Positions 1 to 41,117 of a stretch of DNA of 41,117 bases are shown here, one piece after another. How positions within the stretch are numbered: the first letter of the stretch is position 1; each line of letters opens with the position of its first letter. The position numbers and the translations under genes are program-made. Source of the DNA: a bacterium (GTDB lineage Bacteria; Chloroflexota; Dormibacteria; Dormibacterales; Dormibacteraceae). A model generated the notes under the pieces. That model did no database searches, was not told where the DNA came from, and saw only the letters and a program-made list of their open reading frames with translations. The DNA is taken from the NCBI GenBank assembly GCA_902812395.1, contig CADDZO010000008.1, positions 1-41,117 of the forward strand. Direction: 5' to 3'.

Positions 1-230
1 GGGCAGAGCGGACAGGCCTCGGCGGGGGGATGGTAGGTGCGATCCTGACGCCAGGGGGCGACCGTCACCCACTCCTGGAGCAGCGGGTGCCAGCGTAGCT
101 CGCTCGGTGTCTCGGGGCGCCAGCGGCTGGCGGCCGCCGCCGCACTGCCCTCGCCGGAGCCGTACAGGATCAGGTAGCGGCCGTCCGATTTGGGCAGCAC
201 CCGACGCCCCAGCCGGGTCGCAGGCCGCAT
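1..230 (-). CDS. galT: Galactose-1-phosphate uridylyltransferase, N-terminal part (cut by window edge)
   Basis: Only the first 76 codons are inside the window; the gene runs off the left edge. After a short variable leader, residues 44-76 read S-E-L-R-W-H-P-L-L-Q-E-W-V then V-T-V-A-P-W-R, and end in C-P-L-C. This is the GalT N-terminal signature (RW-P-L-x-x-EWV followed by the CPLC zinc site). GalT exchanges UMP between UDP-glucose and galactose-1-phosphate in the Leloir pathway. The ATG at 230-228 overlaps the TGA of the upstream LOG-like gene by one base (TGATG), so the two are probably translationally coupled. The active-site HPH motif would lie outside the window, so activity cannot be judged. 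Confidence 0.8.
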   Translation of the reverse strand, partial: MRPATRLGRRVLPKSDGRYLILYGSGEGSAAAAASRWRPETPSELRWHPLLQEWVTVAPWRQDRTYHPPAEACPLC

Positions 231-715
231 CACCTGGCCGTGGCACTCGCCTGCCCGAGCGCCATTCTCACCGCCTCGGCCGCGTCGGCGGCCACCGGCA
301 GGCCCTCCAGCACCCAGCCATCCAGGCAGACCACGGGCCGCTCCCGGCGCCGGGCCAGCCCGATCTCGCTCAGGGTTCCCCAGCCGCCTCCGATCGCGAT
401 CACGGCGTCGGCGGCACAGGTCAGGATCGCGTTGCGGGCCTCGCCCAGACCGGTGGCCAGGGCCAGGCTCAGGTAGCGGTTGCCGGAGCTGCGATCGGGT
501 CCGGGCAGGATCCCAACGACGGTCCCACCCGCTTCCGCTGCCCCCCGGCTCACCGCTTCCATCACCCCGCCAAGGCCACCGCAGAGCACCACCGCTCCGA
601 GCTCGGCCAGCATGCGCCCCACTTCTTGGGCCAGCTGGCGCTGCCGCGGGCTGGGGGAGCTGGTGCCACAGACAGCGACGTAGCGGGGCGACCGGACAGC
701 ATCGGGGGGCGTCAC
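230..715 (-). CDS. LOG/TIGR00725-family nucleotide-binding protein
   Basis: A 161-residue Rossmann-type protein of the TIGR00725 branch of the lysine-decarboxylase-like (LOG) superfamily. Visible landmarks are the first strand (Y-V-A-V-C-G-T-S, residues 12-19), C-G-G-L-G-G at 45-50, E-A-R-N at 92-95, and the phosphate-binding G-G-G-W-G-T-L-S-E at 109-117, which stands in for the PGGxGTxxE motif of the family. LOG proteins release cytokinin bases from nucleotides, but the TIGR00725 branch has no settled substrate, so no reaction is assigned. The frame stays open upstream to 826. The GTG at 715 was chosen because the fold starts ten residues later and a TAGACT box sits seven bases before it, a leaderless arrangement. 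It overlaps galT by one base. Confidence 0.72.
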   Translation of the reverse strand: MTPPDAVRSPRYVAVCGTSSPSPRQRQLAQEVGRMLAELGAVVLCGGLGGVMEAVSRGAAEAGGTVVGILPGPDRSSGNRYLSLALATGLGEARNAILTCAADAVIAIGGGWGTLSEIGLARRRERPVVCLDGWVLEGLPVAADAAEAVRMALGQASATAR

Positions 716-728
716 CGGCTGGAGTCTA
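716..728 (-). promoter_or_regulatory. Putative -10 box for a leaderless start
   Basis: TAGACT (728 to 723 on the minus strand) is followed by seven bases and then GTG at 715. There is no Shine-Dalgarno sequence, so transcription would begin at or next to the start codon. The same spacing recurs at several other genes in this window. No clear -35 box. Confidence 0.4.
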
Positions 729-960
729 AGCCGTGGCGCGGCGCCCCCGCCTATACTCGAACCATCCACCACCGGTGGAAATCCGCCGCCGATGAGGCAA
801 AGGAGGTGAGGCAGCAGTTGGAACACGGTAGTCGTGGGACCGACCGCCTCGTTTGCCCGCCGGGAGTGTCGGAGGGTCTCCTCTAAACGCTTCCGAAATC
901 CCTGCCCGGCTCCTGGAGTCGGAGGTGGGAGGTTCCGCGAGCGAAGATCCGTCGTGACGG

Positions 961-1479
961 ATGGCGAGCCCGGTCGTCGAGCCGGCCGGGCTCATCTCAT
1001 CTCCGCCGGCGGTGATGACCGAGGATCTCGCCGAGCACATCAACCGCATGCCCAGCGGATGGGTCCGCGAGATGGGGATCCGAATCCTCCTGGCGACGCC
1101 CGAGGAGGTCACCTGCGAGTGGGAGGTGACGGAACGGCATCTCCAGGGGTACGGCATCGTCCACGGCGGGGTGCACTGCGGTGTGGTTGAGACCCTGGCC
1201 TCGATTGGGGCGACGCTGGTAGCGCAGCCCAGGGGGCAGCGGGTGGTGGGTTTGGAGAACTCGACCTCGTTTCTGCGTGCGATTCGCCGCGGCCGGCTGC
1301 GGGGGGTGGCCCGGCCGGTCCATCGGGGCCGCACCAGCCAGGTGTGGGAGGCCCGGATCGTGGACGAGCTGGACCGGCCGGTGGCGGTGGGCAGGGTACG
1401 GCTGCTCTGCCTGGACCGGGAGCGGCCGCTGGCGGGCGAGCTCTTCGACTCGGTGGAGCTACCGAAGCCAGAGCCCTGA
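961..1479 (+). CDS. PaaI-like hotdog-fold acyl-CoA thioesterase
   Basis: A 172-residue hotdog-fold protein. The core shows H-L-Q-G-Y-G-I-V-H-G-G-V (about residues 60-71), matching the HGG[VA] signature of PaaI/MenI/YdiI-type thioesterases. It is followed by a helix with E-T-L-A-S at the position of the catalytic acid region and the strand V-V-G-L-E-N-S-T-S-F-L-R. These enzymes hydrolyse acyl- or aroyl-CoA esters in the cytosol. The substrate cannot be read from sequence. A shorter start at ATG 1015 is possible, because the first 18 residues are not conserved-looking. A TetR-family gene follows 41 bases downstream on the same strand, so the regulator could control this gene. Confidence 0.75.
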   Translation: MASPVVEPAGLISSPPAVMTEDLAEHINRMPSGWVREMGIRILLATPEEVTCEWEVTERHLQGYGIVHGGVHCGVVETLASIGATLVAQPRGQRVVGLENSTSFLRAIRRGRLRGVARPVHRGRTSQVWEARIVDELDRPVAVGRVRLLCLDRERPLAGELFDSVELPKPEP

Positions 1480-1520
1480 TTCCCTGCCTGCGGACCCGGT
1501 GCCATACTGTGCCAGGAGGG

Positions 1521-2183
1521 GTGAGCGGCAGCGGGCGTCAAGGGGAGGGAGGGGAGTCGAGGCGCCAGCGGCTGGTGAAGGCAGCCAGGCAGCTCCTGAA
1601 CCAGCAGCCGGAGGCCGAGCTCTCGATACGGCAGGTGGTGCGGGCAGCCGGGCTCGGCCTGCAGGAGTTCTCCGAGTTCTTTCGGAGCAAGGACGAGCTC
1701 CTGGTAGCGGTCGGGCAGGAGCTGCTGGCCGAGCTCCGAGGGGCCCTGCTGGAAGCGCGCCAGCGCTCGCTCCGCTCCCCGGACGACGAGCAGCGAACCC
1801 GAGAGCAATTCGAGCGAGCGGTGCGGTTCATTGCCGCCAACCCGGCCTGGTTCCACCTCTCGGTCCGAAGCGGAGCTGGTACCCCCTCGCCGCTGGGCCG
1901 GGCGGAGCGCTACGCCCAGGGCAACCTGCGCCAGGACCTGGCGCGAGAGCTGGTGGACCGGGGCTACCCCAACGAGACCCCGGCCGACATGCGGCGCCTG
2001 TTGATGATGGCCGACTGTTACATCGCAATGACCGAGCGCCTGGCCCAGGGCCACCTGGAGGGCTGGTACCCGGAGCTCGACGAGATCCTGGACGTGTTGG
2101 TCCTGTTCACCCGGGGGCCGCGCGACTACCGGCTCGCCCATCGGCGCAACGGTGGGCGGCCGACACCCCGCTCGCGGCCCTGA
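1521..2183 (+). CDS. TetR/AcrR-family transcriptional regulator
   Basis: About 220 residues. Residues 14-62 form a TetR-type helix-turn-helix: R-R-Q-R-L-V-K-A-A-R-Q-L-L, then L-S-I-R-Q-V-V-R-A-A-G-L, then F-S-E-F-F-R-S-K-D-E-L, the usual F-x-x-K-D-E-L ending of the recognition region. The rest is a helical ligand-binding and dimerisation domain with no identifiable ligand. The start is uncertain. GTG 1521 has AGGAGG only one base before it, which is too close, GTG 1509 is an alternative, and the frame is open further upstream. It probably controls the thioesterase before it, or itself. Confidence 0.8.
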   Translation: MSGSGRQGEGGESRRQRLVKAARQLLNQQPEAELSIRQVVRAAGLGLQEFSEFFRSKDELLVAVGQELLAELRGALLEARQRSLRSPDDEQRTREQFERAVRFIAANPAWFHLSVRSGAGTPSPLGRAERYAQGNLRQDLARELVDRGYPNETPADMRRLLMMADCYIAMTERLAQGHLEGWYPELDEILDVLVLFTRGPRDYRLAHRRNGGRPTPRSRP

Positions 2184-2711
2184 TCCCGGGTGCATTCCCA
2201 GACGGACAACGGCCAGGAGCGCAGGTGGGGCCAACTCAGAGGAGCATCTGCGCACCATGAGTCGCGACCTCACCCCGACCAGAGACCTTGCACCGGGGCG
2301 GCAATGCTGTTTCCTCCAAGCGGGATGCCTCGAGACGGCTCGGGGGGTGAGGCCGCCGCGCAGCGGCATCCGGAGAAGGCCCTACCGCTTCGACTACGAT
2401 CGTTGGAGCGCGCCCACTGCCGCGCTGAAGATCCAAGCCGTCGAGTCTCCAAAAAACCCGGGGCGGTTCAACCCAAGCCGAGACCCCGGATGTTGGAGCG
2501 CATGCGCAAGCGTGTGGCGAGAGCCGAGGAGAGGCGGCGGTGGTTCTCTTCAGACCCCCGGCTTTGCTTTCGCCATGGGAGAGGTTCAGTCTGCCGGGTC
2601 AGCTGCGGATGGAGGAGCCGCGCTATCTTTCCAGGAGCCCGACCCGACTCGGCGATTGAGCACGGCGCAACCGGACCGGACGGTCACTGCACTGGTGGTC
2701 ACGTGGCGCTC
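2184..2711. other. Gene-poor stretch, no credible gene
   Basis: Open frames here on both strands are rich in Arg, Pro and Ser with no recognisable motif and look like GC-rich noise. A 3-prime tail of the IS607 remnant may extend into 2586-2711, but similarity to the intact copy is lost there. One possible hairpin is listed separately. Nothing else was recognised. Confidence 0.5.
2451..2489 (-). terminator. Possible intrinsic terminator, minus strand
   Basis: CCGGGG (2489 to 2484 as read on the minus strand) pairs with CCCCGG (2463 to 2458) across a 20-base loop, followed by G and TTTTTT (2456 to 2451). The long loop weakens the case. It would stop transcripts leaving the IS607 remnant towards the TetR gene. 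Confidence 0.3.
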
Positions 2712-2861
2712 TCGGCCGGGACGGCGCGCAGGAACCGGGAGCTTGCCTTCCCGGAACCAGCGGTAGGCGGTCACGGGATGAACGCCATGTTGCCGTGCCC
2801 ACTCCTTCCTGTTCACTCCTACATACTATTATAGGCTCGAACGCCAGCAGTTACCGACCCC
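2712..2861 (-). pseudogene. IS607-type resolvase N-terminal remnant with element end
   Basis: Reading on the minus strand, the first 35 codons from GTG 2816 encode M-N-R-K-E-W-A-R-Q-H-G-V-H-P, then a W-F-R-E-G-K-L-P-V-P-A-R-R segment. This is nearly identical to the MerR-like N-terminus of the resolvase at 39487-39975. The upstream 45 bases (2817-2861) also match the sequence before that gene: GGTAACTG, TGGCGTT, ATAGTATGTAGG in the same order. After codon 35 the similarity ends and the serine-recombinase catalytic domain (ARVSS) is absent. It is therefore a truncated copy of the same element family, in opposite orientation to the right-hand copy. Confidence 0.75.
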
Positions 2862-2964
2862 TGCGGAGCCCGCGCACGGTGGCGGCCCGCTGTCGGAGAC
2901 TGGACCACGAGGCGCTGCAGCGCCGCCACGGCACCAGTCCTACCCATCGGGGCTGCTCGAGCTG

Positions 2965-3270
2965 GGGAGGACCTGGCCCGGCGGCGGCCGCAGCGCCGCA
3001 TTGCCGAGGCCCACTTCCCGCAGGTCAAACGGCCGGGCGAGTTGCGCTTCGAGAAGGCGCCCAGGGTCCCCCGAGCCAAATTGCGCAACTGGCCAGGGGC
3101 GAGTACATCGACCTGGCCGAATACGTGCCGCCGAGCGGGGAGCGAGACCGGGCAAGACGATGCTGGCCATCGGGCCGAGGGTGGCCGCCGGCGGGGAGGT
3201 GGCAGTCCGCTTCACGACCGTGGCCGCGCTGGTCAACGAGTTCTTGGAGCGTGCCTGGTCAAGTGCTGGA
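2965..3270 (+). pseudogene. IS21-family istB (helper ATPase) fragment
   Basis: Pieces of an IstB-like AAA+ ATPase can be read only by changing frame. The first is R-R-I-A-E-A-H-F-P-Q-V-K, then R-V-P-R-A-K-L-R-N. After a shift come A-R-G-E-Y-I-D-L-A-E-Y-V, and after a second shift G-K-T-M-L-A and F-T-T-V-A-A-L-V-N-E-F. The order matches the IstB region from the pre-Walker segment through Walker A to the FTTAALVNE segment. At least two frameshifts, a damaged P-loop, no Walker B and no istA partner show that it is dead. Function in intact elements: target selection and transposase stimulation. Confidence 0.65.
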
Positions 3271-3413
3271 TCGCCGCGCGCGACCAGGCAGTTTGCAGAT
3301 CACTGGGGTTCGTGCAACCGGCTCTGATGTGGCTGCTTCGTGAGTGGCACGAAGTTCCACAAGAGGTCGACGTCTAGCGGCGACATCTCGGTGATCAGAT
3401 CACGACGCGCGGC

Positions 3414-4940
3414 TCAGTGCCGGGCCGTGGCGTAGCTGAAGATGATCTGATCGATCAAGTTCTCCACCGGGGCGAGATCGTCGGTGTACACCTGGCCATG
3501 ATAGGGAGAGCGGCGAAGGTTTCCCTGATAGATGGCGCTGGCCGCCACCTCCTCGACCAGCGGCTCCCGGGCCAGCTCCAGGTTGTGGATGATGTCGCCC
3601 ATCGTGGTCGGCTCAGTGGTGCCATAGATCAAGGTGTTGGCGTAGTCCGGGGTGTCCACCAGATAGATGTCGTCGAAGACGCTGCGCATGGTGCTGGCCA
3701 TGGCCGCCACCAGCGCGTAGTTGGTCGCGGTGCGGCCAGCGTTGAGGACGGCAACCCCGCCTGGCCGGAGGTGCTGACGAACCAGCTGGAAGAACTGCTC
3801 GGTGGCCATGTACCAGGGGATGTACGGAGCCTGGTAGGCGTCCAGACAGATCACGTCATACCGCTCCCGTGTGGTGGCCAGCCAGTAGCGGGCGTCCGCT
3901 ACCACCGTGTGCAGCTCGGGCTCGTCGGCGTGGAAATAGCGCTTCGCCACCTGGACCACGGCCGGGTCGATCTCGACCCCTGTGATCTGGACCTGATGAC
4001 TGTAGGCGGCCACGTACTGACGCACCTCGGTGCCGCCGGCCAGGCCCAGGATCGCGACTTGGTGTGGGACCGGCTCGGTGCGCTGGGCCGGGCGGAAATA
4101 GTTGGCGATCAGGAAGTAGTCCCAGGGGCCCCCGGTGAGCGGGCTGTTGGGGTCGTAGATGGAGTGGACGGCCTGGCCCTCGTTGAGCAGCAGCTCCGTT
4201 CTCGTCCCGACCTGGACCACCTGGATGAAGTTGTAGGCCGAATCGCGCTCGTAGACGAGCCTCCCCACCTCGGGCGGCTTGGGTCCATAGGGGAGGAAGA
4301 AGGTGGCCGCCAGCACCACCGCCAGCAGCAGCGCGAAGATGCGCCGGTTGCGCCAGAGCCCGACCACGGAGATCAGGAGCAAGACGAGGCTGAAGGCGAC
4401 CAGCGTCACTCGGGTGCCGAAGTCCGGGATGAGGACGAAGACCGGCAGGAAGGTGCCGATGATGCTGCCGACCGTGCTCAGCGCGTACACTGCCCCGGCG
4501 GTGTTGCCGCCGTGGCTCACATCACGAAGCAAAAGCCGGATCGCGAACGGAGACACACAGCCGAGCAGCGTCACCGGAACCGCGAAGAGGAGGACCACCG
4601 CGGCCAGGGTGCCGGCCACGAGCCCGATGGAGATCTGGGCGAAGCCTTGCTGCGACTTGAGGAGGATGGGGTAGGCGGCGGGCGGGATCAGACCGATCCA
4701 GACCCCGGCCCAGGCGGTGAGCTGGAAGAGGAGTTCGGCGCGGGGGAAGCGGTCGGCCAGCCGGCCTCCGATCACGTAGCCGGCGCTCAGGTAGATGAGG
4801 ATCAGACCGATCAAGATCCCCCACACCGGCAGGCTGGTACCGAAGTAGGGAGCGAGCAGCCGGGAGGCGCCGAACTCCAGCCCCAACGAGACCATGCCGG
4901 AGACGAAGACCAGGGGGAGGAGCAGATGGCGCGGTTGCAC
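3414..4940 (-). CDS. Membrane-anchored spermidine-synthase-like protein (fused MFS/aminopropyltransferase family)
   Basis: 508 residues in two parts. Residues 1 to about 215 contain around seven hydrophobic membrane segments, beginning L-L-L-P-L-V-F-V-S-G-M-V-S-L-G-L-E, a start typical of the fused family. Residues 230-508 are a Rossmann methyltransferase/aminopropyltransferase fold, with G-V-E-I-D-P binding the nucleoside, V-V-A-D-A-R-Y-W as motif II, and D-A-Y-Q-A-P near the catalytic aspartate region. Such proteins resemble spermidine synthase but many have unknown substrates, so polyamine synthesis is not asserted. The GTG at 4940 follows TAAGCT by nine bases and has no ribosome binding site. 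The gene stands 34 bases after the J-protein gene on the same strand. Confidence 0.78.
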   Translation of the reverse strand: MQPRHLLLPLVFVSGMVSLGLEFGASRLLAPYFGTSLPVWGILIGLILIYLSAGYVIGGRLADRFPRAELLFQLTAWAGVWIGLIPPAAYPILLKSQQGFAQISIGLVAGTLAAVVLLFAVPVTLLGCVSPFAIRLLLRDVSHGGNTAGAVYALSTVGSIIGTFLPVFVLIPDFGTRVTLVAFSLVLLLISVVGLWRNRRIFALLLAVVLAATFFLPYGPKPPEVGRLVYERDSAYNFIQVVQVGTRTELLLNEGQAVHSIYDPNSPLTGGPWDYFLIANYFRPAQRTEPVPHQVAILGLAGGTEVRQYVAAYSHQVQITGVEIDPAVVQVAKRYFHADEPELHTVVADARYWLATTRERYDVICLDAYQAPYIPWYMATEQFFQLVRQHLRPGGVAVLNAGRTATNYALVAAMASTMRSVFDDIYLVDTPDYANTLIYGTTEPTTMGDIIHNLELAREPLVEEVAASAIYQGNLRRSPYHGQVYTDDLAPVENLIDQIIFSYATARH

Positions 4941-4974
4941 TCGCCCGGAAGCTTATCCGCTCCCCGCCGGGGGC

Positions 4975-5835
4975 TCAGGAACCGGGCAGGGTCTCGGCCC
5001 AGCGCCGAGCCTGCTCGTCCAGCGGCAGCGGCAGCCGGACCGACACCTCGGCGTAGAGGTCTCCGGGGATGCCACCTTTGGGGTCGGGCAGGCCCAACCC
5101 GCGCAGCCGCAGCCGGGTCCCGTTCTGCGTCTGGGGGGGCACCTGCAGCCGCACCCGCCCCTCCACCGTCCGCACCTCGACCTCACCCCCGAGCAGAGCC
5201 GTCCGCAACGGCACCGGCACCTGGACGGTGAGATCCTTGCCCTGGCGCCGGAACCCGTCCGCGCGTACCTGGACCCGGGCCCGCAGCCCCGGCACCCGCA
5301 ACACCGTGCCATCCTCGACTCCCGCCGGGATCCGGACCTCCAGCCGCCGCCCGTCGGGGAGCGACACCACCCGGGCGGTTCCTGTGGCAACCTCGGCCAG
5401 CCCGATTTCAATCGTGCGCTGGACCTCCGCCTCTCCCTGGCGCCGGCCGAAGACCGACTCGAAGAGGTCGGCGAAGCCGGCACCGCGACCGCCCCCGAAG
5501 CGCTGGCCGAAGCCGCGCAGGATGCCCTCGAGGTCCTGGGCGTCGAAGCCCCACCCTCCGGCGGATCCGGCCCGAGTGTAGGGTGCGTCGGGGTCGATGC
5601 TGGCCGCGGCAGCACTACGCCAGCCCTCGCCAAACCGATCGTAGAGGCGCCGCTTGGCCGGGTCGGAGAGGACATCGTGGGCCTCGGAGATCTCCTTGAA
5701 GCGGCGCTCCGCCTCCGGATCACCGGGGTTGACGTCGGGATGGTAGCGTCGGGCCAGGCGGCGAAAGGCGCTCTGGATCTCCTTCTGGCTCGCCTGCCGC
5801 GGCACCCCGAGCACCCGATAGTAGTCGGCTGCCAT
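4975..5835 (-). CDS. Class B J-domain co-chaperone (CbpA/DnaJ-like, no zinc finger)
   Basis: 286 residues. The J domain spans residues 1-66 with the HPD triad at 32-34 and the usual F-K-E-I-S-E-A-H-D-V-L-S-D-P helix. A G/F-rich linker follows (about 70-120), then two C-terminal substrate-binding beta domains (V-R-I-P-A-G-V-E-D-G-T and L-R-L-R-G-L-G-L-P). The four CxxCxGxG zinc repeats of classical DnaJ are missing, which places it with CbpA-type proteins that deliver substrates to DnaK. An AAGGGGAG ribosome binding site lies directly before ATG 5835. No dnaK or grpE gene is nearby, so it probably works with a DnaK encoded elsewhere. Confidence 0.88.
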   Translation of the reverse strand: MAADYYRVLGVPRQASQKEIQSAFRRLARRYHPDVNPGDPEAERRFKEISEAHDVLSDPAKRRLYDRFGEGWRSAAAASIDPDAPYTRAGSAGGWGFDAQDLEGILRGFGQRFGGGRGAGFADLFESVFGRRQGEAEVQRTIEIGLAEVATGTARVVSLPDGRRLEVRIPAGVEDGTVLRVPGLRARVQVRADGFRRQGKDLTVQVPVPLRTALLGGEVEVRTVEGRVRLQVPPQTQNGTRLRLRGLGLPDPKGGIPGDLYAEVSVRLPLPLDEQARRWAETLPGS

Positions 5836-5862
5836 CTCCCCTTCATACCAAGGCTGGAACGC

Positions 5863-6492
5863 CTACTCGCGCAGCGGCAGCACCCGTGCCCGCACTCGCT
5901 CCCCCAGCTCCAGGATCCCGAAGGACGGCACCAGCGGATCGCGTCGGTGCCGGATAACTTGCAGCCAGCACCACTCGAACCAGTTCGGCTCCAATCCCAG
6001 GCGACGCCGAGCCTCCTGGGGGGAGACCATGTAGACGGCACCGGGGTTGAAGACCAGCGTCGAGCCGACCAGGTCGGCGCGGGCGCGGTGGGTATGGCCG
6101 TAGACGATCACGTCCGCCCGCGGCACCTTTCGATGCAGCCAGCCCACCAGGTCCGGGTTGGGCCACCAGCGGCCCAGGGTCACGGTGCCCAAGAAGGTCA
6201 CCGGCTCCTCCACCAGCCGGCTGCGGTTGCCGTGCAACAGCGCAATCCGCCGGCCGGCCACGGCGACCTCCCGGTAGCGAGGAAGCTGGAGACCGGGGTC
6301 GTGGTCCCCACGCACCGCCACCACGGGCGCGATCTCGCCCAGGCGCCGTAACGTGGCCTCGCCGCCCACGTCGCCGGCGTGCAGGATGAGATCCATTCCC
6401 TCCAGGCCCCGCATGAGCTCCGCTGGGAGCCGATCCAGGAACTCTGGGCAGTGGGTGTCGGCGACGACCCCGATGCGGACCACCACCCACAT
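5863..6492 (-). CDS. YfcE/MJ0936-like metallophosphoesterase
   Basis: About 209 residues of the calcineurin-like phosphoesterase fold. Metal-site motifs in order: D-T-H (12-14), H-A-G-D-V (38-42), R-G-D-H-D (61-65), L-L-H-G (85-88) and Y-G-H-T-H-R further on. Relatives hydrolyse phosphodiesters such as 2-prime,3-prime-cyclic nucleotides or bis-pNPP in vitro. The third motif normally reads GN(H/C)D, and here Asn is Asp, which may alter metal binding. The longest frame starts at 6531, but the fold begins at R-I-G-V-V-A-D-T-H, so ATG 6492 or GTG 6486/6483 is more likely. It is divergent from the DUF4097-like gene. Confidence 0.8.
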   Translation of the reverse strand: MWVVVRIGVVADTHCPEFLDRLPAELMRGLEGMDLILHAGDVGGEATLRRLGEIAPVVAVRGDHDPGLQLPRYREVAVAGRRIALLHGNRSRLVEEPVTFLGTVTLGRWWPNPDLVGWLHRKVPRADVIVYGHTHRARADLVGSTLVFNPGAVYMVSPQEARRRLGLEPNWFEWCWLQVIRHRRDPLVPSFGILELGERVRARVLPLRE

Positions 6493-6524
6493 TGTTGCGC
6501 AGATCCACATCTGATCATCCGAGC

Positions 6525-6554
6525 TTGACAATTTGGCAAGAAACGATTTCTAAT
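6525..6554 (+). promoter_or_regulatory. Strong sigma70-type promoter for the DUF4097/DUF2089 pair
   Basis: A perfect -35 box TTGACA (6525-6530), an 18-base spacer and TCTAAT (6549-6554). The expected start point is the ATG at 6561, seven bases after the -10 box, so the message is predicted to be leaderless. This is the clearest promoter in the window and lies in a locally AT-rich patch. Confidence 0.75.
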
Positions 6555-6560
6555 CACTAT

Positions 6561-7385
6561 ATGGACGACGAACGCAGGAGGATCCTGGAGCGGGTGGCCG
6601 CGGGCGAGCTGAGCCCCGCCGAGGCGGCTGCGCTCCTGGACGAGCTCGAATCCGGGGGGCGGGAGGCGCCCACCACCACCGTCGAGCCGCCACCAGCGGG
6701 CTCGGAAGGCCCGGCCCGCCGTATCCGGCTGGTCTGCGCCATGGGCATGGCCGAGGTGATCGGCGATCCCGGGGTGCGTGAGGCGGCCGCCGAGGGCCCC
6801 CACGTGGCCCGGCGGGAGGGCGAGATGCTGGTGATCGAGGGCGACGAGCAGGAGGACTGGTGGTGGGGCCATCACGGCTTCACCTTCTCCTGGCTGGGTC
6901 GATCCGGCTGGGACCCTCGCATCCGCCCCCGCCGCCCCCGCCGGCCACCGCGGCCGCACGACTGGTGGTGGTGGGTCCCGCGTCAGCTGCGGGTGCGGGT
7001 CAACCCCGAGCTGCCGCTGGAGGTCGAGATCCAGGCCGGCAGCATCCTGATCCGCGACCACCGGGCCCCGATCCGGGGCGCGATCCAGGCCGGCCGGGCC
7101 ACCGTCGAGGGCTTCGCAGCGCCGATAGAGCTGGCCCTGCAGGCGGGCAGCGTGCACCTCCGGGGCCGTATCGATTACGGCAACTCCCGCATCCAGTGCG
7201 AGGCCGGAGCGGTCATACTCCATCTGGAGCGGGGCTCGAGCGTGCGCATCAGTGCCACCTCGGCCCTGGGTCCGGTGACCTTCAACGGCCAGCCGGTCCG
7301 GGAGCCGTGGACCGTCGGCACGGGCGAGGGCTCGCTCGACATCACTTCCACCATGGGATCGGTGCGGGTGACCAGCGAGGAATGA
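6561..7385 (+). CDS. DUF4097/LiaF-like protein with N-terminal SHOCT-like helix
   Basis: 274 residues. Residues 1-32 (R-R-R-I-L-E-R-V-A-A-G-E-L-S-P-A-E-A-A-A-L-L) form a short helical SHOCT-like motif. A Pro/Arg/Trp-rich linker follows. Residues 150-270 are beta-rich repeats (V-E-I-Q-A-G-S-I-L-I-R-D, then I-Q-A-G-R-A-T-V-E-G-F, then L-Q-A-G-S-V-H-L-R-G) like the beta-helix-type DUF4097/adhesin family. There is no signal peptide. Such proteins often sit with DUF2089 genes, as here, but their job is unknown; an envelope-stress sensory role is a guess. The ATG at 6561 is chosen because the promoter places transcription start there. Confidence 0.65.
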   Translation: MDDERRRILERVAAGELSPAEAAALLDELESGGREAPTTTVEPPPAGSEGPARRIRLVCAMGMAEVIGDPGVREAAAEGPHVARREGEMLVIEGDEQEDWWWGHHGFTFSWLGRSGWDPRIRPRRPRRPPRPHDWWWWVPRQLRVRVNPELPLEVEIQAGSILIRDHRAPIRGAIQAGRATVEGFAAPIELALQAGSVHLRGRIDYGNSRIQCEAGAVILHLERGSSVRISATSALGPVTFNGQPVREPWTVGTGEGSLDITSTMGSVRVTSEE

Positions 7386-7425
7386 TGCGAGGGTGGCGAG
7401 GCAATGACGCGTTGGAGGTGACACG

Positions 7426-7788
7426 ATGAGGGCACCCTCGCGCTCCGCTCCCCGTGACTGCCCGGTCTGCGGGGAGCGGCTGGTCCTGACCCGGCTCAGC
7501 TGCCGCGCCTGCGGAACCGAGCTATCGGGCGAGTTCGAGGCCTGTGAGTTCTGCTCGCTCGGCCGCGAGGACCGCGAGCTGCTCAGAGTCTTCCTGGCCT
7601 CAAGGGGCAACATGAAGGAGCTGGAGCGGCACCTCGGGGTCAGCTACCCCACCGCCCGTGCCCGCTTCGACCAGCTGCTGGCCCGGCTGGGGCTGGGGGC
7701 GGCAGAGCGGTCAGGCCGGGTCGAGCTGCTGGAGCGGCTGGCCCGGGGCGAGATCGACATCGAGGAGGCGATGCGAAGCCTGAGCTGA
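7426..7788 (+). CDS. DUF2089 family zinc-ribbon/helix-turn-helix protein
   Basis: 120 residues. Three CxxC pairs (residues 12-15, 26-29, 40-43) form zinc-ribbon-like sites. A helical segment with L-R-V-F-L-A-S-R-G-N-M-K-E-L-E-R and V-S-Y-P-T-A-R-A-R follows, which is the family's HTH-like core. The C-terminus (L-L-E-R-L-A-R-G-E-I-D-I-E-E-A) resembles the N-terminal helix of the neighbouring 6561-7385 protein. The family is a presumed small DNA-binding regulator. A GGAGG ribosome binding site lies seven bases before the ATG. It lies 40 bases behind the DUF4097-like gene and is probably co-transcribed with it. Confidence 0.78.
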   Translation: MRAPSRSAPRDCPVCGERLVLTRLSCRACGTELSGEFEACEFCSLGREDRELLRVFLASRGNMKELERHLGVSYPTARARFDQLLARLGLGAAERSGRVELLERLARGEIDIEEAMRSLS

Positions 7789-7857
7789 GGCGCGCTTGCC
7801 GTCGGTGGCCGAACGCAATTGCGTCAAGGGAACCAGCGTCGGTGCGGGAGGCGGGGG

Positions 7858-8841
7858 TCAGGCAAACAGGTGGGCCTCCAGATCCTGGAGGCGGGGCTCC
7901 GGCTGGCGCTCGGCCCAGTCCGCGGCCTCGGCAGCCTCCGCCTCCAGCTCACGATGCACCTGCTCGGCCTCGGCTGGCTCGAGCCAGCCCCGATCGGCCA
8001 GCCATCTCTCGAAACACGCCACCGGGTCGTGGCGGCGAGCTTCCTCGATCTCCTCCTGCGAGCGGTACCGGCTCTGGTCGTCCTCCGAGGTGTGGGAGTT
8101 GATGCGCCAGATCCGCGCCTCGACCAGCGTGGGGCCATCGCCGGCCCGGGCCCGGGCCACCGCCGCCCGTAGCTCCCGATGGCAGGCGGGGACGTCGGTG
8201 CCGTCCACCACCACCCCCGCCATCCCGTAGCCGGCAGCGCGCTCGGCCAGGCAGGGGTTACCGGCCTGGAGTTCCAGTGGCACCGAGATCGCGTAGCGGT
8301 TGTTCTCGCATACGAACACCACCGGCAGGCGGTGGACGGCGGCGAAGTTGAGCCCCTCATGGAAGTCGCCCTTGGAGGTGGCACCGTCGCCAAAGGTGCA
8401 CATCACCACCGAGCCGTCCCGCCGCCAGCGCGCCGCGTAGGCGATGCCGGCCGCTTTGGGGATCCAGGTCGCCACCACCTGGCAGGTGGGGGCGATCCGG
8501 AGCCGCGGGTGGGCGAAGCAACCGCCGGGGATGTTTCGGCCGCCGGAGAGGGGATCCGCAGCTCGGGCGAAGACGGCCAGCATCCACTCCCGGGCCGTCA
8601 GCCCGCGGGCGACCGCGCTGCCCAGCCCGCGGTAGTGCAGAACCAGCCAGTCCTGCTCCTCCAGGACCGCCGCGGCCGTGACCTGGATCCCTTCGTGGCC
8701 TCGGGCCGAGCCCACGAACGGAGCTCGACCCTGACGAACCAGGATGTGCATCCGATCGTCCAGGGCCTTGGTCGCGCACATCCAGCGATGGAGGCGCAGG
8801 CCCTCCTCGCGGCTGAGTCCGGCCTCAGCCGGAGCCGCCAT
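7858..8841 (-). CDS. Thiamine-diphosphate 2-oxoacid dehydrogenase E1 alpha subunit (branched-chain type)
   Basis: 327 residues, the usual length for E1-alpha. The thiamine-diphosphate/Mg motif runs from G-D-G (151-153) to N-N (180-181), with S-K-G-D-F-H-E-G-L-N-F between, as in BCKDH E1-alpha. The phosphorylation-loop region reads S-H-T-S-E-D-D-Q-S-R-Y-R. E1 decarboxylates a 2-oxo acid and reductively acylates the lipoyl domain of E2. No E1-beta, E2 or E3 gene is adjacent. The ATG lies inside the end of the leuA-like gene (17-base overlap), so the two should be translated together. It may pair with an E1-beta encoded elsewhere. Pairing with the transketolase C-half at 13220-14203 is conceivable but unproven. 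Confidence 0.85.
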   Translation of the reverse strand: MAAPAEAGLSREEGLRLHRWMCATKALDDRMHILVRQGRAPFVGSARGHEGIQVTAAAVLEEQDWLVLHYRGLGSAVARGLTAREWMLAVFARAADPLSGGRNIPGGCFAHPRLRIAPTCQVVATWIPKAAGIAYAARWRRDGSVVMCTFGDGATSKGDFHEGLNFAAVHRLPVVFVCENNRYAISVPLELQAGNPCLAERAAGYGMAGVVVDGTDVPACHRELRAAVARARAGDGPTLVEARIWRINSHTSEDDQSRYRSQEEIEEARRHDPVACFERWLADRGWLEPAEAEQVHRELEAEAAEAADWAERQPEPRLQDLEAHLFA

Positions 8842-10216
8842 CGCCGTCGGTCGCCAGTGCCCTGGCGATCTCCGCCACCTCCTCCAGGGACAGGCCCATC
8901 CCCTCCAGGTGGCGGTAGTAGCTGCGCTGGAACTCGCCGTGATCGCTCGCCGCTGCCCGCTCCTCGCGCAGCCGCTTCACCTCCTCCATGACCCGTCCCA
9001 CCAGCTCGGCGCTGGGCCGGATCCCGGCCGCGCGCAGGGCGTGCTCGATCACCATCGCCCCCGAGTGCTTGCCGTAGACGTACCGGACCTCGGCCCCCAG
9101 ATCCTCGGGCGGGATGAACTGGTAGGTGGCGGGGTGAATGAGCATGGCCGCGGTGTGGATGCCGGACTCGTGGCTGAAGACGTTGAGCCCGATCCCGGGC
9201 TCGGTCGGTGCCACCGGCACCCCGGAGAGGCGCTCCAGCTGCCGGGCCAGCTCCCGCAGCCGCTCGTAGCGAAAGCCCGGGATGTCGATGCCGAACAGGT
9301 ATCGGAGCTGGAGCAGCACCTGGTGCATGGGGGCGTTCCCGGTCCGCTCCCCGATCCCGTTGACGCTGGTGGTGAACACCTCGGCTCCGGAGCCCAGTGC
9401 CACCACCGTGTTCCAGGCGCCCAGCCCCAGGTCGTTGTGGAAGTGCACCACCAGGGGGTGGTCGGGGGTCGCCGACTTGATCTCGCGGATGTACTCGCGC
9501 ACCGCGAAGGGGGAGTAGCAGCCGACCGTGTCCGGGGTCGAGGGTCGGGTTCCTCCCGCCCGCAGGCCCTCGACGTGCAGGCGCTTGACGTACTCGGGGT
9601 CGGCTCGAGAGCCGTCCTCGCCCCCGAACTCGATCGCCGTCGCCCCCTGCTCCCGGGCGTAGCGGATCGCGTCGCACATCATGCGCAGGTTGGCCTCCCG
9701 GTAGAAGGCGACCGGCAGCTCCAGCCACTCGCTCGCCGGGATCCCCTCCCGCGCGAGCAGGGTCTTGCCCAGCTTGTACTTGAGGTGAAGATCGCTGGCC
9801 GAGGTGAAGATGAAGTAGGTGACCTCGTCCCGGGCCACGCCGAGGTCGTCCATGACGCGCATGGTGGCATCGATGTCCGCTGCCGTGCAACGCATCATGC
9901 ATACCACCTCAAGATCGGACCTCAGCTCGCCTCGGCGCCGGCCCTCCAGCACTCGGCCGACGGTCTCCCGCTCCGAGGCAGACACGGCCGGGAAGCCGGC
10001 GTCGATGATGTGCACGCCGATCTCGGACAGGGCCCGGGCTAGCTCGTACTTGTGTCGGGGCGACATCGCCACTCCCGGCATCTGCTCACCGTCGCGGAGG
10101 GTGTCGTCGTAGATGCGGATCTGCTCCGGCGGCGGGAAGGCCAGGTCGTGCTGGAAGCGGGACGGCGGACGCACCAACTCCTCCAGCGGCTCCTGCAGCT
10201 CGACCGGCTCGTCCAT
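8825..10216 (-). CDS. 2-isopropylmalate/homocitrate-synthase-family enzyme
   Basis: 463 residues of the DRE-TIM metallolyase family that condenses acetyl-CoA with a 2-oxo acid. D-T-L-R-D-G-E-Q-M-P-G (38-48) supplies the catalytic Arg and metal Asp. H-F-H-N-D (258-262) supplies the metal histidines. G-E-R-T-G-N-A and H-E-S-G-I-H-T follow as in LeuA, NifV and homocitrate synthases. The C-terminus is about 100 residues shorter than LeuA with its allosteric leucine-binding domain, so feedback control is probably absent or different. Context (leuCD, leuB) favours 2-isopropylmalate synthase, but homocitrate or citramalate synthase cannot be excluded. It begins three bases after the leuD stop. Confidence 0.85.
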   Translation of the reverse strand: MDEPVELQEPLEELVRPPSRFQHDLAFPPPEQIRIYDDTLRDGEQMPGVAMSPRHKYELARALSEIGVHIIDAGFPAVSASERETVGRVLEGRRRGELRSDLEVVCMMRCTAADIDATMRVMDDLGVARDEVTYFIFTSASDLHLKYKLGKTLLAREGIPASEWLELPVAFYREANLRMMCDAIRYAREQGATAIEFGGEDGSRADPEYVKRLHVEGLRAGGTRPSTPDTVGCYSPFAVREYIREIKSATPDHPLVVHFHNDLGLGAWNTVVALGSGAEVFTTSVNGIGERTGNAPMHQVLLQLRYLFGIDIPGFRYERLRELARQLERLSGVPVAPTEPGIGLNVFSHESGIHTAAMLIHPATYQFIPPEDLGAEVRYVYGKHSGAMVIEHALRAAGIRPSAELVGRVMEEVKRLREERAAASDHGEFQRSYYRHLEGMGLSLEEVAEIARALATDGDGGSG

Positions 10217-10219
10217 ACC

Positions 10220-10762
10220 TCAGACGATCCCGGCCGCCCGCCGTTCCTGCAGCCGTTGCTGCACCCAGGGAACCAGGCCTCCGGTCTTTAACAGCTCGGC
10301 CATGAACGGGGGCAGCGGCTCCACCCAGAACTCGGCGCCGGTGGTGAGGTCGCGAATCAGGCCTTCTTCCAGGTCGACCTCGAGCTCGTCTCCCTGCCCC
10401 ACCTGACCGGCCGCCTGCGGTGCCTGCACGATCGGGTATCCGAGGTTGATGGCGTTGCGAAAGAAGATCCGGGCGAAGGACTCCGCGATCACGCACGAGA
10501 TGCCGGCTCCCCGGATCGCCACCGGGGCGATCTCGCGCGATGAGCCGCACCCGAAGTTGGATCCGGCCACGATCAGGTCGCCGGGGGAGATGCGCTGAGC
10601 GAAGCCGGGCCCGATCTCGGGCACCCCCTCCATCGCGTGCTCTCCCAGCCGCTGCTCGTCGAGCGAGTAGATCGCGTACTTGGCCGGGATGATCTGGTCG
10701 GTGTCGACGTTGTCGCCGAACTTCCAGGCCCGGCCCCGAACCCGTGTTTGGGCCATCGTCAC
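10220..10762 (-). CDS. leuD: 3-isopropylmalate dehydratase small subunit
   Basis: 180 residues, aconitase swivel domain. [12 protein letters not shown] (18-29) and [11 protein letters not shown] are the small-subunit signatures. The specificity loop after D-T-D-Q-I-I-P reads Y-A-I-Y. In the archaeal-type family an Arg in this loop (YLRT) has been tied to homoaconitase and hydrophobic residues to isopropylmalate isomerase, so this loop favours isopropylmalate. The start GTG overlaps the leuC stop as GTGA (four bases); ATG 10756 is an alternative. Works as a heterodimer with LeuC. Confidence 0.85.
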
Positions 10763-12042
10763 ACCCCCACCGGTTGGCGCACAACCTCGGCCGGATGCGT
10801 GATCTCGCCGGCCACCGCGCTCGCCGCAGCCACCACGGGGTTGGCCAGGTAGACCAGGGCCTTGGGGTCGCCCATCCGCCCCGGGAAGTTGCGGTTGGTG
10901 GTGGAGAGACAGACCTCGCCCTCGCCCAGCACCCCCTGATGGCCGCCCAGGCAGGCCCCGCAGGTCTCTGTCGTCCAGGCCGCCCCCGCCTCCATGAAGA
11001 TCCGGACCAGCCCCTCGCGTTCGGCCTGAAGGGCGACCTGGTGTGACGACGGGGTCACGATCAGACGCACCCAGGGAGCCACGTGGCGCCCCTCCAGGAC
11101 CTGGGCGGCCCGCCGCAGGTCGGTGATCCGGGAGTTGGTGCAGGAGCCGATGAAGACCTGGTCCAGCCTGGTCCCGGCCACCTCGTCGATGGGAGCGGTG
11201 TTCTCAGGCGACATCGGCCTGGCCAGGGTGATCGGGACCTTCTCGGCATCGATCTCGAAGGTCTGCTCGTACTCGGCGTCGGGGTCGGACGCCACCGGCT
11301 GCCAGGGCCGCTGGGCGCGGCCGCGCAGGTACGCCTCAGTGACGTCGTCGCAGGCCATGATCCCGTTCTTGGCCCCGGCCTCGATGGCCATGTTGGTCAT
11401 GGTCAAGCGGCCCTCCATGTCGATGTGGCGGAGCGCCTCGCCGGTATGCTCCATGGCCTTGGAACGGGCGCCGTCCACCCCGATCATGCCGATCACGTGC
11501 AGGATCAGATCCTTGCTCTCCACCCACTCCGACAGCCGGTTGTGGTAGACGAAGCGAAGGGTCTCAGGAACCCGGAACCAGAGCTCACCCAGGGCCAGCA
11601 CGCAGGCCAGGTCGGTGGAACCGATGCCAGTGGCCAGGCAGTTGAGCGCGCCGTAGGTGCAGGAGTGGGAGTCCGCTCCCACCACCAGCTCCCCGGGCAG
11701 CACCAGGCCCCGCTCCGGGAGCACGGTGTGACAGATGCCGCCCTGGCCCACCTCGAAGTACCATCGGATCCCCATCTCGCGCGCGAACTCGCGCGTCATT
11801 CGACCGAGCGCCGCCGACGCTGCGTCCTTGGCGGGCTGGAAGTGGTCCTGCACCACGGCCACCCGCTCCGGGTCCCAGACCCGCTCCGCCCCCATCTGCT
11901 CTCGCATGATCTTGCCGGCGGGCGGGATGGTCAGATCGTGGCCCATGGCGAAGTCGATCCGGCCCAGCACGAGATCACCGGGACGGACCACTTCCCGGCC
12001 GCTGGCCCGAGCCAGGATCTTCTCGCTCATGGTCATGCCCAC
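10759..12042 (-). CDS. leuC: 3-isopropylmalate dehydratase large subunit
   Basis: About 427 residues, the short archaeal/actinobacterial-like form of the aconitase superfamily. The three [4Fe-4S] cysteines are at residues 301 (I-G-S-C-T-N-S-R), 361 and 364 (C-G-A-C-L-G-G). D-S-H-S and G-S-T-D-L motifs are present. It isomerises 2- to 3-isopropylmalate with LeuD. Homoaconitase belongs to the same family. The GTG at 12042 is preferred because GGAGG lies eight bases before it and the protein then starts like relatives (x-G-M-T-M-x-E-K-I-L); ATG 12036 and the longer frame from 12066 are alternatives. It follows leuB by 13 bases. Confidence 0.87.
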   Translation of the reverse strand: MGMTMSEKILARASGREVVRPGDLVLGRIDFAMGHDLTIPPAGKIMREQMGAERVWDPERVAVVQDHFQPAKDAASAALGRMTREFAREMGIRWYFEVGQGGICHTVLPERGLVLPGELVVGADSHSCTYGALNCLATGIGSTDLACVLALGELWFRVPETLRFVYHNRLSEWVESKDLILHVIGMIGVDGARSKAMEHTGEALRHIDMEGRLTMTNMAIEAGAKNGIMACDDVTEAYLRGRAQRPWQPVASDPDAEYEQTFEIDAEKVPITLARPMSPENTAPIDEVAGTRLDQVFIGSCTNSRITDLRRAAQVLEGRHVAPWVRLIVTPSSHQVALQAEREGLVRIFMEAGAAWTTETCGACLGGHQGVLGEGEVCLSTTNRNFPGRMGDPKALVYLANPVVAAASAVAGEITHPAEVVRQPVGV

Positions 12043-12055
12043 GGCCTTCACCTCC

Positions 12056-13087
12056 TCAGTCCCCAAGCCGCCGCAGCACGGCGTCGCCCGCCTCCCTGGT
12101 GGACAGCGACCCCCCCAGATCTCGGGTGCACTCGCCCGACCTGATGGCTCCGATCACCGCCTGCTCGATCCTCTTCGCCGCTTCCTCGTCGCCGAGGTGC
12201 TCGACCATCATACCGGCGCTCAGGATCGCCCCCAGGGGATCGACCACCCCCTTGCCAGCGATGTCGGGAGCGCTGCCATGGACCGGCTCGAACAGGCCCT
12301 TGCCGGTCTCGGGGTTGAGGTTGGCGCTGGGAGCCAGGCCCATCCCCCCCACCAGGGCCGCGGTCAGATCGCTCAGGATGTCGCCGAAGAGGTTGCCGGT
12401 GACGAGGACCTCGAAGCGAGTCGGGTCCCGCACCAGCTCCATGGCAGCGGCGTCGACGTAGAGGTGGCGGGCCTCGAGGTCCGGGTGCAGGGCACGCAAA
12501 TGAGCCCAGCAGTCTTGCCAGAGGCCGCCGGCATGGGCCATGGCATTGGACTTGTCGACCATACAGATCCGGCGCCGGGCGCGGCCGAACGCGTACTCCA
12601 GGATCCGGCTCACCCCCCGGTAGGTGTTGAGGTCCTCCTGGACCGCCACCTCCTCGGGAGTGCCGCGCCGGAAGCGCCCGCCCATCCCTACGTACAGACC
12701 CTCGGTGTTCTCGCGCACGATGACCAGGTCGATGCCGCGCCGGGAGGGGTCACGAAGCGGCGAGAGGCGGTCGTCGTAGAGGCGAGCCGGCCGCAGGTTG
12801 ACGTAGAGGTCGAGCTCGAAGCGCATCCGGAGCAATACCTGCGCCGGGTAGCCCACGTCGGGGACGCGCGGGTCACCAATGGCGCCGAAGAGGATGGCAT
12901 CCGCTCGGGCGATCTCTTGGAAGGTGGCCTCGGACATGGCCGGCTCGCCGCGCAGCAGCGGTCCGGCCCCGACCTCGAACTCCTCGAACTCGTAGCCGAG
13001 GCCCAGGGCGCGAAGCACCCGGACCGCCTCCGGCACCACCTCCTGGCCGGCCAGGTCCCCCGGGACTACCGCGACCTGCTTCGGCAT
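12056..13087 (-). CDS. leuB: 3-isopropylmalate dehydrogenase (actinobacterial type)
   Basis: 343 residues, isocitrate/isopropylmalate dehydrogenase family. The substrate helix region reads V-L-L-R-M-R-F-E-L-D-L-Y-V-N-L-R-P, close to mycobacterial LeuB (LRFELDHxINLRP). V-R-E-N-T-E-G marks the family. The metal and substrate site follows as N-L-F-G-D-I-L-S-D, with G-S-A-P-D-I-A-G-K-G near the NAD site. It oxidatively decarboxylates 3-isopropylmalate to 2-oxoisocaproate. The frame is open to 13165, but the fold starts at M-P-K-Q-V-A-V-V-P-G-D, so ATG 13087 is used; it has no good ribosome binding site. A small upstream frame overlaps this start. Confidence 0.87.
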   Translation of the reverse strand: MPKQVAVVPGDLAGQEVVPEAVRVLRALGLGYEFEEFEVGAGPLLRGEPAMSEATFQEIARADAILFGAIGDPRVPDVGYPAQVLLRMRFELDLYVNLRPARLYDDRLSPLRDPSRRGIDLVIVRENTEGLYVGMGGRFRRGTPEEVAVQEDLNTYRGVSRILEYAFGRARRRICMVDKSNAMAHAGGLWQDCWAHLRALHPDLEARHLYVDAAAMELVRDPTRFEVLVTGNLFGDILSDLTAALVGGMGLAPSANLNPETGKGLFEPVHGSAPDIAGKGVVDPLGAILSAGMMVEHLGDEEAAKRIEQAVIGAIRSGECTRDLGGSLSTREAGDAVLRRLGD

Positions 13088-13128
13088 CTGGGACGGCGGG
13101 AGGCACCCGCGACAACCAACTGGAGCAT
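13066..13128 (-). other. Possible leaderless leader peptide before leuB
   Basis: A 20-codon frame starts at ATG 13128, seven bases after CACACT (13141-13136), and ends inside leuB. It begins M-L-Q-L-V-V, with two Leu and two Val codons among the first six. This could be a branched-chain-responsive leader peptide coupled to leuB, or chance. No attenuator hairpin was found. Confidence 0.25.
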
Positions 13129-13219
13129 GGCTGACAGTGTGCACCCCGGCCGCCTCAGGCGCCAAGGCACTCGAACCCGACCTCCCCGAATCGACCGGTG
13201 CGCGCCCGGGTGGCGCGCG

Positions 13220-14203
13220 TCAGCGCCGCCTCAGCACCCGTCTGGCGCGCTCGACGATGGCGGGAGCCGTCAGGCCCCACTTCTCCAGCAGCTCCTCAGC
13301 CCGGCCCGACTCACCGAAGCTGTCCGGCATCGCCACCATCTCCATGGGCGCTGGATGGTGGAGGGCCAACGCCTCCGCCACCGCCGATCCCAGGCCCCCG
13401 TGGATTTGATGCTCCTCAACCGTGACCAGCGCCCCGGTCTCCCGCGCCGCCGCCACCAGCGCCTCCACGTCCAGAGGCTTGATCGTGTGACAGTTGAGGA
13501 CCCTCGCCTCGATCCCCTCGGCCGCGAGGGTCCGGGCCGCCTTCAGCGCCTCCAGGACCAGGGGTCCGCAGGCCACGATGGTCAGGTCCGAGCCGTGGCG
13601 CAGTACCTGGGCCCGACCCAGCTCGAACGGGGTCTCCGGCGTGGTGAAGATCGGCGTCCGCTCTCGGCCGAAGCGGAAGTAGGCCGGGCCCCGGTGCTCG
13701 GCCAGCGCGATCGTCGCCTTCAGGGTCTGGTGGTAGTCGCAGGGAACGACCACGGTCATGTTGGGCAGCACCCGGGTGATCGCGATGTCCTCCAGCGCCT
13801 GATGGGTGGCCCCGTCGGGGCCCACCGACAGGCCCGCATGCGCCCCCGCCACCTTGACGTTGGCCTCCGAGTAGCACACCGAAACCCGCAGTTGATCCCA
13901 GTTCCGGCCCGGGGAGAAGGTTGCGTACGAGGAGCAGAACGGGATCTTGCCGCAGATGGCCAGCCCGGCCGCGATCCCCATCATGTTCTGCTCGGCCACG
14001 CCGACCTGGAAGAAACGGTCGGGGAATCGATCCCGGAAGGCGCTCACCCGGGTGGAGTCGGCCAGGTCACCGGTGAGGACGACCACGTCCGGGTTGCGCT
14101 CGCCCAGGACCACCAGGCCGTCGCCGAAGCCGTCACGCGGTGCCTTCGAGGGCAGCTCCCGTTCGAACAGGCCCTCGACTAGGTGGGCCTCGGTGACGAT
14201 CAC
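13220..14203 (-). CDS. Transketolase, C-terminal half (split enzyme)
   Basis: 327 residues containing the transketolase pyrimidine-binding domain (F-G-D-G-L-V-V-L-G-E, then F-Q-V-G-V-A-E-Q-N-M-M-G with the conserved catalytic Glu) and the C-terminal domain. It is the second half of a two-gene transketolase as found in archaea and many uncultured bacteria. With the N-half it would transfer two-carbon ketol units in the pentose phosphate route. E1-beta and DXS share this architecture. The ATG overlaps the stop of the N-half by four bases (ATGA), so the two are made together. Confidence 0.85.
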   Translation of the reverse strand: MIVTEAHLVEGLFERELPSKAPRDGFGDGLVVLGERNPDVVVLTGDLADSTRVSAFRDRFPDRFFQVGVAEQNMMGIAAGLAICGKIPFCSSYATFSPGRNWDQLRVSVCYSEANVKVAGAHAGLSVGPDGATHQALEDIAITRVLPNMTVVVPCDYHQTLKATIALAEHRGPAYFRFGRERTPIFTTPETPFELGRAQVLRHGSDLTIVACGPLVLEALKAARTLAAEGIEARVLNCHTIKPLDVEALVAAARETGALVTVEEHQIHGGLGSAVAEALALHHPAPMEMVAMPDSFGESGRAEELLEKWGLTAPAIVERARRVLRRR

Positions 14204-15069
14204 TCCGCCTCGCTCGCGATCCGGCCACGCAAGCTGCGCAGTTCCTGGACGGCGCGCCGAGCCTGCTCACGGTCCGGGGGCACGCCGTGCCACCGATAGT
14301 CGCGCTCCATGAAGTCGACTCCCCGGCCCGGAATGGTGTGACAGATGACGACGGTCGGCCGCTCGTAAATCGCTTCGGCGTGGCGGGCGGCGTCGACGAT
14401 GGCCTTGAAGTTGTGCCCGTCGATCTCGATCACGTACCAGTTGAAGGCCTCGTACTTGGCTCGGAGCGGCTCCAACGGCATCACGTCCTCGGTGTAGCCG
14501 TCGATCTGGATGTTGTTTCGGTCCACCCAGGCCGTCAGATTGTGCAGCCGGTGCTTGCCGGCGAACATGGCCGCCTCCCAGATTTGGCCCTCCTGATGCT
14601 CTGCGTCCGAGAGGAGGACATGGGTACGCCAGCCGGCTCCGTCCAGAGAGGCCGCCAGCGCCATCCCCACTCCCTGAGAGAGGCCCTGGCCCAGAGGACC
14701 CGACGTGTTCTCGACGCCGGGAGCGGAGCGGATGTGGGTATGCCCTTGGAGGGGACTGCCCAGCTGACGGAGGGTGGGCAGGAGCGAGACCGGGAAGTAG
14801 CCGCGCTCGGCCAGGGTCGCGTACCAGACCGGACAGATATGACCGTTGCTGAGCACGACCCGGTCGCGGTCCGGCTTCCACGGATCGGCAGGGTCGATGT
14901 TGAGGATGCTGAAGTACAGGGCGGTGAAGACGTCGGCCATCCCCAGGGGGCCAGCGGAGTGGCCGGAGCCGGCCGCGAGCAGCATCTCGACCACGTGCTC
15001 TCGGATCCGGGTGGCGGTCTCGGCCAACCTGACCTCCTCGCTGTCGGACAGCGTCAGCAGACTCGCCAT
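14200..15069 (-). CDS. Transketolase, N-terminal half (split enzyme)
   Basis: 289 residues of the thiamine-diphosphate-binding domain. G-H-S-A-G-P-L-G-M-A-D lies near residues 35-45. The diphosphate/Mg motif reads L-L-S-D-A-E-H-Q-E-G-Q-I-W-E-A-A, where canonical enzymes have GDGE; the metal Asp is kept but both glycines are replaced by Ser and Ala. D-R-N-N-I-Q-I-D-G follows. It would pair with the overlapping downstream half. The ATG at 15069 is preceded by GGAG, 37 bases after the acyl-CoA ligase stop, so it is likely in that transcript. Confidence 0.85.
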   Translation of the reverse strand: MASLLTLSDSEEVRLAETATRIREHVVEMLLAAGSGHSAGPLGMADVFTALYFSILNIDPADPWKPDRDRVVLSNGHICPVWYATLAERGYFPVSLLPTLRQLGSPLQGHTHIRSAPGVENTSGPLGQGLSQGVGMALAASLDGAGWRTHVLLSDAEHQEGQIWEAAMFAGKHRLHNLTAWVDRNNIQIDGYTEDVMPLEPLRAKYEAFNWYVIEIDGHNFKAIVDAARHAEAIYERPTVVICHTIPGRGVDFMERDYRWHGVPPDREQARRAVQELRSLRGRIASEAE

Positions 15070-15106
15070 GTTCCCGGCTCCAGAGTCGAGCAGCCTCGGC
15101 GAGCGG

Positions 15107-16699
15107 TCATGGCAGCGTCGCCGGCGAGGCCGGTCGCAGGCGGAAGCGTTGGATCTTGCCGGTGGCGGTCTTGGGCAGTTCGGGCACGAAGTGGAACTCC
15201 CGGGGACACTTGTAGTGGGCCAGCTGTTCGCGGACCAGCTGGCGCAGCTCGGCTGCCAGCTCGACCGTTCCCTCCACGCCGGGCCCGAGCACCACGAAGG
15301 CCTCGGGGCGCACCAGCTGCTGCTCGTCCACGATGCCCACGACGGCGCACTCCAGCACCGCCCGGTGCCGACTGATCACGGCCTCCACCTCGGCCGGGCT
15401 GACCCAGATCCCCCCCACCTTCATCATGTCGTCGCTCCGCCCCTGGTAGGTGAAGTACCCTTGGCCGTCGCGAACGTACTGGTCGCCGGTGTCGATCCAT
15501 TCGCCCTGGATCGTCCGCTTGGTGCGCTCGTGCTGGTTCCAGTAGAAGGCGCAGATCGAGTCGCCTTTGACCAGCAGCCGGCCCACCTGGCCGGCGCCAA
15601 GCTCCCGGCCTTCCTCGTCGACGACCCTGGCCTCGTAGCCGGGGACGAGCCGGCCACTGCAGTCGGGTCGGACGTCGTCGATCCGGTTGGAGATGAAGAT
15701 GTGGCAGCACTCGGTGGAGCCGATCCCGTCCAGGATCACGGTCCCGGTGCGTGCTCGCCATCGCTCCAGGATCGACCCAGCAAGGGGCTCGCCGGCGCTG
15801 ACGCAGCAGCGGACCGAGCTGAAGTCTGCCCGCTCCCAGAGCTCCGGTTCGGCGGCCAGCACCGCCGCGTAGCTGGTCGGCACCCCAAAGTAGAGGCTCG
15901 GGCGCAGCCGCCGGACCAGGTCGAGCACGACCGCCGGCGCCGGTGGCCCCGCGAGCAGGATGGTGCAGGCGCCGACGGCGAACGGGAAGTAGAGGGCGTT
16001 GCCGAGGCCGTAGGCGAAGTAGAGCTTGGCCACCGAGAAGGTGACGTCGTCCTCGCCGATCCCGAGCACTGGCTTGGCGTAGTTCTCGACGCAGTAGCGC
16101 GCGTCGTGCTGTAGGTGAACGACGCCCTTGGGGAAGCCGGTGGTACCCGAGCTGTAGAGCCAGAAGCACATGTCGTCCCGACGGGTGTCGGCCGGGGCCA
16201 GCTCGGGCGAGGCTGCAGCCGTGATCTCCGCCAGCGAGAGCTCGTCCGGCCGTGCGTCGCCGGCCACGATCAGGTGGCGGAGGTGACGACGCTCGGAACG
16301 GATCTGCCGAAAGGCGTCGACCAGAGGGGCCGAGACCACCGCCGCCTTGGCCCGGCTGTCGTCCAGAAGGAAGGCGTAGTCCTGCGGCTTGAGGTTGGTG
16401 TTGACCGGGATCGGGACCGCCCCCAGCTTGATCGACCCGAGGAAGGTGGCCACGAACTCGGGACCGTCGAGCATCGCCATCAGCACCCGATTCTCGATCT
16501 CGATCCCGAGCTGAGCCAGAGCGTTACCGACCCGGTTCGCCTGGCCGGCCACCTCACCGTAGGTCAGGGCGGTGCCGTCCAGGGTCCTGATCGCGACCCG
16601 GTGCTCGCGCCCTGCCTCTAGGTTCCCGTCCAAGAGATCCGCGGCCAGGTTGTAGCGCTCCGGTAGCTGATCGGCAACCCAGACCGGCGCCCCCTCCAT
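15107..16699 (-). CDS. Benzoate-CoA-ligase-family acyl-CoA synthetase
   Basis: 530 residues of the ANL adenylating superfamily. The ATP loop reads L-Y-S-S-G-T-T-G-F-P-K-G. G-S-T-E-C-C-H-I-F is the A5 region, W-I-D-T-G-D-Q-Y is A7, G-R-S-D-D-M-M-K-V-G-G is the A8 hinge, and the catalytic Lys lies in T-A-T-G-K-I-Q-R near the C-terminus. The S-x-x-E-x-x-H-I-F-I-S-N pattern is that of benzoate/4-hydroxybenzoate-type ligases. It activates a carboxylic acid to its CoA thioester; whether that acid is aromatic is not proven. ATG 16699 is chosen over the longer frame because the family N-terminus follows it and a TACACT box lies eight bases upstream. Confidence 0.85.
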   Translation of the reverse strand: MEGAPVWVADQLPERYNLAADLLDGNLEAGREHRVAIRTLDGTALTYGEVAGQANRVGNALAQLGIEIENRVLMAMLDGPEFVATFLGSIKLGAVPIPVNTNLKPQDYAFLLDDSRAKAAVVSAPLVDAFRQIRSERRHLRHLIVAGDARPDELSLAEITAAASPELAPADTRRDDMCFWLYSSGTTGFPKGVVHLQHDARYCVENYAKPVLGIGEDDVTFSVAKLYFAYGLGNALYFPFAVGACTILLAGPPAPAVVLDLVRRLRPSLYFGVPTSYAAVLAAEPELWERADFSSVRCCVSAGEPLAGSILERWRARTGTVILDGIGSTECCHIFISNRIDDVRPDCSGRLVPGYEARVVDEEGRELGAGQVGRLLVKGDSICAFYWNQHERTKRTIQGEWIDTGDQYVRDGQGYFTYQGRSDDMMKVGGIWVSPAEVEAVISRHRAVLECAVVGIVDEQQLVRPEAFVVLGPGVEGTVELAAELRQLVREQLAHYKCPREFHFVPELPKTATGKIQRFRLRPASPATLP

Positions 16700-16713
16700 A
16701 TGGGCGCAGTGTA
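16700..16713 (-). promoter_or_regulatory. Putative -10 box for a leaderless acyl-CoA ligase message
   Basis: TACACT (16713 to 16708) lies eight bases before ATG 16699, without a Shine-Dalgarno sequence. No convincing -35 box. Confidence 0.35.
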
Positions 16714-16785
16714 AGGCCCGACGTCGCAGCTCGGCCAGACTGGTGACCGAGGACACGGAACGGCGGCAGAGATGGACGATCGACC

Positions 16786-17121
16786 TCAGGTCGAAGCCGC
16801 GAGGATCCGCTCGAAGTCGGTGTCCCGGATCTCGCCCAGGAAGGAGCTCGGCTCTTCCACCGGCATGTCCACTGACGTCTCGTAGACGAAGGCGTAAACG
16901 TTCTCCAGCGTCCAATCGCCGTAGCCGCGCAGGGCCAACTGCTTCCGGAGCCCTGGCTTCCTCGCGCCGGCCTCGAACAGCCGCTTCGCCTGGCGGTAGA
17001 GGGTGCGCAGGATCTGCAGCTGGAGCTGGAGCTCACCGATCTCCTTAGGGTCAGCCTCCGCCTCGATCATGGCGTCCACCTGAGCCTGGAGCTCGGCGAT
17101 CTCGCTCGAGTATTCGTCCAC
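16786..17121 (-). CDS. Small helical/coiled-coil protein of unknown function
   Basis: 111 residues, acidic at the N-terminus, with a predicted coiled-coil over residues 5-50 (E-I-A-E-L-Q-A-Q-V-D-A-M-I, then I-G-E-L-Q-L-Q-L-Q-I-L-R-T-L-Y). The C-terminal part is mixed and contains Y-G-D-W-T-L-E-N-V-Y-A-F-V. No family was recognised. The protein-like composition and the lack of frameshifts favour a real gene. GTG 17121 lies six bases after TAGCCT, which overlaps the stop codon of the VOC gene, so it may be read from its own start or as the second gene of that unit. Confidence 0.55.
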   Translation of the reverse strand: MDEYSSEIAELQAQVDAMIEAEADPKEIGELQLQLQILRTLYRQAKRLFEAGARKPGLRKQLALRGYGDWTLENVYAFVYETSVDMPVEEPSSFLGEIRDTDFERILAAST

Positions 17122-17130
17122 ACCCCCAGG

Positions 17131-17565
17131 CTAACGTCCGGGAACGACGGCTCCCCGAGTCTTCGCGACTGGCCTTCCCTCCCAGTCTCGCCCCCAGTCC
17201 GCCAGCTCGACGACGTTCTGGTCGGGATCGGCGACGAACAGCGACTCACCCGTGGCGAAGCGAACCGTCTCCACCTCGAGACCGGCACCACCCAGCCGCT
17301 GGCGCCAGGCGGGCAGCGAGCCAGGCACGACGAAGATCGCGAAGTGGACATGGGCTCCGCCGCGGGAACCGTGGATGGCGACGTCACCCCCCGCGGCCGA
17401 CGTCCACAGACCCAGGACCTCGTTGGCACCCAGGCGCAACCAGACGGCCGGCCGGTCCTGCCACCTGGCCACTTCCGGCATCGCCAGCAGGTCGCGGTAG
17501 AAGTGGGTCGAGCGCTCGAGGTCTTGCACTTCCAACACCATCTCCAGCAGGCCACACGTCTGCAT
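17131..17565 (-). CDS. VOC-superfamily (glyoxalase/bleomycin-resistance-like) protein
   Basis: 144 residues with the paired beta-alpha-beta-beta-beta fold: M-V-L-E-V-Q-D-L-E-R-S-T-H-F-Y-R-D-L-L at the start, A-H-V-H-F-A-I-F-V in the middle and D-P-D-Q-N-V-V-E-L at the end. His in the middle strand and Glu in V-V-E-L are metal ligands of the fold; the first strand has Val-Leu-Glu where many members have His. The substrate is unknown. ATG 17565 is chosen over 17595 because TATGCT lies exactly seven bases before it. Confidence 0.75.
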   Translation of the reverse strand: MQTCGLLEMVLEVQDLERSTHFYRDLLAMPEVARWQDRPAVWLRLGANEVLGLWTSAAGGDVAIHGSRGGAHVHFAIFVVPGSLPAWRQRLGGAGLEVETVRFATGESLFVADPDQNVVELADWGRDWEGRPVAKTRGAVVPGR

Positions 17566-17578
17566 GCGGGTGAGCATA
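17566..17578 (-). promoter_or_regulatory. Putative -10 box for the leaderless VOC gene
   Basis: TATGCT (17578 to 17573), seven bases, then ATG 17565; no ribosome binding site. No clear -35. Confidence 0.45.
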
Positions 17579-17761
17579 GCCGCGAACGGCGCCACGGCCA
17601 GGGCAGAGCTGGGATGCCGGCCAGGCGATGCGGCGCCTGTGGACCTGCGATGGACCGGGCTCGGACGTCCTCCAGGGTCTAGCCCGAAGTTCCCTACCTC
17701 CCGCCTGCCTAGACCGGGCGCGAAGGCCGCGGTCGTCTGACCCGCCGCCCCTTCACCGGCT

Positions 17762-19789
17762 TCAGTGGATCAGGGAATGGGACACGACCAGCCCTGCGAT
17801 CAGGATCGAGATGATGTTGACGACCTTGATCATGGGGTTGATGGCGGGACCAGCGGTGTCCTTGTAGGGATCGCCGACGGTGTCGCCCGTGACCGCCGCC
17901 TTGTGCGCCTCGGAACCCTTGCCACCCAGGTTGCCTTCCTCGATGAACTTCTTGGCATTGTCCCAGGCGGCCCCGCCACTGGTCATGTAGATGGCCACGA
18001 AGAGGCCGGTCACGATCGCGCCCACGAGCATGCCGCCAAGGGCCTTGGGGCCGAGGACCAGGCCCACCACCACCGGGCCCAGCACTGGCAGCAGCCCGGG
18101 CAGGATCATCTCGCGCTGGGCGGCAGCGGTCACGATCCGGACCGCCGGCCCGTACTCGGGCTTGGCCTTGCCCTCCATGATCCCTTTGATCTCACGGAAC
18201 TGGCGGCGGACCTCCTCCACCACCAGCCCACCGGCCCGGCCCACGGCCAGGATCGCCAGCGAACCGAACAGGAAGGGCATGATTCCGCCGAAGAAGAGGC
18301 CGACCACGACCAGCGGATCGCTGAGCTGGAAGGTCAGATGGGTCCCGTGTCGACCCAGCTCCTGCGTATAGGAGGCGAACAGAACCAGAGCAGCCAGCGC
18401 CGCCGACCCGATCGCGTAGCCCTTGGTCACGGCCTTGGTGGTGTTGCCGACTGCGTCCAGAGGATCCGTCACATCCCGCACGTCCTGGGGCAGGTCCGCC
18501 ATCTCGGCGATGCCACCGGCGTTGTCGGTGATGGGCCCGTAGGAGTCGATGGCGACCACGATCCCAGTCATCGAGAGCAGGGCCACGGCCGCGATCGAGA
18601 CCCCATAGAGACCGGCCAGGGCGTAGCTGACCAGGATCCCGATCCCGATCGCGATCACCGGCAGCGCCGTCGACATCATCCCGATCGCGCTGCCGGCGAT
18701 GATGTTGGTGGCGTGGCCGGTGACCGACTGGCGCGCGATCAGCCTGACCGGCCAGTAGCGGGCCTCGGTGAAGTACTCGGTGATGGCGACGAACACGATC
18801 GTGATCACGATCCCGACCAGCGCGCACCAGAAGAGATTGCGGGGATCAGAGATGCCAGGTACCGGGCGCAGCAGACCGTTGCCCACAAAGGCGCTGGTCA
18901 GGAACCAGAACCCGATCAGCGCGATCACGGCCGAGACCACCAGCCCGGCGTACAGCCCACCCATGATCCAGCGCGGGAAGTAGAGGCGGACCGCCAGCGC
19001 CCCGACCACAGAGCCCACGATCGAGATCGCCCCCAGCAACAGCGGGTAGACGGTCCAGGGCGCAGACCGGAAGAGCAGCCCGCCCAGCAGCATGGACGCG
19101 ACCATGGTCACGGCGTAGGTCTCGAACAGGTCGGCAGCCATGCCGGCGCAGTCACCCACGTTGTCGCCGACGTTGTCGGCGATCACGGCCGGATTGCGGG
19201 GGTCGTCCTCCGGGATCCCCGCTTCGACCTTGCCCACCAGATCGGCGCCGACGTCGGCGGCCTTGGTGTAGATACCACCGCCCAGGCGGGCGAAGACCGA
19301 GACCAGACTGGCCCCGAACATGAGCCCGACCAGCGCGTTGAGGTTGTGCGTCAGGTAGTAGCTGACCGAGACCCCCAGCAGACCCAGCCCCACCACCATG
19401 AAGCCGGTCACCGCCCCGCCGCGGAACGCCACCGTCAGGGCCCGGCTGAGCCCGCCCCGGGCGGCCTCGGCGGTGCGCACGTTGGCCCGGACCGACACGT
19501 TCATGCCCACGTAGCCGGCGGCGGCCGAGCAGGCGGCGCCGACCACGTAGAGCACTGCCGTGAGCCAGCCCAGGGTCAGGCCCAGGATGATCGCGATCAC
19601 CACCCCGATCGCCCCGATGACCATGTACTGCCGGTTCAGGTATGCGCTGGCGCCCTCCTGGATGGCGGAGGCGATTTCGACCATGCGCGCGTTGCCCGGA
19701 GGGAGGCGAAGCACGACCGCCGTCAGCAGGATGGCGAAGAGCACGGCGATCAGGCCCCCACCCATCGCCAGCAGGACGTCCTGATTCAT
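17762..19789 (-). CDS. hppA: Membrane-bound proton-translocating pyrophosphatase, K+-independent type
   Basis: 675 residues with about 16 membrane segments, the full family length. The catalytic loop [11 protein letters not shown] (179-189) is followed by E-D-D-P-R-N-P and [15 protein letters not shown] (448-453) has Lys at 452, the marker of K+-independent enzymes; K+-dependent ones have Ala. A third acidic loop near the end reads [11 protein letters not shown]. It uses pyrophosphate hydrolysis to pump protons out of the cytosol. A GAGGG stretch lies upstream of ATG 19789. It is transcribed alone, divergent from the CinA-domain gene. Confidence 0.95.
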
Positions 19790-19831
19790 CGATTCACACC
19801 CTCTATTCCTTCGCGGTCTTCCTATCGGAAC

Positions 19832-19845
19832 CCTCTATCGAGGGG
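19832..19845. repeat. Small hairpin in the hppA leader
   Basis: CCCTC (19832-19836), TATC, GAGGG (19841-19845). It lies within the predicted 5-prime leader of hppA, about 45 bases before the start codon. Role unknown. Confidence 0.3.
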
Positions 19846-19942
19846 CCACTCCGGTGCCGGGGGCGGGAGGGAAAGGACTCCACGGGAAGGGCGGTGGCGC
19901 CGACAGGCGGTGCGCAACCTCGCCCCGGGCCTCGAGTGCCGG

Positions 19943-19972
19943 ACGATAGGTTATCCGACCCCGGCTCGGTAA
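19943..19972 (-). promoter_or_regulatory. Candidate hppA promoter
   Basis: On the minus strand TTACCG (19972-19967), an 18-base spacer and TATCGT (19948-19943), giving a leader of about 150 bases before ATG 19789. Confidence 0.4.
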
Positions 19973-19981
19973 GGGTCGCTC

Positions 19982-19990
19982 TGCTATAAG
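19982..19990 (+). promoter_or_regulatory. Extended -10 promoter for the CinA-domain gene
   Basis: TGCTATAAG is an extended -10 element (TGN plus TATAAG). It is followed by seven bases and the GTG at 19998, which is compatible with a leaderless message. It is back to back with the candidate hppA promoter. Confidence 0.5.
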
Positions 19991-19997
19991 GGCGCTG

Positions 19998-20777
19998 GTG
20001 GCCTCCAGCGTGATCGTGGTCGGCGACGAGCTACTGGCCGGCTTCACCCGCGACGCCAACGCCCACTGGCTGGCCGGTCAGCTCCGGGCCCTTGGCTTTC
20101 TGCTCAAGCGGATCACGGTGGTCCGGGACCGCGTGGGCGAGATCGCGGAGCAGCTGGGCCGGGACCTGGCCGACCCCGAGCTGGCAGAGATCTTCTGCTG
20201 CGGAGGCCTGGGGCCCACTCCGGATGACCGCACTCTGGAGGCGGTGGCCGCCGCCCTGGGCCGAGAGCTGGTGGTCTGGCCGCCGATCCTGGAGCGCCTG
20301 GAGCGGCGCGCCCACCACCTGGAGGAACTGGGGGTGATCGTGGCCGAGCAAGCGGCCGATGGCAACCGGCGGATGGCCACCATCCCCGACCGGCCGGACG
20401 AGGTGGTGGCCAACCGCCGCGGCACCGCCCCCGGTCTGCTCTACGGCGTGGCCGGGCACCGCCTGTTCGTCCTCCCGGGCGTGCCGGCCGAGCTACGCAC
20501 GATCTTCTCCGAGGAGCTGCTGCCCCGCCATCTCGGCGGCGGGCGGCCTCAGCTGCGGGGGGAGCTGCGCTTCGCCTTCGCGGTCGAGTCCCGCTTCACC
20601 CCGGTGCTGCGGCGGCTGGAGGCGAGCCACCCCGACGTCAGCGTGGGCTCCTACCCCCAACCCACCAGGGAACTGGTGCTGCGCTTCGCCTCCTCCAGCC
20701 AGCGCCGGCTGGAGGAGGCGATGGCGGCGGTCCGCGCCCACGCCGCCGCCATCGGCCTAGCCCCTACCGCCCCTTGA
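19998..20777 (+). CDS. CinA-type molybdopterin-binding-domain protein
   Basis: 259 residues. It carries the MoCF-biosynthesis/CinA N-terminal domain: V-V-G-D-E-L-L-A-G-F at the start, then C-C-G-G-L-G-P-T-P-D-D-R-T (68-80) and L-P-G-V-P-A-E-L-R. The C-terminal deamidase domain of full-length CinA is missing. CinA N-domains in full proteins hydrolyse ADP-ribose; short versions such as this are functionally uncertain. The GTG start has an extended -10 box seven bases before it. The 3-prime end overlaps the convergent enoyl-CoA hydratase gene by 14 bases. Confidence 0.75.
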   Translation: MASSVIVVGDELLAGFTRDANAHWLAGQLRALGFLLKRITVVRDRVGEIAEQLGRDLADPELAEIFCCGGLGPTPDDRTLEAVAAALGRELVVWPPILERLERRAHHLEELGVIVAEQAADGNRRMATIPDRPDEVVANRRGTAPGLLYGVAGHRLFVLPGVPAELRTIFSEELLPRHLGGGRPQLRGELRFAFAVESRFTPVLRRLEASHPDVSVGSYPQPTRELVLRFASSSQRRLEEAMAAVRAHAAAIGLAPTAP

Positions 20778-21561
20778 ACTCCGGCTTGGTGCGCTGGAAG
20801 AAAGCCACGATCCCGGCCACCGCGTCCTCGCTCAGGACGGCGCGGGCGAAGTTGCGGGCCTCCACTTCCAGGGCCTGAGCGAGGGGCAAATCCTGGCCCC
20901 GGTTGACCGCGTCCTTGATCAGGCCCAGGGCAAAGGTGGCGGCGCCAGCAAAGCCCAACGCCAGCTCGTCCACCTCTCGGTCCAGCTCTCCCGGTGGCAC
21001 CGCCCGGTCGACCAGCCCGATGGCCGCCGCCTCGGTCGCGCTCAGACGCCGAGCCTCCAGCAGCAGCGGCAGCGCCCGCGCCCGCCCGATCAGGCGGACC
21101 AGGCGCTGGGAGCCACCGGCACCGGGCATGATGCCCAGCGAGGCCTCGGTCTGGCCGATCCGAGAACGCCCGTCCTCGACCATGACCCGATAGTCGCAGC
21201 ACAGCGCCAGCTCGCAGCCGCCGCCCAGGGCGTGCCCGTTGATGCGGGCGATCACCGGCTTGGGGCACGCCTCGATTGCCTGGAAGCCGCGAGCGGTGCG
21301 CCGGACCAGCTCCAGCACCCGCTCCTCGGCGTCGGGGGCGGAGCGGTCGAAACCCATCCCGGAGAGATCGGCACCGACTGAGAAGTAGCGTTCGTGCGCG
21401 CTCTCCAGCACCACCACCCGGCAGTCGCCATCGGCGGCGAGTTCGCTGAAGGTCGCCTCCAGCGCATCGGTCAGGTCGGGAGCGATGGCGTTGTTGGTCC
21501 CCCGCTGCATGCGCACCCGGGCCACCGGGCCCCGGCGCTCGACGGCGACGCAATTGGACAC
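20764..21561 (-). CDS. Enoyl-CoA hydratase/isomerase family protein
   Basis: 265 residues, crotonase fold. The oxyanion-hole segments are Y-F-S-V-G-A-D-L (59-66) and G-H-A-L-G-G-G-C-E-L-A (109-119). Candidate catalytic acids are Glu117 and Glu139 (T-E-A-S-L-G-I-M-P-G-A-G-G). Both hydratase glutamates are present, so hydration of trans-2-enoyl-CoA is plausible; isomerase activity is not excluded. GTG 21561 is chosen because GAGGAG precedes it and it lies 11 bases after the SDR stop. Last gene of the HadA-HadB-SDR-ECH operon. Confidence 0.85.
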   Translation of the reverse strand: MSNCVAVERRGPVARVRMQRGTNNAIAPDLTDALEATFSELAADGDCRVVVLESAHERYFSVGADLSGMGFDRSAPDAEERVLELVRRTARGFQAIEACPKPVIARINGHALGGGCELALCCDYRVMVEDGRSRIGQTEASLGIMPGAGGSQRLVRLIGRARALPLLLEARRLSATEAAAIGLVDRAVPPGELDREVDELALGFAGAATFALGLIKDAVNRGQDLPLAQALEVEARNFARAVLSEDAVAGIVAFFQRTKPEFKGR

Positions 21562-21572
21562 CTTCCCGCTCC

Positions 21573-22412
21573 TCAGGCCGTCAGCAGCGACATGCCGCCG
21601 GCCACCTCGATTGCCGCCCCGGTGATGTAGCCCGCCTCCTCGCTGCAAAGGAAGGCGACCGTGGCCGCGATCTCGGAGGGCTCGCCGAAGCGCTTGAAGA
21701 CGGTCCGGTTCCTGAAGCGCTCGTAGATGGGATTGGTTTCGGCCGCCGTCCGCGCTGCCTCGGAGAGGATGATCCCGGGCACGATGGCGTTGGCGGTGAT
21801 GCCATGCCGGCCGCCCTCCAGGGCAGCAGTGCGGGCCAGCCCGATCAGGCCCGCCTTGGTGGCCGAGTAGCTAGCCTGCCCGAAGCCGCCCATGGTGCCG
21901 GCCACCGAGGACATGTAGACGATCCGGCCCCAGTGGTTCTGGACCAAATAGGGCCAGACCTCCTTGGTGCAGTTGAAGGCACCCGTCAGGTTGACCGCAA
22001 TGTCGCGGTCCCACAGCCGGTAGTCCTGGTTCGGGATCTGGGCGACGTGGTCCAAGGTGGCGGCGTTGTTGATCAGGATGTCGATCTTGCCGAACTGCTC
22101 GGCCACCTGCCGGAACACCTCCCGGACCCGGTCTCGGTCGGTGACATCCATCTTGATTGCGGTCGAGCGCCGGCCCAGGCGACGGATCTCTTCGGCGGTC
22201 GCGTTGGCGTGGACCCAGCCCTGGGCGGCCGCGACCTGGGCCAGCACCGAGTTGGCGCCCTCGGCGGTGGTGGCCAGGTCGGGATCGTCCTCCAGCAGGA
22301 TGTCGCTGATCACGACGTCGGCCCCAAGCCGGGCCAGGGTGAGTGCGTCCTCGCGGCCGAGGCCGCGGGAGGCCCCGGTCACGATCGCGACTTTGCCGCT
22401 CAAGTCGAACAT
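21573..22412 (-). CDS. Short-chain dehydrogenase/reductase (FabG-like, with insertion)
   Basis: 279 residues. The nucleotide loop T-G-A-S-R-G-L-G is at 12-19, N-N-A-A at 115-118, catalytic Ser169, Tyr182 and Lys186 (Y-S-A-T-K). Between strands 2 and 3 there is an extra segment of about 30 residues (46-80), which ordinary FabG lacks. Mycofactocin-associated SDRs also carry an insertion there, but no mycofactocin genes are seen. It probably interconverts 3-hydroxyacyl- and 3-oxoacyl-thioesters, given the dehydratase and hydratase neighbours. ATG 22412 has an AGGAGG site. Confidence 0.85.
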   Translation of the reverse strand: MFDLSGKVAIVTGASRGLGREDALTLARLGADVVISDILLEDDPDLATTAEGANSVLAQVAAAQGWVHANATAEEIRRLGRRSTAIKMDVTDRDRVREVFRQVAEQFGKIDILINNAATLDHVAQIPNQDYRLWDRDIAVNLTGAFNCTKEVWPYLVQNHWGRIVYMSSVAGTMGGFGQASYSATKAGLIGLARTAALEGGRHGITANAIVPGIILSEAARTAAETNPIYERFRNRTVFKRFGEPSEIAATVAFLCSEEAGYITGAAIEVAGGMSLLTA

Positions 22413-22449
22413 GCTGCCTCCTCGAACGTTGGGGGGTGCCGGCGCTACT

Positions 22450-22815
22450 TTAGTACTCGTCAGTACCGGCGCGCTCGGCCAGCTCTGCGACCGCACGGGT
22501 CAGCACCGCCTCCCCACGCTGGTTGGTAGCCTCCAGCCGGACTACGCCTCGCTCCTCCGGACCCGCCCGGAAGGTGACGGTGTCGCCAACCAGAACCGGC
22601 GCAGCGAAGCGACAGGCAAGCCGGCGCAGGCGCCCGGGCTCCCCCGCCACCTGGGCCAGCAGGCCCATCTGGAGGAGACCGTGAGCGATCACCCCGGGTA
22701 GGCCGAGTGCCCGTGCGGCCTCGGGATCGAGGTGGATCGGGTTGCGGTCGCCCGATGCCTCGGCGTACGCGGCGATCTGCTCGCGGGTGAAGGTGACCGA
22801 GAGCTCCCGGCTCAC
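22450..22815 (-). CDS. MaoC-like (3R)-hydroxyacyl dehydratase subunit (HadB-like)
   Basis: 121 residues, one hotdog domain with the complete hydratase-2 motif: Y-A-E-A-S-G-D-R-N-P-I-H (17-28) with Asp23 and His28 as the catalytic pair, then I-A-H-G-L-L. The GTG start overlaps the stop of the preceding HadA-like gene as GTGA. Mycobacterial HadA and HadB form heterodimers in which the HadB-like partner carries the active site; the same division fits here. It acts on 3-hydroxyacyl-ACP or -CoA. Confidence 0.82.
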   Translation of the reverse strand: MSRELSVTFTREQIAAYAEASGDRNPIHLDPEAARALGLPGVIAHGLLQMGLLAQVAGEPGRLRRLACRFAAPVLVGDTVTFRAGPEERGVVRLEATNQRGEAVLTRAVAELAERAGTDEY

Positions 22816-23162
22816 TGCCGCAGCGCGAACAGCGACCGCGACCAGCAGATGGGCTCGTCGCCGCAGCTGACCTCGGTCTCGAAGGCGATGAGCCGCAGTC
22901 CGCGTCGCTCCAGATCGGAGGCCACCCGGCCCCGGGCGGTGACGGTCTCGCCCACCCGCGGGTGACGATGCCATCGGAACTCCTGCTCGGCGTGGAGCAG
23001 GCGGTCGAGGCGAACGCCGGCGCCCGGGTCGGCCAGCAGGAGCGGCACGGTTCGGCCCAGTCCGTAGACGGCCGCATAGGTGGGGGGAACGGTGCCGTCC
23101 GGCTCCATCCCCAGAGCACGCGCAAACGCGGCCACCGAGGCCGCCTCGATGGTGAACTGCAC
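22812..23162 (-). CDS. FAS1-like/MaoC N-terminal dehydratase partner (HadA-like)
   Basis: A hotdog-domain protein without the catalytic Asp-His pair: F-T-I-E-A-A-S-V-A-A-F-A-R-A-L-G-M, then P-P-T-Y-A-A, and C-terminal F-E-T-E-V-S-C-G-D-E-P-I. It would be the non-catalytic, acyl-chain-binding partner of the overlapping HadB-like protein. The start is a problem. Family-like sequence (G-R-Q-Y-P-P) continues upstream of GTG 23162 to about 23190, but no ATG, GTG or TTG lies in frame there. Either the true start is GTG 23162 or an unusual codon or frameshift is involved. Confidence 0.7.
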   Translation of the reverse strand: MQFTIEAASVAAFARALGMEPDGTVPPTYAAVYGLGRTVPLLLADPGAGVRLDRLLHAEQEFRWHRHPRVGETVTARGRVASDLERRGLRLIAFETEVSCGDEPICWSRSLFALRQ

Positions 23163-23188
23163 GGGAGGGTACTGGCGCCCCGCTACCC

Positions 23189-23395
23189 CTATGGCAGTTC
23201 GCCCCCGAGTTGGGTGTGCAGCCCCTGGAACTCCAGCTCCCGGCGCTTGCGCTCGGCGTCCTCCAGATCCTTGAAGAACAGGAAGTGGCCGCGCCCGTGG
23301 ACGTAGTAGCCTCCGCCCTGGTCGCGCGTCACCTTCATGTTGGGCAGGTCGATGTCGTAGACCTGGCCCGACGGCGAGACCTTCAGCAGTGGCAT
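23189..23395 (-). CDS. Small hypothetical protein
   Basis: 68 residues, no recognised family. It begins M-P-L-L-K-V-S-P-S-G and contains G-G-G-Y-Y-V-H-G-R-G-H-F-L-F-F-K, then a charged helix (D-L-E-D-A-E-R-K-R-R-E-L-E). The composition is protein-like and it sits as first gene of the HadA-HadB-SDR-ECH unit, ending just before the HadA-like frame. A perfect palindrome lies immediately before its ATG. A small soluble domain is likely; the role is unknown. Confidence 0.5.
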   Translation of the reverse strand: MPLLKVSPSGQVYDIDLPNMKVTRDQGGGYYVHGRGHFLFFKDLEDAERKRRELEFQGLHTQLGGELP

Positions 23396-23410
23396 CTCTC
23401 GACACGAGAG
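23396..23410. promoter_or_regulatory. Palindrome next to the start of the lipid-type operon
   Basis: CTCTCG-ACA-CGAGAG is a perfect inverted repeat abutting ATG 23395. It may be an operator or a translation-blocking hairpin. The adjacent AGTACTCG also occurs at 22452-22459, near the end of the HadB-like gene. Confidence 0.35.
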
Positions 23411-23444
23411 TACTCGACCGCCGTCAGATGCGCGACCCCCTGGC

Positions 23445-25778
23445 TCAGCGCGAGCCAGCGGGACGGAGCCGGCTGCCCAGGCGCCGGAGCAGGATCGGGC
23501 GCAGCTCGGCCCAGGCCGCCATTACCTCCTCCCGGCTGGTCGCGGCCACCTCCCGGGGTGCGTAGGCGGCGACGGCGAAGGATCGAGCCAGCTTGGCCGC
23601 TGGCGCGGCCGCCTCGGGGATGTCACGGGCCAGCCGCGTCCCGTACTCCAGCGGGGTCTCCCCCGGCTGGCGGCGGACGCCGGTCAGGGCGGCCAGCTGG
23701 CCGGCCCGTTCCCAGACCCCGCCCACGCTGCGCGGGCGCAGGTAGCGCGAGCCTGCCAGCGCCGCCCCCGCCAGCAACAGCACCAGCACCACCAGGGCCA
23801 CGGGCAGGGCCGGGAAGGACGACCTGGCAGCGGAAACGGCTCCGCTGCCGCGGACCTTGGCGATCTGGACCCGGCCACCGCCGATGGCCCCGTTGGTGAT
23901 CGACCCCACCGCTCCCCCGGCCGGGACCGAGCAGGTCACCCCGGCGCAGGCGCTGGGGAGGCCGCGGGGGATGGGCTGGTAGCCCGGGGCCGGCGTGGGC
24001 TCGAACGGGATCCAGCCGTAGTGGGGGAACCAAGCCTCGACCCAGGTGTGGGCGTCCGACTCTCGGACCACGTAGCTGTCGGTGGTGGGGTCGTAGCTGC
24101 CCGGCCCGTACCCGTTGACAAGCCGCGTGGGGATGCCCAGCGACCGCAGCATGTCCCCCATGGCGGTGGCGAAGTACTGGCAGTAGCCCTGTTTGGAGTC
24201 GAACAGGAAGTAGACCACCGGATCTGTCCCCTGGGGGGCAACCAGCGGGGTGAGCGTGTACTGGTAGTGGCTACGCAGATAGTCCTGGATCGCGGTCGCC
24301 TGGTCGTAAGGATCGGTCAGGCCGGCCGTGATCTGGAGGGCGAGCTGGTGGATCCGGGCCAGCGCCGCCGTCGACCGGTAGTTGGGGCCGAACCTGCGGT
24401 AGGGCTGGATCCAGGCTGGGTAGCTGGTACCGGCATGCTCCAGCTGGGAGACGTCGGCTACCGAGTAGGCGGCGGTCACCTGATAGGTGCCGGAGCTGGA
24501 GCTGCCCTGGGCCATGGCCAAGAGGTCGATGGTGTCCAGCTCGCCCCGGGTGCGGGGGGGCCGGCTGTGGCCAACAGGAGTGGAGCTGGCGATGGCGTCG
24601 CGGTCGATCCGATCCAGCTGGCCCGGATAGGCCAGTAGCGACGGGTCGAGCGAGGGCGGCTTGACCATGTTGACGGTGAAAGTGGCGAGACGCTGGTCCT
24701 GGTAGTGGGGAGCCAGCGGAGGGCGCCGGCCGGAGTGCACCGGCTCCTGGATCGCGCCCTGGCCGACGAAACGCCAGGAAGGTCCGCCCACGCCGGCCGA
24801 GGTGGTGTCGAGGTTGAGCGCCCGGAAGTACGCGGGGGGGCCGTACACCCCGCTCACCTTGTAGGAGAAGACCACGGTGTCGCTGGTGTGGAGGGGACCG
24901 GTCAGCCCGGCCAGCAGCGCCAGCCCGCTGGAGGTCCCGCCGCCGCCCGGGGACGTGCCGACCGGAATGGGGTGCTCCAGCCGCTGCTGCAGCGCCGCCC
25001 AGTCCTGGAACCCCGCGTTCTGGATGCTCACGGTCCGATCCGTGGTCGAGAGCGGGGGCAGGATCAGGCCGAGCACGATGACCGCCGCCATCACCACCAC
25101 CCCGCTCTCCCAGAAATCCCAACGGGCGTCCCCGGAGAGCCGGATGTGGCGTCGGGCTGCCCGGCGGAGGGCGGCCACGTAGGTGGACCAGAGCAGCAGA
25201 CCCATGGTCAGGACCAGGACCGCAAGCGTGTAGAAGGCCTGGTTATCGGGATAGTTGATGACGTTGGTGGCCACCGCCGCCGCCGCCGGCACCACCCCGA
25301 GGATGGGCTGCCGCCAGCGCAGCACGCACCAGGCCAGCCAGCCGCCTACTCCCCAGAAGAGCAAGCAGAGCAGGTAGAGGTAGAAGGAGGTGTCGTTGGC
25401 CGCCTGTCCGGTGGCGACCCGGTGCGCCCAGACTGCGATCAGGGCCAGGGGGTTGGCCGGATCCTGAGGATGGGCCTGGCTCAGGGCCTGGTGGGCGGAG
25501 ACGAAGGCCGCGATCGGAGCCAGCACCACCCAGGCAGCCAGCGCCAGCCCCCAGTGCACCCGGCGGACGAGCCCCAGGACCGTCATCAGGAAGGCGGCCA
25601 CCAGCGTGAGCGGGGTGATCACGCCCAAGTCGGGGACCCAGTTGGCGGCCACCGTCGAGCCGCCGGCGCAGAGGGCCAGCAGGAACACCAGCACCAGCGT
25701 CGGGAGCGTGGTGGCCGGGATCCCGAGCAGGCTCGCCGGCCGGCGGACGTCCTGGCTACCAGGCCACGCGGACTGCAT
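23445..25778 (-). CDS. TgpA-like membrane transglutaminase
   Basis: 777 residues. Residues 20-245 hold about seven membrane segments (DUF3488 part). Residues 470-600 are a transglutaminase/protease-like domain: Cys533 in K-Q-G-Y-C-Q-Y-F, His577 in D-A-H-T-W-V-E, and Glu593 in P-F-E-P-T-P at the place where many members have the third catalytic Asp. A further membrane helix (about 660-680) precedes a cytosolic DUF4129-like tail. Homologues are essential or cell-envelope-related in some bacteria. The ATG overlaps the DUF58 gene by 23 bases, so it belongs to the MoxR-DUF58-TgpA operon. Confidence 0.88.
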   Translation of the reverse strand: MQSAWPGSQDVRRPASLLGIPATTLPTLVLVFLLALCAGGSTVAANWVPDLGVITPLTLVAAFLMTVLGLVRRVHWGLALAAWVVLAPIAAFVSAHQALSQAHPQDPANPLALIAVWAHRVATGQAANDTSFYLYLLCLLFWGVGGWLAWCVLRWRQPILGVVPAAAAVATNVINYPDNQAFYTLAVLVLTMGLLLWSTYVAALRRAARRHIRLSGDARWDFWESGVVVMAAVIVLGLILPPLSTTDRTVSIQNAGFQDWAALQQRLEHPIPVGTSPGGGGTSSGLALLAGLTGPLHTSDTVVFSYKVSGVYGPPAYFRALNLDTTSAGVGGPSWRFVGQGAIQEPVHSGRRPPLAPHYQDQRLATFTVNMVKPPSLDPSLLAYPGQLDRIDRDAIASSTPVGHSRPPRTRGELDTIDLLAMAQGSSSSGTYQVTAAYSVADVSQLEHAGTSYPAWIQPYRRFGPNYRSTAALARIHQLALQITAGLTDPYDQATAIQDYLRSHYQYTLTPLVAPQGTDPVVYFLFDSKQGYCQYFATAMGDMLRSLGIPTRLVNGYGPGSYDPTTDSYVVRESDAHTWVEAWFPHYGWIPFEPTPAPGYQPIPRGLPSACAGVTCSVPAGGAVGSITNGAIGGGRVQIAKVRGSGAVSAARSSFPALPVALVVLVLLLAGAALAGSRYLRPRSVGGVWERAGQLAALTGVRRQPGETPLEYGTRLARDIPEAAAPAAKLARSFAVAAYAPREVAATSREEVMAAWAELRPILLRRLGSRLRPAGSR

Positions 25779-26949
25779 CCCTGGTCCTCATCAGGCGCGT
25801 GAAATCGTCGCCCTTGCGGATCACGTAGAGGTCCGCATCGGAGCCCAGGTCGAAGCTCAGGTTGGGCCCGGGGGCGCCAAAGCTGGTGGCGTCGATGTAG
25901 AACGCGATCAGGGCGGTCCCCCGACCCCGTACCGCCTGCACCGAGCGCATCCAGCCCGGATCGGCACTGGGCGTGATCACGGCCAGTGCACGGCGGGGGA
26001 GGCGGCGGATCCGGTCCCAGGCCATGGCCCGGGCCAGGCTCTGGGAGCCGTCGGCACGGGCTATCGCCAGGTACTCCAGGATCATCCGGTCCTGCCGCAC
26101 CATCCGGTGGGGCTCAAGCAAAGTGCCGCGGCCATCGTTGGCGACTAGGCCCACCCGGCGCCCCTTCTCGTGCACCTGGATCGCCACCGAGGCGGCCAGG
26201 CTGACCGCGTACTCCAGCGTGGACTCCTCCCCCTCGCCGAAGTGCACCCGGCGGTCCAGGTCGAGCACCACCCAGAGATCAGCGGTCAGCGGCTGCTCGA
26301 AGGTCTTGCTCATCAGCCGCTGGTGGTGAAGGGAGAGGGGCCAGTGGATGCGAGCGAAGGAGTCGCCAGGGGCATAGTCGCGGACTCCTCCCGTCTCGGG
26401 CGGGTAGTCAGCCCACTGCCCGTGCCGCTCGGAGGTGCCAGCGTGGTGGCTGGCCGGCATCATCAGGTCCGGCAGCGGCCGAACCCGGGGGTAGACGAGC
26501 ACCTGCTGGCGCTGGCCCAGCCGGCGCTCACAGCCGAAGAAGCCGAAGGGCTCGTTCACCCGGACCTGGGTGGGGCCGAAAGTGACCCAACCGCGCTGGC
26601 GGTAGACGCCCCGTGCCACCCAGGTCACCGGCTTGCGGCCCAGGGAGACGACCCGTCCTGGCTGGTAGTCGCCCATCCGGGAGAGGTCGGAGATCTCAAC
26701 CCAGGGAGCGGGCAGGCTCGACCTCTTGCTGGCGACGAAGGTCTCTTCGAAGGGCTCGCCCACGGTCGGAGTGCCGGCCCGCAAGGAGCGTTGGACTTTG
26801 ATCCCGCGGATCGCCAAGCGGGGCCAGGCCCAGGACACGAGAAAGAGCAGACAGAGAGCGTAGGCAAGGACGTAGGCCGATTTGATCGCGGTCAGGAAGG
26901 CGAAGATGAACAGCAGCGCCAGCCCCACCGCGATCAGCACCCGGCTCAC
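25756..26949 (-). CDS. DUF58 (vWA-like) protein
   Basis: 397 residues. Two membrane helices lie at 4-42. The DUF58 signature R-D-Y-A-P-G-D-S-F-A-R-I-H-W is at 190-203, followed by a vWA-like fold starting D-L-W-V-V-L-D-L-D. DUF58 proteins are standard partners of MoxR ATPases, and this one sits between moxR and the transglutaminase. A GGGAGGAG site precedes GTG 26949; the MoxR stop is 21 bases upstream. It is a presumed substrate or scaffold of the MoxR chaperone at the inner membrane; the molecular role is unknown. Confidence 0.87.
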   Translation of the reverse strand: MSRVLIAVGLALLFIFAFLTAIKSAYVLAYALCLLFLVSWAWPRLAIRGIKVQRSLRAGTPTVGEPFEETFVASKRSSLPAPWVEISDLSRMGDYQPGRVVSLGRKPVTWVARGVYRQRGWVTFGPTQVRVNEPFGFFGCERRLGQRQQVLVYPRVRPLPDLMMPASHHAGTSERHGQWADYPPETGGVRDYAPGDSFARIHWPLSLHHQRLMSKTFEQPLTADLWVVLDLDRRVHFGEGEESTLEYAVSLAASVAIQVHEKGRRVGLVANDGRGTLLEPHRMVRQDRMILEYLAIARADGSQSLARAMAWDRIRRLPRRALAVITPSADPGWMRSVQAVRGRGTALIAFYIDATSFGAPGPNLSFDLGSDADLYVIRKGDDFTRLMRTRDAVRVAW

Positions 26950-26970
26950 ATCCCGGCTCCTCCCCGGATC

Positions 26971-27948
26971 TCAGGCGTCATAGCTGAGTTGGGGTACAGC
27001 CTCCCGCTCGAGCAGCTGACGCAGCACCCGGCCGGCGCTGGAGCCCTGCATCTCGGCGGTAGGACGCATGATCACCCGATGGGCGAGGACGGGCTCGGCC
27101 AGGGCCTTAATGTCGTCGGGCAGGACGTAGCCGCGGCCCAGGATGGCCGCCCGCGCCTGGGCGGCGTAGAAGAGGTGGAGGGTACCCCGGGTGGACACCC
27201 CGAGCGCGATCTCGGGATGGCTGCGGGTCCGCTCCACCAGGCGGGCGATGTAGTCCTTGAGCTCGGGCCGGACGTAAACATCCCGCACCGCCAGCTGGGC
27301 CTGCCGCAGATCGCCCGGGTCGACCACCGGCTGCAGCTCCTCGAATGGGGATTCAACCTTCTCCTGGCCCAGCAATAGGGCCTCTTCCCGGGCCGACAGG
27401 TAGCCCAGGCGGACCTTCATGAAGAAGCGGTCGAGCTGGGCCTCGGGGAGCGGGAACGTGCCCGAGTACTCAACCGGGTTCTGGGTGGCCATGACCATGA
27501 ACGGCTCGGGCAGAGTGTGAGTCTCGCCGTCGATGGTGACCTGGCGTTCCTCCATCGCCTCCAGCAGCGCCGCCTGGGTCTTGGGCGTGGCCCGGTTGAT
27601 CTCGTCGGCGAGGAGGATCTGGGCGAAGACCGGCCCCGGTCGGAACTCGAACTCGGCCAGCTTCTGGTTGTAGGCACGCACGCCGGTCACGTCCGAGGGC
27701 AGCAGGTCGGGGGTGAACTGGACCCGGCGAAAGGTGCAGTCCAGCGAGCGAGCCAACGCCTTGGCCAGCATGGTTTTGCCCACACCGGGCACGTCCTCGA
27801 TGAGCAGGTGGCCATTGCAGAGCAGGGTGATCAGGCAGAGCCGGATCTCGTCTTGCTTGTGCAGGATGGCACGGGAGACGTTGGCCAGAACCGGCTCGGC
27901 CACCCGGCTCACGACCTCGAGCGAAGCCTGATCTGCTGGTCGGGTCAT
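26971..27948 (-). CDS. MoxR-family AAA+ ATPase
   Basis: 325 residues. Walker A is D-V-P-G-V-G-K-T (52-59), Walker B I-L-L-A-D-E-I-N (111-118), sensor 1 around A-T-Q-N-P, and then a C-terminal AAA lid. MoxR ATPases act as chaperones that assemble or activate vWA-domain partners; here DUF58 and TgpA follow in the same operon. ATG 27948 is chosen over the longer frame because GGGAGG lies eight bases before it and the family N-terminus begins there. Confidence 0.9.
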   Translation of the reverse strand: MTRPADQASLEVVSRVAEPVLANVSRAILHKQDEIRLCLITLLCNGHLLIEDVPGVGKTMLAKALARSLDCTFRRVQFTPDLLPSDVTGVRAYNQKLAEFEFRPGPVFAQILLADEINRATPKTQAALLEAMEERQVTIDGETHTLPEPFMVMATQNPVEYSGTFPLPEAQLDRFFMKVRLGYLSAREEALLLGQEKVESPFEELQPVVDPGDLRQAQLAVRDVYVRPELKDYIARLVERTRSHPEIALGVSTRGTLHLFYAAQARAAILGRGYVLPDDIKALAEPVLAHRVIMRPTAEMQGSSAGRVLRQLLEREAVPQLSYDA

Positions 27949-28021
27949 CGCAGGTGCCTCCCACCCTCTCCGGCTTTCGATTCGGTCCGGAGAGCGAGGG
28001 GCCCACCGGTCCTCTGGGGGA

Positions 28022-28050
28022 AGTTTACGCGCCGGTGGTCCCATCCCCAA
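28022..28050 (-). promoter_or_regulatory. Candidate promoter of the moxR operon
   Basis: On the minus strand TTGGGG (28050-28045), a 17-base spacer and TAAACT (28027-28022). The start point would be near 28015, giving a leader of about 65 bases to moxR. Confidence 0.45.
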
Positions 28051-28131
28051 CCAACATCGTTCATACGCCTGTCGCCCACGTGCCCGCCCCCGATTCTCCC
28101 AGGGGCGCCGACCCCTCGGAAAGACATCGCT

Positions 28132-28776
28132 TCACGTAATCAGCCCGGCCTCGCAGAGGCTGACATACCCACGACGAGCCACCACGACGTGGTCCAGGAC
28201 CGGGATCCCGAGGAGCGCCCCGGCCTGGCGCATGGTGCGGGTGAAGCGCAGGTCCTCGACCGAGGGTTCGGGGACCCCGGAGGGGTGGTTGTGGGCGATC
28301 ACGATCGCTGCCGCCCCCAGCTCCAGCGCGGGTCGGAAGACCTCCCTGGCCTCGACGCTGACGTGGGCGACGGCGCCTTCGGCCACCCGCCGGAAGCCTC
28401 CCAGCGCCCCCAGACGGGCGTCCAGCGCAACCAGGCCCAGGATTTCGCGCCGGGCTGAGCGGATCTGGGCCAGCAGCGGCAGCAGGTCGCGTGGAGAGCG
28501 AAAGCTGGGCGGGACGGGGGTGGCCGGCTGGAAGCGACGGGCCAGCTCTGCCGCGGCCTGCAGGCGGCGACGGGCGGGCCGAGGTAGACCCCATGCCTGC
28601 AGCTCCTCGGGCCGGGCCTCGAGCAGGCTTGCCACATCGATACCCGCCACCGCCCGGGCCGCCGGCCCGATCAGGTCCTGGATCAGCGACCGGTCATCGA
28701 GGTCCGCCAGGGTGGCGTCGCCCAGGCGCGAGGCGCGGGAAGCGGCAAGGGGCTCGGAGGCGGCTGTCGGTGGCAT
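28132..28776 (-). CDS. radC: RadC/JAB (JAMM) domain protein
   Basis: 214 residues. The N-terminal part is a helix-hairpin-helix-like region (residues 30-85). The C-terminal JAMM motif is H-N-H-P-S-G-V-P-E-P-S-V-E-D (162-175), giving His162, His164, Ser172 and Asp175, the complete zinc-site pattern of the family. Despite the name, a direct DNA-repair role is doubtful. ATG 28776 lies six bases after TAGGGT and has no ribosome binding site, consistent with a leaderless message. It is separate from the moxR operon by 183 bases. Confidence 0.87.
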   Translation of the reverse strand: MPPTAASEPLAASRASRLGDATLADLDDRSLIQDLIGPAARAVAGIDVASLLEARPEELQAWGLPRPARRRLQAAAELARRFQPATPVPPSFRSPRDLLPLLAQIRSARREILGLVALDARLGALGGFRRVAEGAVAHVSVEAREVFRPALELGAAAIVIAHNHPSGVPEPSVEDLRFTRTMRQAGALLGIPVLDHVVVARRGYVSLCEAGLIT

Positions 28777-28788
28777 GGCGGGACCCTA
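28777..28788 (-). promoter_or_regulatory. Putative -10 box for leaderless radC
   Basis: TAGGGT (28788 to 28783), six bases, ATG 28776. Confidence 0.35.
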
Positions 28789-28828
28789 GCCGGCCTCCCT
28801 GCACCGCGTCTACCCGGCCCGTGAAGCG

Positions 28829-29761
28829 TCAGGAGACCTCGGCGTCGTCCTCGACCAGGCGCAGCTGCCCGGTCTTCAGCCCGAGGTGGCGGGCGAAGAA
28901 ACCGGCAACCCTCTCCACATACAGGCTGCGGTCGTCGAAGTAGGCGCCGGCGTGGGGGGCACCCTGGACGATCCAGATCTCCCGCGGCCCGCGGTAGGCC
29001 TCGTAGAGGGCACGGGAATGCTGAACGGAGGTGATGCCGTCGGCGGAGCCGTGAATGAAGAACAGCGGGCGAGGCTCCAGCCCGCTCAGGACCGAGACCG
29101 GGCTGGCGTCGGCGATCCGGACCCCATGCCGCAGTCGGTACCAGAGGGAGACCCCGCCCACCACCAGGCTGCCGGGGAGGAGGAGGTAGCGACGGACGTT
29201 CTCGCGCAGGAGCCGGCGCAGGTCGGCGAAGGGACTGTCCAGGACCAGCGCCTCGATCGATGGGTCGCCGGCAGCCCCGAGCAAGCTGACCGTCGCGCCC
29301 ATCGAGTAGCCGAGCAGGCCGATCCGAGCCTCGCGCACGCGGCGGCGCACGAAGGCCACCACGGCCGAGAGCTCCTGAACCTCCCGCACCCCCATGGTGA
29401 TCGGCGAGCGGTCGCTGCCGGGCATACCCCGGGTGGAGTAGGCGACCACGTTGAAGCCCTTCCGCCACAGCGCGACCGAGATCCCAAGCAGGTCCTGGCG
29501 CCGGCCCTTGTGGCCGGGGCTGACCACCACCACCTGTGGCGAGCCGGGCTGGCGAAAGAACCAGGCCCCGAACTGCACCCCGTCGGCGGTGACCAGGTCT
29601 ACTTCCTCGTAGTCGGCCCCGAACTCCCACGGGGTGAACTGGAAGTCGTCCAGGTAGACGGGGGCGTTGGGCACCGCCAGGCGCCGGTAGAGAATCACGA
29701 CCAGCGCCGTGTAAGCACCCACCAGGACGGCGGCCACCGGGCCCAGAATCCAGATGCCCAT
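28829..29761 (-). CDS. Membrane-anchored alpha/beta hydrolase
   Basis: 310 residues. A single membrane helix at 4-25 anchors the protein. The hydrolase core has the oxyanion segment P-G-H-K-G (82-86), nucleophile elbow G-Y-S-M-G (Ser153), Asp241 (G-S-A-D-G) and His270 (A-P-H-A-G), a complete triad. Similar to YqkD/BEM46-like esterases and peptidases of unknown substrate. ATG 29761 has a weak GGGG site; TAGACT lies 12 bases upstream. It is divergent from the nitrilase gene, 75 bases away. Confidence 0.85.
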   Translation of the reverse strand: MGIWILGPVAAVLVGAYTALVVILYRRLAVPNAPVYLDDFQFTPWEFGADYEEVDLVTADGVQFGAWFFRQPGSPQVVVVSPGHKGRRQDLLGISVALWRKGFNVVAYSTRGMPGSDRSPITMGVREVQELSAVVAFVRRRVREARIGLLGYSMGATVSLLGAAGDPSIEALVLDSPFADLRRLLRENVRRYLLLPGSLVVGGVSLWYRLRHGVRIADASPVSVLSGLEPRPLFFIHGSADGITSVQHSRALYEAYRGPREIWIVQGAPHAGAYFDDRSLYVERVAGFFARHLGLKTGQLRLVEDDAEVS

Positions 29762-29836
29762 GACCCCGGCTTCAGTCTACGAGCGGGACCGCCGCTGGCC
29801 CGAGGCATGCGCTACTGTGAACCAGGAGGAGGTGTC

Positions 29837-30643
29837 ATGAGGATCGCGCTGGGACAGTTCCAGGCCATCCGGGACAAGGAGAGCAACGCCGCCCGGATCG
29901 CCGATCTCTCTGCCCGGGCGGCGGCTGCGGGCGCACACCTGGTGGTGTTCCCGGAGGCGGCGATGGTTGCCTTCGGCGACGGCGAGCCACTGTGGGAGCC
30001 GGCCGAGCCGCTGGACGGCCGATTCGTCGGCGGGTTGCGCGAGCTGGCCGTCCGCCATCGCATCGGCATCGTCTGCGGCATCTTCGAGCCAGCCGACGGC
30101 CAGCGGGTCTACAACACCGCGGTCGCCGTCTCGCCAGAGGGAGAGCTCGCCGCCGCCTACCGCAAGATCCACCTCTACGACGCGTTTGCCGAGCGCGAGT
30201 CCGACCATGTGGCCCCCGGCGCTGGTGAGCTCGGGGTCTGGGAGCAAGGTGGTACCAGGCTGGGGCTCATGACCTGCTACGACCTGCGTTTCCCGGAGCT
30301 GGCCAGGCAGCTCATCGACGCCGGGGCCGAGATCCTCGTGCTGCCCGCGGCCTGGGTCAGGGGTCCGCTCAAGGAGTCCCACTGGGAGGTTCTGGTGCGG
30401 GCGCGAGCGATCGAGAACACCGCCTGGGTAGCCGCCTGTGGCGCCGTCGGTCCCCGCTACTGTGGCGGCAGCATGGTGGTCGACCCGATGGGGGTGACGG
30501 TGGCCCGGGCGGGCGAGGCAGAGCAGCTGGTCGTGGCCGATATCAGCCGGGAGCGGCTGGAACAGGTCCGCCGCCTGAACCCCTCCCTGCGCAACCGCCG
30601 GATCCCGATCGGGACGCTCAGACAGCCCGCCTCCGTGGCCTAG
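29837..30643 (+). CDS. Nitrilase-superfamily carbon-nitrogen hydrolase
   Basis: 268 residues. The catalytic triad is complete: Glu40 (F-P-E-A-A), Lys110 (Y-R-K-I-H-L-Y-D) and Cys147 (T-C-Y-D-L-R-F-P-E). The pattern resembles the Nit/omega-amidase and deaminated-glutathione-amidase branch. It hydrolyses an amide or nitrile to a carboxylate in the cytosol; the substrate is not known. AGGAGGAGG lies five bases before ATG 29837, one of the strongest ribosome binding sites in the window. Its last 26 bases overlap the convergent adenosyltransferase gene. Confidence 0.88.
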   Translation: MRIALGQFQAIRDKESNAARIADLSARAAAAGAHLVVFPEAAMVAFGDGEPLWEPAEPLDGRFVGGLRELAVRHRIGIVCGIFEPADGQRVYNTAVAVSPEGELAAAYRKIHLYDAFAERESDHVAPGAGELGVWEQGGTRLGLMTCYDLRFPELARQLIDAGAEILVLPAAWVRGPLKESHWEVLVRARAIENTAWVAACGAVGPRYCGGSMVVDPMGVTVARAGEAEQLVVADISRERLEQVRRLNPSLRNRRIPIGTLRQPASVA

Positions 30644-31196
30644 GGCGGGCGCGCTCGGCCGGGCGTCCGGCCCTCGCCTCCTCGACCCGGCCCAGCACGA
30701 AGAGCAAGAGGCCGAGGCGGTTCAGGTAACGGCGGACGTCGGCCGCGTCCCCGTCCCGCCGGCTCAGGGCTACACAACGCCGCTCGGCCCGGCGCACGAC
30801 GGTGCGAGCCAGGTCGAAGGCACCGGAGGCCGGGGTGGCGCCGGGCAGGATGAACTCCCGCGGCATCGGCACCTCGGCCTCGAGCTCGGCCATCAGCCGC
30901 TCCAGGCGCGCTACGTCCGCCTCGTCCACGGTCCCGAAGCGGCCCCGGTGCTCGGGAGCAGTGGCGAGCACGCTGCCCACCCGGTACAGATCGCGCTGCA
31001 GTTCCTCCGCGATCTCGCGGACCCGGGCGTCCGTGGCCAGCGAGCGGGCCAGCCCGAGCGCGCTGGAGGCCTCGTCCACAGTCCCATAGGCCTCCACCCG
31101 CAGGTCGTCCTTGGGCACACGACCACCGCCCAGGAGCCCGGTGGTGCCGTCGTCGCCGGTCCCGGCCAGCTCGTGCAGGCGCTTGCGGGGGGCCAC
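30618..31196 (-). CDS. Cob(I)alamin adenosyltransferase, PduO/CobO-II type
   Basis: 192 residues. T-G-D-D-G-T-T-G-L-L-G-G-G-R-V (13-27) binds ATP; V-E-A-Y-G-T-V-D-E-A-S-S-A-L-G follows, and the C-terminal helix has R-R-A-E-R-R and Y-L-N-R-L. It transfers adenosyl from ATP to reduced cobalamin. The usual Y-T-R before T-G-D-D-G is replaced by H-E-L-A-G, so the N-terminus differs slightly. GTG 31196 lies six bases after TAGAGT with no ribosome binding site. No other B12 gene is nearby; no cobalamin riboswitch was seen. Confidence 0.87.
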   Translation of the reverse strand: MAPRKRLHELAGTGDDGTTGLLGGGRVPKDDLRVEAYGTVDEASSALGLARSLATDARVREIAEELQRDLYRVGSVLATAPEHRGRFGTVDEADVARLERLMAELEAEVPMPREFILPGATPASGAFDLARTVVRRAERRCVALSRRDGDAADVRRYLNRLGLLLFVLGRVEEARAGRPAERARPRPRRRAV

Positions 31197-31208
31197 CAGC
31201 CCACTCTA
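31197..31208 (-). promoter_or_regulatory. Putative -10 box for the leaderless adenosyltransferase gene
   Basis: TAGAGT (31208 to 31203), six bases, GTG 31196. The divergent TenA-like gene starts only 28 bases away, with TACCTT (31216-31221) as its own possible -10 box. Confidence 0.4.
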
Positions 31209-31224
31209 CGGCGGCTACCTTGGA

Positions 31225-31875
31225 ATGGAGATGGAGGCCACGGAGCTGATCGAGTCGGTGCGGCGAGAGCTGGAGCCAGTGCGTCAGCGCCTGCTCGCCC
31301 ACCCCTACCTGGCGGCGGTGGACGAGGTCGAGCTGACCGCACTGCGACCCTTCGCCGGTGAGCAGTGGGCGATCATCTCCAGCGACCTGCGTAGCGTCGC
31401 CCAGCTGGTGGCGCGGTGGGGCGGCGACTTCTTCCTCTCGGTGCTGGACGGGGAGCGAGCGGCGCTGGCGGCACTGCCCGCCTTCGCCGCCGCCCTGGGA
31501 TGGGGCCTGCCCGAGCTGGAGGCATACGAGCCGCTGGCAGGTGCCCACGCCTACACGGCATACATGGCCTGGCTGGCGGCCCAGGCGTCGCCAGCCGAGG
31601 TGGCAGCCGCCTACTTGGTCAACTTCTCCGAATGGGGCGCGAACTGTGGCCGCCTGAGCCAGTCGCTGCGCCGACGTCATCGGCTCAGCGCCGACCAGGT
31701 CCACTTCCTGGATCTCTTCGCCGAACCCGACCCCACCTTCGAGGGCCGGGCGCTGGCGGTGATCCAGGCCGGGCTCGACTCCGGCGTTCCCGAACGGGCA
31801 GTGCGGCGGGCGGCGCGCCTGCTCCAGAGCTACGAGCTGCTCTACTGGGACACCCTCTGGGAGAAGCTTCGATGA
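31225..31875 (+). CDS. TenA-like heme-oxygenase-fold protein lacking the catalytic cysteine
   Basis: 216 residues, all-helical TenA/heme-oxygenase-like fold. E-L-E-A-Y-E-P-L-A-G-A-H-A-Y-T-A-Y aligns with the matching region of the next gene, and S-Y-E-L-L-Y-W-D near the end matches its S-R-Y-E-L-A-F-W-D. Where TenA has L-L-P-C-M-W, this protein has L-V-N-F-S-E, so the nucleophilic Cys is Asn. The Q-D-Y motif near residue 45 is also missing (E-Q-W). Thiaminase activity is therefore unlikely; a regulatory or iron-dependent oxygenase-like role is possible. ATG 31231 is an alternative start. Its end overlaps the next start by four bases (ATGA). Confidence 0.75.
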   Translation: MEMEATELIESVRRELEPVRQRLLAHPYLAAVDEVELTALRPFAGEQWAIISSDLRSVAQLVARWGGDFFLSVLDGERAALAALPAFAAALGWGLPELEAYEPLAGAHAYTAYMAWLAAQASPAEVAAAYLVNFSEWGANCGRLSQSLRRRHRLSADQVHFLDLFAEPDPTFEGRALAVIQAGLDSGVPERAVRRAARLLQSYELLYWDTLWEKLR

Positions 31876-32510
31876 GCTTCAGTGCCGAGCTGCGCCGGGC
31901 CGCAGACGAACTCTGGCGCGCCCAGCTCGAGCACCCGCTGGTGCGCGCCATCGGCGCGGGCACGGTGTCGCCGCAACGTTTCGCCCGCTGGGTCCGCCAG
32001 GACTACGTGTTCCTCGTCTGCTACTGCCGGGCACTGGCACTGGCCGCCGCCCGCGCCCCGGATTTGGCTACCCTGCGGGGGTTCGCCGACCTGCTGGCCG
32101 CAACCGCCGGCCGCGAGATGGATCTCCACCGGTCCTTCGCTGCCGAGTTCGGGATCTCCCCCGCCGAGCTGGAGGCAGAGGAACCGGCCCAGGTAACCCG
32201 GGCCTATACCGACTTCCTGCTCCGTGTGGCCGCCCTGGGGGACGGAGCCGAGCTCCACGCGGCGCTGCTGCCCTGTATGTGGGGCTTCGCGGAGATCGGC
32301 CGCCGGCTGGCGGAGCAAGGGCGGCCGGCCGACCCCCGTTGTGCTCGCTGGATCGACGCCTACGCCGACCCCGACTTCCAGGCCTTGGCGGGATGGTCCC
32401 GCGAGCTGGTCGACCGCGCAGCGGAGGGAACCGGGCCGGCGGGGCGCGAGCGGATGCGGGAGGCATTCCTCACCTCCAGCCGCTACGAGCTGGCCTTCTG
32501 GGACGCCTGA
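31872..32510 (+). CDS. tenA: Thiaminase II / aminopyrimidine aminohydrolase (TenA)
   Basis: 212 residues. Residues match the Bacillus TenA active site almost position by position: Asp44 (R-Q-D-Y), Tyr112 (A-Y-T-D-F), Cys135 (L-L-P-C-M-W) and Glu206 (R-Y-E-L-A-F-W-D). The enzyme hydrolyses aminopyrimidine products of thiamine breakdown so that the pyrimidine can be salvaged. It is translationally coupled to the preceding TenA-like gene through an ATGA overlap. Its last 28 bases overlap the convergent HAD phosphatase gene, whose phosphatase class includes thiamine-phosphate-related enzymes, though no link is shown. Confidence 0.88.
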   Translation: MSFSAELRRAADELWRAQLEHPLVRAIGAGTVSPQRFARWVRQDYVFLVCYCRALALAAARAPDLATLRGFADLLAATAGREMDLHRSFAAEFGISPAELEAEEPAQVTRAYTDFLLRVAALGDGAELHAALLPCMWGFAEIGRRLAEQGRPADPRCARWIDAYADPDFQALAGWSRELVDRAAEGTGPAGRERMREAFLTSSRYELAFWDA

Positions 32511-33163
32511 CCCTCCAGCCGCGCCACTGCCTCCGGGAAGCTCATCTCCGCCAGCGAGTCAAGCACCAGGTCGGCCGGGCCAAAGTCGTGGCCGGAGGTG
32601 AGCGGACAGGGGACGGCAACGCAGCGGAGGCCGGCGGCCTTGGCGGCGGCCAGCCCCACGCCGGAGTCCTCGACCGCCACCGCCTCCTCTGCCGCCACCC
32701 CGAGACAGGAGAGGGCGGCCAGGTAGAGGTCGGGTGCGGGCTTGGTGCGGGTCACGTCGTCGCGGCACCGGATGCAGTCCCAGCCCTCCAGGCCCAGCCG
32801 CTCCAGGTGGCCCATCACCCAGGCCCTTGACGAGCTGGACGCGATCCCCAGTCGGACCCCCAGTGCGGCAGCCTGCCGATGCCAGGTCCACACCCCGGGG
32901 AGTACCTGGAGCTTCGACACCAGCTCCAGCTCGCGACGGCGACGGCGAGCCTGAATGGCGTCCGCGTCCAGCTCGCGGCACAGGCGTCGCTCCAGGTCGG
33001 CGATGGGATCGAAGTAGCCGGGGCCGTGGCCGACCACGGTCTGCCAGAAACCGATGTCCAGCTCCAGATCGTGCTCCCGATAGATCTCCGCCCAGGCCTG
33101 GTACACGGGCGCCTCGGTGTCGATGATCAGGCCGTCGAAGTCGAAGATGAGGGCACGAACCAC
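32483..33163 (-). CDS. HAD-superfamily phosphatase (beta-phosphoglucomutase-like)
   Basis: 226 residues. Motif I is F-D-F-D-G-L-I-I-D-T-E (nucleophile Asp8, acid Asp10), motif II I-A-S-S-S-S, motif III K-P-A-P-D-L-Y and motif IV V-E-D-S-G-V-G. A cap domain lies between 15 and 85. The pattern is that of the YniC/beta-phosphoglucomutase subgroup, acting on sugar phosphates. GTG 33163 lies three bases after the stop of the carboxypeptidase gene, so the two are an operon. It overlaps tenA tail to tail. Confidence 0.87.
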   Translation of the reverse strand: MVRALIFDFDGLIIDTEAPVYQAWAEIYREHDLELDIGFWQTVVGHGPGYFDPIADLERRLCRELDADAIQARRRRRELELVSKLQVLPGVWTWHRQAAALGVRLGIASSSSRAWVMGHLERLGLEGWDCIRCRDDVTRTKPAPDLYLAALSCLGVAAEEAVAVEDSGVGLAAAKAAGLRCVAVPCPLTSGHDFGPADLVLDSLAEMSFPEAVARLEGQASQKASS

Positions 33164-33166
33164 GGA

Positions 33167-34372
33167 TCACCAGCTGGTCCGGGTGAGCCGCAGCCACAGC
33201 CCCGGATCGGGCAGGGGACGGGTGGTCACGACCGGTATCCGGTACGTGCGGGTCCCGACGTCCACCAGGAGGCTGCCGACCTGCTGCCCGGATGCTAGCG
33301 GGAGACGGAGGCGGGGCACCTGCAGCCGCACCGTCACCTGGCGGCCCGGCCAGAGAGCGAGATCGACGTTGCTGGCGGCAACCAGGTCGGAGTCCGCACC
33401 CCAAGGGGCCCGGATCTCGCCCACGATCTGGTACCGCGAGATCAGGTGACGGACCACCAGGCCCTGCTCGGTGGCCTCCAGCAGCGCCACTGCGTCCCGG
33501 AACGCGATGTCCAGGGTCTGCACCCCCTGGACGGCCCCGATCACCAGGACGGGTTGGCCGTCATCGAGCAGGTAGCGGGCAGCGAGCAGGTAGCAACCCC
33601 CCGCCTGGGGCGTGTTGCCGGTCTTGATGCCTACGATGCCGTCCGTCCCCAGCAGCTGGTTGACATTGGCCACCCGGCCCGCCACCGGGATGTCGGCCAC
33701 CCGCTCGGAGACGATCTGGGCGATGACCGGGTTGTCCAGCGCCGCCTCTCCCATTCGAACCAGGTCGGCGGGTACGCTCCGCGTGCCAGGGTCGAACCCA
33801 CTGGCGTCGACGAAGGTGGTCTGGGTCATGCCCAGCCGCCGTGCCTCGGCGTTCATCCGCCCCACGAAGGCGGTCAGCGATCCAGCGTCCCAGACCCCAA
33901 GCATCGTGGCGAAGTTGTTGGCAGATGGCAGCAGTAGGCCCTCGAGCGCCTCAAACTCGGTCAGCTGCTCGCCTGCCTGCACCGGCACCACTGATTCGTC
34001 CCGCGCCAGGTCCTCCTCGTACAGGTCCACGTCCTGGCGGGTGACCGTGATGGTTGGTCCCTGCTGGCCTGGGCGGAGAGGATGCTGGAGCAACACCACC
34101 AGCGCCGTCATCACCTTTGCCACGCTGGCGGTGGGGAGGGATCGGGCGCCCGGGCTGGCCGCCACCAGCCCGATGCCCTGGACGCCGACCGCAGCCTCCC
34201 CGGGCGTCGGCCAGGGGAGCAGAGGAGGATCGCCCAGGCTGAACGAGGGCGCAACGAACTGGCTCACCGCCAGGGTGAAGGGGCGAGCGGCATTGGCGGC
34301 CAGGGCCGAAAGTCCGATTGCGAGCAAGGCCACAGCAGCCACACGGGAGGGGGTGAGACGCACCTCGCCCAT
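33167..34372 (-). CDS. Serine-type D-Ala-D-Ala carboxypeptidase (S11 family)
   Basis: About 401 residues. An N-terminal membrane/signal helix (10-29) exports the protein. The penicillin-binding motifs are complete: S-V-A-K (83-86), S-A-N (150-152) and K-T-G (250-252). A beta-rich C-terminal domain follows. It trims the terminal D-Ala from peptidoglycan side chains outside the membrane. The frame is open to 34432, but the signal helix fits a start at ATG 34372. Neither start has a good ribosome binding site. It is followed directly by the HAD phosphatase gene. Confidence 0.88.
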   Translation of the reverse strand: MGEVRLTPSRVAAVALLAIGLSALAANAARPFTLAVSQFVAPSFSLGDPPLLPWPTPGEAAVGVQGIGLVAASPGARSLPTASVAKVMTALVVLLQHPLRPGQQGPTITVTRQDVDLYEEDLARDESVVPVQAGEQLTEFEALEGLLLPSANNFATMLGVWDAGSLTAFVGRMNAEARRLGMTQTTFVDASGFDPGTRSVPADLVRMGEAALDNPVIAQIVSERVADIPVAGRVANVNQLLGTDGIVGIKTGNTPQAGGCYLLAARYLLDDGQPVLVIGAVQGVQTLDIAFRDAVALLEATEQGLVVRHLISRYQIVGEIRAPWGADSDLVAASNVDLALWPGRQVTVRLQVPRLRLPLASGQQVGSLLVDVGTRTYRIPVVTTRPLPDPGLWLRLTRTSW

Positions 34373-34861
34373 AAAGCATGCCCCCACCCGACGAGGCCGG
34401 GCAGGCCGCCAGCTGGCCGGCAACTGGGACAAACCTTTTATTCACGAGGTGCAAAAACGGTAGTACGATGGTGTCACCGGGCGGCCTCCCTCCACGTCGG
34501 CAGTGTCTACCCCCCGTCTCGCTGGCGTAACCGGGAGCCGTCCCGGTGCCCACTGGTTGCGTGCGGTCGCGCACCGCCCACTTCCCGACTGGCGCGTATC
34601 GTTCAGCCGGGTCGGTCAGGCGGGCCAGCATCGGGTGCGACCTGGCTGGAGGAAGACACCGGCCCTGGAAGCTCCGGCGGGCCATCGACAAGTGGCCATC
34701 TGGCATCTCCTCGGTACGGCGTCGGGTGCGGAACCGGGTCGAGGTAGTCCGGCTGCGACAAGAGAGCCCATCGGCGGGCATGTAATGGGTGTCTCATACT
34801 AACGTTTACTGATAGCAGCTTTTATTCGGATTTCAGGCTGGCTGGCTAGCATTGTCGCTGA
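34373..34861. other. Long intergenic region between carboxypeptidase and glycosidase genes
   Basis: 489 bases without a credible gene; the short frames here are low-complexity. Possible promoters on the plus strand: TTCACG (34441-34446), 17 bases, TACGAT (34464-34469), with no gene behind it for about 400 bases. 34790-34860 is AT-rich and carries TAGCAT (34847-34852) nine bases before the glycosidase GTG. The region was compared by eye with c-di-AMP, cobalamin, TPP and SAM riboswitch cores without a match. A non-coding RNA or a long 5-prime leader is possible. Confidence 0.4.
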
Positions 34862-36106
34862 GTGACGCGAGTCACCGCCATCCTCTGTCAGTGCAGGCGT
34901 CGGAACAGTGAACCGTTGCGGCTAGGGACACAAGCCAAGCGATCCGGCCCCAGTGTCGCGCCGCGAGTCGTTGCTCGAGCCGTCGCGGCCGTCCTGGTGG
35001 GGCTGTTGGCATTGGGAGCCACCATCATGGTGGCCGCGGAACCGACAATGGGCACGGCTCAGCCGTGGCTGCCGGCCACGCCACTGGTGGGCTTCTCGTT
35101 CAGTCCAGAGACGGCCGCCGCCTACGGCGAAGATCCGGAAGAGGCGCTGGCGACCCTGTTGGCCGACCTCCACCCCGCCATAGTCCGGCTTCCGGTCTAC
35201 TGGGAGCAGGTCGAGCCGACCCCCGGGGTCATCGACCTCAGCTCAGTCGACCAGTTGCTGTCGGTGGTCACGGCCTACGACGCCACCGGCGTCGTTCCCG
35301 CACGCGTGGTACTGGTGATCGGGGCCCGCAATCTCGGGTTCCCGGAGCTTCATGTGCCTTCCTGGGTGGGGACGTCGGGCTGGTCGATGGCGGAGACGCT
35401 CAGGTCGCAGAGCTATCTCGACTACCTAGAGACCACCGTCAGCCACTACCGTGACGATCCCCTGCTGGTGGCATGGCAGGTCGAGAACGAACCCCTGGAC
35501 GACGTCCCGCCCCCCGGAGGTCCGGCCGACAATGTTCCCTTCGGTCTTCTCCGCTGGGAAATTCAGCTTGTCCACTCACTGGACCCCCGCCACCCGATCC
35601 TGGTCACCAGCTACGACAACGCGGCGCTGAGCCTGGACCGGCTCCAGGAGAGTCCGCTCGCTGGCCCCATCTCATGGCTGAGCGGCATCCACCTGGTCGG
35701 CCACATGCGCCAGGTGCTCGAACTCGGTGACATCGCCGGTCTTGACGCATACGTGGCGACCCCCAACACCCCGCTGGAAAGGGTCGACGTGGCTGAGCGA
35801 ACGGTATGGAAGGAGCAGGAGCTGCGGTACTGGGCGGAGCAGGCGGCGGCTCAGGGCAAGTCCCTGTGGGTCACTGAGATGCAGGCAGCCCCCTGGCAAG
35901 GGCAACCGAGCTTCCAGCCTCAGGATCTCCTTCTGAGCGCCGCCGCCTACCGTGGCACCGGAGTGGCCGTGATCCTGCTCTGGGGCGTGGAGTACTGGCT
36001 GGTCGACCCGACCTGGTTGCAAGAGGGGATGGTCGCGGTCGGCCTCCTGCGCCAGGGCGGCAGCGGGGTGTGCCCGGCCCCGCCCCCAACGTCGGTCGAG
36101 CTCTGA
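34862..36106 (+). CDS. Secreted or membrane-anchored GH-A clan glycoside hydrolase
   Basis: 414 residues. A hydrophobic segment (residues 38-58) after a basic N-terminus is a signal or anchor. A TIM-barrel glycosidase follows: R-L-P-V-Y-W-E-Q-V-E-P-T-P-G (109-122), acid/base Glu210 in Q-V-E-N-E-P, and nucleophile candidate Glu339 in W-V-T-E-M-Q. The N-E-P plus T-E spacing is that of GH5/GH42-like enzymes; the family and substrate cannot be fixed. The true start may lie downstream of GTG 34862, since the first 30 residues are poorly signal-like. It stands alone between the carboxypeptidase and dps. Confidence 0.75.
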   Translation: MTRVTAILCQCRRRNSEPLRLGTQAKRSGPSVAPRVVARAVAAVLVGLLALGATIMVAAEPTMGTAQPWLPATPLVGFSFSPETAAAYGEDPEEALATLLADLHPAIVRLPVYWEQVEPTPGVIDLSSVDQLLSVVTAYDATGVVPARVVLVIGARNLGFPELHVPSWVGTSGWSMAETLRSQSYLDYLETTVSHYRDDPLLVAWQVENEPLDDVPPPGGPADNVPFGLLRWEIQLVHSLDPRHPILVTSYDNAALSLDRLQESPLAGPISWLSGIHLVGHMRQVLELGDIAGLDAYVATPNTPLERVDVAERTVWKEQELRYWAEQAAAQGKSLWVTEMQAAPWQGQPSFQPQDLLLSAAAYRGTGVAVILLWGVEYWLVDPTWLQEGMVAVGLLRQGGSGVCPAPPPTSVEL

Positions 36107-36355
36107 CTGCACCCAGCGACCGGGCTCCATCCCCGGCGAGCCGACCCTCACATCGGCACGATCGGGTATCCGAGGGTAGCCGGCGCCGGGACCAATCTGG
36201 AAGGCGTCGTGGCCTTACCGCCGAGGTCAATACGAATCCGGCAGCTGGTTCCGACCACATGCGACGATCGTGGAGTCTCGACCGCCCGGCCCGGGCCGCA
36301 CCTCTCGCCATTTCGGCCTCGACGCTCGGGTCCCACGGAAATGGAGGTGAATCTG

Positions 36356-36853
36356 ATGACGGTCGCAGTACCGGAGCGCCTGGCGACTTCGAACGACCTG
36401 AGCCAGGACGCTCGCTCCGCGGTCGCGGACGCGCTCAATCCGCTGGTCGCGGACGCGTTCGCCCTCTATCTGAAGACCAAGAACTACCACTGGCACGTGT
36501 CCGGTCCGCACTTCCGCGATTACCACCTGCTCTTGGACGAGCAGAGCGATCAGATCCTTGCGATCACCGATGCGCTGGCCGAGCGATGCCGGAAGCTCGG
36601 CCAGCCCACCGTGCACTCGATCGGCGAAGTGGGCCGTCTACAGCGGATCCCGGACGACGACCGGGGCGACGTCCACCCGACCGAGATGTTGCAGAACCTG
36701 ATGGAGGACAACCAACGGTTGGGGGCAGCCATGCGCCGGGCCCATCAGGTCTGCACCGAGTCCGGAGATGTGGCCACTGCCAGCCTGCTGGAGACCTTCA
36801 TCGACGACGCCGAACGGCGCACGTGGTTCCTGTACGAAGCGACCAGGACGTGA
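36356..36853 (+). CDS. dps: Dps/ferritin-like DNA-binding iron storage protein
   Basis: 165 residues. The four-helix Dps fold has the ferroxidase residues at the expected spacing: His45 (Y-H-W-H), His57, Asp61 (D-E-Q), Asp72 and Glu76. It oxidises and stores Fe(II) using peroxide and protects DNA as a dodecamer. GGAGG lies eight bases before ATG 36356, deciding the start over the longer frame. 249 bases separate it from the glycosidase gene, with no regulatory box recognised. An IS fragment begins 19 bases after its stop. Confidence 0.9.
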   Translation: MTVAVPERLATSNDLSQDARSAVADALNPLVADAFALYLKTKNYHWHVSGPHFRDYHLLLDEQSDQILAITDALAERCRKLGQPTVHSIGEVGRLQRIPDDDRGDVHPTEMLQNLMEDNQRLGAAMRRAHQVCTESGDVATASLLETFIDDAERRTWFLYEATRT

Positions 36854-36871
36854 GCCATCTGGATGTGATCC

Positions 36872-37105
36872 GCTGATGGTGGCAGCGAGGTCAGCCAGGC
36901 TGGCGCTCTCCGACCAGTTGGAGGGGTAGTACTTGTAGTCCCTAGGCTCAACATAGCCCACGGGTCGATGCACCATCATCCAGCCGCTCGGCCGGGGCTG
37001 ACGGTGGCGCTTCCTCATCACCCGTAGCCGTGCGAACTCGTACTCGCGAGGGCCCTTGGCTCCCTCGGTCACCCGATGTCGGGCCCAGGCCCGCGGAGGG
37101 CAGGC
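36872..37105 (-). pseudogene. IS701-like DDE transposase fragment
   Basis: On the minus strand the translation reads P-P-R-A-W-A-R-H, then E-G-A-K-G-P-R-E-Y-E-F-A-R, then a W-M-M-V-H-R-P and Y-K-Y-Y-P-S-N segment, ending in L-A-D-L-A-A-T. This is the order seen in IS701-type transposases (W-x-R, GAKGxRxYxWA, LLVRRS, KYYLSNA, LAxVA). Both the N-terminus and the catalytic C-terminus are missing, so it is a dead remnant. Confidence 0.6.
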
Positions 37106-37303
37106 CTCCCGCCACCCCAGCCACCGTCGCGGCCGCCGGGATGAGGCTGCTGGACGTGGTCGCGTCCGCGGTCGCCCCGTCCAGCCGTGCGGGTGGGTGC
37201 CTCCCAGCAGCGATCGCTGGTCCATACCTCGACCGTGCTGCGTGAGCATGATGACGCCGGACGCGGCATGCGTCGATTGCCAGCCGGGTAACCGCGGATT
37301 GCG

Positions 37304-37337
37304 GCGCAGTGCGCCGGCCTTCAGGCCGGCGCTGCGC
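37304..37337. repeat. Strong GC-rich hairpin with TTCA loop
   Basis: A nine-base-pair stem (GCGCCGGCC, 37311-37319, with GGCCGGCGC, 37324-37332) around TTCA, extended by five more pairs (37304-37308 with 37333-37337) across a two-base bulge. Its loop is the same as in the second hairpin at 37476-37495, and both lie in the TnpB-tail remnant. Confidence 0.6.
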
Positions 37338-37516
37338 GGCCGCAGGGGAGCCGTGATGAACCGCGTCCATCCGGTGACGGACTAGGCCGGGGGCCGCCCG
37401 GTGACTGGACTGGGAGGACCGCGAGAACCAAGCGGCCCCAACGTCAACCACCCGGCGGTTGTGCCGACCGGGAATCTCCGTCCTTCAGGGCGGAGAGGAT
37501 GTCAACTCCCGGCTAA
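37328..37516 (+). pseudogene. TnpB C-terminal tail / right-end remnant with omega-RNA-like hairpin
   Basis: An open frame encodes R-P-Q-G-S-R-D-E-P-R-P-S-G, and ends D-R-E-S-P-S-F-R-A-E-R-M-S, resembling the low-complexity tail of many actinobacterial TnpB proteins. At the DNA level CTCCGTCC-TTCA-GGGCGGAG (37476-37495) followed by AGGATGTCAA is a widespread right-end/scaffold sequence of TnpB elements. The nuclease domain is not found upstream. Only the 3-prime end of an element is left. The bases after 37505 would be the guide in an active locus. Confidence 0.6.
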
Positions 37517-37577
37517 TCGACCCGCCGCGCGGGGACGCTGCCGGCCTCCAGAAGCAAGACCGCCCAATCAAGGGCTG

Positions 37578-37680
37578 ATGATGCCGACCATCAACACCGG
37601 CGTTGATGACTCCATCGATATGTGGAACACCGCCGACCCGGTGCGCAGGCGCGCGCTGATCGACCGAGCCACCCACCCGC
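37578..37680 (+). pseudogene. SnoaL/NTF2-like protein fragment
   Basis: About 34 codons: M-M-P-T-I-N, then I-D-M-W-N-T-A-D-P-V-R-R-R-A-L-I-D-R. The segment W-N-x-x-D-P-x-R-R-R-A-L-I is typical of the first helices of SnoaL-like proteins. The sequence then loses similarity, and the rest of the domain is absent, so this is the 5-prime stub of a broken gene directly behind the TnpB tail. Confidence 0.5.
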
Positions 37681-37767
37681 TCAAGCTAGCCAAGGTTCGT
37701 TATCAAGGGAAGCTGGGAGACCACGACCGAGCTCTACCGCGAGTGCGGCTGACGCACGCTGAATCGC

Positions 37768-37935
37768 CGGCTCCCACTGCGGATAATTGAACACACGGGT
37801 GCTGTCGACGCTGCGGTTCACGGTCAGCGAAATGACACCGGCGAACCAGGAGGCGACTTTTTCGACGATGTCGATGTTGGTCCGCACAACCCCACCCTGA
37901 TTTGACGGGTCGCAGTGGAAGGTGTTGATGAACGT
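37768..37935 (-). pseudogene. Antibiotic-biosynthesis-monooxygenase (ABM) domain fragment
   Basis: On the minus strand: T-F-I-N-T-F-H-C-D-P, then D-I-V-E-K-V-A-S-W-F-A-G, then N-R-S-V-D-S-T-R-V-F-N-Y-P-Q-W. This follows the ABM-domain pattern (heme-degrading-monooxygenase-like ferredoxin fold with SxDGTRVxNYxQW). There is no start codon in frame upstream before a stop, and similarity ends after Q-W. It is probably a decayed gene, convergent to the SnoaL stub. Confidence 0.5.
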
Positions 37936-38185
37936 CGCGGCGCGGCACGAATGATCCTGGACATTGGTCGAGCTCCGGCGTCAGTTATAGAGGGCCAGCG
38001 CCCGCTCCCGCACCAATAGGTGCTGAACTGCTGAGCGCCCGGATCGGACACTGCTCGGTCATGTGTCTTGCCTGTCGGCTCCCCACCCGGCAGACGCTTT
38101 CGGGGGGGCCGCGGTAGCGGGTGAGACCCGCCTCTTCGCCGGCGCGATGACCGCAACCAATACCGGCTGCAGTGAAGGGAAAGGA
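37936..38185. other. Non-coding remainder of the right-hand scar
   Basis: No gene recognised. A small perfect hairpin GCGGGT-GAG-ACCCGC lies at 38117-38131, downstream of the membrane-protein gene on the minus strand; it lacks a U-tract, so a terminator role is weakly supported. Confidence 0.3.
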
Positions 38186-39304
38186 CTATCCCTTTGAGTC
38201 CGACGCGGGCGTGACGCGGCGAGCTTCGGCGTCACCCTCCGCCTTCCCCCCTCCACAGGTGGCTCCATCAGGCCGCTGGGCCGCTGCGCTGGGCCCCGGG
38301 CTGGCCTCCAGGAGGAGCAAGAGGCCAGCGACGCCGAGGAGCAGGCCTGCCAGCGTCCCCGCCAGGACAGCAAGCGCCGCAGCCCCCACCGGGTCGCCTC
38401 CGAGCCCACTCAGCTGCCAGACGACCCGGTAGAGCGAGCTAGCGAAAGTGGAGGCGACACCGACCCAGGCCAGCACCAGCGGTGGCCACAATCGCCAGTC
38501 GACGACGCGGTGGCTCTTCGTCACCAGCGAATACATGCCAACCAGGGCGACAAGTGCCAGACCGGCAACGACGAGCAATGCCGCCCGCTGGGCGGGCGTC
38601 TGTGCGAAACGCTCGTGCACCGGGAGCCAGGCGCCCAGTCCCCAGGCCGTAAAGGTCGCCAGGTAGGGGATCAGAGCCACGGTCGCCCCGCCGACGATCA
38701 GGCGCTGGAACGCGTAGGTTGCCCCGCGCGGAATCTCGCCAAGGTGGAAACGGAACACCCAGGACCAGCGAGCGCGCGCGTAGAGCGCGAACGCGGCCAG
38801 GATCGCGAGCGCCTGGACCGTGAAACCGGTGTACACGAGCCCATACACCCACTCGGCAAGTCCGTTGTCCCGCCCCAGCACCCCCGAAGTCTGGCCAGCG
38901 GAAGCGAGGAGTCCGGCTGGGAAGCCGAGCGCGATCGGCGCCAGCAGCCCGGTCGCCACCCAGAGCGGGAGCAGCAGCAGCCATGCCGGCGCCCGCCGCC
39001 CAGGGCGCAGGGTGAGGGCGAGGAGAAGGAGGACGGCGATCAGGTCCATGCTCGCCGTCGCCCCGTTCGCAACCTCAGCCGTTGGCCCGGTGGCAAGTAG
39101 CGCCTCTTTCCCACCTGCCGCCGTCCACCCGACGAGATGACCGGAGAGCCAGAGCGCTTTCAGCGTCAGGTAGGGAAGGCAGGCAGCCACACCCACCGCG
39201 CACGCGGCAAGCCGCCAGGGACCGGCTCGGGAGGCCAGGCCGATCTCCAAGTCGGCGCCGTCAGTAGCGATGCCCGTGGTCGCCGCCGTCTCCGTGATGT
39301 GCAT
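38186..39304 (-). CDS. Polytopic integral membrane protein of unknown function
   Basis: 372 residues with about eight hydrophobic segments (roughly 31-52, 85-100, 106-130, 150-175, 200-220, 232-255, 268-285, 305-333) and short charged loops. The tail of about 40 residues is Pro/Ala/Gly-rich. No motif of a known transporter or enzyme was found; similar proteins occur in actinobacteria next to TetR-type regulators. The ATG at 39304 lies six bases after TAAAAT, so the message may be leaderless. A perfect 24-base palindrome covers that -10 box, suggesting repression by a TetR-like protein, but no regulator gene is adjacent. Confidence 0.7.
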   Translation of the reverse strand: MHITETAATTGIATDGADLEIGLASRAGPWRLAACAVGVAACLPYLTLKALWLSGHLVGWTAAGGKEALLATGPTAEVANGATASMDLIAVLLLLALTLRPGRRAPAWLLLLPLWVATGLLAPIALGFPAGLLASAGQTSGVLGRDNGLAEWVYGLVYTGFTVQALAILAAFALYARARWSWVFRFHLGEIPRGATYAFQRLIVGGATVALIPYLATFTAWGLGAWLPVHERFAQTPAQRAALLVVAGLALVALVGMYSLVTKSHRVVDWRLWPPLVLAWVGVASTFASSLYRVVWQLSGLGGDPVGAAALAVLAGTLAGLLLGVAGLLLLLEASPGPSAAAQRPDGATCGGGKAEGDAEARRVTPASDSKG

Positions 39305-39310
39305 CGGCCC

Positions 39311-39334
39311 ATTTTAGAGGGCTCGTTCTAAAAT
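39311..39334. promoter_or_regulatory. 24-bp palindromic operator over the -10 box
   Basis: ATTTTAGA-N8-TCTAAAAT: eight-base perfect arms around an eight-base centre. The left arm contains the -10 box TAAAAT of the membrane-protein gene read on the minus strand. It is AT-rich in a GC-rich background. The size and symmetry fit a TetR-family operator. Confidence 0.65.
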
Positions 39335-39474
39335 GCGCAGGGCAACGTATGACGTTGGCCTCGGTGCAGGCGGTCGTGCCGATCAGTGTGGTTTCTGCGC
39401 AGCGTCGGCGCCGGTAGCGCTCGGCGAGCTGATCGTCGGGTGGGGTCGGTAACTGTTGGCGTTTGAATGTATGA

Positions 39475-39480
39475 TAGTAT
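39475..39480 (+). promoter_or_regulatory. -10 box of the IS607 resolvase
   Basis: TAGTAT, then six bases, then GTG 39487. The box and spacing are conserved in the remnant at 2817-2830, supporting a leaderless start within the element family. Confidence 0.5.
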
Positions 39481-39486
39481 GTAGGG

Positions 39487-39975
39487 GTGAACTGGAAGGA
39501 CTGGGCGCGGCAACAAGGCGTTCATCCCATGACTGGCTACCGCTGGTTCCGGGAAGGCAAACTCCCAGTTCCCGCGCGCCGTGCCGGCCGGCTGATCCTG
39601 GTGGACCAGCCACCGGTCAGTGCCGTTCAGGGGATCACGGCCGTGGATGCCCGCGTGTCGTCCGCTGACCAGAGGTCCGACCTGGACCGACAGGTTGCTC
39701 GGGTGAGCGCATGGGCGGCAGCCCAGAGCTTGGCGACCACGATCGGAGTGGAGCACCGCGACCGGTTCGCCCGCTTGGGCGCGGAGGAGGTCGAGGCTGT
39801 GCTGGCGGCACAGGGCCGCCGGTTGCTGGTTGTGGATCCATCGGAGGTGGATGACGATCTGGTGTGGGGCGTGACCGAGATCCTGACCAGCCTCTGGGCT
39901 CGCCTCTCCGGGCAGCGAGCGGCTGCCAACCGAGCGGCCAAGGCCATCGCAGCGGCCACCAGGGAGAACCCGTGA
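39487..39975 (+). CDS. IS607-type serine resolvase with internal deletion
   Basis: 162 residues; intact relatives have about 190-200. Residues 1-33 are the MerR-like DNA-binding helix (G-V-H-P-M-T-G-Y-R-W-F-R-E-G-K-L-P-V-P). The catalytic core is A-R-V-S-S-A-D-Q-R-S-D-L-D-R-Q with the nucleophile Ser. Then A-W-A-A-A-Q-S-L jumps straight to V-E-H-R-D-R-F-A-R. The stretch of about 30 residues usually between them (with EVGSGLNGxR) is missing without a frameshift. Ala-Arg-Val is preceded by Asp rather than the usual Tyr. Activity is doubtful. Its stop overlaps the tnpB GTG. Confidence 0.85.
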   Translation: MNWKDWARQQGVHPMTGYRWFREGKLPVPARRAGRLILVDQPPVSAVQGITAVDARVSSADQRSDLDRQVARVSAWAAAQSLATTIGVEHRDRFARLGAEEVEAVLAAQGRRLLVVDPSEVDDDLVWGVTEILTSLWARLSGQRAAANRAAKAIAAATRENP

Positions 39976-41117
39976 AGCTGCAGCAGGCCGGGTCCCCACG
40001 AAGCGGGCTTCGTGGGGTGCCCCAGGCCTACCGGTACGCGCTCGATCCCACCCCGGCCCAAGAGCGGAGGCTCCGCTCCCATGCCGGGGCGGCGCACTAC
40101 GCCTGGAACTGGGCCTTGACCCGGGTGAAGGCGCGGTATGAAGCCGAGAAGAAGTGGTACTCGGCGGAAGAACTCCATCGGCTGTGGAACGTGGAGAAGA
40201 AGACCGAGCCCGATCTAGCCTGGTGGAGTGAGAACTCCAAGTGCGTCTACCAGGAGGCCTTCCGGAACCTGGACCGGGCGCTGGAGGACTTCTCGAAGTC
40301 CAAGAAGGGGCTGCGGAAGGGGCGACGGCTGGGCTTCCCTCGCTCCAAGAAGAAGGGCCGGTGCCGGGATTCCTGTCGCTTCAGCACCGGGGTGATGCGC
40401 TGCTCGGGCTCGACGGTCACGCTGCCCCGGCTGGGGACCATTCGCACCCACGAGTCCACCGAGGCGTTGGCGGGCAAGATCGCGGAGGGAAAGGCCAGGA
40501 TCCTCTCTGCCACCGTGTCGCGGACCGCCCAGCGGTGGTTGGTGTCCTTCACCGTGGAGGTGGAGCGTGAGGTCCCGGATCATCATCGGCGGCCCCGGAC
40601 GGCGGTCGGTCTCGATCTCGGGATCTCTTCCCTGATCACGGCGGTGGACCACCAAGGCAAGGTGATCAGGTTCCCTGGTCCCAAGCCGCTGAGGGCTGCG
40701 CTGCGGCGCCTCCGCCGAGCCGCGCGCGCCCATTCCCGCAAAAAGACCGGCTCAGCCAACCGCAGGAAGAGCGCGCGACGCCTGGCGCGTATCCATGCCC
40801 GGATCGCTAGCCTCCGCCTCGATGCCTTGCACAAGGCCACGACCTGGGGACTCGATACGAGACGGTGGTGGTCGAGGACCTGAACGTGGCCGGGATGCTT
40901 CGCAACCGGAGGCTGGCCCGGAGCCTGGCCGACCAGTCCTTCGGGACCGTGCGGCGCCAGCTCGACTCCAAGGCCGTCTGGCGCGGCGGCCGGCTGTTGG
41001 TTGCCGAGCGGTTCTTCCCCAGTTCCAAGACGTGCTCTGGCTGCGGGACGGTGAAAGCCAAGGCTGGCCGAGCGCATCTTCCGCTGCGAGAACTGTGGCC
41101 TGGTCATCGACCGAGAC
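39972..41117 (+). pseudogene. tnpB: TnpB (RNA-guided nuclease family), frameshifted and truncated by window edge
   Basis: From GTG 39972 (GTGA overlap with the resolvase) a TnpB protein is open to 40883. It shows the N-terminal Y-R-Y-A-L-D-P-T-P-A-Q segment and the RuvC-I motif V-G-L-D-L-G-I-S-S (Asp215). Near 40850 one base appears lost, and the rest continues in another frame: V-V-V-E-D-L-N-V-A-G-M with the second catalytic acid, then C-S-G-C. Near 41063 an extra base shifts it again before C-E-N-C and the final D-R-D. Restoring both gives a normal TnpB with its zinc ribbon. As read it makes a protein without RuvC-II/III; sequencing error is an alternative. Confidence 0.85.

Follow-up and report, generated by a model that had tools for sequence, protein, structure and literature searches.

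Gene content of the locus

Open reading frame calls and Pfam and NCBIfam searches of the window, the whole 41,117-nucleotide stretch of DNA from the soil-bacterial family Dormibacteraceae that was analysed, showed the gene order leuB-leuC-leuD-leuA-like-E1-alpha on the minus strand. The five genes were identified by matches to Iso_dh, Aconitase, Aconitase_C, HMGL-like with HCS_D2, and E1_dh, respectively, and the features of the locus are as follows:

7858..8841, minus strand: E1-alpha, branched-chain-type 2-oxoacid dehydrogenase subunit of 327 aa (Pfam E1_dh, 250.9 bits)
8825..8841, minus strand: overlap of leuA and E1-alpha, 17 nt (ORF coordinates)
8825..10216, minus strand: LeuA-like 2-alkylmalate synthase of 463 aa (HMGL-like 177 bits, HCS_D2 61 bits; alignment, pocket mapping and tree)
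10220..10762, minus strand: LeuD, small subunit of the isopropylmalate-isomerase type (YAIYS as specificity loop)
10759..12066, minus strand: LeuC, isomerase large subunit (NF001614, 581 bits against a cut-off of 385)
12056..13165, minus strand: LeuB, 3-alkylmalate dehydrogenase (Iso_dh, 315 bits)
13220..14203, minus strand: transketolase C-terminal half, TktC (Pfam)
14200..15069, minus strand: transketolase N-terminal half, TktN (Pfam)
15107..16915, minus strand: benzoate-CoA-ligase-family AMP-forming acyl-CoA ligase (TIGR02262, 602 bits against a cut-off of 375)
17762..19789, minus strand: membrane H+-pyrophosphatase, a conserved upstream neighbour (H_PPase, 878 bits)

The ligase gene (16915-15107) and the split transketolase (15069-13220), both upstream of leuB, had been overlooked in the original prediction. 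The ligase, whose true start is possibly downstream of the first TTG, belongs to the benzoate-CoA ligase family by its score above the TIGR02262 cut-off, and shares 55% identity with the benzoate-CoA ligase encoded beside BzdN and BzdO in Acididesulfobacillus, in which the benzoyl-CoA cluster lies about 20-30 kb away from the leuCDBA genes of the same genome. In relatives, the H+-pyrophosphatase gene stays adjacent to the ligase gene or genes. The split transketolase was present at this site in the window genome only and missing from it in 20 relatives; it is an insertion and probably lies outside the module.

Conservation of the leuA/E1-alpha junction

As had been predicted, the E1-alpha start codon lies inside the end of the leuA-like gene that follows leuB-leuC-leuD, with the ATG 17 nt into the leuA frame. 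The two genes had been called translationally fused; they do overlap and are probably translationally coupled, but the overlap is in different frames and there is therefore no protein fusion. The search for this gene order in related genomes, which had been proposed as a check, showed E1-alpha directly downstream of the leuA-like gene on the same strand at all Dormibacterota loci examined (36/36). The E1-alpha start was 1-20 nt within leuA at 21 of these loci, with alternative starts possible in two, and 0-17 nt past the leuA end at 8, so that the genes overlapped or nearly abutted at 29/36; the remaining 7 had an extra gap of about 430-860 nt. The longer order, [H+-pyrophosphatase ... acyl-CoA ligase] leuB-leuC-leuD-leuA-E1-alpha, was found in 20 genomes of the same family from 14 genera, the exceptions being contig ends and genus g5, which has no ligase. 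The leuA-E1-alpha arrangement is conserved and is not due to chance. Two observations had been named in advance as jointly speaking against the prediction, and of these, complete separate 2-oxoacid dehydrogenase operons were found in the genome, whereas the other, a junction without conservation in relatives, was not.

E1-alpha and its partner subunits

The E1-alpha assignment is carried by the E1_dh domain, the GDG..NN thiamine diphosphate motif and a conserved His ahead of the phospho-loop; in the alignment with relatives, both the GDG..NN motif and the RINSHTSEDD loop were intact. The closest solved structure was 1um9, the 2-oxoacid dehydrogenase E1-alpha of Thermus thermophilus. E1-beta, E2 and E3 are all absent from the local operon in the window. 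The earlier statement to this effect holds for the operon itself, although a matching orphan E1-beta is encoded elsewhere in five relatives, each of which has a single orphan E1-beta and a single orphan E1-alpha, with no further orphan E1-alpha. From these sequence counts, the partner is likely a C50-type E1-beta encoded in trans, and E2 and E3 may be shared with the other complexes of the cell.

Several other candidates for the missing subunits were rejected. TktC (13220-14203) is not the E1-beta, being transketolase-type, having its own TktN partner and being missing here in 20 relatives. The long ORFs that follow E1-alpha in relatives are not E2, as they had poor coding signal and no Pfam match among those tested, except for one histidine kinase. 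The gene after the orphan E1-beta encodes an Xaa-Pro-peptidase-like product and was likewise rejected as E2.

The LeuA-like synthase and the LeuBCD proteins

Alignment and tree placed the window LeuA-like protein in a distinct subfamily with an insert of about 20 residues at residues ~150-173. Identity across the family was 74-82%; other families of the class held only paralogues of about 36%, and homologues of the subfamily outside Dormibacterota were 43-54% identical. The published selectivity signature of isopropylmalate synthase (IPMS) is L/E/S/N/E (PMC12961565). Pocket mapping gave M107/E196/G198/S226/T282 for the window protein, which differs at four of the five positions, with smaller residues than IPMS at three of them. 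The same pocket occurs in LeuA-like proteins of Eremiobacteria and FW021 that are outside any cluster. The curated LeuA cut-offs were not reached (302 against 517 bits for NF002085 and 210 against 599 for TIGR00973).

LeuD had its best PDB match in 3vba, isopropylmalate/citramalate isomerase (195 bits), ahead of homoaconitase 2pkp (123 bits), and its loop reads YAIYS, the homoaconitase-type YLRTT not being present. The nearest structure to LeuB was 1w0d, a LeuB of the M. tuberculosis type. LeuC was 75-88% identical in relatives.

These data bear on two alternative substrates. A citramalate pathway, from pyruvate through 2-oxobutyrate to propionyl-CoA, would agree with the name of the 3vba structure, but the citramalate synthase model scored 140 bits against a cut-off of 450 and the pocket residues are smaller, not larger, than those of IPMS at three of the five selectivity sites, which makes this pathway extremely improbable. 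It is also very unlikely that the LeuA-like protein is a Re-citrate or homocitrate synthase, with a branch to 2-oxoglutarate or 2-oxoadipate from which E1, IOR or POR would form succinyl-CoA or glutaryl-CoA. Re-citrate synthases are kin of homocitrate synthase and frequently carry the annotation of a homocitrate or isopropylmalate synthase (PMC12016533), and the LeuA-like protein does carry an HCS_D2 domain; however, the His/Arg of homocitrate synthase was at none of the five pocket positions, M107 and E196 among them (a comparison covering homocitrate synthase only), the LeuD loop is not of the homoaconitase type, and the gene context of the subfamily is aromatic.

Homologues in other phyla

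The LeuA-like subfamily was also found clustered with leuBCD in Firmicutes and in Calditrichota, LCP-89 and Electryoneota. The Firmicutes clusters contained LeuA-like, IorAB, PaaK and leuCDB; those of LCP-89 contained LeuA-like, leuBCD, POR and BamA; and those of Electryoneota and Calditrichota contained LeuA-like, leuBCD, BamA, BzdN and BzdO. BamA, BzdN and BzdO belong to anaerobic benzoyl-CoA metabolism. BzdO was present in 13/15 genomes with the linkage versus 0/13 without it, the genomes not being phylogenetically independent, and was absent from two Desulfosporosinus genomes that carry the cluster. Joint inheritance of LeuC and the LeuA-like gene was rejected, as the LeuC tree gave no support for it: Dormibacterota LeuC and aromatic-cluster LeuC were not united, and the LeuC of the Firmicutes cluster grouped with a second Firmicutes LeuC whose gene lies at a different site in the genome.

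The original prediction that one operon pairs synthesis of a 2-oxo acid with a subunit that oxidises it was borne out by relatives and by distant members of the subfamily. Because the subfamily is paired with unrelated 2-oxoacid oxidisers (IorAB and POR), the functional link between elongation and oxidation is strengthened. No description of a link between LeuA-type enzymes and benzoyl-CoA was found in the literature, which is weak evidence since subscription papers were largely outside the scope. Among the accessible papers, the sole one in which "benzoyl-CoA reductase" occurs together with "isopropylmalate synthase" was a Geobacter growth study.

Leucine biosynthesis in the window genome

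A separate ilvBN-leuA plus leuCD locus was found on another contig of the window genome, together with further Iso_dh genes, and the window operon is accordingly not the only leuABCD set. The other LeuA (C15) has L/E/S/N/E at the five selectivity positions. Since a separate locus carries the IPMS signature, and the window LeuA has M/E/G/S/T and the insert, the window operon is not an ordinary leucine operon. Together with the aromatic context elsewhere, this supports the non-leucine product that had been put forward as one option and goes against the other, leucine or an iso-branched acyl-CoA primer.

A second leucine-type elongation, in which LeuABCD would give 2-oxoisocaproate and a BCKDH-type E1 would convert it to isovaleryl-CoA or a similar primer for iso-branched fatty acids, fits the branched-chain type of E1-alpha, closest to that of T. 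thermophilus and equally suited to isocaproate-type acids, as well as the isopropylmalate-isomerase-like LeuD loop and the proximity of LeuB to isopropylmalate dehydrogenase 1w0d. It is nevertheless unlikely in view of the separate leuA/leuCD with the IPMS signature, the four deviating pocket positions, the ties of the subfamily to benzoyl-CoA genes and the benzoate-CoA-ligase-family gene within the operon.

Proposed function

The chemistry class, 2-oxo-acid elongation followed by oxidative decarboxylation, is well supported. The operon probably encodes a dedicated module of this kind, with sequence evidence slightly favouring an aryl-methyl group as R and 3-arylpropionyl-CoA as product. The LeuA-like enzyme would join acetyl-CoA to a 2-oxo acid R-CO-COOH, LeuCD would isomerise the 2-alkylmalate, and LeuB would oxidise and decarboxylate the isomerised product to R-CH2-CO-COOH. 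The operon E1-alpha, with the C50-type E1-beta encoded elsewhere and E2/E3 of other complexes, would then form R-CH2-CO-SCoA. With an aryl-methyl R, phenylpyruvate or 4-hydroxyphenylpyruvate would yield 2-oxo-4-arylbutyrate and, from it, 3-arylpropionyl-CoA. Arylacetyl-CoA is closed to beta-oxidation, but 3-arylpropionyl-CoA could be beta-oxidised to benzoyl-CoA or 4-hydroxybenzoyl-CoA. The aryl substrate is suggested because homologues of the LeuA subfamily cluster with benzoyl-CoA genes and a ligase-family gene stands in the window operon; the direction of the module is presumably catabolic.

A module running in reverse, with LeuB carboxylating phenylpyruvate, isomerisation, and LeuA splitting the product into phenylglyoxylate and acetyl-CoA before an oxidoreductase forms benzoyl-CoA, would likewise tie 2-oxoacid oxidoreductase, leuABCD and benzoyl-CoA genes together. 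The thioester-hydrolysing condensation of LeuA is effectively irreversible, and its reversal would be required; the irreversible E1 in Dormibacterota also better fits the forward direction. The reverse module is thus highly improbable.

Targeted searches for pathway genes were made across the window genome. BoxB, the benzoyl-CoA oxygenase of the box pathway, was found in none of the 37 genomes searched (0/37) and is lacking in the family; the box pathway was rejected as the benzoyl-CoA consumer in Dormibacterota. The window genome had no HGD-D match for benzoyl-CoA reductase genes. Benzoyl-CoA-reductase-like genes were present in only 3/23 family genomes, and the HGD-D pair in these three was nearer BcrB/BcrC than Bzd-type, yet below cut-offs. 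A true PaaA in the family was rejected, the only homologues being far below the cut-off; the window genome had only PaaA-, PaaC- and PaaK-like genes, of which the PaaA- and PaaK-like ones were under the curated cut-offs. The lack of a box oxygenase and the presence of reductase-like genes in only 3/23 genomes speak against the proposed function, as any aryl-CoA consumer in the window genome is at most putative. The branched-chain character of E1-alpha, the LeuC tree, the two Desulfosporosinus genomes without BzdO, and the Eremiobacteria and FW021 proteins with the same pocket outside any cluster also count against it.

Comparison with known systems and significance

Known uses of LeuABCD-type elongation are in the synthesis of amino acids, coenzyme B, and plant or peptide products. 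In the homologation to homophenylalanine and homotyrosine in anabaenopeptin biosynthesis (HphA, HphCD, HphB), LeuABCD-type enzymes add one carbon to an aromatic 2-oxo acid. In a comparison of residues, the pocket of HphA, a benzylmalate synthase (A73, D157, A159, M186, S242), is similar in kind to the window M/E/G/S/T at three of five positions, with an acidic residue, a small one (Gly/Ala) and a small hydroxyl (Thr/Ser), and differs at two, with Ala in place of M107 and Met in place of S226. Transamination of the homologation product gives an amino acid that goes into peptides, whereas the window operon has an aryl-CoA-ligase-type gene first and E1-alpha last. The leucine operon leuABCD has four enzyme families and their chemistry in common with the window but differs in that the window LeuA is without the IPMS signature, is coupled to E1-alpha and coexists with a separate leucine locus. 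The E1-alpha fold, thiamine diphosphate motif and phosphorylation-loop region are similar to those of the branched-chain E1-alpha of the BkdA1A2BL complex, although no E1-beta, E2 or E3 lies alongside, the E1-beta being presumably elsewhere.

Anaerobic degradation of phenylalanine and phenylacetate proceeds by alpha-oxidation via phenylglyoxylate to benzoyl-CoA. The proposed module would reach a similar end, a side chain shortened to benzoyl-CoA, and PaaK occurs in the Firmicutes clusters; the known route oxidises the alpha carbon, whereas the module would use elongation and beta-oxidation. Tentatively, and at somewhat less than even probability, the data may point to an undescribed catabolic route in which a LeuABCD-type cycle adds one carbon to aromatic 2-oxo acids derived from phenylalanine, tyrosine or arylacetates, oxidative decarboxylation then gives 3-arylpropionyl-CoA, and ordinary beta-oxidation leads on to benzoyl-CoA, the last step of the module being filled independently by the unrelated enzymes IorAB, POR and BCKDH-type E1 in different phyla.

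If true, this would be a catabolic use of LeuABCD-type elongation, coupled to an oxidase that forms an acyl-CoA and, among relatives, also to the reduction of benzoyl-CoA, and would explain the removal of even-length aromatic side chains in bacteria without the usual enzymes of phenylacetyl-CoA oxidation. The label "2-isopropylmalate synthase" is likely a misannotation across many genomes, and genes carrying it in Dormibacterota, Calditrichota, Electryoneota and Firmicutes would gain a testable function.

Operon organisation and conservation

Read in the direction of transcription, the window ORFs are ligase, transketolase halves, leuB, leuC, leuD, leuA-like and E1-alpha.

Genes of the operon and the models matched
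16915-15107, minus strand: acyl-CoA ligase (AMP-binding; benzoate-CoA ligase model TIGR02262, 602 bits vs a cut-off of 375)
15069-14200 and 14203-13220, minus strand: split transketolase, two halves (family searches)
13165-12056, minus strand: leuB (Iso_dh)
12066-10759, minus strand: leuC (Aconitase)
10762-10220, minus strand: leuD (Aconitase_C)
10216-8825, minus strand: leuA-like (HMGL-like with HCS_D2)
8841-7858, minus strand: E1-alpha (E1_dh)

The ORF coordinates confirmed that the E1-alpha start codon lies inside the end of leuA, with an overlap of 17 nt. The original prediction had called the two genes translationally fused, but their reading frames differ, so they are overlapping genes with probable translational coupling.

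The gene order held in relatives, with E1-alpha downstream of leuA on the same strand in all Dormibacterota loci examined (36/36), which were mostly labelled Candidatus Dormibacteraeota/Dormiibacterota or Chloroflexi and included Ca. Dormiibacter. The two genes overlapped in 21 loci, were at most 17 nt apart in 8, and had an additional 430-860 nt in 7. Among same-family genomes, the order H+-PPase, ligase(s), leuB, leuC, leuD, leuA and E1-alpha was kept in 20 regions from 14 genera, as far as each contig reaches; genus g5 lacked the ligase at the locus. The LeuA-like protein showed 74-82% identity across the family, and other families of the class held only paralogues of about 36%.

The N and C transketolase halves were separate genes between ligase and leuB (13220-15069) in the window genome only, an insertion absent at this site from relatives in the 20 regions. 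The membrane H+-pyrophosphatase (17762-19789) was a conserved neighbour of the AMP-forming CoA ligase(s), enzymes whose reaction liberates pyrophosphate. Facing the operon end (6492-7788), and kept there in most relatives, were one gene with a DUF2089 HTH/zinc-ribbon and one with a SHOCT domain, possibly a regulator pair.

Substrate pocket of the LeuA-like protein

The window operon is not the leucine operon; ilvB, ilvN and leuA were found on another contig, C15 (L063:5691-9071), with leuC and leuD nearby. According to a recent study of HphA, five selectivity positions read Leu/Glu/Ser/Asn/Glu in isopropylmalate synthase (IPMS), His/Arg/Thr/Ser/His in homocitrate synthase and Ala/Asp/Ala/Met/Ser in the benzylmalate synthase HphA of the homophenylalanine pathway (PMC12961565). 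These were mapped through alignments to solved structures, and the control, the C15 LeuA, carried exactly Leu/Glu/Ser/Asn/Glu. The window protein carried Met107/Glu196/Gly198/Ser226/Thr282, which matched neither the IPMS nor the homocitrate synthase signature, lacked a cationic residue that could hold a second carboxylate, and was less bulky than IPMS at three of the positions. In LeuD, the loop YAIYS was like isopropylmalate isomerase (3vba) and unlike homoaconitase (2pkp). From these sequence features, the enzyme probably accepts a substrate whose side chain carries no charge and is probably larger than isopropyl.

Candidate E1-beta partner

E1-beta was absent locally, as originally described, and a candidate partner was encoded elsewhere in the window genome and its relatives. 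Other E1-alphas of the window genome adjoined or were fused to E1-beta, and only the window copy stood alone; its nearest paralogue was the E1-alpha of contig C50 (52%). Among six relatives with good assemblies, five (G004, G007, G012, G021 and G030) each contained exactly one E1-beta without E1-alpha, which shared 73-75% identity with the C50 E1-beta (flanks in G030 covered to about 1.5 kb), and exactly one E1-alpha without E1-beta, the leuA-linked copy. No C50-type E1-alpha was found in these five, while the window genome and G005 retained the C50 pair. Most simply, the leuA-linked E1-alpha would pair in trans with the C50-type E1-beta; we infer that E2 and E3 are supplied by other complexes (contigs C4, C19 and C55).

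The orphan E1-beta was followed by an overlapping conserved gene of about 415 aa (L236:7319-9536; equivalents in L237, L238, L240 and L242), Xaa-Pro-peptidase-like in L236 and also present 3' of the intact pair in G005.

LeuA subfamily outside Dormibacterota

Across 84,980 species genomes scanned, members of the subfamily, recognised by their insert of roughly 20 residues, turned up outside Dormibacterota (43-54% identity). Firmicutes (Acididesulfobacillus, Peptococcaceae CEB3 and Desulfosporosinus) had the order iorA-iorB-paaK-leuC-leuD-leuB-leuA, in some clusters followed by 3-hydroxyacyl-CoA dehydrogenase, acyl-CoA ligase and 4-hydroxybenzoyl-CoA-reductase-like genes. Acididesulfobacillus also had, within about 30 kb of leuCDBA, a benzoyl-CoA cluster holding a second IorAB and a benzoate-CoA ligase that shares 55% identity with the window ligase. 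In candidate division LCP-89 the gene occurred with leuBCD, a BamA-like hydrolase and POR subunits, and in Electryoneota and Calditrichota in operons with BamA, BzdN and BzdO genes. The one copy tested against curated cut-offs (Electryonea) exceeded them for BamA (533 over 464), BzdN (499 over 454) and BzdO (702 over 449). BzdO was present in 13/15 genomes whose LeuA-like gene was linked to leuBCD or benzoyl-CoA genes and in 0/13 with a lone gene (exact test by hand, about 3e-6, indicative only, given the relatedness of the genomes and a definition of linkage that itself partly draws on benzoyl-CoA genes).

All linked members shared the pocket E/G/(S or A)/(T or C). The tree grouped the Dormibacterota proteins with Firmicutes cluster proteins and unlinked Eremiobacteria and FW021 proteins (support 95/98). 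The LeuC tree disagreed: the LeuC of the Firmicutes clusters fell together with a further Firmicutes LeuC encoded at a different genomic site, which points to possible separate recruitment of leuBCD.

Neither linkage nor this pocket was seen in a second clade, from Nitrospirota, Firestonebacteria and others. In Firestonebacteria, Desantisbacteria and Obscuribacterium (L146, L151, L156, L158, L160 and L161) its gene lay directly 3' of a conserved gene of about 435 aa, a RuBisCO-large-chain-family protein in L146; the differing pocket, with A, C, S and G at the selectivity region, suggests that it probably has another substrate.

Proposed pathway

The LeuA-like enzyme would convert acetyl-CoA and a 2-oxo acid to a 2-alkylmalate, LeuCD would isomerise it, LeuB would yield the next higher 2-oxo acid by oxidative decarboxylation, and E1 would oxidatively decarboxylate this to an acyl-CoA. 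Phenylacetyl-CoA cannot undergo beta-oxidation. Phenylpyruvate would give 3-phenylpropionyl-CoA, which beta-oxidation would convert to benzoyl-CoA and acetyl-CoA, and the acetyl-CoA spent in elongation would be regained. 4-Hydroxyphenylpyruvate would in the same way yield a precursor of 4-hydroxybenzoyl-CoA, fitting the 4-hydroxybenzoyl-CoA-reductase-like genes adjoining several clusters. Operation in reverse, via phenylmalate and phenylglyoxylate, is unlikely from established enzymology, since the LeuA reaction would have to run backwards. On sequence evidence, an aryl-propionyl-CoA is the best candidate for the product.

Against an aromatic role, the sole aromatic context in Dormibacterota was the benzoate-CoA-ligase-family gene, and an aliphatic substrate is possible, as E1-alpha resembles branched-chain enzymes. 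BoxB was not found in Dormibacterota (0/37 genomes). BcrB/BcrC-like genes occurred in only 3/23 family genomes, and the tested pair scored below cut-offs. PaaA-like genes were widespread, with matches of about 116 bits (cut-off 280) in most family genomes, and the PaaK-like gene of L227 also scored below available cut-offs. No biochemical data on the LeuA-like subfamily were found in the searchable literature.

An adjoining HGD-D gene pair occurred in G007, G012 and G021 (L225:9164-14485, L226:9271-14486), with two activases and a crotonase-family gene alongside in the two regions read (G007 and G012); the G007 genes scored best to benzoyl-CoA reductase BcrC/BcrB and BadI, below cut-offs. On contig C19 of the window genome, a PaaA_PaaC-family gene, an enoyl-CoA hydratase, a PaaK-like and a PaaA-like gene formed a cluster (L227:4606-10096), possibly a divergent aryl-CoA oxygenase.

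In three settings, a LeuABCD-type set was paired with a thiamine-dependent, acyl-CoA-making 2-oxoacid oxidase of a differing kind: IorAB, POR or, in the window, a BCKDH-type E1. This pairing gives stronger support than Dormibacterota by itself to the original proposal that the operon both produces a 2-oxo acid and oxidises it. Elongation is thus taken to be coupled to oxidation, and the product is probably not of the leucine type. LeuABCD-type 2-oxo-acid elongation is already known, and there is a real chance that the operon serves an undescribed catabolic route.
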